From Thermoanaerobaculia bacterium (lineage in GTDB: Bacteria > Acidobacteriota > Thermoanaerobaculia > Thermoanaerobaculales > Sulfomarinibacteraceae): DNA of 52,187 bases. A program made the translations under genes and the position numbers. The stretch is taken from the NCBI GenBank assembly GCA_027061805.1, contig JAMOWA010000024.1, positions 1 to 52,187 of the forward strand, in the 5' to 3' direction. Shown here piece after piece: positions 1-52,187 of the stretch (position 1 is its first letter; each line of letters begins with the position of its first letter). A model generated the notes under the pieces. The model saw only the letters and a program-made list of their open reading frames with translations. It had not been told where the DNA came from and searched no databases.

Positions 1-17
1 GCCCGGAGAACCCGGGC

Positions 18-138
18 GGGACCGCGAGAACCGTCTCCTCGTGGTCCGGAGCCAGCGAGCAAGGAGGGACTGACCGCCCGGTCGTCCCGACGCGGCGAGC
101 GCAGATCCGGGCCGCGAGGGGGCGGTTGTCGCGGTCCC
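18..138. repeat. Long imperfect palindrome P1
   Basis: GGGACCGCGAGAACCG (18-33) is complementary, with one mismatch, to CGGTTGTCGCGGTCCC (123-138). Inside it, the stretch from about 36 to 50 pairs imperfectly with about 104-120, and the apex near 66-88 is a GC-rich hairpin with a one-base bulge (GGGACTGACC against GGTCGTCCC). The whole segment can therefore fold as one stem of about 120 nt. It lies in a gene-free island and nothing in it looks like a gene. Confidence 0.7.
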
Positions 139-225
139 TTGAGAAAGTAAGGAAGCGAAGAGGTGAAGAAGTCAAGACATCCCCCGCTCGCCCGGGAGCA
201 GGGGAGCAGGGGGGCAGGGGCGAGG
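139..225. repeat. Purine-rich degenerate 7-8-bp array
   Basis: The plus strand is almost pure purine from 141 to 178, with irregular units such as GAAGAGGTGAAGAAG. It is followed at 196-225 by units of the form GGGGAGCA/GGGGGGCA. The 20-mer GGGGAGCAGGGGGGCAGGGG (201-220) recurs exactly at 51789-51808 in the last island of the window. No open frame here has protein-like composition. Confidence 0.6.
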
Positions 226-235
226 CTCGCAGAGT

Positions 236-355
236 ACGGCGCGCGGAGGGGCGGAGCCCCGGCGGGGTGCGCGCGACGGGACACCGGGCGCTCGCGCCCG
301 GGTGGACCGGAGCGGGCAGACCGCAGGCGCGGCGCAGCCGCGCCCCGCGCGCCGT
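236..355. repeat. Long imperfect palindrome P2
   Basis: ACGGCGCGCGG (236-246) and CCGCGCGCCGT (345-355) are perfect 11-bp inverted arms. Between them lie further imperfect pairing and an apex hairpin around 282-304 (GGGCGC-TC-GCGCCC). It resembles P1 in size and GC content but not in primary sequence. Confidence 0.6.
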
Positions 356-364
356 GACGTCATG

Positions 365-412
365 GTCACGGGCAGGGACAGGGACAGGGACTCGGACACC
401 GGGACGGAGGCG
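365..412. repeat. Hexamer array (GGNCAN-type)
   Basis: Consecutive 6-bp units GGTCAC, GGGCAG, GGACAG, GGACAG, GGACTC, GGACAC are readable on the plus strand. The same degenerate unit fills parts of three other islands (36185-36470, 46560-46900, 51850-52066). 413-470, up to the end of the MutS-like gene, shows nothing recognisable. Confidence 0.6.
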
Positions 413-470
413 GTCTCGGCCACCTCCGGGTGGCTGGGCGGTGGAAGAACGGCCCAGGGCGCTGTTCCGT

Positions 471-2114
471 TCAGACTCCGGAGCGGGCCTCGAGGGTGCG
501 GCGGGCGTCCCGGACGATCCCGGCCGGGAAGCCGGCGAACTCCAGGAGCGCGATGGCGTTGCTCCGCGTGGAAGGGCCCGGCCGGAGGGTGTAGTCGAAG
601 GACAGACCCTCCGCCCCCACCTCCTCCGTGAAGTGACAGACCTCGTACACGCCGTCGAGCAGGTCCACGAGCTCGCCGTCGTGGGTCGCCACGAAGACCA
701 GGTGACGCCCGTTGGCCAGGTGGCGCAGCACCCCGTATCCCCCGGCGATCCGCTCGGCCGTGTTGGTCCCCCGGAAGATCTCGTCCAGGAGGAGCAGGTG
801 GGGTTCGCGGCTCTCCGCCGCGCTCACGATCCGGTGGACCGACTCCACCTCCGCCAGGTAGTAGCTCCGCCCCTCGATCAGGTTGTCGGCCCTCCCGATG
901 GAGGTGATCACCCGGAGGAACGGGAGCGCATAGCCCGCGGCCAACGCCCGGTGACAGACCTGGGCCAGCACCGCGTTGACCCCGAGCGTCTTGAGGAAGG
1001 TGGTCTTGCCGGACATGTTGGAGCCGGTGATCAGGACCGCCCCCGCCCCCATGGTGAAGTCGTTGGGAACCGGCGTCTCGAGCAGGGGGTGGACCATTCC
1101 ACGGACGGACCAGCCGGGGCGGGGGGCGCCGTGGTCCGGTGCACAGGAGACGCGGCGCCCGCCCAGGTACGAGGCCATGGCCCGGAGCGCATCCACCTCC
1201 CCGGCCGCGAGGAAGAGCCCCCGCAGGAGCTCGTTGTGGCGGGTGAGCACGCCGTGGACGGCCCTGTACGAGAGCACGTCCACCAGGAAGAAGATCTTCA
1301 GGTACTGGGTCAGCCCCAGCCCGTCGTCCACGAGCAACGGCGCGAGGCGGCGCCGGACCACCCCGGCCACCTGGGCGCCGTCCCGGATGCGGGCCCCCGC
1401 CGGACCGAGACGCCGGAGGTCCGGCCCCGAGAGGGCCACCACCACCGAGGCCAGGCGTGCCAGCTCACCCAGCGGCTGGTGATCGGTCCTCCGCTTGTGG
1501 AGGAAGTGCACCACCGTGTTGACGGCGAACACTCCGAGCAGGAGTGGAACGGGCAGGACACCGAGGAGGCAGCCCGCCGTGATCCCCACGGCGGTCAGGG
1601 CGAGAAGCGGAGCGGAACCCTCGAGGGACCTCAGCTCCGGCAGGGGACCCCACAGGAGGCCGGCGAGGCGCGTGGCACCCCGGTGCCCGAGCGGCCACAG
1701 CGCGAGTCCCACGCCGGTACGAAGCTCCGGATCCTCCTGGAAGCCCTCGATCACCGCCCGGCGCTCCTCCAGGCGCCGTTCCTCGAGCAGGGGCTCGCGG
1801 AGCATCGCGTACAGCACCTGGGAGCCCGGGCACGACACGGTGTGGTCCATCTCGCCGAACACCTCGTCCATGTCCAGGTCGCTCCAGGTCTGCCGGTCCA
1901 GCCTGTACGCCCCTGGAGGAGGACCGCCCTCCATCAGCTCGAAGAGCCTCCGGGCCTCCTGCACGGGTGTCGGCGCCACGGACCCCGAGCCCCAGGCGGC
2001 CTCGAGCGCGGCGGACCTCACACGGCGACGGCGGCGGGCGGCCGCCACGGACAACACCCAGCCACCGAGCGTGACACCGACGGCCACCACGACCCCCACC
2101 ATCCATGGATCCAC
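471..2114 (-). CDS. Membrane-anchored MutS-like ATPase
   Basis: About 547 residues from a GTG at 2114, which has GGAGG about 10 nt upstream. The frame stays open to 2267, but that extension has no clear ribosome site. Order: an N-terminal hydrophobic helix (about 5-25) followed by arginines; a MutS core-like region; two or more hydrophobic helices (about 168-200); then the MutS ATPase with Walker A GSNMSGKTT (about 364-372) and Walker B/signature LLLLDEIFRGTNT (about 440-452). The N-terminal mismatch-recognition domain of true MutS is absent, as are the Smr nuclease and KOW parts of MutS2. Proteins of this shape are known in many phyla, usually labelled MutS-family, with unknown function. A direct role in mismatch repair is unlikely; mutL here lies in another operon. 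2115-2331 upstream shows no gene. Confidence 0.85.
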   Translation of the reverse strand: MDPWMVGVVVAVGVTLGGWVLSVAAARRRRRVRSAALEAAWGSGSVAPTPVQEARRLFELMEGGPPPGAYRLDRQTWSDLDMDEVFGEMDHTVSCPGSQVLYAMLREPLLEERRLEERRAVIEGFQEDPELRTGVGLALWPLGHRGATRLAGLLWGPLPELRSLEGSAPLLALTAVGITAGCLLGVLPVPLLLGVFAVNTVVHFLHKRRTDHQPLGELARLASVVVALSGPDLRRLGPAGARIRDGAQVAGVVRRRLAPLLVDDGLGLTQYLKIFFLVDVLSYRAVHGVLTRHNELLRGLFLAAGEVDALRAMASYLGGRRVSCAPDHGAPRPGWSVRGMVHPLLETPVPNDFTMGAGAVLITGSNMSGKTTFLKTLGVNAVLAQVCHRALAAGYALPFLRVITSIGRADNLIEGRSYYLAEVESVHRIVSAAESREPHLLLLDEIFRGTNTAERIAGGYGVLRHLANGRHLVFVATHDGELVDLLDGVYEVCHFTEEVGAEGLSFDYTLRPGPSTRSNAIALLEFAGFPAGIVRDARRTLEARSGV

Positions 2115-2331
2115 TGGCACGGCTCCTCCCCGGACGTCTGCGGTCCACACATGGTACTCCGGCACCACCAGGGAATTCCCGTAGGCCGCCTGCTCGTCCA
2201 AGGATCGCCCTCCGCGCCCGCATCCCCCAGAACGCACGACCCGACGCGGCATCGTCGCGAGGCCCACCAGACACCCGAAGCCCCCAACACGCTTCCGGCA
2301 ACAGACGGCGCAGCGAGACGTGCGCCTCTCC

Positions 2332-2514
2332 CCATTCGCCTTTCTCCGCTCGAACCGTCACGAGGCCAGCGAGGCGCCGGCAGATGTGCGCATCCCGGCC
2401 CCTCCGCGCCCGGAGGCGTAGCCCAGCTACGTCGAGGACGCGGAGGGGCCGGAAGGCGCGCAGATGCCCGTGCATCGCTGGCCGCAGCAGGTTTGAGGGG
2501 GGAAAGGCGAATGG
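2332..2514. repeat. 183-bp imperfect palindrome P3 abutting tRNA-Phe
   Basis: Outer arms CCATTCGCCTTTC (2332-2344) and GAAAGGCGAATGG (2502-2514) pair perfectly. Pairing continues with two G-U type and one true mismatch to about 2356/2490, then GGCCAGCGA (2364-2372) against TCGCTGGCC (2475-2483), then CCGGCCCCTCCGCG (2395-2408) against CGCGGAGGGGCCGG (2439-2452). The apex holds a GCGTAG/CTACG hairpin. The outer arm ends one base from the CCA end of the tRNA. It may end tRNA transcription or be an inserted palindromic element. Confidence 0.75.
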
Positions 2515-2515
2515 T

Positions 2516-2591
<76 letters not shown>

Positions 2592-2606
2592 AACCAGGCG
2601 GGGGGA

Positions 2607-2635
2607 TTTATAACGCAGGCCCCTCCGGCTGTCAA
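2607..2635 (-). promoter_or_regulatory. Sigma-70-type promoter of tRNA-Phe
   Basis: On the minus strand: -35 TTGACA (complement of 2630-2635), a spacer of exactly 17, and -10 TATAAA (complement of 2607-2612). The tRNA begins 15 nt further on. The -35 box overlaps the last codon and stop of the gene ending at 2632. This is the best consensus promoter I see in the window. Confidence 0.85.
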
Positions 2636-3012
2636 TGGAGGGGCACGGGCAGCGCCCCGTCGAAGATCTCCTCGAGCGGCCGCACCGGCAGGTCGTCCGG
2701 AACCTCGAGCTCCAGGAGCAGCATGGCCTGGCCGTGGGTCTTGCCCTGGGCGTCGGTCTTGAGGCTGGCCGTCCCGCCCCCCCCCAGCGAGTCGTGGAGG
2801 ATGAAGTTGAGGGCGTTCAGGTTGGGGACGTCGTACCGCGTGACCCCGCCCCGGCAGATCCCTGCGAAGTGACGCTCCACCCTGTCCCGGGTCAGCTCGC
2901 GCCGGAGGATCTCGAAGACCTCCGGCGAATCCGCGATGACGCCCACGTTGGAGTCGTCACCCTTGTCGCCCGACCGCGCGTGGGCGATCTGGGCCAGGTA
3001 GACCCTCTTCAT
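2632..3012 (-). CDS. AtuA-related small protein (AtuA C-terminal-like domain)
   Basis: 126 residues opening MKRVYLAQIAHARSGDKGDD, the signature of the stand-alone ferredoxin-like domain otherwise found at the C-terminus of AtuA-type acyclic terpene/acyl-CoA catabolism proteins. The conserved ARSGDKGD and the stretch NFILHDSLGGGG are both present. It starts 37 nt after the oxidoreductase beta-subunit gene and is probably the last gene of that operon, hinting at a link to acyl-CoA or oxoacid metabolism. The biochemical role of the isolated domain is not known to me. Confidence 0.8.
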   Translation of the reverse strand: MKRVYLAQIAHARSGDKGDDSNVGVIADSPEVFEILRRELTRDRVERHFAGICRGGVTRYDVPNLNALNFILHDSLGGGGTASLKTDAQGKTHGQAMLLLELEVPDDLPVRPLEEIFDGALPVPLH

Positions 3013-3049
3013 CCCCTCACCTCCACGGCGTCACCCTACCACGGCGCCG

Positions 3050-4030
3050 TCACTCGGCGGCGGGCTCGCGCTCCCCCTCGTCCACGGGAGCCTTCACGGG
3101 GGCCGGCGGCAGGGGCAGCTTCCGTCCCATCTCCACCTTGGCCCTCAGGCGCTGCCACTCCCACTCCAGGTTCCGGCGCATGGTCTCCACGTGCTCGTCC
3201 GTGAGGTGGCGGAAGCGCCCCTGGAGCTCCAGGTACTCGCGGATGTCGGTGAAGGCGGGCTCGTGGTTGATGGTGTACCGGGTCCCGTACTCCACCTCGT
3301 AGAGGGGGAAGATCCCGGTCTCCACGGCCAGCCGGGCGATCTTGACGGAGCTCCTCTCCTCGGACTTGTGACCCGCCGGGCAGGAGATCCACAGGTGGAT
3401 GAACGTGGCGCCCCTGATGCTCCTGGCCTTCTTCATCTTGCGGATGAAGTCCTCGGGGTAGGCGATGGAGGCGGTGGCGGTGTAGGGGATCCGGTGCTCC
3501 ACCATGATCTCCACCATGTTCTTCTTGGGCTCCGCCTTGGGGGTCTCCACGGGCGTGGTGGTGGTCCAGGCCCCGTAGGGGGTGGCCGAGGAGCGCTGGA
3601 TCCCCGTGTTCATGTACGCCTCGTTGTCGTAGCAGACGTAGATGATGTCGTCGTTCCGCTCCACCGCGCCCGACAGGGACTGGAAGCCGATGTCGAAGGT
3701 CCCGCCGTCGCCGGCCCAGGCCATGACGGTGATGTCGTCCCGTCCCTTCGCCGCCAGGGCGGCCCGGACGCCCGAGGCCGAGATGGCGGCCGTCTCGAAG
3801 GCCACCTGCAGGACCGGCACCTCGAGAGCCTGGTAGGGGTAGGAGCCGATGATCACGGCCCAGCAACAGGCCGGGATCACCACCATGGTGTCGGGACCCA
3901 GGGCCTTGAGCGCCAGCCGCATCCCCAGCGCCGCACCACAGCCCGGGCAGGCCATGTGCCCGGAGCGCATGATCTCGTGCTCCGGCAGGTGGAGGTTCCT
4001 CGGGTCGTACATCGTGAGGTCCACTGCCAT
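3050..4030 (-). CDS. 2-oxoacid:ferredoxin oxidoreductase, beta subunit (TPP-binding)
   Basis: 326 residues. CPGC at 28-31, Cys55/56 and the later SCPAG cysteine match the 4Fe-4S ligands of pyruvate- or ketoisovalerate-type beta subunits. GDGGTFDIG (107-115) and DNEAYMNTG (135-143) form the thiamine-diphosphate/Mg binding motif. The protein should work with the alpha subunit, whose gene ends one base upstream, to oxidise a 2-oxoacid with CoA and pass electrons to ferredoxin in the cytoplasm. NTGIQRSSATP resembles pyruvate and branched-chain types, so the substrate cannot be fixed from sequence. The C-terminal about 25 residues are Pro/Glu-rich. Confidence 0.93.
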   Translation of the reverse strand: MAVDLTMYDPRNLHLPEHEIMRSGHMACPGCGAALGMRLALKALGPDTMVVIPACCWAVIIGSYPYQALEVPVLQVAFETAAISASGVRAALAAKGRDDITVMAWAGDGGTFDIGFQSLSGAVERNDDIIYVCYDNEAYMNTGIQRSSATPYGAWTTTTPVETPKAEPKKNMVEIMVEHRIPYTATASIAYPEDFIRKMKKARSIRGATFIHLWISCPAGHKSEERSSVKIARLAVETGIFPLYEVEYGTRYTINHEPAFTDIREYLELQGRFRHLTDEHVETMRRNLEWEWQRLRAKVEMGRKLPLPPAPVKAPVDEGEREPAAE

Positions 4031-4031
4031 C

Positions 4032-5234
4032 TCAGCCTCCCTCGACCATGGTCACCGCGGCCCGTTCGCGGTCCTTCACCGGCAGGACGTCCCACCAGGT
4101 GACGGGGGCCGTGATCTTCCCCGACCAGGCACCGTCCAGCATGCCGTGGAGGTCGTCCGGCGTGATGTCCCTGCCGCCCAGGCCCGCGATGATGCCGTGG
4201 AGGACCGGCTGCTCCCCGTGGGGCAGCTCGTACAGCGCCGACTTGATCTCCTGGTGGAAGATCCCGTGGTGGCCGAAGGAGCAGTTCCGGTCCAGGATGA
4301 CCACCTTCTTCCGGCCGCCCAGGATGGCCCGGATCCGCTCCGCCGGGAAGGGCCGGAAGACCCTCAGCCGGAGCAGCCCCGCGGGCACCCCCGCCTCGCG
4401 GAGGGCGTCGATCACGGGGCGTGCCGTGGAGGCGGTGGTGGCCGCGGTCACCAGCACGAGCTCGGCGCCGTCCATGCGGTACTCCTCCACGAGGCCGTAG
4501 GGACGCCCGGTGAGCTCGCCCCACTCGCGGCCCACCTCCTCCCACACGCCCAGGGCCACGCCGTGCGCCAGGTCCATCTTCTCCCGGAACTCCATGTAGC
4601 GGTCCGGGAAGACCAGGTTGCCCAGCGCCGCCGGCCGCTCCATGTCCATCCTGTGGGGCAGCTCCAGGGGGGGCAGGAAGCGGTCCACCATCACCTGCTC
4701 CGGCACCTCCACGTCCTCGTAGGTGTGGGAGAGGAAGAAGGCGTCCAGCACCACCATGGTGGGCAGGAGCACCCTCTCCGAGACCTTGTAGGCCTGGACC
4801 ACGGAATCCACGACCTCCTGTGAGGACTGGCAGTACACCTGCATCCAGCCCGTGTCCCGCTGGGAGAGCGTGTCGTTCTGGTCCGTCCAGATGGACCACC
4901 CGGGCGCCATGGCCCGGTTCACGTCGGCCAGCACGATGGGAAGGCGACCCCCCGCCGCCCAGTGGATGAGCTCGTGCATGAGCGCCAGCCCCTGGGCCGA
5001 GGTGGCGGTGAAGGTCCGCGCCCCCGCCGAGGCCGCCGCGATGCAGCCGGCCAGCGCCGAGTGCTCCGACTCCACCTTGATGAACTGGGCCTCGAGGCTG
5101 CCCCGGGACACCATGGAAGCGATCTCCTCGATGATGGAGGTCTGGGGAGTGATGGGGTAGGCGGAGATGACCTCGGCCCGGGCCAGCCGGACGGCCTCGG
5201 CCACGGCGCCGTTGCCCTTGAGGACCTTCCTCAT
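4032..5234 (-). CDS. 2-oxoacid:ferredoxin oxidoreductase, alpha subunit
   Basis: 400 residues from the ATG at 5234, which overlaps the upstream stop as ATGA. The frame stays open far upstream, but that part is a shadow of the flavoprotein gene. SAYPITPQTSIIEEIA (about 25-40) and VESEHSALAGCIAAASAG (about 54-71) are the conserved alpha-subunit motifs; a transketolase-C-like domain fills the last 130 residues. The alpha/beta split with separate gamma and ferredoxin-like genes is the archaeal and Thermotoga-type four-component arrangement. Confidence 0.93.
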   Translation of the reverse strand: MRKVLKGNGAVAEAVRLARAEVISAYPITPQTSIIEEIASMVSRGSLEAQFIKVESEHSALAGCIAAASAGARTFTATSAQGLALMHELIHWAAGGRLPIVLADVNRAMAPGWSIWTDQNDTLSQRDTGWMQVYCQSSQEVVDSVVQAYKVSERVLLPTMVVLDAFFLSHTYEDVEVPEQVMVDRFLPPLELPHRMDMERPAALGNLVFPDRYMEFREKMDLAHGVALGVWEEVGREWGELTGRPYGLVEEYRMDGAELVLVTAATTASTARPVIDALREAGVPAGLLRLRVFRPFPAERIRAILGGRKKVVILDRNCSFGHHGIFHQEIKSALYELPHGEQPVLHGIIAGLGGRDITPDDLHGMLDGAWSGKITAPVTWWDVLPVKDRERAAVTMVEGG

Positions 5235-6937
5235 GACTTCACCTCCATCAGGCTCAGTGCATCCCGCGGGCACTCCTCCACGCAGATGCCACACCCCTTG
5301 CAGTGGTCGGCGTCGATGTCGAAGCCGAAGGCGTCCCCCCGCCTCGCGATGGCCACGTCGGGGCAGAAGTAGAGACAGTTGCAGCACTCGTTGCAGGTGC
5401 CGCAGACCAGGCAGCGCCGGGCCTCGGCCACCGCCTCGGCCTCGGTGAAGCCGCCCATGACCTCGGCGAACGAGCTCCGGCGCTCCACGGGATCCAGCTC
5501 GGGGAGCTCCGGCCGCGGCACCTCGGTGAAGTAGGCCGGGTTGAGCTGCTCCACGTAGACGGTCCGGTCCAGGTTCACGGGACGGTCCCAGAGACCCTGG
5601 ACGGGGGGGGCCTCGTCGGGAAGGCTCCCGCGGGTCAGCCAGGTGTGGACCACCGCCGCCACGCGCCGCCCCTCGCCCACCGCGGCGGTCACCGTGCCCG
5701 CCCCGGAGACCACGTCGCCCGCGGCGAAGACCCCCTCCTCGGGCGTGACGAGGCGCGCGTCGGCCGCGACCCGCCAGCCGTCGCGGGCGGCCTCGGGCAG
5801 GAACTCCAGGTCCGCACTCTCGCCGATGGCCGTCACCACGCCGTCCACCGGCACCACGAACTCCGACCCCTCCACGGGGACGGGCCTCCGGCGCCCGGAC
5901 TCGTCGGGCTCGCCCAGCTTCATCTTCACGCACTCGAGGCCTGTCACGCGGCCGTCCTCCACCACCACTCGCGAGGGGGCGGTCAGGAAGTTGAACTCGA
6001 TCCCCTCGGCCATGGCCTCGTCCACCTCGGCGGGGATGGCGGGCATCTCCAGCTTCGATCGGCGGTAGACCACCACGGGCTCCACGCCGATGCGGAGCAG
6101 CGACCGGGCCACGTCCATGGCCGTGTTGCCGCCGCCGACCACCGCCATGCGCCGCGGCAGCTCCGGCCGCTCGCCCAGCAGGATCCGCTCCAGGAGCTCC
6201 ACACCGTTGAAGACGTGGGGGTGGTCCTCGCCGGGGACCCCCAGCGGCCGCGCGCGGTGGAAGCCCACCGCCACGATCACCGCGTCGAAGCGCTCCCGGA
6301 GCTCGTCCAGGCCCACGTCGCGGCCCACCCGCGTGCCGCAGGTGAAGGTCACGCCAGCGTGCTCCACCAGGGCGATCTCGCGGTCCAGGATCTCCCTGGG
6401 AAGCCGGTAGTCGGGAATGCCCGTCCGGAGGTACCCGCCGGGGGCGGGCTTGTCGTCGAGGACCTCCACCCCGTGCCCGGCCAGGGCGAGGTTGTAGGCC
6501 GCCGCGATGCCGGCGGGACCACCGCCCACAACGGCCACCTTCTTCCCGGTGGAGGGGGCGCGTTCCGGGAGGAAGGCCGGATCGAAGGACCGGTCGCCCA
6601 GGAAGCGCTCCATGGCGTGGATGGCGATGGCGCCGCCGAAGGCGTTCCGGTTGCACTCGCTCTCGCAGGGGTGGGGGCACACCCGGCCGAGGGTGGCTGG
6701 CAGGGGATTGGCGGAGCGCCACAGGCGGGCGGCAGCGTCCAGCTGCCCCCGGGCCACCAGGTCCATGGCCTTCGAGATGTCGTTGCCCGCAGGGCACAGG
6801 TGGGAGCACGCCGGGAGCTTGTCCTCGTAGGTGGGCTGGACGTACTTCCACGTCCCGGTCCTCAGGAGCTCCGTGGAGTTGTCGGAGTAGGAGGTGAGCG
6901 GGAGATCCTCGAGGTACTTGGGGTTCAGCTCCACCAT
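5231..6937 (-). CDS. GltD-like FAD/NAD(P) oxidoreductase fused to a 2x[4Fe-4S] ferredoxin domain
   Basis: 568 residues. The N-terminal cysteine-rich part (C44, C48, C87, C91, C95) matches the Fe-S domain of glutamate synthase small subunits. GGGPAG (138-143) binds FAD and a second GGGNTA binds NAD(P). The C-terminus has CLVCGTCNECCNC and CKGCGICVEECP, giving two 4Fe-4S clusters as in a delta subunit. Sitting between gamma and alpha, it probably replaces the plain delta ferredoxin and links the 2-oxoacid oxidoreductase to NAD(P)H. Similar fusions occur in some anaerobes, but I cannot say how common they are. The neighbours are 4 nt upstream and overlapping by 4 nt downstream. Confidence 0.9.
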   Translation of the reverse strand: MVELNPKYLEDLPLTSYSDNSTELLRTGTWKYVQPTYEDKLPACSHLCPAGNDISKAMDLVARGQLDAAARLWRSANPLPATLGRVCPHPCESECNRNAFGGAIAIHAMERFLGDRSFDPAFLPERAPSTGKKVAVVGGGPAGIAAAYNLALAGHGVEVLDDKPAPGGYLRTGIPDYRLPREILDREIALVEHAGVTFTCGTRVGRDVGLDELRERFDAVIVAVGFHRARPLGVPGEDHPHVFNGVELLERILLGERPELPRRMAVVGGGNTAMDVARSLLRIGVEPVVVYRRSKLEMPAIPAEVDEAMAEGIEFNFLTAPSRVVVEDGRVTGLECVKMKLGEPDESGRRRPVPVEGSEFVVPVDGVVTAIGESADLEFLPEAARDGWRVAADARLVTPEEGVFAAGDVVSGAGTVTAAVGEGRRVAAVVHTWLTRGSLPDEAPPVQGLWDRPVNLDRTVYVEQLNPAYFTEVPRPELPELDPVERRSSFAEVMGGFTEAEAVAEARRCLVCGTCNECCNCLYFCPDVAIARRGDAFGFDIDADHCKGCGICVEECPRDALSLMEVKS

Positions 6938-6941
6938 GTGG

Positions 6942-7520
6942 TCACCTCCCGGCCGGAGCCGGCTCTGCCACCGACACCGCCACTGCCGCCGCGCGGGCGG
7001 CCTCCACGTTGGCCTCGGACTTCACCGGAACGGTGGCGCTGATGGCCTCGGCGATGGCCTCGAGGCCCACCAGGCCCGTGAACGCCGAGAACGCGCCCAG
7101 GATGGCCGTGTTGACGATGGGGGCCGTGATGGAGCCCAGGCGATGCTCCGCGGCGATGCGGGACGCGTCCACGGTGGCCAGCCGGTACGGCCCGAGGTGG
7201 GCGAAGTCCTCCGGGGGGTGGGAGCTGTTCACCAGGATCCAGCCCCCCTCCTTCAGCCCCTGGGTGACGTCCACCAGCTTCTGCAGGATCAGCGACTGGT
7301 CCAGGACGATGAGCCCGTCCGGCTCGTAGATCTCCGTGCGGACCAGGATCGGCTCCGTGTCCAGGCGGACGAAGGCGGCCACGGGCGCCCCCCGCCGCTC
7401 CGAACCGAAGGACGGGAACGCCTGGACGTGCTTCCCCTCGCGAAAGGCGGCCTCCGCGAGGATCTGAGAGGCGATCACCGTCCCCTGTCCCCCCCGGCCA
7501 TGGATCCGGATCTCGATCAT
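6942..7520 (-). CDS. 2-oxoacid:ferredoxin oxidoreductase, gamma subunit
   Basis: 192 residues. IHGRGGQGTVIASQILAEAA (5-24) and FPSFGSERRGAPVAAFVR are gamma-subunit hallmarks. It is the first gene of the operon, with a GGGAGGGGAGG ribosome site. The extreme C-terminus is alanine-rich. Confidence 0.93.
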   Translation of the reverse strand: MIEIRIHGRGGQGTVIASQILAEAAFREGKHVQAFPSFGSERRGAPVAAFVRLDTEPILVRTEIYEPDGLIVLDQSLILQKLVDVTQGLKEGGWILVNSSHPPEDFAHLGPYRLATVDASRIAAEHRLGSITAPIVNTAILGAFSAFTGLVGLEAIAEAISATVPVKSEANVEAARAAAVAVSVAEPAPAGR

Positions 7521-7544
7521 CCTCCCCTCCCTTCTGCACCGCCC

Positions 7545-7573
7545 AATTTATGTGAACCCTTTCACGAACGCAA
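7545..7573 (-). promoter_or_regulatory. Putative promoter of the oxidoreductase operon with 14-bp palindrome
   Basis: Minus strand: TTGCGT (complement of 7568-7573), 17-bp spacer, TAAATT (complement of 7545-7550). Within the spacer, GTGAACCCTTTCAC (7552-7565) is a perfect 5+4+5 palindrome, placed where a repressor would block RNA polymerase. The regulator is unknown. The -10 and -35 boxes are only moderate matches. Confidence 0.4.
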
Positions 7574-7596
7574 GAACGCGGCCGCCCTCCGGGGCG

Positions 7597-8472
7597 TCAG
7601 TTCACGCCGTCCCCCGACGCCTCGGCGATCCGCCGCAGGGCGCACTCGGCGTAGCCCGGGCACCGCCGGCAGACCGCGTCGTCCGCAAACCCGAACTCCG
7701 AGGGCGCGCAGATGGTGACGGACGGATCCTTCGCCGCCTCCAGCTCGGCCAGGAGCTCCCGGTCCTCGGCGGTGGGCTCTCCCCCACCCTCCAGGCAGGC
7801 CACCAGGTCCCGCACCTGGGGGTCCCACGCCAGGTTCCGGCGCTCCGCCAGCGCCTCTCTCGCCACGGCCACGGCCGTGCCCTTCGCCTGCTTTACCTTG
7901 AAGGCCATCTTGCGGCGGGAGGGCAGGCGGCGGGTGACCAGGAAGAACACGTAGCCCGCGGACATCCCGACGGCATTGGCGATCCCACCCAGCAACCCCA
8001 GGCGGGCGAAGCTCGAGTAGACCAGGAAGCCGCCCCCGAGGATGGCCAGCCATTTCACCTTCACCGGCAGGATGAAGAAGAGCAGGAGCTCCATGTCGGG
8101 CGAGAGGGTGGCGAAGGTGAACAGCAGGGAGGTCTGGAGGAAGATGTCCCCCGCGAGCGGCTGGCCGAAGAGCACCGCGGTTCCCGCGGCGCCCAGCACC
8201 GACACCAGCCAGAACAGGAGGAAACGCGGGGAACCCCACGCCTCCTCCAGGGGCCGGCCCATGATCCACAGGATCAGCATGGAGAAGAAGAAGCCGATCA
8301 TGCCCCCGTGGAGGAACTGGAAGGTCAGCACGGTCCAGGGCCGGGCCAGGACCTGGCCCGGCCAGAGCATGAGCGCCATCCGGCTCTCGGGCGACGTCGT
8401 GGTCAGGAAGTAGATCGCGAAGTGCGCGAAGATCAGGCCTTCGGTCAGGTGCCACTGCTCACGCCGCATCAT
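7597..8472 (-). CDS. Rhomboid-family membrane protein, probably inactive
   Basis: 291 residues, starting at ATG 8472 that overlaps the mutL stop. About six hydrophobic segments fill residues 10-190. FQFLHGGMIGFFFSMLILW followed by GRPLEEAWG matches the rhomboid TM2 region. However, the catalytic GxSG serine and the partner histidine are not visible, and the HxxxN of TM2 is lost, so it looks like a Der1-like or pseudoprotease member. The soluble C-terminal 100 residues contain a cysteine cluster (TICAPSE..., CRRCPGYAEC) that could bind metal. Known inactive rhomboids act as membrane chaperones; the role here is not predictable. Confidence 0.7.
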   Translation of the reverse strand: MMRREQWHLTEGLIFAHFAIYFLTTTSPESRMALMLWPGQVLARPWTVLTFQFLHGGMIGFFFSMLILWIMGRPLEEAWGSPRFLLFWLVSVLGAAGTAVLFGQPLAGDIFLQTSLLFTFATLSPDMELLLFFILPVKVKWLAILGGGFLVYSSFARLGLLGGIANAVGMSAGYVFFLVTRRLPSRRKMAFKVKQAKGTAVAVAREALAERRNLAWDPQVRDLVACLEGGGEPTAEDRELLAELEAAKDPSVTICAPSEFGFADDAVCRRCPGYAECALRRIAEASGDGVN

Positions 8473-10283
8473 CGTCTCCCCAGTCTCCGTTCCATCTCCT
8501 CCTGGCTCAGCCGGAGCACGATGGGCCTCCCGTGGGGGCAGCGGTGCGGATTCTCCGTCCGCGCCAGGTCCTCGAGCAGGGCGCGCTGCTCCGCCGGCGT
8601 GAGGGGGTGGTTGATCTTGATGGCCGCCCGGCAGGAGAGCCCCGCCGCCAGTTCCTCCTCGAGCTCCTCGGCCACCCGCTCGGGGACCCCGTCCAGGGCC
8701 GTGGCCCGTTCCAGGAGCTCGCGGAGAAGCCCCTCCACCGCCTCCCGGTCCACTCCCACCGGCACGGCGCTCACCCGGACCGTCTCCTCCCCGAAGGGGT
8801 CCGCCTCGATGCCCACCCGGGCCAGCAGCTCCCGGACCCGGGGCACCGCCCTGGCCAGGGCCCCGTCCAGCTCCACCAGCAGCGGCTCCAGGAGCCGCTG
8901 GGAAGGGGTCTCCGCCCCCTCCAGCTGCCGCCGGATCCGGTCGTAGAGCACCCGCTCGTGGGCCACGTGCTGGTCCACGATCACCAGTCCCCACCGGTCC
9001 TCCAGGAGGAGGAAGGAGTTCCGGTACTGCCCGATGAGCCGCCCGAAGGGCGTGTCGGCGGGCCCCGGCCGGGCACCCGCGGTGTGGAGGCTCCCGGTCT
9101 CCCCCCGGGGCGGAACCTCCCCGGGGGGGACCTCGGCCACCCCGCCTCCTTCCCCGCGGGGGGTGCCGTAGACGGGGTGGTCGAAGAGCGCAGGGGGACC
9201 GTCGGCTCCGGACCCGGAGGGGGCACCGGGAGAGGCGCCCCCGTCCGCGGGGATTGCGGCCGGCCCCTCCAGCCGGTTCACGGGAACGTGGCCGCGGACC
9301 GCCGCCACCCCTGCCCGCAGGGCCCGCTCCACCGCCGCGAACACGGTGCGGGACCGGGCGAAGCGCACCTCGGTCTTGGCGGGGTGGACGTTCACGTCCA
9401 CCTCCTCGGGCGGCAGCTCCACCGCCAGGACCACGCGGGCGCCCCCGAGACCGCCGCCGGCCTCCCGGAGCACCCGGAACACCGCCCCGACCAGGAGCCG
9501 GTCCCGCACCGGGCGGCCGTTCACCAGCAGGGTCAGGGTGGGCCGTCCCCCCGGCCTCCCCGGGGCCAGCAGGCCGAAGGCCGACACGGAGCCCGCCTGC
9601 TCGGAGAAGCGCCGGGGAGGCTCGCCGCCCCGGCGCCGGTCCAGGTCGGAGAAGCGCGCCGCCATGTCCGGGGCGGGCGGCGCCTCCAGGAGCGTCCGCC
9701 CGCCGTGGCGCAGCACGAAGCCCACGTCGGGCCGGGCCAGCGCCGCCGCCGTCACCGTCTCCTGGGCGTGCCGCAGCTCGGTCTCCGGAGCGTGGAGGAA
9801 CTTCCTCCGGGCCGGCGTGTTGAAGAACAGGTCGCGAACCTCCACCGTGGTCCCGCGGGGGCGGGCCACGGGCTCCGCACCGAGGAGCCGCCCGCCCTCC
9901 ACGGTCACCCTGACGCCACCCTCCGCCGGGTCGGCCGAGGTGGTCAGCGCGAAGCGCGACACCGCCGCGATGGAGGGCAGCGCCTCGCCCCGGAAGCCCA
10001 GGGTGGCGATACGGTCCAGGTCCCCGTGGCCGGAGATCTTGGAGGTGGCATGGCGCTCGAGCGCCAGGAGGGCGTCGTCGGCGTCCATGCCACAGCCGTC
10101 GTCCTCCACCCGCACCAGCGACCGCCCCCCCTGCGAGAGCTCCACCACGATCCGGGTGGCCCCGGCGTCCAGGGAGTTCTCCACCAGCTCCTTCACCACC
10201 GAGGCGGGCCGCTCCACGACCTCGCCCGCGGCAATCCGGTTGACCAGACGGTCCGGCAGCACCTGGATGCGCGACACCCGCAC
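8469..10283 (-). CDS. mutL: DNA mismatch repair protein MutL
   Basis: 604 residues. The N-terminal GHKL ATPase has NRIAAGEVVERPASVVKELV (about 15-34), DDGCGMD and GFRGEALPSIAAVS. A Pro/Gly-rich linker (about 340-400) precedes the C-terminal dimerisation domain. VDQHVAHERVLYD resembles the DQHA(X)2E(X)4E endonuclease motif but ends in D, and CPHGRP is the matching conserved C-terminal motif, so nicking activity is plausible. It cooperates with MutS, which is not in this window. It lies 55 nt after a small membrane-protein gene and may be co-transcribed with ftsK. Confidence 0.95.
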   Translation of the reverse strand: MRVSRIQVLPDRLVNRIAAGEVVERPASVVKELVENSLDAGATRIVVELSQGGRSLVRVEDDGCGMDADDALLALERHATSKISGHGDLDRIATLGFRGEALPSIAAVSRFALTTSADPAEGGVRVTVEGGRLLGAEPVARPRGTTVEVRDLFFNTPARRKFLHAPETELRHAQETVTAAALARPDVGFVLRHGGRTLLEAPPAPDMAARFSDLDRRRGGEPPRRFSEQAGSVSAFGLLAPGRPGGRPTLTLLVNGRPVRDRLLVGAVFRVLREAGGGLGGARVVLAVELPPEEVDVNVHPAKTEVRFARSRTVFAAVERALRAGVAAVRGHVPVNRLEGPAAIPADGGASPGAPSGSGADGPPALFDHPVYGTPRGEGGGVAEVPPGEVPPRGETGSLHTAGARPGPADTPFGRLIGQYRNSFLLLEDRWGLVIVDQHVAHERVLYDRIRRQLEGAETPSQRLLEPLLVELDGALARAVPRVRELLARVGIEADPFGEETVRVSAVPVGVDREAVEGLLRELLERATALDGVPERVAEELEEELAAGLSCRAAIKINHPLTPAEQRALLEDLARTENPHRCPHGRPIVLRLSQEEMERRLGRR

Positions 10284-10338
10284 ATGATAGTGCAGGCGGA
10301 GGGGGAGCGGTACGGAACGTTCCCCCTGCGGGGGCCGG

Positions 10339-10644
10339 TCACTCGAACACGGAGAGATCGGGTTCGGAGTCCGGCGTCACCACCCGGTCGGGATCGGCCA
10401 GGTCCTCCTTGATGAGCAGGTCCATGAGCAGGTCACGGACGCCGCCGCGCCCCTTCTCGCGGAACTTCCGCTTCACCTGGGCGGGCTTGAGCTCGATGCC
10501 CGTCATGTGCTTCAGGTACTGGCAGAACACCCGCGGCCGGGAGAGGAAGCTCACCACCAGGAGGAGGAGCAGCAGGACCACGGCACCGATGGCCCCCAGC
10601 ACGAAGATATCCTGGCGCCCCAGCTCCAGCATCTCGAAGCTCAT
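10339..10644 (-). CDS. Small single-pass membrane protein, unknown function
   Basis: 101 residues: one hydrophobic helix (about 15-36), then a basic stretch with PAQVKRKFREKG and an acidic tail ending SDSEPDLS-like. The ATG overlaps the ftsK stop (ATGA), so translation is probably coupled. I recognise no family. Confidence 0.75.
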   Translation of the reverse strand: MSFEMLELGRQDIFVLGAIGAVVLLLLLLVVSFLSRPRVFCQYLKHMTGIELKPAQVKRKFREKGRGGVRDLLMDLLIKEDLADPDRVVTPDSEPDLSVFE

Positions 10645-13058
10645 CTCTCCTCCTCCGTCGCGTCGTCCGATCCGTCGAGCGTGTGCGTCGCGTCCACCTC
10701 GTCGAAGTATTCCGGGGGCACCAGGACCTCCCGTCCCCTGGCCCCGTTGAGCGGCCCCACGAGACCCTGCTCCTCCATCATATCCAGGAGCCGGGCCGAA
10801 CGGGTATACCCCAGATGGAGCCGCCTCTGGATGAAGCTGGCCGAGGCCTTCCGGGTGGTCACCACCAGCCGGGCCGCCTGCTCGTACATGGGGTCGGTCA
10901 GCTCCTCGCCCTCACCCCCGCCACCACCCCCGCGGCCCCGCCGATCGGAGCCCCCCAGGGGCGGATGGGAGAGGATCTTCCGCTGGTAGTCCGGCTTGCC
11001 GAAGCGCTTGATGAACCGGACCACGGTGGCGATCTCCTTCTCGGTCACCAGCGGCCCGTGGAGCCTCTTGAGCACCGAGCTGCCGGGCGGCAGGAACAGC
11101 ATGTCGCCACGGCCCAGCAGGTGCTCCGCGCCCATGGCGTCCAGGATGGTCCGGGAGTCGAACTTGGAGCGCACCTTGAAGGCGATCCTGCAGGTGAAGT
11201 TGGCCTTGATGATGCCCGTGAGGATGTCCACCGAGGGCCGCTGCGTCGCACAGATCAGGTGAACCCCCACGGCCCGGGCCTTCTGGGCCAGGCGGGTGAT
11301 GGACTCCTCCACGGCCCTGCCCGAGGTGAGCATCAGGTCGGCCAGCTCGTCGATGATGATGACCACGTAGGGCAGGGGTTCCGGACGGGACATCTCGTCC
11401 TCGTCCTCGAAGGGGGCCCGCTGCTCCAGGATCTTCCTGAACTGGGCGGGGTCCCTCACCAGCCGGTTGTACTGGTCCAGGTTCCGGACCCCCAGGCCCG
11501 CCAGCATCTTGTACCGGGCCTCCATCTCGGACACGGCCCACGCCAGGGCGTTGGCAGCCTTCTTGGGGTCGGTGATGATGGGCGTGAGCAGGTGGGGGAT
11601 GTCCGCGTAGACCCCGAGCTCCACCATCTTCGGGTCCACGAAGATGAACTTCACCTCATCGGGACGTGCCTTGAAGAGGATGGACATGATCATGGCGTTG
11701 AGCCCCACCGACTTGCCCGACCCGGTGAATCCCCCGATGAGCAGATGGGGCATCCTCTGGAGATCCGCGTAGAAGGGGGTTCCGTGGATGTCCACGCCCA
11801 GGCTCAGCGTCAGGAGCGAGGTGGCGTTCCGGAACTCGTCGGTGTCCAGCATCTGGGAGAGGCGGATCACCTCGGGGTCGGGGTTGGGCACCTCGATCCC
11901 CACGGTGGCCCGGCCCGGGATCCGCTCGATGCGGACCGACTCGGTCCGGAGCGCCAGTGCCAGGTCCTCCGCCAGGTTCTGGACCGAGGCGATCTTGACG
12001 CCGGAGTCCAGGCGGAACTCGTAGGTGGTGATCACGGGGCCCGTCCGGATGTTCACCACCTCGCCCCGGACCCGGAACTCGTGGCACTTCTCCACGATCC
12101 GCTGCCCCAGCTCCAGGAGCATGGTGGGATCCCGGCGGACTCCCTCCTCCGGGGGATCCAGGAAGGACAGGCGCGGCAGCGCGTAGCTCTCCAGGTCCTC
12201 CACGAAGTCGAACTCCTCCTGGAGCACCGGGGCCTTCGCGGGGGCCTTCTTCCGCTTCCTCTCGGCCGGCTTCTTCCGGATGCGGCGGGCACTGCTCGAT
12301 GGCGCGGGAGCCTCCGCCTCCGGGCTCCCATCCTCCTCCACAACCCTCCGGATGATCCGGAAGCGGCCCTTCCCCTCGAGCTCCTTCACCGTCAGCGTTC
12401 CGTCCGCCAGCCCTTCCTCCTCCATGCGCTGGAGCTGGCGTTCCAGGACCCGTTGCTGCGCCTTCTGCCGCTCGGCCTCACGCCTCCGGCGCGAGCGTTC
12501 CCGGCTCCTGGACTCCACACCGTGCCGGAACCTGTCCGTGATTCCCCGGATCAACTCGGCCGCCGAGGCCCCGGAGACCAGGATGGCCCCGACGATGAGG
12601 AGGAAGGCGAGCAGGACCAGCCGGCCCACCGGTCCGGCGAAGCCCAGGAGGAGATCGTCCACGGCCCGGCCGATGAAGCCGCCGCACGACACCACGCCAC
12701 CCCGCCACGGGATGTCGGCGCACAGGAGGTTCGCGAAGCCCGGGAGGGCCACCAGGAGCAGCATCCAGCCCGCCACGGTGAACCTGGGCCTGCTCAGCTC
12801 CACGCCCCGGATCTGCTTCCACCCCAGCACCCCGAGGAGGAAGGGCACCACCAGGGCCAGCAGGCCGAAGGGTCCCAGCAACGCCGCCGACAGGGTCGCG
12901 CCCAGCCAGCCGGCGAGGTTCACGGGGGTCTCGCGGAGCGACGAGACATGGAAGGGGCTGGGGTCCATGGGGCTGTGGGAGAGCAACGCCACCAGCAGGA
13001 GGACCGCCACCACGAGCAGGCTCACCCCCACGATGTCGCGGATCACGGTGCCCTTCAC
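10641..13058 (-). CDS. ftsK: DNA translocase FtsK/SpoIIIE
   Basis: 805 residues from a GTG at 13058 that overlaps the uppP stop (GTGA). The N-terminus has about four membrane segments (residues 8-185), then a charged linker with RRRREAERQKAQQR. The motor follows with Walker A GFTGSGKSVG and Walker B VVIIIDELADLM, then RLAQKARAVGVHLICATQRPS. The last about 65 residues form the winged-helix gamma domain (FIQRRLHLGYTRSARLLDMM) that reads KOPS-like polarity sequences. It pumps chromosome termini across the division septum. A glycine-rich loop (GRGGGGGGEG) separates motor and gamma. Confidence 0.95.
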   Translation of the reverse strand: MKGTVIRDIVGVSLLVVAVLLLVALLSHSPMDPSPFHVSSLRETPVNLAGWLGATLSAALLGPFGLLALVVPFLLGVLGWKQIRGVELSRPRFTVAGWMLLLVALPGFANLLCADIPWRGGVVSCGGFIGRAVDDLLLGFAGPVGRLVLLAFLLIVGAILVSGASAAELIRGITDRFRHGVESRSRERSRRRREAERQKAQQRVLERQLQRMEEEGLADGTLTVKELEGKGRFRIIRRVVEEDGSPEAEAPAPSSSARRIRKKPAERKRKKAPAKAPVLQEEFDFVEDLESYALPRLSFLDPPEEGVRRDPTMLLELGQRIVEKCHEFRVRGEVVNIRTGPVITTYEFRLDSGVKIASVQNLAEDLALALRTESVRIERIPGRATVGIEVPNPDPEVIRLSQMLDTDEFRNATSLLTLSLGVDIHGTPFYADLQRMPHLLIGGFTGSGKSVGLNAMIMSILFKARPDEVKFIFVDPKMVELGVYADIPHLLTPIITDPKKAANALAWAVSEMEARYKMLAGLGVRNLDQYNRLVRDPAQFRKILEQRAPFEDEDEMSRPEPLPYVVIIIDELADLMLTSGRAVEESITRLAQKARAVGVHLICATQRPSVDILTGIIKANFTCRIAFKVRSKFDSRTILDAMGAEHLLGRGDMLFLPPGSSVLKRLHGPLVTEKEIATVVRFIKRFGKPDYQRKILSHPPLGGSDRRGRGGGGGGEGEELTDPMYEQAARLVVTTRKASASFIQRRLHLGYTRSARLLDMMEEQGLVGPLNGARGREVLVPPEYFDEVDATHTLDGSDDATEEER

Positions 13059-13846
13059 AGGACGCCCCCCAGGTGCAGCGCCAGGACCAGGCCCCCGAGG
13101 GGAAGGCAGTACCACCCGAACCTGTGGAAGACCCTCGCGGTCAGCGTCCTCAGGACCACGGTGAGCGCGACGTACCCGGAGACGCCCGCGACCACGCCCC
13201 CCACCAGGCAGGCGCCCCAGAAGACCGGCCCCAGGCTCGCCAGCTCGCCACGCGCCCCCGCCACCTCCAGCACGGTGGCCCCGGCGATGGCGGGCACCGC
13301 CAGCAGGAAGGAGAACCTGGCCGCCCAGGCGCGGTCGAGCCCCATGCCCAGGCCCGCCGCGATGGTGATGCCCGAGCGGGAGATGCCCGGGAAGATCGCG
13401 AGGCCCTGGACGAGGCCCACCGCCGCCGCCTGTCCCCACCCCGTCTCCAGCTCCCGGGTCCCGCCCCCCGCGAGCCACCGCGTGGACAGCACCACCACGC
13501 CGGTCACCACCAGGAAGGCACCGATCCAGCCCGGCCGCGAGAAGGCGGCCTCGGCCAGGTCGCGGAGCGGAAAGGCCGGGAGCGCGGTGGCCACGGTCCC
13601 CAGTCCGAGCAGCGCCAGGAGCCTCAGTCCGGAACGGGTCCGGAACCAGGCCATCAGCTCCCTCCGCTCGAACCACACCACGGCCGCCGCGGTACCCAGG
13701 TGGAGCGTGGCATCAAAGACCACCCCCGGCTGGTGGAAGCCCGGGATCAGCGCCTGGGCCAGCGCCAGGTGCCCGGACGAGGACACCGGCAGGAACTCCG
13801 TGACGCCCTGCAGGAGCCCGAGCAACGCGGCATGCCACCAGCTCAC
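13055..13846 (-). CDS. uppP: Undecaprenyl-diphosphatase UppP/BacA
   Basis: 263 residues from the GTG at 13846, giving the usual N-terminus VSWWHAALLGLLQGVTEFLP; an alternative GTG at 13897 adds 17 residues. QGVTEFLPVSSSGHL (about 14-28) and FPGISRSG (about 157-164) are the two conserved motifs of this integral membrane lipid phosphatase, which recycles the undecaprenyl carrier for cell-wall synthesis. About eight hydrophobic segments are present. The stop overlaps the ftsK start, linking envelope synthesis with division. Confidence 0.93.
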   Translation of the reverse strand: MSWWHAALLGLLQGVTEFLPVSSSGHLALAQALIPGFHQPGVVFDATLHLGTAAAVVWFERRELMAWFRTRSGLRLLALLGLGTVATALPAFPLRDLAEAAFSRPGWIGAFLVVTGVVVLSTRWLAGGGTRELETGWGQAAAVGLVQGLAIFPGISRSGITIAAGLGMGLDRAWAARFSFLLAVPAIAGATVLEVAGARGELASLGPVFWGACLVGGVVAGVSGYVALTVVLRTLTARVFHRFGWYCLPLGGLVLALHLGGVL

Positions 13847-13930
13847 GGCCGGCTTCCCGCGGAACGGGACCCCTCGGGTCTCAGGAGACTCGACCACTGG
13901 TTCAATTCCACCACTCCCCAGGGCATGGTA

Positions 13931-14262
13931 TCACCCCGCCGGACGCCCCCGGCGGAGCCCCGTCACTTCCATGAGCTTCACGGGAAGCCCCCGGCGGCGC
14001 CATGCAGCGACGGGATCCGGGCCTCCCGGGGTTCCCTCCGGCGCCCACCGGAACCCTCCCGCCTCGTGGAGCAGGATCCGCGGCGGGGCGCCATCCGGTG
14101 GCACCGCGGAATGGGGGATCTCCGTGACCACCCCGTCCCGGAGATCCGGCACCCGGCAGGACGGTGGTCATCGACCGCGGATCCGACGCCCGGCACCTGC
14201 AGGTGGGCCACCAGCACCGGGAAGGTGCCCACCGCCGCGACGGCGGCGGCCTGCCGCGTCAT
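13931..14262 (-). pseudogene. Possible frameshifted small gene
   Basis: An ATG at 14262 overlaps the rsmA stop (ATGA) and opens a plausible protein MTRQAAAVAAVGTFPVLVAH. After about 37 residues the protein-like reading moves to another frame, starting PDLRDGVVTEIPHSAVPPDG and ending at 13931. Together they would make about 110 residues. Either the gene has decayed, the sequence has an indel, or one of the two halves is spurious. No family is recognised. Confidence 0.3.
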
Positions 14263-15026
14263 GGGCCCACTCCAGCCAGCGCCACCCACCCCTCCAGCGG
14301 GACCGTGGCGGGGCGGGCGCCCGGGTCGAGGCCGGCGTCCTCGATGGCTCCCGCATCCACCAGGGGCTTCAGGGCGTTGGCCAGCGTCTTCCGCGGCCGT
14401 GTCAGGGCGTGGCGGGCGAGCCGGAAGGCCGCCTCGAGCCGCTCCCGGTCGAAGGCCGGCGGTGCGGGCTCCAGCACGATCACGCTGGAGACCACCCTGG
14501 GCCGCGGCCGGAACGCTCCGGGGGGCACGGAGAAGGCGATCCGGGCATCCCGGGTCCACGCCGCGCGCTCCAGGGCCAGCAGGCCATGGGCCCGCTCCCC
14601 CGGCCGCGCCACCACGCGTTCCGCCACCTCCCTCTGGAGCATCACCACCACCCGGCGGAACAGGTCGTGACGGGGGAGCAGCCGCCTCAGGATGGGCGTG
14701 CCCACCGAGTAGGGGAGGTTGGCCGCCACCTGCCACGGGGCCTCCTCCCCGAGCAGGGGCTCCAGGGGCTCCGTGAGGGCGTCGGCATGGTGGATCTCCA
14801 GTCCCCGGCCCTCCAGCTCTTCGAGGCCGGCGAGCAGCCCTTCGTCCAGCTCCAGGGCCAGGACCCGGGGGAAGCGCTCCAGGAGCTCCACGGTGAGCAC
14901 CCCCCGCCCCGGACCGATCTCCAGCACCCTGGGCGGCTCGTGGTCGAGGAGGGCGGCGATCCTCCGGACCACCCCCCGGTCCACCAGGAAGTTCTGCCCG
15001 AGCCGCTGCCTCCGGCTCCGCCCCAT
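14259..15026 (-). CDS. rsmA: 16S rRNA dimethyladenosine transferase RsmA (KsgA)
   Basis: 255 residues from the second of two tandem ATGs, which gives better spacing from GGAGG. RLGQNFLVD (about 9-17), VLEIGPGRGVLTVELL (S-adenosylmethionine site) and ANLPYSVGTPILRRLL (the catalytic NLPY motif) are intact. It dimethylates the two adenines of the helix-45 loop in 16S rRNA. The gene starts 49 nt after the trpA stop on the same strand, so it may be read through from the trp operon. Confidence 0.95.
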   Translation of the reverse strand: MGRSRRQRLGQNFLVDRGVVRRIAALLDHEPPRVLEIGPGRGVLTVELLERFPRVLALELDEGLLAGLEELEGRGLEIHHADALTEPLEPLLGEEAPWQVAANLPYSVGTPILRRLLPRHDLFRRVVVMLQREVAERVVARPGERAHGLLALERAAWTRDARIAFSVPPGAFRPRPRVVSSVIVLEPAPPAFDRERLEAAFRLARHALTRPRKTLANALKPLVDAGAIEDAGLDPGARPATVPLEGWVALAGVGP

Positions 15027-15075
15027 CATCCCCCTCCGGGGGGACCCCCCCGGCCGGAAGCTCCCCGCACCCCCC

Positions 15076-15876
15076 TCACGGGCGGCACGCCCGGGCCAGG
15101 GGCGCCACGAAGGTCTGGACCACCTCGGCCAGCCGGTCGCTGTCGCCCACCACCGCGATCCGGTCCACGATGGCCGAACCGACCACCACGCCGTGCGCCA
15201 GCCGCGCGACCCGCGCCACCTGCCGGGGCGTGGAGATGCCGAAGCCCACCGCCACGGGCAGCTTCGTGAGCTTGCGGGCCGTCCGGATGGAGGCCTCCAG
15301 CTCGGGGGCCAGGTCGGCACGGGCGCCCGTCACCCCGGCCCGGGACACCAGGTAGAGGAACCCCCTCCCCCTGCGGGCCGCCGTCTTGATCCGCTCCCGG
15401 CTGGAGGTCGGTGCCGCCAGCGGGACCACGTCCAGGCCGGCGGCCCCGAGGGCGGGTCCGAAGAGCTCCAGCTCCTCCACGGGAACGTCGGTGAAGAGCA
15501 CGCCGTCGGCCCCGGCGGCCCGGGCGTCACGGGCGAACTCCTCGACCCCGTAGGCCAGGACGGGGTTGGCGTAGGTGAAGAGCACGATGGGGATGTCCTC
15601 CCCGCGGGACCGGATGGCGGCCACGGTCTCCAGCACGCCCCGGGGGGTCGTCCCCGAGGCCAGGGCCCGCTCGGCCGCCGCCTGGTTGGAGGGCCCGTCG
15701 GCGATGGGGTCGGAGCAGGGGATTCCCAGCTCCACGAGGTCGGCCCCCCCGCGGCGGAGCGCCTGCACCACCTCCACCGTCCGGTCCAGCGTGGGGTCCC
15801 CAGCCGTGACATAGGCGATGAACGCCGCCCGGCGCTCCTTCCTGGCCCGGGTGAAGGCCTCCGAGATCCGGCTCAT
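15076..15876 (-). CDS. trpA: Tryptophan synthase alpha chain
   Basis: 266 residues. [27 protein letters not shown] (catalytic Glu and Asp), [14 protein letters not shown] and VGFGIS are all present. It cleaves indole-3-glycerol phosphate and hands indole to TrpB. The start overlaps the trpB stop (ATGA). It is the last trp gene of the operon. Confidence 0.97.
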
Positions 15877-17069
15877 GGCGCCCTCCCTTCCACCCTCGCC
15901 ACCTCCTCCAGGTCCTTGTCGCCCCGGCCGGAGAGGTTCACCAGGATGTTGGCCTTCAGCGGCATGGCCGGCGCCACCTGGGCGGCGTAGGCCACGGCGT
16001 GGGCGGATTCCAGTGCGGGGATGATCCCCTCGGTCTCCGAGAGCATCCGGAAGGCCTCCAGGGCCTCGGCGTCGCTCACCTTGGTGTAGCTCACCCGTCC
16101 CGCGTCCCGCCACATGGCGTGCTCCGGGCCCACCGCCGGGTAGTCCATGCCGGCCGAGATGGAGTGGGTGGGCTGGATCTGCCCGTGGGCGTCCTGCAGG
16201 AGCCAGGTGTAGGTGCCGTGCAGCACGCCCGGCGAGCCACCCCCCGCGAAGCGCGCCGCGTGCTCCCCCGCGCCCTCGCCGCGGCCCCCGGCCTCCACGC
16301 CCACCAGGCGCACCCGCTCGTGGGCGATGAAGGCCGAGAAGATCCCGGCGGCGTTGGAGCCGCCCCCGACGCACGCCACCACCAGGTCCGGAAGCCCCCG
16401 GGTCTGCTTCCGGAACTGGGAGAAGACCTCCTGGCCGATCACCGACTGGAACTCCCGGACGATCATGGGGAAGGGGTGCGGACCCAGCACCGAGCCCAGG
16501 ACGTAGTGGGTGGTCCGGACGTTGGTGACCCAGTCCCTGAGCGCCTCGTTGATGGCGTCCTTGAGGGTCCTGGAACCCGAGTCCACCGGCACCACCTCGG
16601 CGCCCATGAGCTCCATCCGGTCCACGTTGGGCCGCTGCCGCCGCATGTCCTCCACGCCCATGTAGACACGGCACTCGAGCCCCAGGAGGGCGGCCACCGT
16701 GGCCACCGCCACGCCGTGCTGTCCGGCCCCGGTCTCGGCGATCACCCGGGACTTCCCCATCTGGCGGGCCAGGAGCGCCTGGCCCAGGGCGTTGTTGATC
16801 TTGTGGGAGCCCGTGTGGCACAGGTCCTCCCGCTTGAGCCAGATCTGCGCCCCGCCCAGGCGCGCGGACAGGCGCCGCGCCCGGAAGAGCGGCGTGGGCC
16901 GCCCGGCGAAGGTGGCCTGCAGCTCCGCCAGGCGCGCGCCGAAGGTCCGGTCCTTGCGGGCCCTCACGAAGGCCCGCTCCAGCTCGGCCAGCGGGGCCAT
17001 GAGCGTCTCGGGCACGAAGACGCCGCCGTACGCCCCGTAGTACCCCCGTCTGTCCGGTCCGGTCTTCAT
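15873..17069 (-). CDS. trpB: Tryptophan synthase beta chain
   Basis: 398 residues from the ATG at 17069, preceded by [17 protein letters not shown] holds the PLP lysine, [10 protein letters not shown] the substrate-binding glutamate, and GGGSNA the phosphate loop. This is the TrpB1 type that pairs with TrpA. It lies 53 nt after trpF. Confidence 0.97.
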
Positions 17070-17122
17070 GGATCCTCCCCGGGGCCCGAGGCCCCGTCCC
17101 CTCTGGGGGCGGATTCCCGATT

Positions 17123-17746
17123 CTACCGCGCCCCTCCCCCGGGCGCCGCCGCCCGGGCTGCCGCCACGAAGGCCGCCACGCGGTCCGGGTCCTTGACGCC
17201 GGGACGCGCCTCCACGCCGCCGGACACGTCCACCAGCGCCGGACGCCACGCCGCCACCGCCGCCGCCACGTTCTCGGGCCGCAGCCCCCCGGCGAGGCCG
17301 AAGCGGACACCCTCCGGTCGGCCCCTGGCGAGCGCCGGGTCCGCGGCGACGCCGTCGCCCGCACCGGGGTCCAGCAACGGCAGGCACAGGGTGCCGAGCC
17401 GTTCCACGCGCCCCCAGTGCACGCCACCCGCCACGGGTACGCGCCGCAGCACCCCGCTCCCGAGCCGCCCGATCCAGGCGTCGGGCTCGGAACCGTGGAG
17501 CTGGACACGGTCCAGATCCAGCTCCCGCCGGACCTCCATGATCCACTCCAGGGGCTGGTCCCGGAACACGCCCACGGTGGCCACGCCCCGGAGCTCCCGG
17601 ACCCAGCGGACCTCCTCCGGGGTCACGGCCCGCGGGGTTCCCGGCACGAAGACGAAGCCCAGCAGGTCCGCCCCGGCGGCCACGGCCGCCTCGGCATCGC
17701 CGGGGCGCGTGATCCCGCAGATCTTCACCAGGAGGGGGTCCCCCAC
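17123..17746 (-). CDS. trpF: Phosphoribosylanthranilate isomerase
   Basis: 207 residues from a GTG at 17746, 8 nt after the trpC stop; a later GTG at 17728 is possible. KICGIT (general-base cysteine), [17 protein letters not shown] and [15 protein letters not shown] are the family motifs of this TIM-barrel enzyme. It is a separate gene, not fused to trpC. Confidence 0.95.
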
Positions 17747-17754
17747 GACCGGCC

Positions 17755-18543
17755 TCACCCCAGGAGGCCCCGGACGGCGGCCTCCGGATCCTCCGACCGC
17801 ACCAGGTGCTCGCCCACCAGGAAGGCCTCGTAGCCCGCGGCGTGGAGACGCCGGAGGTCCTCCCGGCCGCGGACCCCACTCTCGGCCACGCGGACGCGGT
17901 CCGGGGGGATGGCCGCGGCCAGGGACGCCACGCGGCCGAGATCCAGCTCGAAGGTGGCCAGGTCGCGGGCGTTGACCCCGAGGACCGGCGCACCCGAGGC
18001 CACCGCGGGAGCCGGGTCCTCGTCGGCGAAGATCTCCAGGAGCACCTCGAGGCCCAGCTCCCGTGCCAGGTCCAGGAGGTGGCGAAGCCGGTCCGGTGTC
18101 AGGATCCTCTGGATCAGGAGCACGGCGTCCGCACCCAGGAGCACGGACTCGAACAGCTGACACGGCTCCACGATGAAGTCCTTGCGGAGGACCGGCAGGG
18201 CCACCGCCTCCCGGACCGCGCCGATCCAGGCCGGGTCGCCGCCGAAGAAGGCGGGCTCGGTGACCACGGAGATCGCCGCGGCACCGCCGGCCTCGTAGGC
18301 CAGGGCGAGCTCCACGGGATCGAAGGGCTCCCGCAGCACCCCGGCCGAGGGCGAGGCGTGCTTGGCCTCGGCGATGAGGGAGGGGCCGGGGGCCGAGAGC
18401 GCCAGCTGGAGCGAACGGGTGTCGCCCGCCGCCCTGCGGCGGGCCGCCGCGGCGCGGGCCCGCTCCTCCAGGTCCGGTGGCGCGGGATCCGCGGCCAGCC
18501 GGCGGACCACGTCCGCCACGATCCGGTCGAGGATGTCAGCCAC
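17755..18543 (-). CDS. trpC: Indole-3-glycerol-phosphate synthase
   Basis: 262 residues from a GTG at 18543 inside the trpD end (8-bp overlap). [36 protein letters not shown] and VRVAESGV match the TIM-barrel active site. Usual IAEVK and GINNR motifs appear here as IAEAK and GVNAR, mild variants that keep the catalytic lysines. Confidence 0.96.
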
Positions 18544-19585
18544 GGTCCGCCAGCTCCTGCGACTCCCGCGCCAGGGTCTCCAGCAGCGCACCGGCCGCAC
18601 CCGACGCCAGGACCTCGCGCGCGGTCTCGAGGCCCTCCCGCAGGCCGGCGGCCGCGCCGGCCACGTGGAGTGCGGCCCCGGCGTTGAGGGCGACGGCCTC
18701 GGCCGCGGCGGACCGCTCCCCGGCCAGCACCTCCCGCAGGCGGCGGAGGTTGTGCTCCACGTCCCCTCCCGCCAGCGACTCCGGATCCGGAGCGTGGATC
18801 CCCAGCTCCTCCGGGTCCACCGTCCGGCGCCCGGCGATCCGTCCCTCGCGGACCTCGACCACGTCGGTGGGCGCGGCGATGGAGAGCTCGTCCAGGCCGT
18901 CGCGGGAGTGGACCACCAGGGCGTGGACGGCCCCGAGCTCCGCCAGGGCGCCCGCCACGAGCTCCTGGACGCCGGAACCCCAGACGCCCAGGACCTGGCG
19001 CCCGGCCCCCGCCGGGTTGGCCAGGGGGCCCAGGAGGTTGAAGGTGGTGCGGACCCGCAGCGTGCGGCGGACCGGCATCACGGCCCCCATGGCCGGGTGG
19101 AACGCCGGGGCGAAGAGGAAGGCGATGCCCGGCCCCTCCACCAGGCCGGCCAGGGCCTCCGGGGGGAGGTCCAGGCGGACGCCGGCGGCCTCCAGCACGT
19201 CGGCCGAGCCGCAGCGGGAGGAGACCGAACGGTTCCCGTGCTTGGCCACGGGGACCCCGGCGGCCGCCGCCACCAGGGCGGCCGCCGTGGAGATGTTGAG
19301 GGTGCCGCCCCCGTCGCCCCCGGTGCCGCAGGTGTCCACGGCCGACTCCGGATCGCGAACCGGCACGGGCACCGCCCTCCGCCGCAGGACGCGGGCCGCG
19401 GCCGCCAGCTCCTCGCCGGTCTCGCCCTTGGCCCTGAGGACCACCAGGAAGCCGGCCTGCCAGACCGGGTCCAGCTCCCCGTCCATGAGTGCCTCGAAGA
19501 CGGACTCCACCGCGGCGGCCCCGATGTCCCGTCCCTCCATCAGGTCGGCCAGGATCCTCCGGCGCTCCTCCGGACCGGCGCTCAC
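18536..19585 (-). CDS. trpD: Anthranilate phosphoribosyltransferase
   Basis: 349 residues from a GTG at 19585 that overlaps the trpG stop (GTGA). CGTGGDGGGTLN (about 86-97) binds PRPP; KHGNRSVSSRCGSADVLEAAG and RTTFNLLGPLANPA are the anthranilate and magnesium regions. TrpD is separate from TrpG, unlike the enteric fusion. Confidence 0.97.
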   Translation of the reverse strand: MSAGPEERRRILADLMEGRDIGAAAVESVFEALMDGELDPVWQAGFLVVLRAKGETGEELAAAARVLRRRAVPVPVRDPESAVDTCGTGGDGGGTLNISTAAALVAAAAGVPVAKHGNRSVSSRCGSADVLEAAGVRLDLPPEALAGLVEGPGIAFLFAPAFHPAMGAVMPVRRTLRVRTTFNLLGPLANPAGAGRQVLGVWGSGVQELVAGALAELGAVHALVVHSRDGLDELSIAAPTDVVEVREGRIAGRRTVDPEELGIHAPDPESLAGGDVEHNLRRLREVLAGERSAAAEAVALNAGAALHVAGAAAGLREGLETAREVLASGAAGALLETLARESQELADRG

Positions 19586-20190
19586 GGGCGGGCCTCCGCG
19601 AGCACGGACCGGTCCACCGGCACGCCCGCCAGCTCGAGGAAGTTGGCCAGGAGGGCCATGCCGTCCCGTGTCAGGTAGGACTCGGGGTGGAACTGCACGG
19701 CGTGGTGGGGCCGCTGCCGGTGGGAAAGCCCCATGACGAGGCCGTCGTCCGTCCAGGCCGTCACCTCGAGATCCTCCGGGAGCGTCTCGCGGTCCACCAC
19801 CAGGGAGTGGTAGCGGGTGGCCACCATGGGATCGGGGAGGCCCCGGAAGAGGCCCTCCCCCACGTGGCGGATTGCCGAGGTCTTGCCGTGGACGGGCTCC
19901 GGGGCCCGGACGATCCGCCCGCCGTGGACCATGGCCAGGGCCTGGTGGCCCAGGCAGATCCCCAGGAGCGGGACCCCGGCCGCCCGCTCCACGAGCTCCG
20001 GCGTGACGCCGGCGTCCTCCGGCCGGCCGGGCCCCGGCGAGACCACGATGGCGCGGGGCCGGCGGGCCAGGAGCCCGTCCACGGTGTCGGCGTCGTTGCG
20101 GACCACCTCCAGGGCCTCGTCCGTCAGCTGCGCGATCTCCTGCACCAGGTTCCAGGTGAAGGAGTCGTAGTTGTCGACCATCAGGATCAT
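19582..20190 (-). CDS. trpG: Anthranilate synthase glutamine amidotransferase subunit
   Basis: 202 residues. Cys79 in GICLGHQAL, with His168 and Glu170 in VQFHPES, forms the class I amidotransferase triad. NYDSFTWNL and SPGPGRPEDAG are typical of TrpG/PabA. It supplies ammonia to TrpE and may also serve folate synthesis, since no pabA is seen here. ATGA overlap with trpE. Confidence 0.96.
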   Translation of the reverse strand: MILMVDNYDSFTWNLVQEIAQLTDEALEVVRNDADTVDGLLARRPRAIVVSPGPGRPEDAGVTPELVERAAGVPLLGICLGHQALAMVHGGRIVRAPEPVHGKTSAIRHVGEGLFRGLPDPMVATRYHSLVVDRETLPEDLEVTAWTDDGLVMGLSHRQRPHHAVQFHPESYLTRDGMALLANFLELAGVPVDRSVLAEARP

Positions 20191-21671
20191 GGGCGCCCCC
20201 CGGAGGCCCGCTCGGCCATGGCCACCGCCTCCACCAGGGCCCGGGCCTTGCTGGCGCACTCGGCCAGCTCCCGCTCCGGGAGCGAGTCGAAGACGATCCC
20301 GGCCCCCGCCTGGACCTGGACGGTGCCGCCGCGCTCCACCAGGGTCCGGATGGCGATGCAGGTGTCCAGGTCGCCGTTGACGTTCCTGTAGCCCACGGCG
20401 CCGCCGTAGACGCCGCGTCGCTGCTCCTCGAGGCCATCGATGATCTCCATGGCGCGGACCTTGGGCGCGCCGCTCAGGGTTCCCGCCGGGAAGCAGGCCA
20501 GGAGGGCGTCCCAGGCGTCGCGTCCCTCGCCGAGCTCGCCGGCCACCTCGCTGACCAGGTGCATCACGTGGCTGTAGCGCTCGATCTCCATCTCCCGGAC
20601 CACCCGGACCGTTCCCGGGCGGGCCACCCGTCCCACGTCGTTGCGGCCCAGGTCCACCAGCATGGTGTGCTCGGCCCGCTCCTTGGGATCGGCCCGGAGC
20701 TCGGCCTCCAGGCGGGCGTCCTCCGCCGGGCTCGCCCCCCGGGGCCGGGTGCCGGCGATGGGGCAGGTGGCCACCCGCCCGTTCCGGACGCGGACCAGCA
20801 TCTCCGGGCTGGCGCCGAGGATCCGTGCCTGGCCCGTGTCCATGAGGAACATGTAGGGCGAGGGGTTGGTCAGCCGCAGCATGCGGTAGATGTCCGCCGC
20901 CGCGGCGCGGGGGACCCGCCGCCACCGGCGGGAGAGCACCACCTGGAAGATGTCGCCCGCCAGGATGTGCTCCCGGGCCGTGGCGACGGCATCGAGGAAG
21001 CGGTCCTCTGCCGGCGCGGAGCTCCAGCCCTCCCACGGGTCGGCCGGGGGGGCCGGGATGGCGTGGGGCGGCATCTCCCGGCCCGCCGCCGTCACCGCCC
21101 GGCGCAGCGCCTCGAGCCGCGCCACCGCGCGGTCCCAGGCTGCCGCGGGTCCGTCGTGGGTGCGGGCCGCGGCCACCAGGAGCAGCCGCTGCCGTGCGCG
21201 GTCCACGGCCACCACCCCGTCGTAGAGGCCGAACCAGGCCTCCGGGAGGCCGTCCTCGTCACGGCAGGTGTCGGGGATCCGCTCCACCAGGCGCACGGCG
21301 TCGTAACCCAGGTACCCCACGGCCCCGCCGGCGAAGGGCGGGGTGCCCTCCACGGCGGCCACGCGGCCCCAGTCGGTGGCCGCCCGGAGCACCTCCCGGG
21401 GGTCGCCGGGCCGGAGCTCGCCGTCCACGAAGGCCCGGCCGCCCCGGAGCTCCACGATCCCCACGGGATCCACACCCACGAAGGTGTAGCGCGCCGCCCG
21501 CTCGCCGCCCTCCACGCTCTCCAGGAGGAAGGCGTTGCGTCCCCGGGCCGCCAGGCGCTGCCACACCGCGAAGGGCGTCACCGCGTCGGCCGTCAGCTCC
21601 ACCCTGAGCGGCACCACGTCGTGGTCCCGGGCCAGGGCGAGGAACTCGTCTCGGGAGGGTATCGTCCGCAC
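20187..21671 (-). CDS. trpE: Anthranilate synthase component I
   Basis: 494 residues from a GTG at 21671 with GGAGG about 8 nt upstream; an in-frame ATG at 21731 lacks a ribosome site. LLES (49-52) is the tryptophan feedback-binding motif, so the enzyme is probably allosterically inhibited. The C-terminal chorismate-binding domain has GTLSGAPKVRAMEIIDGLE, YGGAVGY and QAGAGIVFDS. It is the first gene of a seven-gene operon EGDCFBA whose junctions mostly overlap. I see no attenuator or TrpR-like operator in the 88-nt gap to asnS. Confidence 0.96.
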   Translation of the reverse strand: MRTIPSRDEFLALARDHDVVPLRVELTADAVTPFAVWQRLAARGRNAFLLESVEGGERAARYTFVGVDPVGIVELRGGRAFVDGELRPGDPREVLRAATDWGRVAAVEGTPPFAGGAVGYLGYDAVRLVERIPDTCRDEDGLPEAWFGLYDGVVAVDRARQRLLLVAAARTHDGPAAAWDRAVARLEALRRAVTAAGREMPPHAIPAPPADPWEGWSSAPAEDRFLDAVATAREHILAGDIFQVVLSRRWRRVPRAAAADIYRMLRLTNPSPYMFLMDTGQARILGASPEMLVRVRNGRVATCPIAGTRPRGASPAEDARLEAELRADPKERAEHTMLVDLGRNDVGRVARPGTVRVVREMEIERYSHVMHLVSEVAGELGEGRDAWDALLACFPAGTLSGAPKVRAMEIIDGLEEQRRGVYGGAVGYRNVNGDLDTCIAIRTLVERGGTVQVQAGAGIVFDSLPERELAECASKARALVEAVAMAERASGGRP

Positions 21672-21735
21672 GGCCAGACCTCCAGGAACCCGTATTCTCC
21701 CCCAGAGGCCGTCCTCCGTCCAGCCTCCCATCGTG

Positions 21736-21741
21736 TAGAAT
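21736..21741 (+). promoter_or_regulatory. Possible -10 box of asnS
   Basis: TAGAAT, one mismatch from TATAAT, lies 18 nt before the asnS ATG, with the GGAGGG ribosome site between. No convincing -35 box is visible at 16-18 bp. The gap 21672-21759 must also carry the divergent trp promoter, which I cannot locate. Confidence 0.35.
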
Positions 21742-21759
21742 CCTGCGTCTGGAGGGCAC

Positions 21760-23061
21760 ATGGAGCGTCCCGTCATCACCATCGCCGAACTCCCGGACCA
21801 CGAGGGCCGCGATGTCACCATCCGGGGCTGGGTCTACAACTGGAGGAAGAAGGGCAAGATCCGCTTCGTGATCCTGCGGGACGGCTTCGGCTACCTCCAG
21901 TGCGTGGTCTTCCGTCCCGAGGTGGACGAGACCGTCTGGGAGGCCGCCGTGGCCCTCACCCAGGAGTCCTCCGTGGAGATCACCGGCACCGTGGTGGCGG
22001 ACGAACGCGCTCCGGGGGGCTTCGAGCTCAAGGTGTCGGGCATCGTCCCCGTGCAGGTCGCGCCGGAGTACCCCCTGGGCAAGAAGGAGCACGGGGTCGA
22101 CTTCCTCCTCAACCACCGGCACCTGTGGCTGCGGTCCAGGCGCCAGCACGCCATCCTGAGGGTCCGCGCCGAGCTCGAGCAGGCCATCCGGGACTTCTTC
22201 CACTCCCGCCGCTACACCCTCATCGACTCGCCCATCCTGACGCCCGCCGCCTGCGAGGGGACCTCCACACTGTTCGAGACCGACTACTTCGGCGACAGGG
22301 CCTACCTCTCCCAGTCGGGCCAGCTCTACCTGGAACCCGCGGCGGCGGCCTTCGGGAAGGTCTACTGCTTCGGGCCCACCTTCCGGGCCGAGAAGTCCAA
22401 GACCCGCCGCCACCTCACCGAGTTCTGGATGGTGGAGCCCGAGGTGGCCTGGTTGCGCTTCGACGGCCTGCTGGACCTCATCGAGGAGTTCATGACGGAG
22501 ATCGTCTCCCGGGTGCTGGACCGCTGCGCCGAGGACCTGGACCGGCTGGAGCGCGACATCTCGCTGCTCGAACCCGCCACCCGGAGGCCCTACCCCCGCA
22601 TGGACTACGCCGACGCCATCGCCGCCCTGGCCGAGCGCGGGCACCCCGCCGAGTTCGGGGACGACTTCGGCGGCGACGAGGAGACCGTCCTGGCCTCCCT
22701 CCACGACCGGCCCGTGATGGTCACCCGCTACCCGGCGCACATCAAGGCCTTCTACATGCAGCCCGACGCCGACGACCCCACCCGGGCCCTGGCGGTGGAC
22801 GTGCTGGCGCCCGAGGGCTACGGCGAGATCATCGGCGGGTCCGAGCGGATCGACTCCCACGAGCTCCTCGAGCGGCGCATCGCCGAGCACGGCCTCCCCA
22901 GGGAGGCCTTCGAGTGGTACCTGGACGTGCGGCGCTACGGCAGCTTCCCCCACTCGGGTTTCGGCATGGGTATCGAGCGCTGCACCGCCTGGCTCTGCGG
23001 CATCCACCACGCCAGGGAGGCCATTCCCTACCCCAGGACCATCAACAGGCTGTATCCGTAG
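21760..23061 (+). CDS. asnS: Asparaginyl-tRNA synthetase
   Basis: 433 residues. An OB-fold anticodon domain (about 1-110, with GWVYNWRKKGKIRFVILRDG) precedes the class II core: motif 2 FRAEKSKTRRHLTEFWMVEPE split across 207-227, and motif 3 GFGMGIERCTAWLCGI near the C-terminus. The pattern fits AsnRS better than AspRS. It charges tRNA-Asn and is divergent from trpE and convergent with the aminotransferase gene. Confidence 0.94.
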   Translation: MERPVITIAELPDHEGRDVTIRGWVYNWRKKGKIRFVILRDGFGYLQCVVFRPEVDETVWEAAVALTQESSVEITGTVVADERAPGGFELKVSGIVPVQVAPEYPLGKKEHGVDFLLNHRHLWLRSRRQHAILRVRAELEQAIRDFFHSRRYTLIDSPILTPAACEGTSTLFETDYFGDRAYLSQSGQLYLEPAAAAFGKVYCFGPTFRAEKSKTRRHLTEFWMVEPEVAWLRFDGLLDLIEEFMTEIVSRVLDRCAEDLDRLERDISLLEPATRRPYPRMDYADAIAALAERGHPAEFGDDFGGDEETVLASLHDRPVMVTRYPAHIKAFYMQPDADDPTRALAVDVLAPEGYGEIIGGSERIDSHELLERRIAEHGLPREAFEWYLDVRRYGSFPHSGFGMGIERCTAWLCGIHHAREAIPYPRTINRLYP

Positions 23062-23087
23062 CCCGGGTGTCGGCGGCGGTGCCGGGG

Positions 23088-24332
23088 TCAGGAGATGGCC
23101 TCGGGGGCGGGAGCCTGCTCCGGTGGGGTACCCACGGGAGCCATCTCGCCGATCATCTCCCGGAGGACGCTGCCCAGCCGCGTGATCCCCTCCCTGATGC
23201 GCTCCTCCGGCATGGCCGAGTAGTTCAGGCGCATGGTGTTCTGGTTGCCGCCACTGGGGAAGAATGGCCCGCCGGGGACGAAGGCCACCCCCAGCTCCAG
23301 CGAGCGCTCCAGGACCCTCGCGGCATCGAGCCCCTCGGGCAGGACCACCCAGAAGAACATGCCGCCCTGGGGAACATTCCAGCTCACGCCGGGAGGAAAC
23401 TCCTCCTCCATGGTACGGAGCATCACGTCCCGCCGCTTCCGGTAGAGCTCGGCGATCCCGCGGATGTCGGCGTCCAGGTCGAAGTGCTCCAGGTAGGTGG
23501 CGATCTGCCGCTGACCGAGGGTGGAGGTGTGGAGATCCACGCCCTGCTTGACCATCACGAACTTCTCCCGGAGCTCCAGGGGCGCCGCCAGCCAGCCGAT
23601 GCGGAGCCCCGGACAGAAGATCTTGGAGAAGGTCCCCAGGAACACCACGATCCCCTCGGTGTCCAGCGAGATGAGGGAGGGGACCTGTTCTCCCTCGAAG
23701 CGAATCTCCCCGTAGGGGCTGTCCTCGAGCACCGGGATCCCGTGGCGGACCATGAGCTCGAGAAACGCCTCCCGGCGCTCGAGCGACCAGGTGCGCCCCG
23801 TGGGATTCTGGAACTCGGGCACCACGTAGGCCAGCTTCACGGATCCCTCGCGCTCCAGGATGCGCTCGAGCTCGGGGATGATCATGCCGTCCTCGTCGGT
23901 GGGCACCTCCACGAAGCGCGGCTCGTAGCCCTTGAAGGCGTTGATGGCCCCCAGGTAGGTGGGGCTCTCGCACAGGATCACGTCCCCGGGATCCAGGAAG
24001 ATCCTGGCCGCCAGGTCCAGCCCCTGCTGGGACCCGGAGGTGATGAGGACGTTGTCCGCCCCGATCTCCGCGCCCACCAGACGGTTCATGCGGTCCGCGA
24101 TGGCCTGCCGGAGGGAGGGATCCCCCTCCGTGGTGGAGTACTGGAGGGCCCGGTACCCGTCCCGTTCGAACACGAGCCGGGTCATCTCGTCCACGCGATC
24201 CACCGGGAAGAGCTCGGCCGCCGGGAGGCCTCCCGCAAAGGAGATCATGCCGGGCCTCTGGGTCAGCTTCAGGATCTCGCGGATCTCCGAGGTCCTCATC
24301 CCGCTCATGCGTCGTGCCCAACGAAACTCCAT
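23088..24332 (-). CDS. PLP-dependent aminotransferase, LysN/2-aminoadipate type (fold type I)
   Basis: 414 residues from the ATG at 24332, with AAGGAGG 7 nt upstream. MISFAGGLPAAELFP, QYSTTEGDPSLRQAIADRM, VPEFQNPTGRTW and the PLP lysine in TFSKIFCPGLRIGW place it in the LysN/Aro8-like group that accepts 2-aminoadipate, aromatic or branched-chain amino acids. Substrate cannot be set from sequence. Remnants of a MocR-type regulator lie directly upstream, so the gene may once have been under its control. Confidence 0.9.
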   Translation of the reverse strand: MEFRWARRMSGMRTSEIREILKLTQRPGMISFAGGLPAAELFPVDRVDEMTRLVFERDGYRALQYSTTEGDPSLRQAIADRMNRLVGAEIGADNVLITSGSQQGLDLAARIFLDPGDVILCESPTYLGAINAFKGYEPRFVEVPTDEDGMIIPELERILEREGSVKLAYVVPEFQNPTGRTWSLERREAFLELMVRHGIPVLEDSPYGEIRFEGEQVPSLISLDTEGIVVFLGTFSKIFCPGLRIGWLAAPLELREKFVMVKQGVDLHTSTLGQRQIATYLEHFDLDADIRGIAELYRKRRDVMLRTMEEEFPPGVSWNVPQGGMFFWVVLPEGLDAARVLERSLELGVAFVPGGPFFPSGGNQNTMRLNYSAMPEERIREGITRLGSVLREMIGEMAPVGTPPEQAPAPEAIS

Positions 24333-24394
24333 TTCCGGTCCTCCTTGATCTCGTTCAGACGATGGGGGTGTCCCCACCGCCGTGCGGTTCGTCG

Positions 24395-24923
24395 TGCCCC
24401 CGTTGGCACCGGCCCGGACCAGGGAGCTGGCGAGACGCGACACGCCCTCCCTGGTCCGGTCCACCGACGGGAAGGAGAATTTTCAGCCGCGCGTGGACCC
24501 CCTCGGGCTTCTCCACGAAGCAGGCCCGCCCCCGCAGGTACGGCCACCCCCTCGTCGTCGGCGGCGGTCAGCAGCCGCCCCCACTCCAGGTGGCCGGGCA
24601 GGCAGCTCCAGATGAAGGATCCTCCGGAAGCCCGGCGCCAGCAGGTCGCTCCCACTCCGTGGCCACCACCACCGTCCCCCGACCCACATGGGCATCCACG
24701 AGGCCCAGATCTTGAGCCCGCGGTACGCCACCACCACGGCGGACCGGCTGATCCCGAGGTCCCCGACGAGCCTCTGCTCCGGAGGGAGCCGGGAGCCGGA
24801 CGGAAGCGTGTCGGCCTCGATGAGCTCACGGACTCGCTCCACGATCTGCCGGAGGAGCGGGAAAGGGCTCGAACGGTCCAGGGTGAGTTGCAGCATGGCC
24901 TCCTGCCATCCAGTGAGAGTCAT
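24395..24923 (-). pseudogene. Decayed MocR/GntR-family regulator
   Basis: The frame from 24923 or 24896 encodes an intact GntR winged helix (PFPLLRQIVERVRELIEADT, SGSRLPPEQRLVGDLGISRS). After GLK the family sequence continues in another frame as GLVDAHVGRGTVVVATEW. Downstream, ACFVEKPEGVHARLK and then, in a third frame, SVDRTREGVSRLASSLV match the C-terminus of the MocR aminotransferase-like domain. Most of the about 350-residue effector domain is missing. At least two frameshifts plus a large internal deletion make it a pseudogene; a truncated DNA-binding fragment could still be made. Confidence 0.75.
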
Positions 24924-24930
24924 TCCCACG

Positions 24931-24953
24931 ATTGGACGACCTCGTCCTCCAAT
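24931..24953 (-). promoter_or_regulatory. Operator-like palindrome before the regulator remnant
   Basis: ATTGGACGAC-CTC-GTCCTCCAAT: 10-bp arms with a single mismatch. It sits at the expected transcription start and touches the -10 box of the promoter at 24951-24979, as an autoregulated GntR-type operator would. Confidence 0.5.
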
Positions 24954-24979
24954 ATCGCACCAAAATCCGGCAGTGACAA
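24951..24979 (-). promoter_or_regulatory. Promoter of the MocR remnant
   Basis: Minus strand TTGTCA (complement of 24974-24979), 17-bp spacer, GATATT (complement of 24951-24956). Five of six -35 bases and four of six -10 bases fit consensus. Transcription from here would cross the pseudogene and could reach the aminotransferase gene. Confidence 0.55.
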
Positions 24980-25029
24980 CCACCGGTGATCGTCGAGAAC
25001 CAGCAGGTACCAGGTATCATGGTCACTCC

Positions 25030-28000
25030 GTGAAACGAATCGTTTCCTTCTCATGGATGTTCCGTCCGGGAGGACCGGATGGCGACCCCCGGTCGGGAGG
25101 CCGGGGGAATCGGACCGTCCTCATCGCAACAACGATGCTCGTCGCGGCGATCCTTCCCCGGCCCACGGCCGCGGGCACGCCGGGGGCCATGGACGACCCC
25201 TTCGATCACACCACATGGTCGTTCCGCGTGTTCCGCGACTCCGACGGGCTCCCCCAGAACACCATTCAGGCAGTCACCCGTGGCCCGGACGGTCGCCTCT
25301 GGGTCGGGACCCAGGATGGCGCCGCCGTCTACGACGGGCAGAGCTGGACCACGGTGGACATGCCGGGCCGCCTGCGCTCGAACTTCGTGAGAGCCATCGT
25401 CGGAGGGAGCGACGGGAGCCTCTGGTTCGGAACACGGGCGGCAGGCCTCTACCGCCTCCACGACGGCACGTGGACGGCACAGCCGGAGCTGTGCCGCCTG
25501 GCCCGGTGCGAGAGGGTGAATGCCCTGCTGGAGACGGTGGATACGGATGGCCTCTCCACGATCTGGGCCGGCACCCACGGTGGGGGCCTCGGCCGCTTCC
25601 GGAACGGGGCATGGCAGCTGTTCACCACGGCAGACGGTCTCCCCTCCGATACGGTGTGGGCACTGTTCTCCATGCCGGGCACGGATGGTCGATCCGTCCT
25701 CTGGGTGGGCACCGAGAAGGGCGTGGCCCGCCTCGACCCCGGAGCCGACCGGTTCGGCGTGGAGGAGGACGGCCCCCGGGCCTCGGTGAACAGCTTCACG
25801 TCGACCACTGTCAGCACCGGGAAACGGATTCTCTGGGCGGGAACCTACGGCTCGGGCCTGGCCCGCAGGGACGGGAACGGCTGGACGCTGATCACCGCGC
25901 GCAGGGGCCTGCCCGACAACCACATCACGAGCCTGGCCACGACCACCGGCGTCACCGAGGGGCCCGTGGTCTGGGCCGGCACCGACGGCGGGGGGCTGGC
26001 GCGGCTGGTTCACGGCCGGATCGATGTCATCTCCACCCGTGAGGGGCTTCCCTCCGACGCGATCTACAGCCTCTACTCCATGGGTTCCGCCGACGACCCC
26101 GAGCTCCTGTGGGTCGGAACGCGGAACGGCGGGCTCGCCCAGCTCGTGGAGGGCACCTGGCGGAAGGTCCGGGTCCCCTCATCGCTCCCCTTCGTGCCGG
26201 TCAACGCCCTCCTCGAGACCCGGGGCACCGACGGACAGCCCATCCTGTGGGTCGGAACCGACACCCAGGGGCTGTGGCGGCTCCACCGCGGGCGCTGGAG
26301 GAGCTTCACCCGGTCCTCCGGAACACTCCCGTCGGACACGGTCCAGTGCCTCCTGGAGGGGCGGGACACGGACGGTGGCCGTCCCCTCTGGATCGGGACA
26401 CGGAACGGTGGGCTGGTACGGTACAGCAACGGACGCTGGAAGATCTTCTCCACCGTCGACGGGTCCCTGCCCAACGACATGGTCCAGGCCCTTCTCGAGA
26501 CGCAGGACGACGCCGGGAAGATGTCGCTGTGGGTCGGCACCCGCGGGGGGCTGGCCCGCCTCGAGAAGGGACTCTGGTCCCATCTGGACACCTCGGACGG
26601 CCTTCCCCACGCCTCCGTGACGGCACTCCTCGAGACCCGCGACGCCGACGGGACGCCCGTCCTCTGGGTGGGTACGGCCGGGGGGCTGGCCGAGCTTCGC
26701 AACGGGTCGTGGCACACCTGGGACCTCGGCCGGGGACTGCTGAACATCTCGGTCCAGAACCTCATGGAGCGGGTGGACGCAAGCGGCCGGAGAACCCTCT
26801 GGGTGGGGACCGACGGAGGCGGTGTCGGCGTGCTGTCCCTCGACGGGGAGCGGGGGCGGGTCCTCTTCACGCTCACCGACACCAGCGAGCCGGCCCTCCC
26901 CAACAACGTGGTCTACGGGATGGTCGAGGACACGGCGGGGCGGATCTACATCCTCACCAACCGTGGGGTGGCCCGCCTCACCCCCACGGACGGGGACGGC
27001 CGGCGCCCGGGATCGTTCACGTCCTTCCTCTTCAACACCCACGACGGCCTTCCGCTCAACGAGGGGAACCGTGGGGCCGTGATGCGCGACCCCAGGGGGC
27101 GCATCTGGGTCGGCACGGTCGGCGGGGCCGCGGTGTTCGACCCCTCCCGCGAGCGGCTGGACCGGACGGCGGACCCCCTCCTGCTGGAGGCCACGCTCCT
27201 CTCCCGCAACGTTCCCCTCCAGCCGGGAGCCAGACTCCCCCACGACGGGAACCACGTCCTGTTCCACTTCGCCCTCCTCTCCTTCCACGATGAGGACCTG
27301 ACGAGGTACCGGACCCGCCTGGTGGGGCTCGACGAGGGGCCCTCCCCCTGGATGCCACAGAGCCGCCGTGAGTACAGGACCCTGCCCGCCGGCGCCTACC
27401 GCTTCCAGGTCTGGGGGCGCGACGCCGCGGGGAACGTCACCGGTCCCGTGGAGCACGCCTTCTCGGTGGCCCCGGCCCCGTGGCTCACCTGGTGGGCCTT
27501 CCTCGCGTACGCTCTCCTCTCCGTCCTCGCCGTGGTCCTGATCCTCCGGCTGCGGCTCCGGGCCCACAGGGCCCGGGAACGGGAGCTGGAGGCCTTGGTC
27601 GCCTCCAGGACCCGTCGTCTCCAGGAGGCCAACGAGCTCCTGGTGGAGCTCTCCCACGCCGACTCCCTCACCGGGGTGGGCAACCGGCGGCGCTTCGACG
27701 GGCTCGTGGACATGGAGTGCCGGCGGGCGACCCGCACGGGCCGGCCGCTCTCCCTGATCCTCGCGGACATCGACCTCTTCAAGCCCTTCAACGACAACCT
27801 CGGCCACCAGCGGGGCGACGAGTGCATCCGGCGGGTGGCCGCCACGCTCGCGGACTCACTGCCCCGGGCCGGCGATTCCATCTGCCGCTACGGTGGGGAC
27901 GAGTTCGCCGTCCTGCTGCCCGGTACGGACCTGGAGGGCGCACTGCTCGTGGCGGAGCAGCTCCGGAAGGCCGTGGAGGCCCTTCGCATCCCACGTGGGG

Positions 28001-28170
28001 GCTCCGCGGTCTCCTTCGTCACCATCAGCTGTGGCGTCGGGACGCTGGACGATCTCTCGGCACCGGACGGGGCCTCGCGCGACCTGGTGGACATGGCCGA
28101 TCGCGGGCTCTACCTGGCCAAGGAACGGGGCCGGAACTGCGTGGCCCCGGGGACCGCCCATCGCGAGTGA
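25030..28170 (+). CDS. Two-component-regulator-type beta-propeller protein with GGDEF output
   Basis: About 1046 residues from a GTG at 25030; an ATG at 25057 is also possible. A signal segment (TVLIATTMLVAAILPRPTAA) is followed by about twelve repeats of the type LWVGT..GGLARL, forming two periplasmic seven-bladed-type propellers, then a Y_Y_Y-like beta-sandwich (about 740-815). A membrane helix (WAFLAYALLSVLAVVLILRL) leads to a short coiled coil and a GGDEF domain with an intact RYGGDEF. It should sense an external ligand and make cyclic di-GMP. Most relatives carry a histidine kinase instead. The ligand is unknown. Confidence 0.88.
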   Translation: MKRIVSFSWMFRPGGPDGDPRSGGRGNRTVLIATTMLVAAILPRPTAAGTPGAMDDPFDHTTWSFRVFRDSDGLPQNTIQAVTRGPDGRLWVGTQDGAAVYDGQSWTTVDMPGRLRSNFVRAIVGGSDGSLWFGTRAAGLYRLHDGTWTAQPELCRLARCERVNALLETVDTDGLSTIWAGTHGGGLGRFRNGAWQLFTTADGLPSDTVWALFSMPGTDGRSVLWVGTEKGVARLDPGADRFGVEEDGPRASVNSFTSTTVSTGKRILWAGTYGSGLARRDGNGWTLITARRGLPDNHITSLATTTGVTEGPVVWAGTDGGGLARLVHGRIDVISTREGLPSDAIYSLYSMGSADDPELLWVGTRNGGLAQLVEGTWRKVRVPSSLPFVPVNALLETRGTDGQPILWVGTDTQGLWRLHRGRWRSFTRSSGTLPSDTVQCLLEGRDTDGGRPLWIGTRNGGLVRYSNGRWKIFSTVDGSLPNDMVQALLETQDDAGKMSLWVGTRGGLARLEKGLWSHLDTSDGLPHASVTALLETRDADGTPVLWVGTAGGLAELRNGSWHTWDLGRGLLNISVQNLMERVDASGRRTLWVGTDGGGVGVLSLDGERGRVLFTLTDTSEPALPNNVVYGMVEDTAGRIYILTNRGVARLTPTDGDGRRPGSFTSFLFNTHDGLPLNEGNRGAVMRDPRGRIWVGTVGGAAVFDPSRERLDRTADPLLLEATLLSRNVPLQPGARLPHDGNHVLFHFALLSFHDEDLTRYRTRLVGLDEGPSPWMPQSRREYRTLPAGAYRFQVWGRDAAGNVTGPVEHAFSVAPAPWLTWWAFLAYALLSVLAVVLILRLRLRAHRARERELEALVASRTRRLQEANELLVELSHADSLTGVGNRRRFDGLVDMECRRATRTGRPLSLILADIDLFKPFNDNLGHQRGDECIRRVAATLADSLPRAGDSICRYGGDEFAVLLPGTDLEGALLVAEQLRKAVEALRIPRGGSAVSFVTISCGVGTLDDLSAPDGASRDLVDMADRGLYLAKERGRNCVAPGTAHRE

Positions 28171-28252
28171 CGCACCCCGGCCACGGGAGCCGGATCAGCC
28201 GCCTCGACCTTCATGGCCGCCCTCCGGGACGCCCTGGACCGACCCTGCCGTC

Positions 28253-30265
28253 TCATCCGGGATCGATCTGGTGGTCCCGCAGGTCACGGACGCGGTCGCG
28301 AAGGCGGGCGGCCTCCTCGAAGTCCAGCCGGCGGGCGGCCTCGCGCATGCGCTTCTCCATCTCGGCGATGAGCCGGTGGAGGGACGCCCCGTCGGCGGGG
28401 ATCTCGCCGGCGGCGGGCTCGGCCACCAGCGAGGGCCGTCCCCCCGGCTCGAGATAGTCCAGGTTGCTCATGGCCACCAGGGGGCTGGCCACGTCCTTGA
28501 CGATGGTGCGGGGCTCGATGCCGTGCTCCGCGTTGTACGCCGCCTGGATGCGCCGGCGCCGCTCCGTCTCCCGGATGGCCCGCTCCATGGAACCGGTGAC
28601 CCGGTCCGCGTAGAGGATGGCCCGGCCCTCCACGTTCCGCGCAGCCCGGCCGATGGTCTGGATCAGCGAGGTCTCCGAGCGGAGGAAACCCTCCTGGTCG
28701 GCGTCCAGGATGGCCACCAGGGAGACCTCGGGGAGATCGAGCCCCTCCCGGAGCAGGTTGATCCCGATGAGCACGTCGAACTCGCCGCGCCGGAGGCCGG
28801 CCAGGATGGCCGTGCGCTCCAGGGTGTGCACCTCGGAGTGGAGGTAGCGCACACGGATGCCGAGCTCCGCCATGTAGACCGTGAGGTCCTCGGCCATCCG
28901 CTTGGTGAGCGTGGTGACCAGCACGCGCTCCCCCCGCTCCACCGTGCGCCGGACCTCCTCCAGGAGGTCGTCCACCTGGCCGGACGCCGGCCGTACCTCC
29001 ACGGCGGGGTCCAGGAGGCCCGTGGGGCGGATGAGCTGCTCCACCACCTCGCCGCCGCACACCTCCAGCTCCCGGGGACCCGGCGTGGCGGAGACGAAGA
29101 CCACCTGGTTGAGCCGTTCCACGAACTCCTCGAAGGTGAGCGGGCGGTTGTCCAGGGCCGAGGGCAGGCGGAAGCCGTGCTCCACCAGGGTCTGCTTGCG
29201 CGACCGGTCGCCGTGGTACATGCCCCGGACCTGGGGCACGGTGACGTGGGACTCGTCGATGATCATGAGGAAATCGCGGGGAAAGTAGTCCAGGAGGGTG
29301 GGTGGCGGCTCGCCGGGCTGCCGGCCCGTCAGGTGCCGGGAGTAGTTCTCGATGCCCTGGCAGTAGCCCAGCTCCGTGAGCATCTCCAAATCGAAGAGGG
29401 TGCGCTGGGCCAGGCGCTGGGCCTCAAGGACCCTGCCCGCGGCCTTGAACTCCGCGAGCCGTTCGTCCAGCTCCGCCCGGATGCCCTCCACCGCCGCCAG
29501 GAGACGCTCCCGGGGCGTCACGTAGTGCGTCCGGGGGTAGAGCGGCAGGCGGTCCAGGCTCTCCACCACCGCCCCCCGCACCGGGTCGATGCGCTGGACC
29601 GACTCCACCTCGTCGCCCCAGAACGAGACCCGCACCGCCGTGTCCTCGTAGGGCGGCCAGACCTCCAGCACGTCCCCCCGCACCCGGAACGAGCCGGGGG
29701 CCAGGTCCAGGTTGGTCCGCTGGTACTGCATCCGCGCCAGCTGGCGGAGCAGCTCCTCCAGCGGGTACGCCTCCCCCACCTCGAAGAGCTGCATCATGCC
29801 GAAGTAGGCCTCGGGCGAGCCCAGGCCGTAGATGCAGCTCACCGAGGCCACGATGATCACGTCCCGCCGTTCGAAGAGCGACCGGGTGGCCGCCAGCCGG
29901 AGGCGGTCGATCTCCTCGTTGATGTCCGTCTCCTTCTCGATGTAGGTGTCGGTGGTGGGAACGTAGGCCTCGGGCTGGTAGTAGTCGTAGTAGGAGACGA
30001 AGTACTCCACGGCGTTGTGGGGGAAGAAGGCCGAGAACTCCTGGTAGAGCTGGGCCGCCAGCGTCTTGTTGTGGGAGAGGATGAGCGTCGGACGGTTGGT
30101 GGCCTCGATGAGCCGGGCCATGGTGAAGGTCTTCCCCGAACCGGTGACCCCCAGCAGGGTCTGCCAGGCCACCCCGGACTCCACGCCGTCCACCAGGCGC
30201 TCGATGGCCGCCCCCTGGTCCCCGGCGGGCTCGAAGGGCGCCTCCAGCCTGAAGCGCGGGCTCAT
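28253..30265 (-). CDS. uvrB: Excinuclease ABC subunit B
   Basis: 670 residues. Walker A GVTGSGKT (about 39-46), the beta-hairpin [12 protein letters not shown] that clamps damaged DNA, helicase motifs including DESH and QTIGRAARN, and the C-terminal UVR motif ([20 protein letters not shown]) that contacts UvrC are all intact. It performs damage verification in nucleotide excision repair. The ATG overlaps the stop of the upstream small gene. Confidence 0.97.
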
Positions 30266-30708
30266 GGCCGCTCCCCGGGCTCCTCCTCCGGAGGTGCGGC
30301 CGTCCGGAGGAAGGCCTGGATGGACCCCATCTCCTCCAGCGTGACCCGACCGTCCTCCAGCGCCGCCCCCACCCGCTGGATGAACTCGCCCGACAGGCGG
30401 TTGGCCCCTGCCGGGTCCTCCCCGATCCGGGCGAAGAACCGGTCCATGTCCTCCTCGAGGGCCCGGCGGGCGGCCCCGTCCACCCCGGAGGGGAGGTTCC
30501 TCTCGAGCTTCAGCCGGGCCCGGATGGTGACCCACCGGACACCCCGGTCGAGGAAGAGGAAGCTGCCCAGGAGCACGGCCGTCAGCACCACCACGAGCGC
30601 CAGGCAGCCCACGGTGGCCCAGCGGCCGCACCCCCTGCGGTCCCTGAGGTCCCCCCGGACCTCCGGCAGCTCCGGCAGCTCCGGCACCCCCGGCCGCGGG
30701 ACGCTCAT
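30262..30708 (-). CDS. Single-pass membrane protein of unknown function
   Basis: 148 residues: a proline-rich cytoplasmic N-terminus ([19 protein letters not shown]), one membrane helix (about 31-53), and a helical outer part with acidic and basic residues and a Pro/Glu-rich tail. It overlaps speA upstream and uvrB downstream by 4 bp each, so it is translationally tied to both. I recognise no family. Confidence 0.75.
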
Positions 30709-32672
30709 CCCTCCTCCAGGTAGGTGTAGCCGTCCAGGCCCTGCTGGTAGAAGTGGACCAGCTGGCGGCCCTCGCGCACGGTCAGGCGGCCCTCGCGCAC
30801 CGCCCTCTCCACGTCCCGGCGGATGGTGACCAGGAGGCGGTCGGGGTCGAACTGGACGTAGCCCAGCACCTCCCGCACGGTGTCCCCCTCGATGTAGTCC
30901 TCGATGGTCCAGCGGCCCTCGCCGTCCAGGCCCACGTGGACGGCGTGGGTATCGCCCAGCAGGTTGTGGAGGTCGCCCAGGATCTCCTGGTAGGCCCCCA
31001 CCAGGAACGCCCCGAGGTAGTAGGGCTCCCCCTCGCGGAGCGCATGGAGACGGAGCGTGGTGGGGTCCTCCTCCCCGCTGACGTACCGGGTGACCTTGCC
31101 CTCGGAATCGCAGGTGATGTCCGCCAGGATCGCCCGCCGCGCCGGTTCCTCGTCCAGCCGCTGGATGGGCAGGATGGGGAAGAGCTGGCCGATGGCCCAG
31201 CTGTCCGGCAGGGACTGGAAGATGGAGAAGTTCCCGAAGTAGATGTCCGACAGCTGGGCCTCCAGGCCCGCGAGCTCCTCCGGAGGCTCCTCCGAATCCC
31301 CCAGGCGTTCCAGGGCCCGGAGGCCCACGGACCAGTACAGGCGTTCCGCCAGGCTCCGTTCCTCGAGGCTCATGTACCCCAGGTTGAACAGCGAGAGGGC
31401 CTCCTCGTAGGCCTGGACCGCGTCGTGGAGCGCCTCCTCCACGCTGCCCCCGGCCACGAGCTCGAGGGCGTCGGCAAGATCGTGCACCGGGCGGGAAAGC
31501 CCTCCACGCCCGCCGACCTCCCGCGGCACCCCGGCCCCGGGCGGGATCTGGAAGGAGGCGAAGCTCGTGGTCCCGAGCACGTCGAAGACCAGCACGGAGT
31601 GGTAGGCCACCAGGGCCCGGCCCGACTCGGAGATGATCGTGGGGTGCGGCAGGCCCGCATCGTCGCAGACGGTGCCCACCCGGTGCACCACGTCTCCGGC
31701 GTACTCCTCCAGCGTGTAGTTCACGGAGGATTCGGTGCCCGTCTGGGTCCCGTCGTAGTCCACGCCGAGCCCCCCACCCACGTCCAGGTACCTCAGGCCG
31801 GCCCCGAGTCGGCAGAGCTCCCTGTAGACGTGGGCCAGCTCGTTGATGGCGTTCTTGATGCTCCGGATGTCCACGATCTGGCTGCCCACGTGGCAGTGCA
31901 GGAGCTGGAGGCAGTCGGTCATGCCGCACTCCCGCAGCCTCCCCATGAGGTCCAGCAGCTCGGCGATGTGCAGGCCGAACTTGGAGCGCTGGCCGCCCGA
32001 GTCCTCCCACCGCCCGGCCCCCCGGGACGAGAGCTTCACCCGGACACCGATGGTGGGCCGCACACCGTAGCGGCGGGCGTGGTGGATGATCAGCTCGAGC
32101 TCGGAGAACTTCTCCACCACCGGGATGATGGTCCGGCCCAGCTTCGAGGCGAGGACCACCGTCTCGATGAATTCGCTGTCCTTGAAGCCGTTGCACACGA
32201 TGGGGCGCCCGTTCCCGTCGGAGCCGGTGACCCCCAGGACCGCGAGCAGCTCGGGCTTCGAGCCCACCTCCAGGCCGAAGCCGTACCGCTTCCCGAACCG
32301 GAGGATCTCCTCCACCACCTGGCGCTGCTGGTTCACCTTGATGGGGTAGACGCAGCGGTAGTCCCCGCGGTACCCGTGCTCCTCCATGGCCGCGGCGAAG
32401 GCCTCCGCCAGCGAGCGGATCCTCCGGTCAAGCACGTCCCGGAACCGCAGCAGGACCGGGGTGGGAATCCCCCGCTCACGAAGCCCCTCCACCACCTCCA
32501 GGAGGTCCACCCCCCCATTGCCCTCTCCGGGAAGGACGGTCACGCGGCCGGCCTCGTTGACCGCGAAGTACCCCTTGCCCCAGTCCCCGATCCCGTAGAG
32601 CCGGGCGGCATCCCGGGGCGACCATCCCCCAGGCCGGGCGGACCCGCCGCGTGCGGTGCCTCGATCCTTCAT
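30705..32672 (-). CDS. speA: Biosynthetic arginine decarboxylase
   Basis: 655 residues, normal for Spe[10 protein letters not shown] with PLP lysine K112, [20 protein letters not shown] and the C-terminal ITCDSEGKV (active-site cysteine) are visible. It makes agmatine from arginine, the first step to putrescine and spermidine. No agmatinase gene is near. Confidence 0.95.
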
Positions 32673-32678
32673 CGGGCC

Positions 32679-32684
32679 ATTGTA
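32679..32684 (-). promoter_or_regulatory. Possible -10 box of speA
   Basis: TACAAT (complement of 32679-32684), one mismatch from consensus, only 6 nt before the speA ATG. That spacing implies an almost leaderless transcript or a later start. No good -35 box is seen. Confidence 0.25.
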
Positions 32685-32726
32685 CGGAAAACCCGCTGCC
32701 GTGTGCGGGAGGGAGCCCTGGCCCCC

Positions 32727-33704
32727 TCAGGCGGGTCCGCAGCCCAGCCCCCCCTGCTCCACCAGGGCCGCCAGGGACTCCACCGCACGGGGATCCCACC
32801 AGCCCCTCTCGAAGGTCTCGGCTCGCAGGATCTCCAGCGCCTCGGCCACCGGCAGGGCCTCCCGGTAGCACCGCTCGTTGGTCAGCGCGTCGAAGATGTC
32901 CACCACCTGGAAGACCCGGGCCAGGTGCGGGATCTCGTTGCCGGCCAGACCGTCGGGGTATCCCGTGCCATCCAGCTTCTCGTGATGATGGCGGATGATG
33001 GGCAGGACCGGCCTCAGGGTCCGCAACGGCGAACAGATGTCCACACCGATCTCCACATGGCCTCTCATGATGGACCACTCACTCTCCGTCAGGGGGCCTT
33101 GTTTGAGAAGAACGGCGTCCGGGATTCCGATCTTGCCGATGTCGTGGAGGTACCCCGCCCTCCGGAGTGTCTGCAGGGAATCGTCGTCCAGATCCAGATG
33201 ACGACCGAGTTCCACGGCAGCCCTGGCGAGGCGATCACAGTGCTCTCCCGTGCTCTCGTCCCTGGCCTCGATCGTACGCGCGATGGAGAAGAGGATCCTC
33301 TCCGCCGAGTCCAGGTCCTGGGTGAGCCGCCTGAACCCCACCAGATTCCTGACCCGAACCTCCAGGTCCGTGAGGTCACACGGCTTGGACAGGAAGTCCG
33401 TGGCACCGGCATCGAGCCCCTTGATCCTGTCCTCCCGGCCCTTTCGACCGGTGAGGAACACCACCGGAATCAGCTGGGCCTCCTCGGTCGCCTTGAGCCG
33501 CCGGCATACCTCGTAGCCGTCCATGCCCGGCATCTGCACGTCGAGAAGGATGACGTCGGGTTGCCGCTCGCGGGCCAGCATCAGGGCCGTCTCGCCATCC
33601 AGGGCCTGCCACACCTCGTACCCCAGCAACCCCAGCGTGTCGGCCAGCGCCTCGAGCACCTCGGGGTCATCATCGACCGCGAGTACTGTACCCCTGCTCA
33701 TCAT
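32727..33704 (-). CDS. Response regulator with HD-GYP phosphodiesterase domain
   Basis: 325 residues. The REC domain (about 5-120) has acidic DDD, phospho-acceptor D55 and K107. The HD-GYP domain has HDIGK (187-191) and HHHEKLDGTGYP (239-250), the full metal-binding and GYP motifs, so cyclic di-GMP hydrolysis is expected. This would oppose the GGDEF protein at 25030-28170. No partner kinase is adjacent. Confidence 0.92.
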   Translation of the reverse strand: MMSRGTVLAVDDDPEVLEALADTLGLLGYEVWQALDGETALMLARERQPDVILLDVQMPGMDGYEVCRRLKATEEAQLIPVVFLTGRKGREDRIKGLDAGATDFLSKPCDLTDLEVRVRNLVGFRRLTQDLDSAERILFSIARTIEARDESTGEHCDRLARAAVELGRHLDLDDDSLQTLRRAGYLHDIGKIGIPDAVLLKQGPLTESEWSIMRGHVEIGVDICSPLRTLRPVLPIIRHHHEKLDGTGYPDGLAGNEIPHLARVFQVVDIFDALTNERCYREALPVAEALEILRAETFERGWWDPRAVESLAALVEQGGLGCGPA

Positions 33705-33761
33705 CGGTCATGGTTCCCGGTGACCACGATATCACTGCCGATGGAATCATTCCTCCCGCGT

Positions 33762-33774
33762 ACCGTCGGACGGT
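33762..33774. promoter_or_regulatory. Perfect 13-bp palindrome upstream of the HD-GYP regulator
   Basis: ACCGTC-G-GACGGT lies in the 100-bp gap between the M1 peptidase stop and the regulator start. It could be an operator, or the start of a weak terminator for the peptidase gene. Nothing else decides between these. Confidence 0.3.
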
Positions 33775-33804
33775 CGCTCGGACCACCTTCGCACAACATC
33801 ACCC

Positions 33805-35451
33805 TCAGCTTCCTGGACCCTGCTGCGCCAGGAGCCAGCCCTCGGGATCCACCTCCACCTCGGCCCCCGGGGGAATGGCCATCTCCCCGCGCCCTCCCGG
33901 CATCGCCACCCTCTGGACCCGGCTGCCCACGCCGATCGGGATGGGCATCTCGAAGGCCGGGTCGTCCCACCCGAGCACGATCCGCTCCCCGGCCCCCTCG
34001 GGGTGGCGCTCCAGCGACCAGCGCGGCAGCTCGGCCCGCCTCAGGTAGCGGTCCCAGAACCAGCCCAGGTCCCGCCCGGACGCCTCCTCCACGAAGGCCG
34101 TGAAGTCCTCCGTGGCCACGTGCCGGCAGGCGAAGCGCGGGTCGTTGGGAAAGTCGTGGAGGACCTGGAGGACCAGGTCGTCCCCCAGGAGCCACCGGAG
34201 CGTGTGGAGGACCCAGGCCCCCTTGGCGTAGATGTCCCCGGTGTAGGCCTGGATGGAGTCCAGGTCGCGACCCTGGACGATGGGCTTCGAGTTCCGGATC
34301 CTGCGGCGGAGTCTGGCCATGTAGTCCAGGTAGCGGTTCCGCCCCAGCGTGTCCTCCACGTAGAGCGCCTCCGCGTAGGTGGCGAGGCCCTCGTGGAGCC
34401 AGAAGTCCGCCCAGTCCGCCACGGTGATCTTGTTGCCCCACCACTCGTGGGCCGTCTCGTGGAGCAGGATGGTGTCGAACCCGAACTCGTTGTCCGTGAA
34501 ATCGTCCCCGTAGGCCACCAGCGTCTGGTGCTCCATCCCCAGGTAGGGCGCCTCCACGACCCAGTACTTGTCGTCCAGGAAGGGGTACTCGCCGAAGTGC
34601 CTCCCGAGGACCTCCAGGATCCGCGGTGCCTGCTCCCAGAGCGTCCGGGCCTTCGCCTCGTGCTCGGGCAGCGCCCAGAAGAGGATGGGCACGTTCAGCG
34701 TCCCGTCCACCCCGTGGTACCGCTCCTCCACCGGGACGTGGGGGCCGATGTTCACGGTGACGTTGTAGTTGTTGATGGGGTAGGACACCCTCCAGCGGCT
34801 GGTGGTGGTGCCGTCGCCGTTGTCACGGCTCCCCAGCGGTCTCCCGTTGGACAGGCCCACGAGCTCCGACGGCACGGTCAGGAGGATCTCCATGCCCCGG
34901 TCCGGGTTGTCAGAGGGGTGGTCCTTGCACGGCCACCAGATGTCGCCCCCGTCCTCCTGGCACGCCACGCCGACCCACGGCTGTCCGCCCGGCGTCTCCT
35001 CCCAGACGAAGCCGCCGATCCACGGGGCCTTCAGCGCCACCTTGGGGCGGCCCCCGTAGCGGATGGTCACGCGGTGGAGCTCACCCGGAGCCCACGGCCT
35101 TCCCAGGGGAACACGGATCCTGCCGTCCCTGTGGCTGAAGCCCATCCCCTCGCCGTCCACCGTCACCTCCCGGACCTCCAGGCGGTCGTCCAGGTCGATG
35201 ACGAAGGTCTCCAGGCGTTCCACGGCCCGCGTCGAGGTCTCCACCACGCCCGCCACCGCCTCCTCGGCGGGCACCACGGTCACGTCCAGGAGGACGTGCT
35301 CCACGTCGTAGGCCGCCATCTCCGGCAGGATGGGGCCTCCCGAGGCCGTCCTCTGGGACCGCACGTAAAGGTGGAGCCCCACGCCGGCGAGCACCAGCAC
35401 CAGGGCGGCCGCCGCCAGGAACCACGATGCGATCTTGATCCAGCGTTTCAT
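33805..35451 (-). CDS. M1-family metallopeptidase, membrane-anchored
   Basis: 548 residues from the ATG at 35451. An N-terminal helix (about 8-30) anchors a periplasmic domain. HETAH (331-335) and Glu354 give the HEXXH-(X18)-E zinc site of M1 aminopeptidases. The usual exopeptidase loop GAMEN reads GMEHQ here (305-309), which keeps the glutamate but changes its neighbours. It lacks the long ERAP-like C-terminal domain, so it is a short member. Cleavage preference is not predictable. It is divergent from the isochorismatase-like gene. Confidence 0.9.
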   Translation of the reverse strand: MKRWIKIASWFLAAAALVLVLAGVGLHLYVRSQRTASGGPILPEMAAYDVEHVLLDVTVVPAEEAVAGVVETSTRAVERLETFVIDLDDRLEVREVTVDGEGMGFSHRDGRIRVPLGRPWAPGELHRVTIRYGGRPKVALKAPWIGGFVWEETPGGQPWVGVACQEDGGDIWWPCKDHPSDNPDRGMEILLTVPSELVGLSNGRPLGSRDNGDGTTTSRWRVSYPINNYNVTVNIGPHVPVEERYHGVDGTLNVPILFWALPEHEAKARTLWEQAPRILEVLGRHFGEYPFLDDKYWVVEAPYLGMEHQTLVAYGDDFTDNEFGFDTILLHETAHEWWGNKITVADWADFWLHEGLATYAEALYVEDTLGRNRYLDYMARLRRRIRNSKPIVQGRDLDSIQAYTGDIYAKGAWVLHTLRWLLGDDLVLQVLHDFPNDPRFACRHVATEDFTAFVEEASGRDLGWFWDRYLRRAELPRWSLERHPEGAGERIVLGWDDPAFEMPIPIGVGSRVQRVAMPGGRGEMAIPPGAEVEVDPEGWLLAQQGPGS

Positions 35452-35513
35452 GCTCCCAGCATACGACGAACCCCGCCCCCGGGTTGCGCCGCTTCGGGAG
35501 GCTCCCCATGGGC

Positions 35514-35519
35514 TACAAT
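35514..35519 (+). promoter_or_regulatory. Possible -10 box of the isochorismatase-like gene
   Basis: TACAAT, one mismatch from consensus, 60 bp before the ATG at 35580. A -35 box is weak. Confidence 0.4.
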
Positions 35520-35579
35520 TCCCCGAGCCGGCGCGACGGGACGGCCTCCGGTCCGCCGGCAACGAAGGGAGCACGGACC

Positions 35580-36167
35580 ATGCAGCATCACCCCGAGATC
35601 CTCGGTCCCCCGGGAACCCTCCTGGTGATCATCGACGTCCAGGAGCGGATCAACGCCGTCATGGCGGACCAGGTCCACCTTCCCAGGATCACCGTCCTCC
35701 ACCGGGCCTTCACGACCCTGGGCCTGCCGGTGCTCGTGACCGAGCAGTACCCGAAGGGCCTCGGCCCCACCGTGCCCGAGCTGGCGCGGCTCCTGGACGC
35801 TCCTCCCCTGGTGAAGGACACCTTCTCCTGCGCCCGGGACGAGGCCTTCCTGGGCGCACTGGAGAGACACCGGCCCCATCGGGTCGTGGTCACCGGCATC
35901 GAGGCCCACGTGTGCGTCGCCCAGACCGTCCTGGACCTCCTCCACGCCGGGTACCAGGTCCAGGTCCCCCACGATGCCGTCCGTTCCCGCCGGAAGGCCG
36001 ACATGAAGTGGGCCCTCCGGCGACTCCATGCCGCGGGGGCGGTGGTCACGTCCACCGAGTCCGCCCTCTTCGAGCTCCTGGACAGCTGCACGTCGCCCCA
36101 CTTCAAGGCGGTCTCGGCGCTCGTCAAGGAGCTGCCGGTGGGGAAGGGTCAGGGGGCCAGGACGTGA
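35580..36167 (+). CDS. Isochorismatase-fold cysteine hydrolase (YcaC-like)
   Basis: 195 residues from the ATG at 35580, with GAAGGGAG upstream. The triad D19, K79 and C112 (GIEAHVCVAQT) is intact, with a cis-peptide IEA before the cysteine. EQYPKGLGPTVPEL and KDTFSC match YcaC-like hydrolases rather than true nicotinamidases. Substrate unknown. The gene ends at the edge of a repeat island, and its final residues (VGKGQGART) already have the repeat-like composition of the flank. Confidence 0.88.
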   Translation: MQHHPEILGPPGTLLVIIDVQERINAVMADQVHLPRITVLHRAFTTLGLPVLVTEQYPKGLGPTVPELARLLDAPPLVKDTFSCARDEAFLGALERHRPHRVVVTGIEAHVCVAQTVLDLLHAGYQVQVPHDAVRSRRKADMKWALRRLHAAGAVVTSTESALFELLDSCTSPHFKAVSALVKELPVGKGQGART

Positions 36168-36645
36168 GGAGCTGAGGAGGCAGGGGCGCTGGGGCGTACG
36201 GGGGCACGGGCACGGGCACGGTCACGGCCAGGGGCACGGCCACGGCCACGGCCACGGTCAGGGTCACGGACGGGGTCGGGGTCGGGGTCCGGGCCGCGGA
36301 CACCTCCGCTCCGACTGGAAGCGCCTCATTCGTTTCACGTTTCACCTTTCACGTTTCACGAGGCCCAGGGGACGGATAGCGGCGACGGGGACACGGTCAC
36401 GGTCACGGCCACGGACGGGGTCGGGGTCACGGTCACGGCCACGGACGGGGTCGGGGTCGGGGTCAGGGCCACGGACACCTCCGCTCCGACTGGAGGCGCC
36501 TCGTTCGTTTCACGTTTCACCTTTCACGTTTCACGAACGGGCGGGGGGGCGGCGCGCCACACCCCCGCTCCCCGCCGGACCGACGGGCAACCTTCAGCTC
36601 TTCACTTCTCCACTTCCCGACCTCCCCACCACGCCGCGTGTCCGG
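36168..36645. repeat. Repeat island B: hexamer arrays and a 175-bp tandem duplication
   Basis: 36185-36297 is almost wholly 6-bp units (GGGCAC, GGTCAC, GGCCAC, GGTCGG). 36298-36361 (GGACACCTCCGCTCCGACTG onward) recurs at 36473-36536 with two substitutions, each copy preceded by a hexamer array and ending in the 31-bp block of four TTTCACG/C units (36331-36361 and 36506-36536). Runs GGGGTC at 36272-36293 and 36447-36468 fit the G-quadruplex pattern. 36590-36622 is a pyrimidine-rich complement of the 7-8-bp purine array. No protein-coding gene is visible. Confidence 0.8.
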
Positions 36646-37770
36646 TCAATACCGGAGCAGCGCCGCCATGGAACCGACCTTCGACAGCATCTCGGCCGCG
36701 GGCCCGTCCACGACCTCCACCCGGCCGCTGGTCTCCAGGACCGCCCTGTTGAGACGGTCCACGAAGTGGGGCACGCCCTCCAGGCTCCCGTCGCAGTACC
36801 GGCAGGTGGCCTCGTCACCCACGGTGAGGGCCCCGCAGTTGCGACACTCACGCCCCTCGAGCGTGAACCCGTTGACATAGAACAGCTTCCAGACCCGCCC
36901 CTCGTTGACGGCGTCCACCACCGCCGCGGCCCCCGACACCGCCTTGCCGCTGGCGTGGAGCTCCGACAGCAGGCCCTCCACCATCTCCACCTCCTGCTGC
37001 CGCTCCATCTCCTCCTGGACCTCGGCCACACGGGCCTGCACCTCCGCGGCCGGGGCGGTCACCGGCATGGCGATGGTCTTGACCAGCTTGCCGTGGAGAC
37101 GGCGCGGCAGGAGCCTGGCCACCTGGGCGGCCGCCTCCTGGGGCCCCCCCACGATCAGGCGGTCGAAGGGCACCCGGAGCGAGAGGTCGTGGAGCGCGTC
37201 CACCACCCGCTTGGCGTGCAGGGCCACCTCCTGGTCGTGGTGCCGCTGGAACCGTTTCTGGGACCACCACTGGTCGGTGCCGGTGGTCTGGGTCCGGGTT
37301 CCCGTGGCGGAGATCAGGTCGCTGTGCTCCACCAGCTCGCCCAGGTACGACGTGAAGATGCGAGCCCTCTTCTTGTCCGTCAGCACCACGGCGTACCGTT
37401 CGTACTCGTCCAGCGCCTCCAGGACGGGCCGCAGGTAGGCCCCCCGGCGCCAGTGGATCGACGGCGTCATGCGGACCCTGATCTGGTGGACCTCCTCCAC
37501 CCCGTTCGGGGTGTGGACCACCACCAGCGCCGTCCTTCCCTGGGGCTCCAGGTTCCGGACCAGCTCCAGGGCCTTCGAGGAGGCCTGCTGGAGCTCCGCG
37601 TCGTCCCCCTGTCGAGCCCTGAGCTCCTTGACCATGGCCTCGGCCTGGGTCACGTAGCCCCTGTTCCTGTTGGCCTGGTGGGTCTGGTCGATGTCCACGT
37701 AGAGCGTGAGCGTCGGAACCTCACCGTCGGTCAGTCGATGCAGCCGCCTGAGAACCGCTCGATCCAGCAT
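36646..37770 (-). CDS. Bacterial eRF1-like protein (baeRF/Vms1-like) with zinc ribbon
   Basis: 374 residues from the ATG at 37770 with GGAGGTGG upstream. The N-terminal and middle parts (YVDIDQTHQANRNRG, YAVVLTDKKRARIF) resemble bacterial archaeo-eukaryotic release factor domains. The loop at 164-182 (WWSQKRFQRHHDQE) matches the place of the GGQ-like tRNA-hydrolysing loop, without a GGQ. FDRLIVGGPQE continues the L7Ae-like domain. C309/C312 and C323/C326 form a zinc ribbon. Such proteins may release peptidyl-tRNA or rescue ribosomes. A possible -10 TATATT lies at 37808-37813. The gene stands alone beside island B. Confidence 0.75.
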   Translation of the reverse strand: MLDRAVLRRLHRLTDGEVPTLTLYVDIDQTHQANRNRGYVTQAEAMVKELRARQGDDAELQQASSKALELVRNLEPQGRTALVVVHTPNGVEEVHQIRVRMTPSIHWRRGAYLRPVLEALDEYERYAVVLTDKKRARIFTSYLGELVEHSDLISATGTRTQTTGTDQWWSQKRFQRHHDQEVALHAKRVVDALHDLSLRVPFDRLIVGGPQEAAAQVARLLPRRLHGKLVKTIAMPVTAPAAEVQARVAEVQEEMERQQEVEMVEGLLSELHASGKAVSGAAAVVDAVNEGRVWKLFYVNGFTLEGRECRNCGALTVGDEATCRYCDGSLEGVPHFVDRLNRAVLETSGRVEVVDGPAAEMLSKVGSMAALLRY

Positions 37771-37935
37771 GTCCACCTCCAGTCTCGCTGTCCACTCTCC
37801 ACTCCAGAATATAGGATCCGGGTCCGGGAATCCGCCAGACGGTGGGAGTCCGGTGCTTCCGGTCACCCCGGCCGGACCGGTGGCGGCGGTCCCGCAGACC
37901 CTCCTGCCCGTGATTCGCCACCGGCGCGGCGCCGG

Positions 37936-38700
37936 TCAGGTCCCGTGCAGCTGCCGGTACCGCTGGAGCAGGATGCCCGCCGCCACGGCCACGTTGAGTG
38001 ACTCCACCCCGCGTTCCAGCGGAATGGTCACCGTGCCGTCGGCCGCCTCCACCAGCGCGGGATCCAGCCCCTGCCCCTCCGAACCCAGCAGGAGCAGGGA
38101 GGGGTCGCGCGGCGTCCACGCCTCCAGGGGAACGCCTCCCGGAGCGGCGGCCCAGACCTCGCCACCCGCCTCCCTGACGGCCGCCGCGGCCTCCACCGCC
38201 GGAACCCCCGTGCACGGCACCAGGCGGAACACCGCACCGGCCGAGCCCCTCACGGCGGCCGGGGCGAAGGGATCGGCGCATCCCGGCGTCAGGAACACCG
38301 CACGGGCACCCAGCGCCGCCGCACACCGGACCACGGCACCCACGTTCCCGGGATCCTGGACACGGTCCAGCACGACACCGGGCCCCCGTCCCGCGGTCCA
38401 GGACACCGCTTCCGGCTCGGTCACCACCGCCAGGACGCCCTGGGGGTGCCTCGTGGGAGCGATCCCCTCCAGTGCGCCGTCGGCCACGACCCAGGCACCG
38501 TGGGCCGCCGCGGCCAGCCTCGTTCCCGCCGGCGAGAGAGCAAGCGTCTCTTCCAGATAGAGCTCCTCCAGCGGGACGCTCCAGCGGTGCAGGTCCTCCA
38601 CGATCCGCCGCCCGTCCACCACCACCAGGCCGGACTCCCGCCTCCGGGCCAGCCGCCGCAGTCGCTTCATCCGCTCGCCGTGCCGTCCCAGCCGTTCCAC
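37936..38700 (-). CDS. SpoU/TrmH-family RNA 2'-O-methyltransferase
   Basis: 254 residues from a GTG at 38700 with GGAGG 6-7 nt upstream. The N-terminal substrate-binding domain (ESGLVVVDGRRIVEDL) and SPOUT core motifs DRVQDPGNVGAVVRCAAALG, LLLLGSEGQGLDP and IPLERGVESLNVAVAAGILL are intact, so a knotted methyltransferase acting on rRNA or tRNA is expected. RlmB- and TsnR-like members cannot be told apart here. Starts 14 nt after lipA. Confidence 0.9.
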   Translation of the reverse strand: MERLGRHGERMKRLRRLARRRESGLVVVDGRRIVEDLHRWSVPLEELYLEETLALSPAGTRLAAAAHGAWVVADGALEGIAPTRHPQGVLAVVTEPEAVSWTAGRGPGVVLDRVQDPGNVGAVVRCAAALGARAVFLTPGCADPFAPAAVRGSAGAVFRLVPCTGVPAVEAAAAVREAGGEVWAAAPGGVPLEAWTPRDPSLLLLGSEGQGLDPALVEAADGTVTIPLERGVESLNVAVAAGILLQRYRQLHGT

Positions 38701-38714
38701 GAGCACCTCCGGGG

Positions 38715-39599
38715 TCAGCTGCGGCGGGCCACGCGGAGGAACGCCTCCTCCGCACGGTAGGAGGACCGGACGAAGGGGCCGGCGATGACCTCCAGGCCGA
38801 GGGCCGTGCCGGCGTCCTCCAGCTCCGCCATCTCCTCCGGGGTCCAGTAGCGCCGGACCTCCACCTGCGCGGGGGTGGGCCTGAGGTATTGCCCGATGGT
38901 GACCACCTGGCACCCCGCCCCGGCCAGGTCGTGCAGCACGGAGAGCACCTCCTCCTCCGTCTCGCCCAGGCCCACCATGAGGCCGGACTTGCGGACGATC
39001 TCCGGGGCCCTGGCGGCCACCCGTGCGATGACCTCAAGCGCCCAGCGGTAGCGGCCCGACCGGCGGACCTCCCGGTAGAGGCGGGGCACCGTCTCCACGT
39101 TGTGGTTGTAGACCTCGGGTCCCGCGTCGATGATGGCGTCCACGTGGGCCATCTCCCCGCGGAAGTCGGGCGTCAGCACCTCGACGGTGGGCGGCTCCGG
39201 CAGGCGCCGGAGGGCCGCGAGGCAGGCCACGAAGGCGCCGACTCCACCGTCCGGGAGGTCGTCCCGGTCCACCGCCGTGATCACCACGTGCCCGAGGCCC
39301 ATCCGCCTGGCGGTGGCCGCCAGCTGCTCCGGCTCGTCGGGATCCAGGGAATCGGGCCGGCCGTGGGTGATGGAGCAGTAGGCGCAGTTCCTGGTGCAGG
39401 TTCGCCCGTTGATCAGGAAGGTGGCCGTGCCCCGCCCGAAGCACTCGCTCCGGTTGGGGCAGCGGGCCTCCTCGCAGACCGTGGCCAGCCCCCCCTCCCG
39501 GAGGCTCCGCCGCATCGCGTGGAGGTCCGCGAGCCGCAGCTTGCGCTCGCGGATCCACTCGGGCAGCAGGGGACCCGGCGCCCGCCCGCCGAAGCTCAT
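38715..39599 (-). CDS. lipA: Lipoyl synthase
   Basis: 294 residues from the ATG at 39599, overlapping the SPOR gene stop. C42/C47/C53 (CX4CX5C) hold the auxiliary cluster and C68/C72/C75 (CTRNCAYC) the radical-SAM cluster; RSSY near the C-terminus is the conserved serine motif. It inserts sulfur into octanoyl groups on lipoyl proteins. No lipB or lplA is nearby. Confidence 0.96.
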   Translation of the reverse strand: MSFGGRAPGPLLPEWIRERKLRLADLHAMRRSLREGGLATVCEEARCPNRSECFGRGTATFLINGRTCTRNCAYCSITHGRPDSLDPDEPEQLAATARRMGLGHVVITAVDRDDLPDGGVGAFVACLAALRRLPEPPTVEVLTPDFRGEMAHVDAIIDAGPEVYNHNVETVPRLYREVRRSGRYRWALEVIARVAARAPEIVRKSGLMVGLGETEEEVLSVLHDLAGAGCQVVTIGQYLRPTPAQVEVRRYWTPEEMAELEDAGTALGLEVIAGPFVRSSYRAEEAFLRVARRS

Positions 39600-40189
39600 T
39601 CGTTCACGATCCACGCATCGGGGAAACCCGAGGCCCGCATCCGCTGCATCACCCGATGGGCCGATTCACGATCGGGAAACGGTCCGATGCGCACCTTGTA
39701 GAGCGAGCCGCCGCCCGCCGTCTTCACCGGGACCACGCGCCGGTGGGAGGCGGGAAAACCGAGCTTCTCCAGCTTCCTCTCCACCTCTCCCACACCCTTC
39801 CGGTCCCGGACGGCGAGCACCTGGACCCACAGGCCGTGGACGGGAGCGGGGGTTGCCGTGGGGGGCACCCGCGTGGGCGTGGGCGGTGCCGGGGTCGCCG
39901 TCGGCGGTCGCTGTGTGGGCCGGGTGGACCCGGACGCCGGGGCCTCCGACGTGGTGGGCACCTCCGTGGGCGTCCGCTCGGGGACGGGCGGTGTCGGCAC
40001 CACAACCTCGGCCGGCGTGGGGCTTTCGACTGCGGCCAGCACCGGTGGACGCTCGCCCCCTCCCGGCCCGGAGGACCAGGCCGCGGCATAGCCGAGCACG
40101 AAGGCCAGCACCATGGCGACACCGAGCAGGAGCAGCAGCACCGTGAGCTGCCGGGCCGTGAGCTCGATCTGGTAGTAGGTCCTCCCCAT
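39596..40189 (-). CDS. SPOR-domain membrane protein
   Basis: 197 residues: short cytoplasmic N-terminus, one membrane helix (about 15-37), a Pro/Thr-rich linker (about 50-117) and a C-terminal SPOR-like domain (VQVLAVRDRKGVGEVERKL, then YKVRIGPFPDRESAHRVMQRM). SPOR domains bind denuded glycan strands at division septa, so a role in division or cell-wall turnover is likely. Confidence 0.85.
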   Translation of the reverse strand: MGRTYYQIELTARQLTVLLLLLGVAMVLAFVLGYAAAWSSGPGGGERPPVLAAVESPTPAEVVVPTPPVPERTPTEVPTTSEAPASGSTRPTQRPPTATPAPPTPTRVPPTATPAPVHGLWVQVLAVRDRKGVGEVERKLEKLGFPASHRRVVPVKTAGGGSLYKVRIGPFPDRESAHRVMQRMRASGFPDAWIVNE

Positions 40190-40199
40190 GGCCGTGGAC

Positions 40200-40952
40200 T
40201 CAGTCCCCCATCAGCTTCTCGAAGAGCTTCAGGGGAACCGGGAAGACGATGGTGGAGGAGTTCTCCGTGGAGATCTCCGTCAGGGTCTGGAGGTAGCGGA
40301 GCTGGATGGAGACGGGATCCTTCTGCAGCACGTGGGCGGCCTCGGCCAGCTTCTTGGAGGCTTCCAGCTCACCCGCGGCATGGATGATCTTCGCGCGCTT
40401 CTCGCGCTCGGCCTCGGCCTGCCGGGCCATGGAGCGCTGCATGTCGGCGGGAAGGTCCACGTGCTTGATCTCCACCATGGTGACCTTCACACCCCAGGGA
40501 TCCGAGTGCTGGTCGATGATGGACTGGAGCTTGAGGTTGAGCTTCTCCCGGTGGGAGAGCAGCTCGTCCAGCTCCACCTCGCCCAGCACCGAGCGCAGGG
40601 TGGTCTGGGCCAGCTGGGAGGTGGCGTAGACGTAGTTCTCCACCTCCACCACGGCCCTCACCGGGTCCATGACCCGGAAGTAGACCACGGCGTTCACCTT
40701 CACGGAGACGTTGTCCCTCGTGATCACGTCCTGGGGCGGGATGTCGTGCACCACCACCCGCAGGCTCACGCGGACCATCCGGTCGATGGGCCACAGCACC
40801 AGGATCAGCCCCGGTCCCTTGGCCTCGGGCAGCACCCTTCCCAGCCGGAAGATCACGCCCCGCTCGTACTCCTTGAGAATGTTGACCCAGCGGCTCAGAA
40901 GGAACACCGCCAGGAAGACGACGACGATCACGCCAGAGCTGAACGGCATCAT
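40200..40952 (-). CDS. Stomatin-like SPFH-domain membrane protein
   Basis: 250 residues. An N-terminal helix (about 7-25) is followed by a Band-7 domain ([53 protein letters not shown]) and a coiled coil ending in [12 protein letters not shown]. It is coded directly after an NfeD-like gene with ATGA overlap, the classic partnership of the stomatin operon, where NfeD protease clips stomatin. Confidence 0.95.
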
Positions 40953-42262
40953 GACGACCTCTCTCCTTCCTCTGTTGCAACGGACCGCACCCGGAGCCTG
41001 CGGCCCTCCACGTCCACGACCTCGACGGCGGCACCTGTGGGGACCGCCGAGCCATCATCGCTCACCGCATCCCAGTATTCCCCGTGCACCAGGACCTTGC
41101 CCGACGGTGCGAGGTCCGTCCTGGCCTCGCCCCGCTCCCCCACGAGCCCCTCGCGCCCGGTGAGCGGCGGACGCCGGTGGGCCGCCAGGACCCGGGAGAG
41201 CAGGAAGACGGTCACCACGGCCATCACCACCGCGGTGGGCAGGATGACCCCCAGGCTCACCCGCATGTCCGGGATGGGGGCGTCGAAGAGCATCAGCGAC
41301 CCGAGCACGAAGGACACCAGGCCCCCCACCGTCAGGAGTCCGTAGCTGGTCACCTTCACCTCCAGCATGAAGAGCACCACCGCCACCACCATGAGGGCAG
41401 CGCCGGCGAGGTTCACGGGCAGTACGGAGAGCGAGTAGAGGGCCAGCAGGATGGCGATGACCCCCACCACCCCCGGCAGGATCGCTCCGGGGTGGGAGAG
41501 CTCCATGTAGATCCCGAGCATGCCCAGCGCCATGAGGAGGTAGGCCACATTCGGGTTGGCGAGGACCGACAGGAAGCGCTCCGCCGGTGTGGGATCCACC
41601 TCCGTCACGAGGACGGGCTCCAGCTCGAGGGTGGTCTCGGCCCCGGAGAAACGGTGGATCGTCCGCCCCTCCAGCTCGTCCAGGAGCTCGTCCAGCGAGG
41701 GAACCACCAGGTCCACCAGGCCCTTCTCGAGTGCCTCCTCGGCGGTGAAGGAGAGGCTCTCCGTCACCGCCTTCTCCGCGAGCTCCGGGTCCCGCCCGCG
41801 GTGCTGCACCAGCGACCGCACCATGGCGGCGGCGTCGTTGGTGGCCTTCTCCCGGACGTCCTCGGGGAGGTTCTCCCCCTTGCCCCCCACCGGGTGCGCC
41901 GCACCCGTGTTGGTTCCGGGCGCCATGGCCGCCACATCGGCCGACATGAGGATGAAGAACCCCGCCGAGGCGGCCTGCGCCCCCGCCGGTGCCACGTACA
42001 CCGCCACCGGGACCGGGGAGCCCGTGATGGCCGAGGTGATCTCGCGGGCCGAGGTCACGAGGCCGCCCGGCGTGTCCAGCTCGACCACCACCAGGGCCGC
42101 ACCCCGCCGGGCCGCCTCCGCGAGGCCCCGCTCCACGTACCGCCGGGAGGCCGGCTGGATCGTGTCGGCCAGCCGCAGCCTCACCACCTCCCCCCCGGCC
42201 GCTGGAATCGCCACCGCAAGAAGGAGGAGAACCGACACCGTGCCACGAAGAATGCGCTTCAT
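40949..42262 (-). CDS. NfeD-like membrane serine protease (long form)
   Basis: 437 residues from the ATG at 42262. A signal peptide precedes a ClpP/SppA-like domain ([34 protein letters not shown] with the candidate nucleophile serine, [10 protein letters not shown], then KATNDAAAM with the candidate lysine). Four or five membrane helices (about 235-365) and a C-terminal NfeD OB-fold ([20 protein letters not shown]) follow. Full-length NfeD1b type, expected to act on stomatin at the membrane. Confidence 0.93.
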
Positions 42263-42342
42263 CGAACGTCCACCCCTCATCATAGGGAGGTCCACCCCAC
42301 CCGGCAAGCCCGGGGGACCGGCCCTCCGGTGTTCATCAGGCA

Positions 42343-44373
42343 CTACGCCCGGCGGGCCGGCATGTTCCGTCGTTCCCGTCGCCGTGCCTCCCCGCGGATG
42401 CCACCGGCGGGGGTCCGCCCCACCTCCCTCCGGAGCTCCCTCCACAGCCACCGCACCGTCCGGCCGCCCTCCGTCCCGGGGGCAGGACCGTAGAGCTCCG
42501 CCTCCAGCACCCCGGCGAGCTCCCCGGCCAGTGGTGCCGCGCCGGGCCAGAGGGAGGCCACCGCCGCAGCCAGGTCCCGGGGCGTGTCGGAGGGGGTCAC
42601 CTGCACACCCGCCCGGCGGAGGACCCGTTCGATCCGCGCCACCACCCGGGCCGCCTCCCGCCGTCCCCCCCTCCGGCGCCGGCGGCGCCCCAGCCACCAG
42701 AGCCCGACCCCCACCACCGTCAGGGCTGCGGACCAGAGCGCCGCCACCCCGGGGCGGACCCGCCGGGCCATCCCGAGGACGGTGGAGGTGGCGGCCGTCA
42801 CCATGTCCAGCTGGTCCTGGAGGCCGAAGGTGAGCACGTAGCGATCCCAGAAGACCTGGACCCTGTCCGCCGTCCACCGGAGGCGCGCCACCATGCCCGC
42901 CCGGCTGAGGCCGGGAACCGACTCGGCGGGCGTCGGGTCGAAGGCCCTCCATCCCTCCTCATCGCCCAGCCACACCTCCACCCAGGTGTGGGCGTTGGAC
43001 TGGCGGACGTGGGCGAGACGCCCCCGCGGCCCCAGGTCGCCCCCGCTGTACCCCCCCACCATGCGCGCCGGGATCCCCATGGAGCGCAGCAGCACCGTCA
43101 TGGAGCCCGCGAAGAGCTCGCAGTGGCCCTCCCGCCTCAGGAAGAGGAAGTCGGACACCGGGTCCTTGGAGAACCTCCACGGGGACTCGAGGGAGTAGCG
43201 GCAGGTGGCCCGCAGGTAGTCCACGATCCTGCGGGCCGCCTCGCCAGCGTCCTTCGCTCCCGAGGTGACCGTCAGCGCCAGGTCACGGAGCCGTTCCCTG
43301 GATCTGGGGACCCGGAGGTCGGCCTCGTCCGGGGGCGCCAGCTTCCTGCGGAAGCCCTCCCGGACCCACACGGTGTAGGTGATGGGCCTCCGGCGGCGGC
43401 GCCTGAGCACCAGCCCGCCGGCCCGGTCCTCCCACAGGGGCGCCGGACACCGCACGGCGACCGTCCCCGGCGGTACAAAGAGGTACTCCTCGGGCTGCAA
43501 CGATTCCAGCCTCAGCTCGGTGGCGTCCCGAAGGCTGCCGGCGCCGCCGTCGAGGCGAACCAGCTCCCCGGCCTTCCCGAGCTGGCGCGCCCCGGTCCTC
43601 CGGGGCACCCACGTCCCGGTCCGCAGGAGATCGAAGGCCGTGGCACGCAGCCTGAGCCACGAGGCCCTGAGCTCCCCCTCCCCCACCATGCCGACCACGA
43701 GGACCACGGAGCTGGACCTCTGGATCTCCCCGACCCCGGACAGCTCCACGGCCGTGCTGAACCCCGTCACGGCGCTCCGCCCACCGCCCACGCTCAACAT
43801 CGGCGAGCGCAACCTCGGCAGGAACAGGAAGACGGGCACCGCCAGGAGCACCACCACGAGCGCCGCCGTCACCGCGTTCCGGGGCCGGGGAAGGTGCGCC
43901 ACGGCCACCTCCCGTTCCTCGCCCGCGAGCAGCAGGAGAAGGGTCCGCATCCCCCCCCACCACAGCGCCACCACCGAGAGCACCAGGTAGAGCATCAGGG
44001 TGACGTGGGTGGAGCTGGCCACGGCCAGGACCCAGACCAGCCCCACCGGTCCCAGGGCCGCCACGTGGCTCTTCCGGTCGTGGACGCCCAGGACCCTGAG
44101 GCTCGCCAGGAGGAGGAGCAGGTGCCCGAGGGGGCGGAGCGGCCCGATCCTCCAGCCCCCGGCGGCCAGGACGACCGCCAGGAAGATCAGGCCGGCCAGG
44201 TTCTGCGCGCGGACCGACAGCACCAGGGGCCGCCTCCGCAGCAGTGTCACGGCGCCGGCCGCCAGGGCCGCCACCCAGAACGGGGGGGCCACGATCCTCG
44301 AGAACGGCAGGGGAACCAGGGCCCACAGCAGCGCCAGGCCCGCCAGCGTCCTGAAGCCCGCGGGACTCCTCAC
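42343..44373 (-). CDS. Membrane transglutaminase-like protein (TgpA type)
   Basis: 676 residues from a GTG at 44373 that overlaps the DUF58 gene stop. An N-terminal block of about five membrane helices (to about 200) leads to a periplasmic part with a transglutaminase core: REGHCELFAGSMTVLLRSMG (catalytic cysteine), NAHTWVEVW (histidine), FDPTPAE (aspartate). A final helix near 575 and an arginine-rich cytosolic tail end the protein. With MoxR ATPase and DUF58 this is a widespread three-gene envelope module whose substrates are mostly unknown. Confidence 0.92.
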   Translation of the reverse strand: MRSPAGFRTLAGLALLWALVPLPFSRIVAPPFWVAALAAGAVTLLRRRPLVLSVRAQNLAGLIFLAVVLAAGGWRIGPLRPLGHLLLLLASLRVLGVHDRKSHVAALGPVGLVWVLAVASSTHVTLMLYLVLSVVALWWGGMRTLLLLLAGEEREVAVAHLPRPRNAVTAALVVVLLAVPVFLFLPRLRSPMLSVGGGRSAVTGFSTAVELSGVGEIQRSSSVVLVVGMVGEGELRASWLRLRATAFDLLRTGTWVPRRTGARQLGKAGELVRLDGGAGSLRDATELRLESLQPEEYLFVPPGTVAVRCPAPLWEDRAGGLVLRRRRRRPITYTVWVREGFRRKLAPPDEADLRVPRSRERLRDLALTVTSGAKDAGEAARRIVDYLRATCRYSLESPWRFSKDPVSDFLFLRREGHCELFAGSMTVLLRSMGIPARMVGGYSGGDLGPRGRLAHVRQSNAHTWVEVWLGDEEGWRAFDPTPAESVPGLSRAGMVARLRWTADRVQVFWDRYVLTFGLQDQLDMVTAATSTVLGMARRVRPGVAALWSAALTVVGVGLWWLGRRRRRRGGRREAARVVARIERVLRRAGVQVTPSDTPRDLAAAVASLWPGAAPLAGELAGVLEAELYGPAPGTEGGRTVRWLWRELRREVGRTPAGGIRGEARRRERRNMPARRA

Positions 44374-45431
44374 GGGGCCGCCTCCAGGACCGAGAGCCGG
44401 ACCACCGGCAGGTCCGGGGGACGCACCGGCGGCCCGGAACCGGGCGGGCGGGCCTCCACCAGGGCGAGGGGACGCATCACCACGTCCAGGTGGGACATGG
44501 CTGCCACCGGCCCCGCCACCTGTCCCCCGATCACGACGCCCACGGGAAGGCCCGCCTCCAGGCGATCCACCACCAGCGAGGCCGCCGAGCTCACCACGCG
44601 CTCGAGCAGCTCCCTCCACTGGGGGTCCTCGGGGTCGGGCACCGTGGGATCCACCTCCACGAAGAGCGGCTCGTGGACCAGGGCCTCCCGCTCCACCATG
44701 ATGAGCTCCTGCTGGCGGGCCGACTGCTTCCAGTGGATGCTGCGGGCCTCGTCACCCTCGCGGAAGGAGCGGAGCTGGCGCACCTCGCCGCCCCGGCCCC
44801 TCCCGCCGGACCGGTCCCCGAGGCCCCTGGGGGGCGCGGCCACCGGGGGCTCCCCGCCCGGCTCCAGGGCGGGGTACACCAGGATCTCCCGTGCGGGCAC
44901 CACCTCCTTGGTCTTCACGAAGAAACCCAGGGGCAGCAGGACCTCGAGCCGGAAGGGACCCACCCGCTGGAGACCACGCCGCTCCACGCGGAGGGTCCCG
45001 ATCCGCTGGCAGTGCCCGCGCGGGGGAAGGCTGGCCTCGAAGTGCAGGACCGAGCCGTCGGCGGAGCGCACCACGAGACCGTACGCGGGGAAGAGCCTCG
45101 ACCCGTTGCTCAGGCGCAGCTCGACCGGCTCCGGCCTCCGCGCGAAGAGCCTGACGGGCAGGGCCACCCCCACCCCCACACGTCCCAGCACCTGCCGGGA
45201 CCAGGTCCCCGAGAGGACGAACGATCCCATGACCACGCCCAGGAGCATCACCAGGGCGTTGTTCCCCGTGTTCACCGCAGCGAGCCCCAGCAGGAGCATC
45301 CCGACCAGGTACCACGCCCCCCAGCGGGTGAGGCGGAGCCCGAAACCCGGGAAGCGGTCCACCCACCGGCGGGACGGAACGGGCTGCCCGGCCGGGCCGC
45401 CGTCCGCCGTCACGGTCCGTCCGCGGCCCAT
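44370..45431 (-). CDS. DUF58-domain protein
   Basis: 353 residues with two N-terminal membrane helices (about 37-75). The DUF58 signature RSFREGDEARSIHWKQSARQ (about 219-238) is clear, inside a von-Willebrand-like domain. Lies between moxR-like (4-nt gap) and the transglutaminase gene (overlap). Confidence 0.92.
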   Translation of the reverse strand: MGRGRTVTADGGPAGQPVPSRRWVDRFPGFGLRLTRWGAWYLVGMLLLGLAAVNTGNNALVMLLGVVMGSFVLSGTWSRQVLGRVGVGVALPVRLFARRPEPVELRLSNGSRLFPAYGLVVRSADGSVLHFEASLPPRGHCQRIGTLRVERRGLQRVGPFRLEVLLPLGFFVKTKEVVPAREILVYPALEPGGEPPVAAPPRGLGDRSGGRGRGGEVRQLRSFREGDEARSIHWKQSARQQELIMVEREALVHEPLFVEVDPTVPDPEDPQWRELLERVVSSAASLVVDRLEAGLPVGVVIGGQVAGPVAAMSHLDVVMRPLALVEARPPGSGPPVRPPDLPVVRLSVLEAAP

Positions 45432-45435
45432 GCCG

Positions 45436-46383
<948 letters not shown>

Positions 46384-46939
46384 GACGCCTGCCCCCGGCG
46401 GCACGGCGAGGCCCCAGGATCCCGGGCATGGGGGCTGCTCCCTTCCATCGCCCCAGTATACGGAGCCCCGCCTCCGGCCGTCGCAGAGCGCCCCGGACGG
46501 ACGAGGCCGGGGGCATGGAGGCGGCCGCCTTTCGCGGTCACCGCCCACCGGCGCCGACGCCGACGCCGACGCCGTCCCTGACCCTGACACGGTCACGGTC
46601 ACCGACACGGACAAGGGCACGGTCGCGGTCGCGGACACGGACCCTGACGCCGCCGTTCTGGGCCGCCGCCCCCTGACGCCGCCGATCCCGGCCGCCGTCC
46701 CCGACCGTGACCCTGTCCCTGATCCCGGCCCCGTCCCCGCCACCGACACGGACAAGGGCACGGTCGCGGTCACAGACGCAGACACGGACACGGACCCTGC
46801 CGCGGCCGGCGTTCGCGGTCGCCGTCCGCCGGTACCGATGCCGCCGCCGTCCCCGAACCCGGCACGGTCACAGACGTGGACACCGACACGGCAACGGACA
46901 CGACCACGATCGTGGCTGCTCTCGTTCCCGCGCGTTGCC
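46384..46939. repeat. Repeat island C, left part: hexamer arrays in direct and inverted order
   Basis: From about 46556 the sequence is mostly 6-bp units, in both polarities (GGTCAC, GGACAC, TGACCC, CGACGC). TTTCGCGGTCACCGCCCACC (46532-46551) and TTCGCGGTCGCCGTCCGCC (46813-46831) head two similar direct copies of about 40 bp. A plus-strand frame is open throughout but codes only Thr-Asp, Val-Ala and Pro-Asp dipeptides, as expected from a 6-bp repeat, so I do not call it a gene. The moxR promoter should lie in 46384-46500 but I cannot identify it. Confidence 0.65.
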
Positions 46940-47090
46940 GGTTTCCTCCCGTTCGTTCCTGTGGTGGGGACGTAGCCCCCGGATCCGCCCGGCGTCAAGG
47001 GCACGCCGGCCTGCGGCCGGTCGCTGCGCGACCCCTGACTCCGGGCGGCCCGGGGGCTCTGGGACCACCATGAACGAACGGGAGGAAACC
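46940..47090. repeat. 151-bp palindrome P4 over the start of the four-helix-bundle gene
   Basis: GGTTTCCTCCCGTTCGTTC (46940-46958) and its exact complement (47072-47090) form 19-bp arms. Pairing continues with GGTGG against CCACC. Inside lies an 85-bp hairpin (46974-47058) with AGCCCCCGG/CCGGGGGCT ends and a GGTCGC-TGC-GCGACC apex. The right arm contains GGGAGGAAACC, the apparent ribosome binding site of the gene starting at 47091, so a folded transcript would hide it. Confidence 0.8.
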
Positions 47091-47441
47091 ATGCCCCACG
47101 CGCTCCACGAGTCACGACCCCCGGCCCTGGCGAAGGCCCTCGAGGCCGCCGGGATCGCCATCGCCCTGGCTGCCACGGTGAAGGCGCCCCTCCGGTCCCT
47201 GGCCGACCAGGTGGTGCGGGCCGCCGCGTCGGTTCCCGCCAACATCGCCGAGGGCGAGGGGCGTTCCGGGAAGGACCGGGTCTACCACTGGCGGGTGGCG
47301 TACGGCTCGGCGAGGGAGCTGGACGTCCACCTCCGGCTGCTCCTCGCGTCCGGGTCCGTGGATGCGGTACGTACGCAGCGAGCCCTCGCGCTCCTCGACG
47401 AGGTCCGCGCCATGCTGTGGCAGATGATCCAGAGGGGGTGA
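47091..47441 (+). CDS. Four-helix-bundle protein (23S rRNA intervening-sequence, IVP type)
   Basis: 116 residues from the ATG at 47091, with GGGAGGA 4-9 nt upstream; an in-frame ATG at 47070 lies inside the palindrome. VVRAAASVPANIAEGEGRSG (41-60) is the family hallmark, followed by YHWRVAYGSARELDVHLRLL. This small fold was first found in insertions within 23S rRNA genes and also occurs scattered in genomes; its job is not settled. No rRNA is near. It is the only clear gene in a 1.6-kb repeat island and is bracketed by inverted repeats. Confidence 0.88.
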   Translation: MPHALHESRPPALAKALEAAGIAIALAATVKAPLRSLADQVVRAAASVPANIAEGEGRSGKDRVYHWRVAYGSARELDVHLRLLLASGSVDAVRTQRALALLDEVRAMLWQMIQRG

Positions 47442-47457
47442 AGGGAACACGGACACG

Positions 47458-47538
47458 GTCAGGGGCACGGACAAGGGCAGGGGCATAGACACGGGCACTG
47501 TCACAGACCCTGTCCCCGTCCCTGTCCATGCCCCTGAC
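47458..47538 (+). terminator. Inverted hexamer array after the four-helix-bundle gene
   Basis: GTCAGGGGCA (47458-47467) and TGCCCCTGAC (47529-47538) are perfect arms. Between them the 6-bp units run first as GGACAA/GGGCAG and then as their complements TGTCCC/CGTCCC, so much of the segment can pair. It starts 17 nt after the stop codon and could end transcription, although no U-tract follows. Confidence 0.45.
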
Positions 47539-47718
47539 GCGGACCCTTCTCCGAGCTCCGGCGGCCGTGGCCGTGCTGGTCGCACGGCCCCGCCGTCCTC
47601 CTCCGGCGAGGAGGAGCGGTGTGGTTTGTGGAAGGAGCTCCTGCCTCGCCGGAGTGCGGGCGGGCCGCCTCCCACGATGGCGGGCCACTTCTCTGGGCGT
47701 TCTTCCCGTGCGGAGCCC

Positions 47719-47774
47719 GGTACGGCGTTTCCCTGGTGTCCGGGCCTGGAGAGCGTCACGGGAAACGCCGTACC
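47719..47774. repeat. Palindrome P5 with perfect 15-bp arms
   Basis: GGTACGGCGTTTCCC (47719-47733) and GGGAAACGCCGTACC (47760-47774) flank a 26-nt loop. Weaker pairing extends outwards to about 47670 and 47815. 47539-47718 otherwise shows only short GC-rich hairpins and no gene. Confidence 0.75.
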
Positions 47775-47876
47775 CGGCACACGCCGCCGGGCGCCACCTT
47801 CTCCGGGTGGGTGGGAGACGTCTCCACTCCCTCACGAGCAGAGGACCAGGCTCTGCACACCCCCTGTGCCCTCTTT

Positions 47877-47907
47877 CGTTTCACGTTTCACCTTTCACGT
47901 TTCACGA
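47877..47907. repeat. 31-bp block of four 7-bp units, copy 3
   Basis: Identical over 31 bp to blocks at 36331-36361 and 36506-36536: CG then TTTCACG, TTTCACC, TTTCACG, TTTCACG. With copy 2 the identity extends through AACGGGCGGG on the right. Confidence 0.85.
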
Positions 47908-47966
47908 ACGGGCGGGTGGGTGGCCCCGCCACGGGTCTCCACATCCTCCACGAAGACCACGAAGAA

Positions 47967-47988
47967 CCCCCTCCCGGGCGGGAGGGGG
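47967..47988 (-). terminator. Stem-loop terminator-like structure
   Basis: CCCCCTCCC-GGGC-GGGAGGGGG forms a 9-bp GC stem 26 nt after the stop of the minus-strand gene ending at 48014. Read on the minus strand it is followed by GTTCTTCGTGG, only weakly T-rich. Confidence 0.5.
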
Positions 47989-48013
47989 TGGACAGGCCGA
48001 TCACCGGTCCGGT

Positions 48014-48802
48014 CTACTTCTTCGCGGTCTCGGTGCAGTTGAGCCCGACGCTGGTGGTCCCGTCCTCGCGGTTGATGCTCACCTGGAGGGTCCGACCCTT
48101 CGAGTCGTCGGTGGCGGTGATGAAGCCCCCCTTGCCCTCGTCGCTGGAGAAGGTGGTCACGGAGGTCTTGAACCCCTCGGCCTCGAGCTTCTTCTTGTAG
48201 AACTCCAGGACCTGGTCGACCGGGTCGCCGGTCTCCAGACCCAGGGCCAGGGTGGTCCCCTCGTCCGTGGACATGGAGAAGCGTCCCGTGGGCGTGGTGC
48301 CGGGGTAGATGGGAACCCACGATGGAACGTCCGTGGAGGCCCCCTCACCGACGGTCATCACCTCCGTGCCGCTCCCATCCGTGACGGTGAAGGTTCCCTC
48401 CTCGCCCTCTCCAGAGGTCTCGGCCCTGATCTTCACCTCCTTGCCCGTGGACTCGTCCCTGAAGGAGATGTTGCCGCTCCTCACGTCGTCGAGGTTCACG
48501 GTGATGACCTCGCCGTTCTTCGTGTTGCGGACGGTGATGGTCCCGCCGTCCTCGTCCACCTCCACCACCTCGAGGTCCGGATTGAAGGTGGCGATCACCT
48601 TGGAGGCCGCGAGCGCCGGCTGCTCCTCCCACAGCTCGGGATCGATCCCCACCTCCTTCATCTTGTGCGCCACGAACATCCCGCCGGCAACCAGGACGAT
48701 GACGATGATCAGCAGGATGACGCCACATCCGATCCCCACCCATGCCAGGACGGGGAGTCCCTTCTTCTGCGGCGCACCCGGAGTCTGCGTACCGTTGGTC
48801 AT
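48014..48802 (-). CDS. Single-pass membrane protein, unknown function
   Basis: 262 residues from the ATG at 48802, with GGAGGGAAGC upstream. A short Gly/Pro-rich N-terminus precedes a membrane helix (about 20-45). The outer part has acidic beta-type sequence (VNLDDVRSGNISFRDESTGK) and a C-terminal unit WVPIYPGTTP... VDQVLEFYKKKLEAEGFK, a pattern seen in many poorly characterised envelope proteins. A possible -10 TATGCT (complement of 48872-48877) lies upstream. No family name can be given. Confidence 0.8.
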   Translation of the reverse strand: MTNGTQTPGAPQKKGLPVLAWVGIGCGVILLIIVIVLVAGGMFVAHKMKEVGIDPELWEEQPALAASKVIATFNPDLEVVEVDEDGGTITVRNTKNGEVITVNLDDVRSGNISFRDESTGKEVKIRAETSGEGEEGTFTVTDGSGTEVMTVGEGASTDVPSWVPIYPGTTPTGRFSMSTDEGTTLALGLETGDPVDQVLEFYKKKLEAEGFKTSVTTFSSDEGKGGFITATDDSKGRTLQVSINREDGTTSVGLNCTETAKK

Positions 48803-48898
48803 GCTTCCCTCCTTCATCCACTCCCGGCACCCGCCGCCCGGGTCCGGGGCCTGTTCGTTCGGATCACCCCGAGCATAGCACAGGGACCGGGGGGGCCG

Positions 48899-51679
48899 TC
48901 AGAGGGCCGCCAGCAGCTCCCGAAGGTCGCGGCTCCCCGGATTCTTCGCAACGCCCTCCTCGAGCACGCCCCGGGCCTCGTCGATGCGCCCCAGCCGGAC
49001 CAGCATCTTGGCCCGCGCTGCGTAGACCCCCGGACCGTGCTTGCCCAGCCGCGCCGCCGCATCGAACTCGGCGAGCGCCTCGTCGATGCGCCCCAGCGCC
49101 GCCAGCACGGCACCCCGGTTGTAGTGGAGGCTGCCGTCGTCGGGCCGCGCCTGCACCGCCCGGTCCAGGATCTCGGCCGCCTCCTCGAGCTTGCCCTGCT
49201 GCTGGAGGGCGGCAGCCAGGTTGGAGAGCACCCCGGCGTTGGACGGATCGCTCTGGAGCAGGAGCTTCAGGGCGCGCTCCGCCCAGTCCGGCCGGCGGTA
49301 CCGCAGGCACACCACGGAGAAGCGGTTCAGCCGCTTGAGGTCCCTCTTCGACGCCTCGAAGGCCCTGCGGAGGACCGGCTCCATATCGACGCTCGCACCC
49401 CGGGCCGCCAGGCCCAGCATGCCCCCGAGCGCGATGTCGTCCGTGGGGTCCCGCTCCAGCGCAGCCCTGTAGGCCGCCAGGGCCTCCCCGGTCCTCCCCA
49501 GCCGCTCGAGTCCCAGGCCCCGGGCCGCCTCGAAGTCCGCAGTGTCGCCCCAGCGGGGACGGAGATCCTCCAGGCCCTCCAGGGCCACGGCCGTCTTCCC
49601 GGCGTCATTGGCCAGCTTCATGAACTCCACCATGGCCGAGGGCGGCACGCCCTGCGCCCCTGTGGCCAGCGCCCGCGTCATCCAGGCCAGGGCCTCGTCC
49701 GGGTGCCCGGCGTTGCTCTCCAGCCGGGCCAGCCCCATCATGGCGAAGGGGAAGTTGGGGGCCCTGTCCAGCGTCTCCAGGTAGAGGCGCCGGGCGGCCT
49801 CCACGTCGCCGCGCTCCTCGGCCACCTTGGCACGGTTGTAGAGCTCGGTGGGCTTCACCTCGAGCTGCGCCTCGGTCACCGGAGGGGCCGTGGGTGTCGG
49901 TGCGGCCTCCCCCTGCTCCCGGGCCTGCCGGCCGGCGGTCTCCCCTCCCGGGGAAAGGTACCCCAGGGCCTGGAGCTCCTTGATCCGAGCCTCGTCCATG
50001 ATGGACCGGGCGCCCTCGGCCTTCCACGTGAGCGGCAGGTCCTCGTAGGTGTCCACGTAGACGGGCGGATGTTCCTCCACCCATGACGGCTGCATGATCT
50101 CGGTGAGCTCGCGGCCCTCCAGCTGCCGGGAGATGGGGGCCCCCTCGAGCCAGAGCAGGGTCCGGCAGAGGTCGTAGATATCGGCATGCTTCAGCTTGCC
50201 CGGCCGGATGCCCGGACCCATGGCCATGAAGACCCCCACCATGCGATGCCACTCCGCGGCACCGGTGGTGAAATCGTCCGGCAGCACGCTGGGACGGGCC
50301 GCCCCGGTGAAGAAACCGTGGTCCGCCGTGACGATCCAGGTGGTGTCGGGCGGGGCCTTCTCCATGAGCCGCTCCAGCTCCCGGTCCACCATCTCGTAGT
50401 AGCGGGCCATGGTCATGTTGTACTTCCGGGAGTCCGAAGCAGAGACCCAGGAGAGCCTGGGCGGCAGGAAGTGGGCGAAGCGGTGCCCGATGGTGTCGGT
50501 CCCCTCGATGTAGAGGGCCACCAGGTCGGCCGGGTGGCGCTCCAGCATCCAGCGGCCCACGTTGAACACCCCGTGGGTGACCGCCAGGATCTTCCGGAGG
50601 TGATTGATCCGGTTGTCGTAGGGGTTGTCCGCGGCCATGGCTTCCGCCAGGTTCCGCTCGTACTCCTGCCTCGAGATGTTCACGTAGCGCCGCACCTCGT
50701 CCCACCCGATGTCGTCGGCGTCCACCAGCAGTGGCAGCACCTCCTGGAGCACCTCGGGAGGGTAGACGTTGGCGGGATCGTCCAGCGGCGGCCTGATGCC
50801 GAACAGCTGGTAGAACAGCCGCTCCGTCACCATGACGCCGTCGATGGGCTCTGCGGGGTAGGTGGCCCACCAGTTGGCCACGTCCACGCTCATCCCCACG
50901 TAGGACATGATGTTCCAGAAGGCGTGGACCTTCCGGAACTGGTTGGTGATGGGGATGTCCTTGCCGGTCTTCGGGTCCCTGACCACGAAGTCCAGCACGC
51001 CGTGGTCGTCCGGGAGGCGGCCCGTGGCGATGGAGGTCCAGATGAGGGGGGACAGCACCGGCCTGTGGGACTGGAGGTCCGCCCACGCCCCATTCCGCTT
51101 CATCCGGGCGAAGGTGGGACAGCGTCCCGCTGCGATCAGCCGGTTCAGCAGGGCCCAGTCGAAGCCGTCCAGGGCCACCAGCACGACCTTGCGGCCGGTG
51201 GGGCGCGCCAGGGCGGTGAGCTTCTCGAAGGGGGCGCCGGGGTAGGTGGCGCCGGCCTCGATCACCGTGATGGGCAGACCCTCCAGGACACCGGGCAGGG
51301 CGGCGTTGACATCCGCACCGAGGGTGGCGCCGGAGAACTTCCCGTCGAGCTTCCCGAGGAGTTCCTTCATCTCGCCAGCCAGCGCCCCGGGGGCCAGCGG
51401 ACGCTGGTGCAGGGCCTTCAGGTCCCAGGTGTAGCGGATGGTGAAGGTGAAGGGCTCGCGGGCGCCCTCCCGGCCCGTGATCTCCCGCTCGAGCGTCAGG
51501 GTCTGCTCCCCGGCGGGGTAGGGCTGTACGCTGGCCCAGGGGGCCTTCAGGTGCAGGCCCTCGCCGAGAACCCTGCCGGAGCACCACACGGCGCTGCCCG
51601 CAGGAACCCGGACGATGGACGTGAACGCGAGGCCCAGGACGAGGAGCACCACCGCGGTCACGAGAAGAACACGTCTCAT
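48899..51679 (-). CDS. SPFH-like / alkaline-phosphatase-fold phosphodiesterase / TPR fusion protein
   Basis: 926 residues from the ATG at 51679, with GGAGG upstream. A membrane helix (4-22) leads to a Band-7-like part (VPAGSAVW, LGEGLHLKAPWASVQPYPAG, about 24-145). Residues about 164-560 are a type I phosphodiesterase/nucleotide pyrophosphatase: VALDGFDWALLN (metal D171), SPLIWTSIATG (nucleophile candidate T215), GTDTIGHRF and TADHGFF. A Pro-rich linker and about eight TPR-like repeats (620-926) follow. The active site looks intact. Phosphodiesterase-TPR fusions are known; an SPFH part in front is unusual. It may act at the outer face of the membrane on nucleotides, phospholipids or glycans. 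Confidence 0.85.
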   Translation of the reverse strand: MRRVLLVTAVVLLVLGLAFTSIVRVPAGSAVWCSGRVLGEGLHLKAPWASVQPYPAGEQTLTLEREITGREGAREPFTFTIRYTWDLKALHQRPLAPGALAGEMKELLGKLDGKFSGATLGADVNAALPGVLEGLPITVIEAGATYPGAPFEKLTALARPTGRKVVLVALDGFDWALLNRLIAAGRCPTFARMKRNGAWADLQSHRPVLSPLIWTSIATGRLPDDHGVLDFVVRDPKTGKDIPITNQFRKVHAFWNIMSYVGMSVDVANWWATYPAEPIDGVMVTERLFYQLFGIRPPLDDPANVYPPEVLQEVLPLLVDADDIGWDEVRRYVNISRQEYERNLAEAMAADNPYDNRINHLRKILAVTHGVFNVGRWMLERHPADLVALYIEGTDTIGHRFAHFLPPRLSWVSASDSRKYNMTMARYYEMVDRELERLMEKAPPDTTWIVTADHGFFTGAARPSVLPDDFTTGAAEWHRMVGVFMAMGPGIRPGKLKHADIYDLCRTLLWLEGAPISRQLEGRELTEIMQPSWVEEHPPVYVDTYEDLPLTWKAEGARSIMDEARIKELQALGYLSPGGETAGRQAREQGEAAPTPTAPPVTEAQLEVKPTELYNRAKVAEERGDVEAARRLYLETLDRAPNFPFAMMGLARLESNAGHPDEALAWMTRALATGAQGVPPSAMVEFMKLANDAGKTAVALEGLEDLRPRWGDTADFEAARGLGLERLGRTGEALAAYRAALERDPTDDIALGGMLGLAARGASVDMEPVLRRAFEASKRDLKRLNRFSVVCLRYRRPDWAERALKLLLQSDPSNAGVLSNLAAALQQQGKLEEAAEILDRAVQARPDDGSLHYNRGAVLAALGRIDEALAEFDAAARLGKHGPGVYAARAKMLVRLGRIDEARGVLEEGVAKNPGSRDLRELLAAL

Positions 51680-52110
51680 GACGACCTCCAGTCCGGGCAA
51701 CGATACCACCTCCGCCGCCCACCCGCCCGGCCGGTGAGGAGGTGAGGGCGTGAGGGTGTCAGGACGTGAGGGCGGCCCCCGCCCACCCGGGGAGCAGGGG
51801 GGCAGGGGGGCAGGGGCGAGGGGGTGGGTTCCGGCACCGCGCAGGTCGAGATCAGGGTCGGGGTCGGGGCCCCGGGCAGGGACACGGGCAAGGGCACGGA
51901 CACGGACATGGTCCCGCCATCGTCCATGACCATGTCCCTGTTCTTGTCCCTGTCCCCGTCCATGATCGTGCCCCTGTTCTCATGCTCCACGGCGCCCTCG
52001 GTCCTCCACGGGAGCACGGTCAGGATCACGGGCACGGTCAGGGTCGGGGTCGGGGTCGGGGTCGAGAGCGCTCTGCCATGGTCACCACCGGGTCGTTCGG
52101 AAGGGTACGT
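51680..52110. repeat. Repeat island D: purine and hexamer arrays
   Basis: 51737-51825 is a 7-8-bp purine-rich array (GGTGAGGAGGTGAGGGCGTG, then GGGGAGCA/GGGGGGCA units), sharing a 20-mer with 201-220. 51850-51913 and 52020-52066 are plus-strand hexamer arrays; 51928-51985 holds the complement. GGACATGGTC (51904-51913) and GACCATGTCC (51928-51937) are perfect inverted arms. 51855-51876 and 52041-52061 fit a G-quadruplex pattern. No gene is seen. Confidence 0.7.
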
Positions 52111-52187
52111 AGCCTCCGGGCGTCCCGGCGTCAAGGGCAGGCCTGCGGTCGCTTCGCGACCCTATGACTCCGGGACGCCCGGAGGCT
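52111..52187. repeat. Palindrome P6, relative of the P4 core
   Basis: AGCCTCCGGGCGTCCCGG (52111-52128) and its exact complement (52170-52187) are 18-bp arms ending at the window edge. The interior CGGCGTCAAGGGCA...GGTCGCTTCGCGACC...TGACTCCGGG is shared with 46974-47058, and both copies are preceded by ACGTAG. The arms differ from those of the other copy by paired changes, which keeps the fold. Confidence 0.8.

What the first reader, a model, noticed from the sequence alone, without database searches (positions are those of the whole stretch)
46940..47441. Four-helix-bundle (IVP) gene whose ribosome site is folded into a 151-bp palindrome
The only gene in a 1.6-kb repeat island is an IVP-type protein. 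Its likely GGAGGA ribosome site sits in the right arm (47072-47090) of a 19-bp perfect inverted repeat. IVP genes are known mainly from palindrome-bounded insertions in 23S rRNA. A copy outside rRNA, again bounded by palindromes, suggests that the stem and the protein belong together: the protein could bind, mobilise or be controlled by the structure. That link is inference.
Basis: partly seen in the sequence, partly recalled or inferred. Interest (0 to 1): 0.8.

Follow-up and report, generated by a model that had tools for sequence, protein, structure and literature searches.

The report
Amplified hairpin-plus-IVP gene element
The gene with the palindrome at its start is one of about two dozen copies of a roughly 500-base self-contained unit scattered through this Acidobacteriota genome and its relatives, in which a small four-helix protein (IVP) of unknown function travels with a long DNA hairpin, which suggests that IVP genes are a kind of selfish or mobile DNA well beyond their textbook home in ribosomal RNA genes.

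Summary
The palindrome (46940-47090) and the IVP gene (47091-47441, PF05635/TIGR02436; predicted fold like Xcc0516 and Avd) are real. They are one copy of a multi-copy unit of about 500 bp. This genome (Thermoanaerobaculia MAG) has about 23 such IVP genes in four subfamilies and about 29 hairpins. The unit recurs in at least 10 related genera. The hairpins share a 22-bp outer and 27-bp inner stem (33 pairs with changes on both sides; 0/500 shuffles). The proposed RNA control is not what the covariation shows: pairs change Watson-Crick to Watson-Crick (3063 WC, 43 G-U, 108 A-C), whereas SRP RNA of the same genomes has 109 G-U and 0 A-C. This points to a DNA-level palindrome. IVP copies are under purifying selection (dN/dS 0.11-0.20). 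ORF-deleted derivatives and two islands absent from a congener suggest mobility or gain and loss; no transposition was seen. Outside this clade stand-alone IVP genes lack the hairpin but tend to sit between inverted arrays of about 7-bp period (p=7e-12 and 1e-8 against control genes). I found no report of this. Mechanism is inferred.

The parts
46938..47092 (+). Long imperfect DNA palindrome (hairpin) at the 5' end of the unit
   Evidence: Covariance-model hit 126 bits; the repeat finder I3 and I12; fold z -8.7
46940..46961 (+). Outer stem, left arm (contains CCTCC)
   Evidence: alignment A1 columns 5-25
46974..47001 (+). Inner stem, left strand (AGC...GTCAAGGG)
   Evidence: A1 columns 42-70
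47032..47058 (+). Inner stem, right strand (CCCCTGAC...GGCT)
   Evidence: A1 columns 105-132
47069..47090 (+). Outer stem, right arm; holds the conserved Shine-Dalgarno-like GGAGG (47081-47085) and an in-frame ATG (47070)
   Evidence: GGAGG-N5-AT kept in 59 of 71 hairpins
47091..47441 (+). IVP (four-helix-bundle) gene, 116 aa; alternative in-frame start at 47070
   Evidence: PF05635 and TIGR02436 above cut-off; AF2 pLDDT 92.9, best PDB match 2GSC; dN/dS 0.19 among the 7 copies of its family
46548..46935 (.). Degenerate hexamer arrays (GACACG-like) upstream of the unit
   Evidence: the repeat finder D1/D2, TRF; best lag 6
47448..47538 (.). Degenerate hexamer array downstream, same orientation at first, then inverted on itself
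   Evidence: TRF and inverted repeat I2
52078..52187 (+). Second copy of the hairpin (family B2), cut by the end of the window, which is a contig end
   Evidence: Covariance-model hit 86 bits, truncated 3'

Best explanation
The thing is one copy of an amplified, probably selfish unit of about 500 bp that consists of a terminal DNA palindrome (about 150 bp) followed at once by an IVP gene and ending close to its stop codon. Shown: multi-copy, dispersed, intact and selected protein, hairpin and protein kept together, ORF-deleted derivatives that keep the hairpin, islands present in one species and absent from the same place in a congener. Inferred: the hairpin works as DNA (single-stranded hairpin, cruciform, or an end whose arms are copied from each other) and is the cis-acting site on which the IVP oligomer acts, with host replication or repair enzymes (no enzyme was identified) doing the copying. 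The unit tends to lie in short-period tandem arrays. The ribosome site in the right arm may couple expression to the state of the palindrome, but this is secondary.
For: About 23 IVP ORFs in 3.1 Mb and about 29 hairpins; hairpin in at least 10 genera of the family plus one genome of a sister family. Lineage-specific expansions: G000 families A, B and B2 and a G010 clade. dN/dS 0.11-0.20 within genomes. 33 of 52 pairs with changes on both sides, 197 such cells, 0/500 shuffles, and sharp loss when slid by one column. WC 3063, GU 43, AC 108 against SRP control WC 784, GU 109, AC 0: maintenance is Watson-Crick, i.e. DNA-like. Three hairpins with the same internal ORF deletion but different left flanks. 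Island of 1020 bp with hairpin and IVP against 84 bp at the orthologous place in G010, and 739 against 46 bp at another. Homology of family B copies stops 0-14 bp after the stop codon. Arrays end within 80 bp of the hairpin's left end in 28 of 41.
Against: No transposition was observed. No mobilising enzyme is encoded in the unit; the genome has no reverse transcriptase hit and its two Y1 transposases show no hairpin nearby on inspection. No target-site duplication or clean insertion boundary could be shown: in the congener the whole intergenic stretch differs, and in array flanks it could not be judged. The ORF-deleted copies share 160-390 bp downstream, and some family A and B2 pairs share 100-200 bp after the stop, so larger duplications contribute. 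IVP has no known catalytic site. The organism is a MAG; many copies lie at contig ends.
Confidence: 0.55

Rival explanations
1. Autoregulatory leader: the hairpin forms in the IVP mRNA, hides GGAGG and the start codon, and IVP (a relative of the RNA-complex protein Avd) or an RNase III-type cut controls translation.
For: GGAGG-N5-ATG conserved inside the arm in 59 of 71 hairpins; stable fold; Avd, a structural relative, is part of an RNA-protein complex (PDB 8ub7); 23S IVS stems are RNase III substrates (PMC4990558).
Against: Almost no G-U pairs and more A-C than G-U in the gene strand, the opposite of SRP RNA in the same genomes. ORF-less hairpins persist. Such a stem would nearly silence translation, yet the protein is under selection.
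Confidence: 0.2
2. Passive repeats: the units spread by segmental duplication and recombination within repeat-rich intergenic islands, and the arms stay complementary because imperfect palindromes are corrected by template switching; neither stem nor protein drives the spread.
For: ORF-deleted copies share downstream sequence; copies lie among other repeats and arrays; Watson-Crick-only change is what arm-to-arm copying gives.
Against: dN/dS 0.11-0.20 in every family shows that the protein matters; hairpin and gene are kept together over many genera; unit boundaries are similar in independent families.
Confidence: 0.15
3. RNA-mediated retroelement served in trans by a reverse transcriptase, or a REP-like element served by the genome's Y1 (RAYT-like) transposases.
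For: IVP resembles Avd, the accessory protein of diversity-generating retroelements (PMC10053308); two Y1 transposases exist.
Against: No reverse transcriptase found in the genome. The Y1 genes are not flanked by the hairpin on inspection. The gene strand does not evolve as RNA.
Confidence: 0.1

Closest known systems
23S rRNA intervening sequences with S23/IVP ORF (e.g. Coxiella burnetii IVS, PMC4990558)
   Same: Same protein family; [quoted passage not shown] thought selfish.
   Different: Not in an rRNA gene as far as tested; stem is wholly upstream of the ORF instead of around it; many copies per genome; Watson-Crick-only covariation.
Avd of diversity-generating retroelements (Bordetella phage; PDB 4dwl, 8ub7)
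   Same: Same four-helix fold.
   Different: No reverse transcriptase in the genome; no template/variable repeat pair was looked for.
REP/BIME elements with RAYT (Y1) transposases; MITEs
   Same: Dispersed intergenic palindromes, some without an ORF.
   Different: The protein is an IVP, not a Y1 transposase; hairpin and gene form one unit.
Heptanucleotide arrays of bacteria (GGGAATC in Xanthomonas, GGGGA(C/T)T in Nostoc, PMC4692102; TAACTGA in Beggiatoaceae, PMC4679880)
   Same: Short-period intergenic arrays, in Xanthomonas often in inverted pairs, like those found here around stand-alone IVP genes of other clades; Xanthomonas campestris also holds the IVP Xcc0516 (2GSC).
   Different: In the passages I searched neither paper mentions an IVP gene; in Thermoanaerobaculia the period is mostly 6/12/18, sometimes 13/19.

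Membership tests
IVP family (PF05635 / TIGR02436) | Profile score above curated cut-off | tested here: met
   59.1 bits vs 33.8; 66.3 bits vs 24
IVP family (PF05635 / TIGR02436) | Four-helix bundle like 2GSC / 2RLD | tested here: met
   pLDDT 92.9, four helices; Foldseek E 3e-6 to 2GSC, TM 0.82
IVP family (PF05635 / TIGR02436) | Pentameric assembly | not tested
   Only the monomer was modelled
23S rRNA intervening sequence | Lies inside a 23S rRNA gene | tested here: not met
   No Rfam hit in 20 own IVP loci; the genome's 23S gene is not in the assembly, so an additional rRNA copy cannot be excluded
23S rRNA intervening sequence | Complementary ends enclose the ORF | tested here: not met
   Both arms lie upstream of the ORF
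Diversity-generating retroelement | Reverse transcriptase of the retroelement | tested here: not met
   No PF00078 match in the genome, about 97% complete
Diversity-generating retroelement | Template repeat / variable repeat pair | not tested
   Not searched, no reverse transcriptase present
REP/RAYT or IS200/IS605 | Y1 (HUH) transposase in or next to the element | tested here: not met
   Two Y1 genes exist elsewhere, no hairpin seen beside them; action in trans not excluded
MITE-like non-autonomous derivative | Copies lacking the ORF but keeping the ends | tested here: met
   L133, L134, L148
MITE / DNA transposon | Target-site duplication | tested here: inconclusive
   Flanks are arrays or wholly different intergenic DNA
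Structured RNA leader | Compensatory change including G-U intermediates on one strand | tested here: not met
   GU 43 vs AC 108 vs WC 3063; SRP control GU 109, AC 0, WC 784

The most novel reading that the evidence does not exclude
IVP proteins are the protein part of a widespread class of selfish DNA whose recognition site or product is DNA inverted symmetry (a palindrome, or inverted arrays of about 7-bp period); 23S intervening sequences are just the copies that landed in rRNA, and many of the long-unexplained heptanucleotide arrays of bacterial genomes are their traces.
Probability: 0.3. Interest if true: 0.9.

Novelty: new variant of a known kind. Interest (0 to 1): 0.72.

Why it matters
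The function of IVP/S23 proteins has stayed unknown since they were found in split 23S rRNA genes, and the origin of heptanucleotide arrays in bacteria has stayed unexplained. A clade in which IVP genes amplify together with a clear cis-acting palindrome, and the wider tendency of stand-alone IVP genes to sit between inverted short-period arrays, give a concrete substrate to test (hairpin and array DNA) and a genome-wide assay (gain of copies and arrays).

Tried and rejected
Rfam: only chance microRNA-like hits at the window. Whole genome as file: not available. Translation from 47090 was out of frame and gave no family hit, corrected. Y1 transposases as partners: no hairpin seen at their loci. 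Reverse transcriptase: none. Viral contigs: no relative. R1 model in 99 genomes of the phylum: only own genome and one weak hit outside the family. N-terminally truncated IVP hits in G010 that recur near residue 44 are partly contig ends, so they were not used as evidence of 5' truncation; the rest showed no uniform array at the truncation point. Literature: no paper linking IVP genes with palindromes outside rRNA or with heptamer arrays in the held library; most subscription journals and bioRxiv are not held.

Full report
CHECK. The palindrome and the gene are there as described. Arms 46940-46961 / 47069-47090 enclose an inner stem (46974-47001 / 47032-47058), so the region folds as one long hairpin. 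The ORF 47091-47441 is an IVP by Pfam and NCBIfam. The AlphaFold model (pLDDT 92.9) matches Xcc0516 (2GSC), BT_0352 (2RLD) and, more weakly, Avd of diversity-generating retroelements. GGAGG lies five bases before the ATG, inside the right arm.

IT IS ONE OF MANY. A DNA search of the window's own genome gave seven further copies at 85-92% identity that include the hairpin and all or part of the gene, and many weaker ones. A protein search gave about 23 hairpin-type IVP genes in 3.1 Mb, in four families here called A (the window's), B, B2 and C. The best relatives in named public genomes are Thermoanaerobaculales/Thermoanaerobaculia MAGs (Acidobacteriota). In the same taxonomic family other genomes hold up to 18 hits, often at contig ends, as expected of repeats that break assemblies. 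A covariance model built from 28 hairpins finds about 29 hairpins in the own genome. One of them is cut by the right end of this very window (52078-52187). Three hairpins on other contigs have lost the same internal part of the ORF but keep the start and the tail of the unit.

THE HAIRPIN BELONGS TO THE GENE. In nearly all full copies from at least ten genera, and in one genome of a sister family, the hairpin ends at the IVP start. The middle of the inner stem differs almost freely between families while its partner strand follows. 33 of 52 pairs show changes on both sides and 197 cells are doubly changed; none of 500 shuffles reaches this, and sliding one strand by one column destroys it. Outside the clade the hairpin is essentially absent: in 99 genomes of the phylum only the own genome and one weak hit.

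DNA OR RNA? In 71 hairpins collected by the covariance model (which, if anything, favours G-U) there are 3063 Watson-Crick cells, 43 G-U, 108 A-C and 160 others. In the SRP RNA of the same genomes there are 784, 109, 0 and 7 (Fisher p about 1e-38, cells not independent). A gene-strand RNA helix under selection should accept G-U and reject A-C; this hairpin does neither. The complementarity is therefore most likely kept at the level of DNA, either because a DNA hairpin/cruciform or end is what matters, or because the arms are copied from one another. The mild excess of A-C would be G-U on the other strand; that leaves a weak case for a minus-strand molecule. SRP RNA is a single control.

SELECTION AND SPREAD. 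Within genomes dN/dS of the IVP genes is 0.11-0.20 with mean dS 0.3-1.05. A tree shows lineage-specific expansions (few columns, many forks unresolved). Homology of family B copies ends 0-14 bp after the stop codon and, on the left, continues only into arrays; some family A and B2 pairs share more on the right. At G014:C74 an island of 1020 bp with hairpin and IVP stands where the congener G010 has 84 bp. At G014:C322 a 739-bp island with a 5'-truncated IVP joined to a 12-bp array stands where G010 has 46 bp. These are presence/absence differences of islands; they do not show the act or direction of insertion.

ARRAYS. In 28 of 41 copies a tandem array ends within 80 bp of the hairpin's left end. 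The best left-flank period is 6, 12 or 18 in 26 of 38 and 13 or 19 in 7 of 38. Several family B copies abut locus-specific 13-bp arrays. Most family A copies have same-orientation hexamer arrays on both sides.

A WIDER PATTERN. Stand-alone IVP genes from other phyla (Rhizobiales, Chloroflexota, Thioalkalivibrio, Cyanobacteria and others) lack this hairpin and are not beside any rRNA. They were chosen only by protein similarity. Their flanks show a period of 7 (19 of 19 with positive excess on both sides), and in 30 further Acidobacteriota loci the best left lag is 7 or 14 in 19, sometimes 8. The right flank tends to be the reverse complement of the left. Against flanks of 44 other genes of the same loci: p = 7e-12 for period 7/8 and 1e-8 for inverted complementarity; 35 of 48 exceed the 95th percentile of controls for complementarity, but only 17 of 48 for periodicity. 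Their mismatches show no RNA bias either (47 G-U, 44 A-C). Some of these loci are related to each other (the Rhizobiales set), so the p values are optimistic. Heptamer arrays, including inverted pairs, are known in Xanthomonas and Nostoc (PMC4692102) and Beggiatoaceae (PMC4679880), with no IVP link in the passages searched. The IVP structure 2GSC is from Xanthomonas campestris too.

MOST LIKELY WORKING. The unit behaves like a small selfish element: a protein that is selected for in its copies, a terminal DNA palindrome as its cis-acting part, and a taste for array-rich intergenic DNA. How it is copied is not known; no reverse transcriptase is present, and the two Y1 transposases of the genome have no visible link. 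I put 0.55 on this reading, 0.2 on an RNA leader, 0.15 on passive repeats, 0.1 on service in trans by a reverse transcriptase or Y1 enzyme.

Noticed in passing
window 52078-52187: A second hairpin of the same kind (family B2) is cut by the contig end; the contig probably broke in this repeat.
   Followed up: partly
window 36331-36360, 36506-36535, 47877-47906: Three short CGTTTCA heptamer arrays; the first two flank hexamer arrays at 36205-36478 that have no hairpin hit. The same heptamer also follows or precedes IVP copies elsewhere (L018, L033, L134).
   Followed up: no
window 47540-47780: A separate repeat block with its own palindrome (47715-47733 / 47760-47778) recurs, inverted, beside the ORF-deleted hairpins such as L133 and L134.
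   Followed up: no
L226, L230-L240, L242-L248, L278-L307: Stand-alone IVP genes in many phyla tend to lie between inverted arrays with a period near 7 (sometimes 8) bp and locus-specific units.
   Followed up: partly
L016, L019, L020, L022, L133, L134, L146, L148: 13-bp arrays (about GGCRGCRGNNNNC) abut the left end of family B hairpins; the four middle bases are locus-specific.
   Followed up: partly
L252 (G014:C322), about 1620-1660: A 5'-truncated IVP gene is joined directly to a 12-bp array; a hint that arrays may form at the 5' junction.
   Followed up: partly
G000:C56 (L034, L035, and C56:7667-7984): The same genome also carries three IVP genes of the ordinary kind on one contig, without the hairpin at the two inspected.
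   Followed up: no
L055, L056: Two Y1 (RAYT-like) transposase genes in the same genome.
   Followed up: partly
L258-L262 (G010): Several IVP tails are joined to another palindromic repeat shared among the copies in G010.
   Followed up: no
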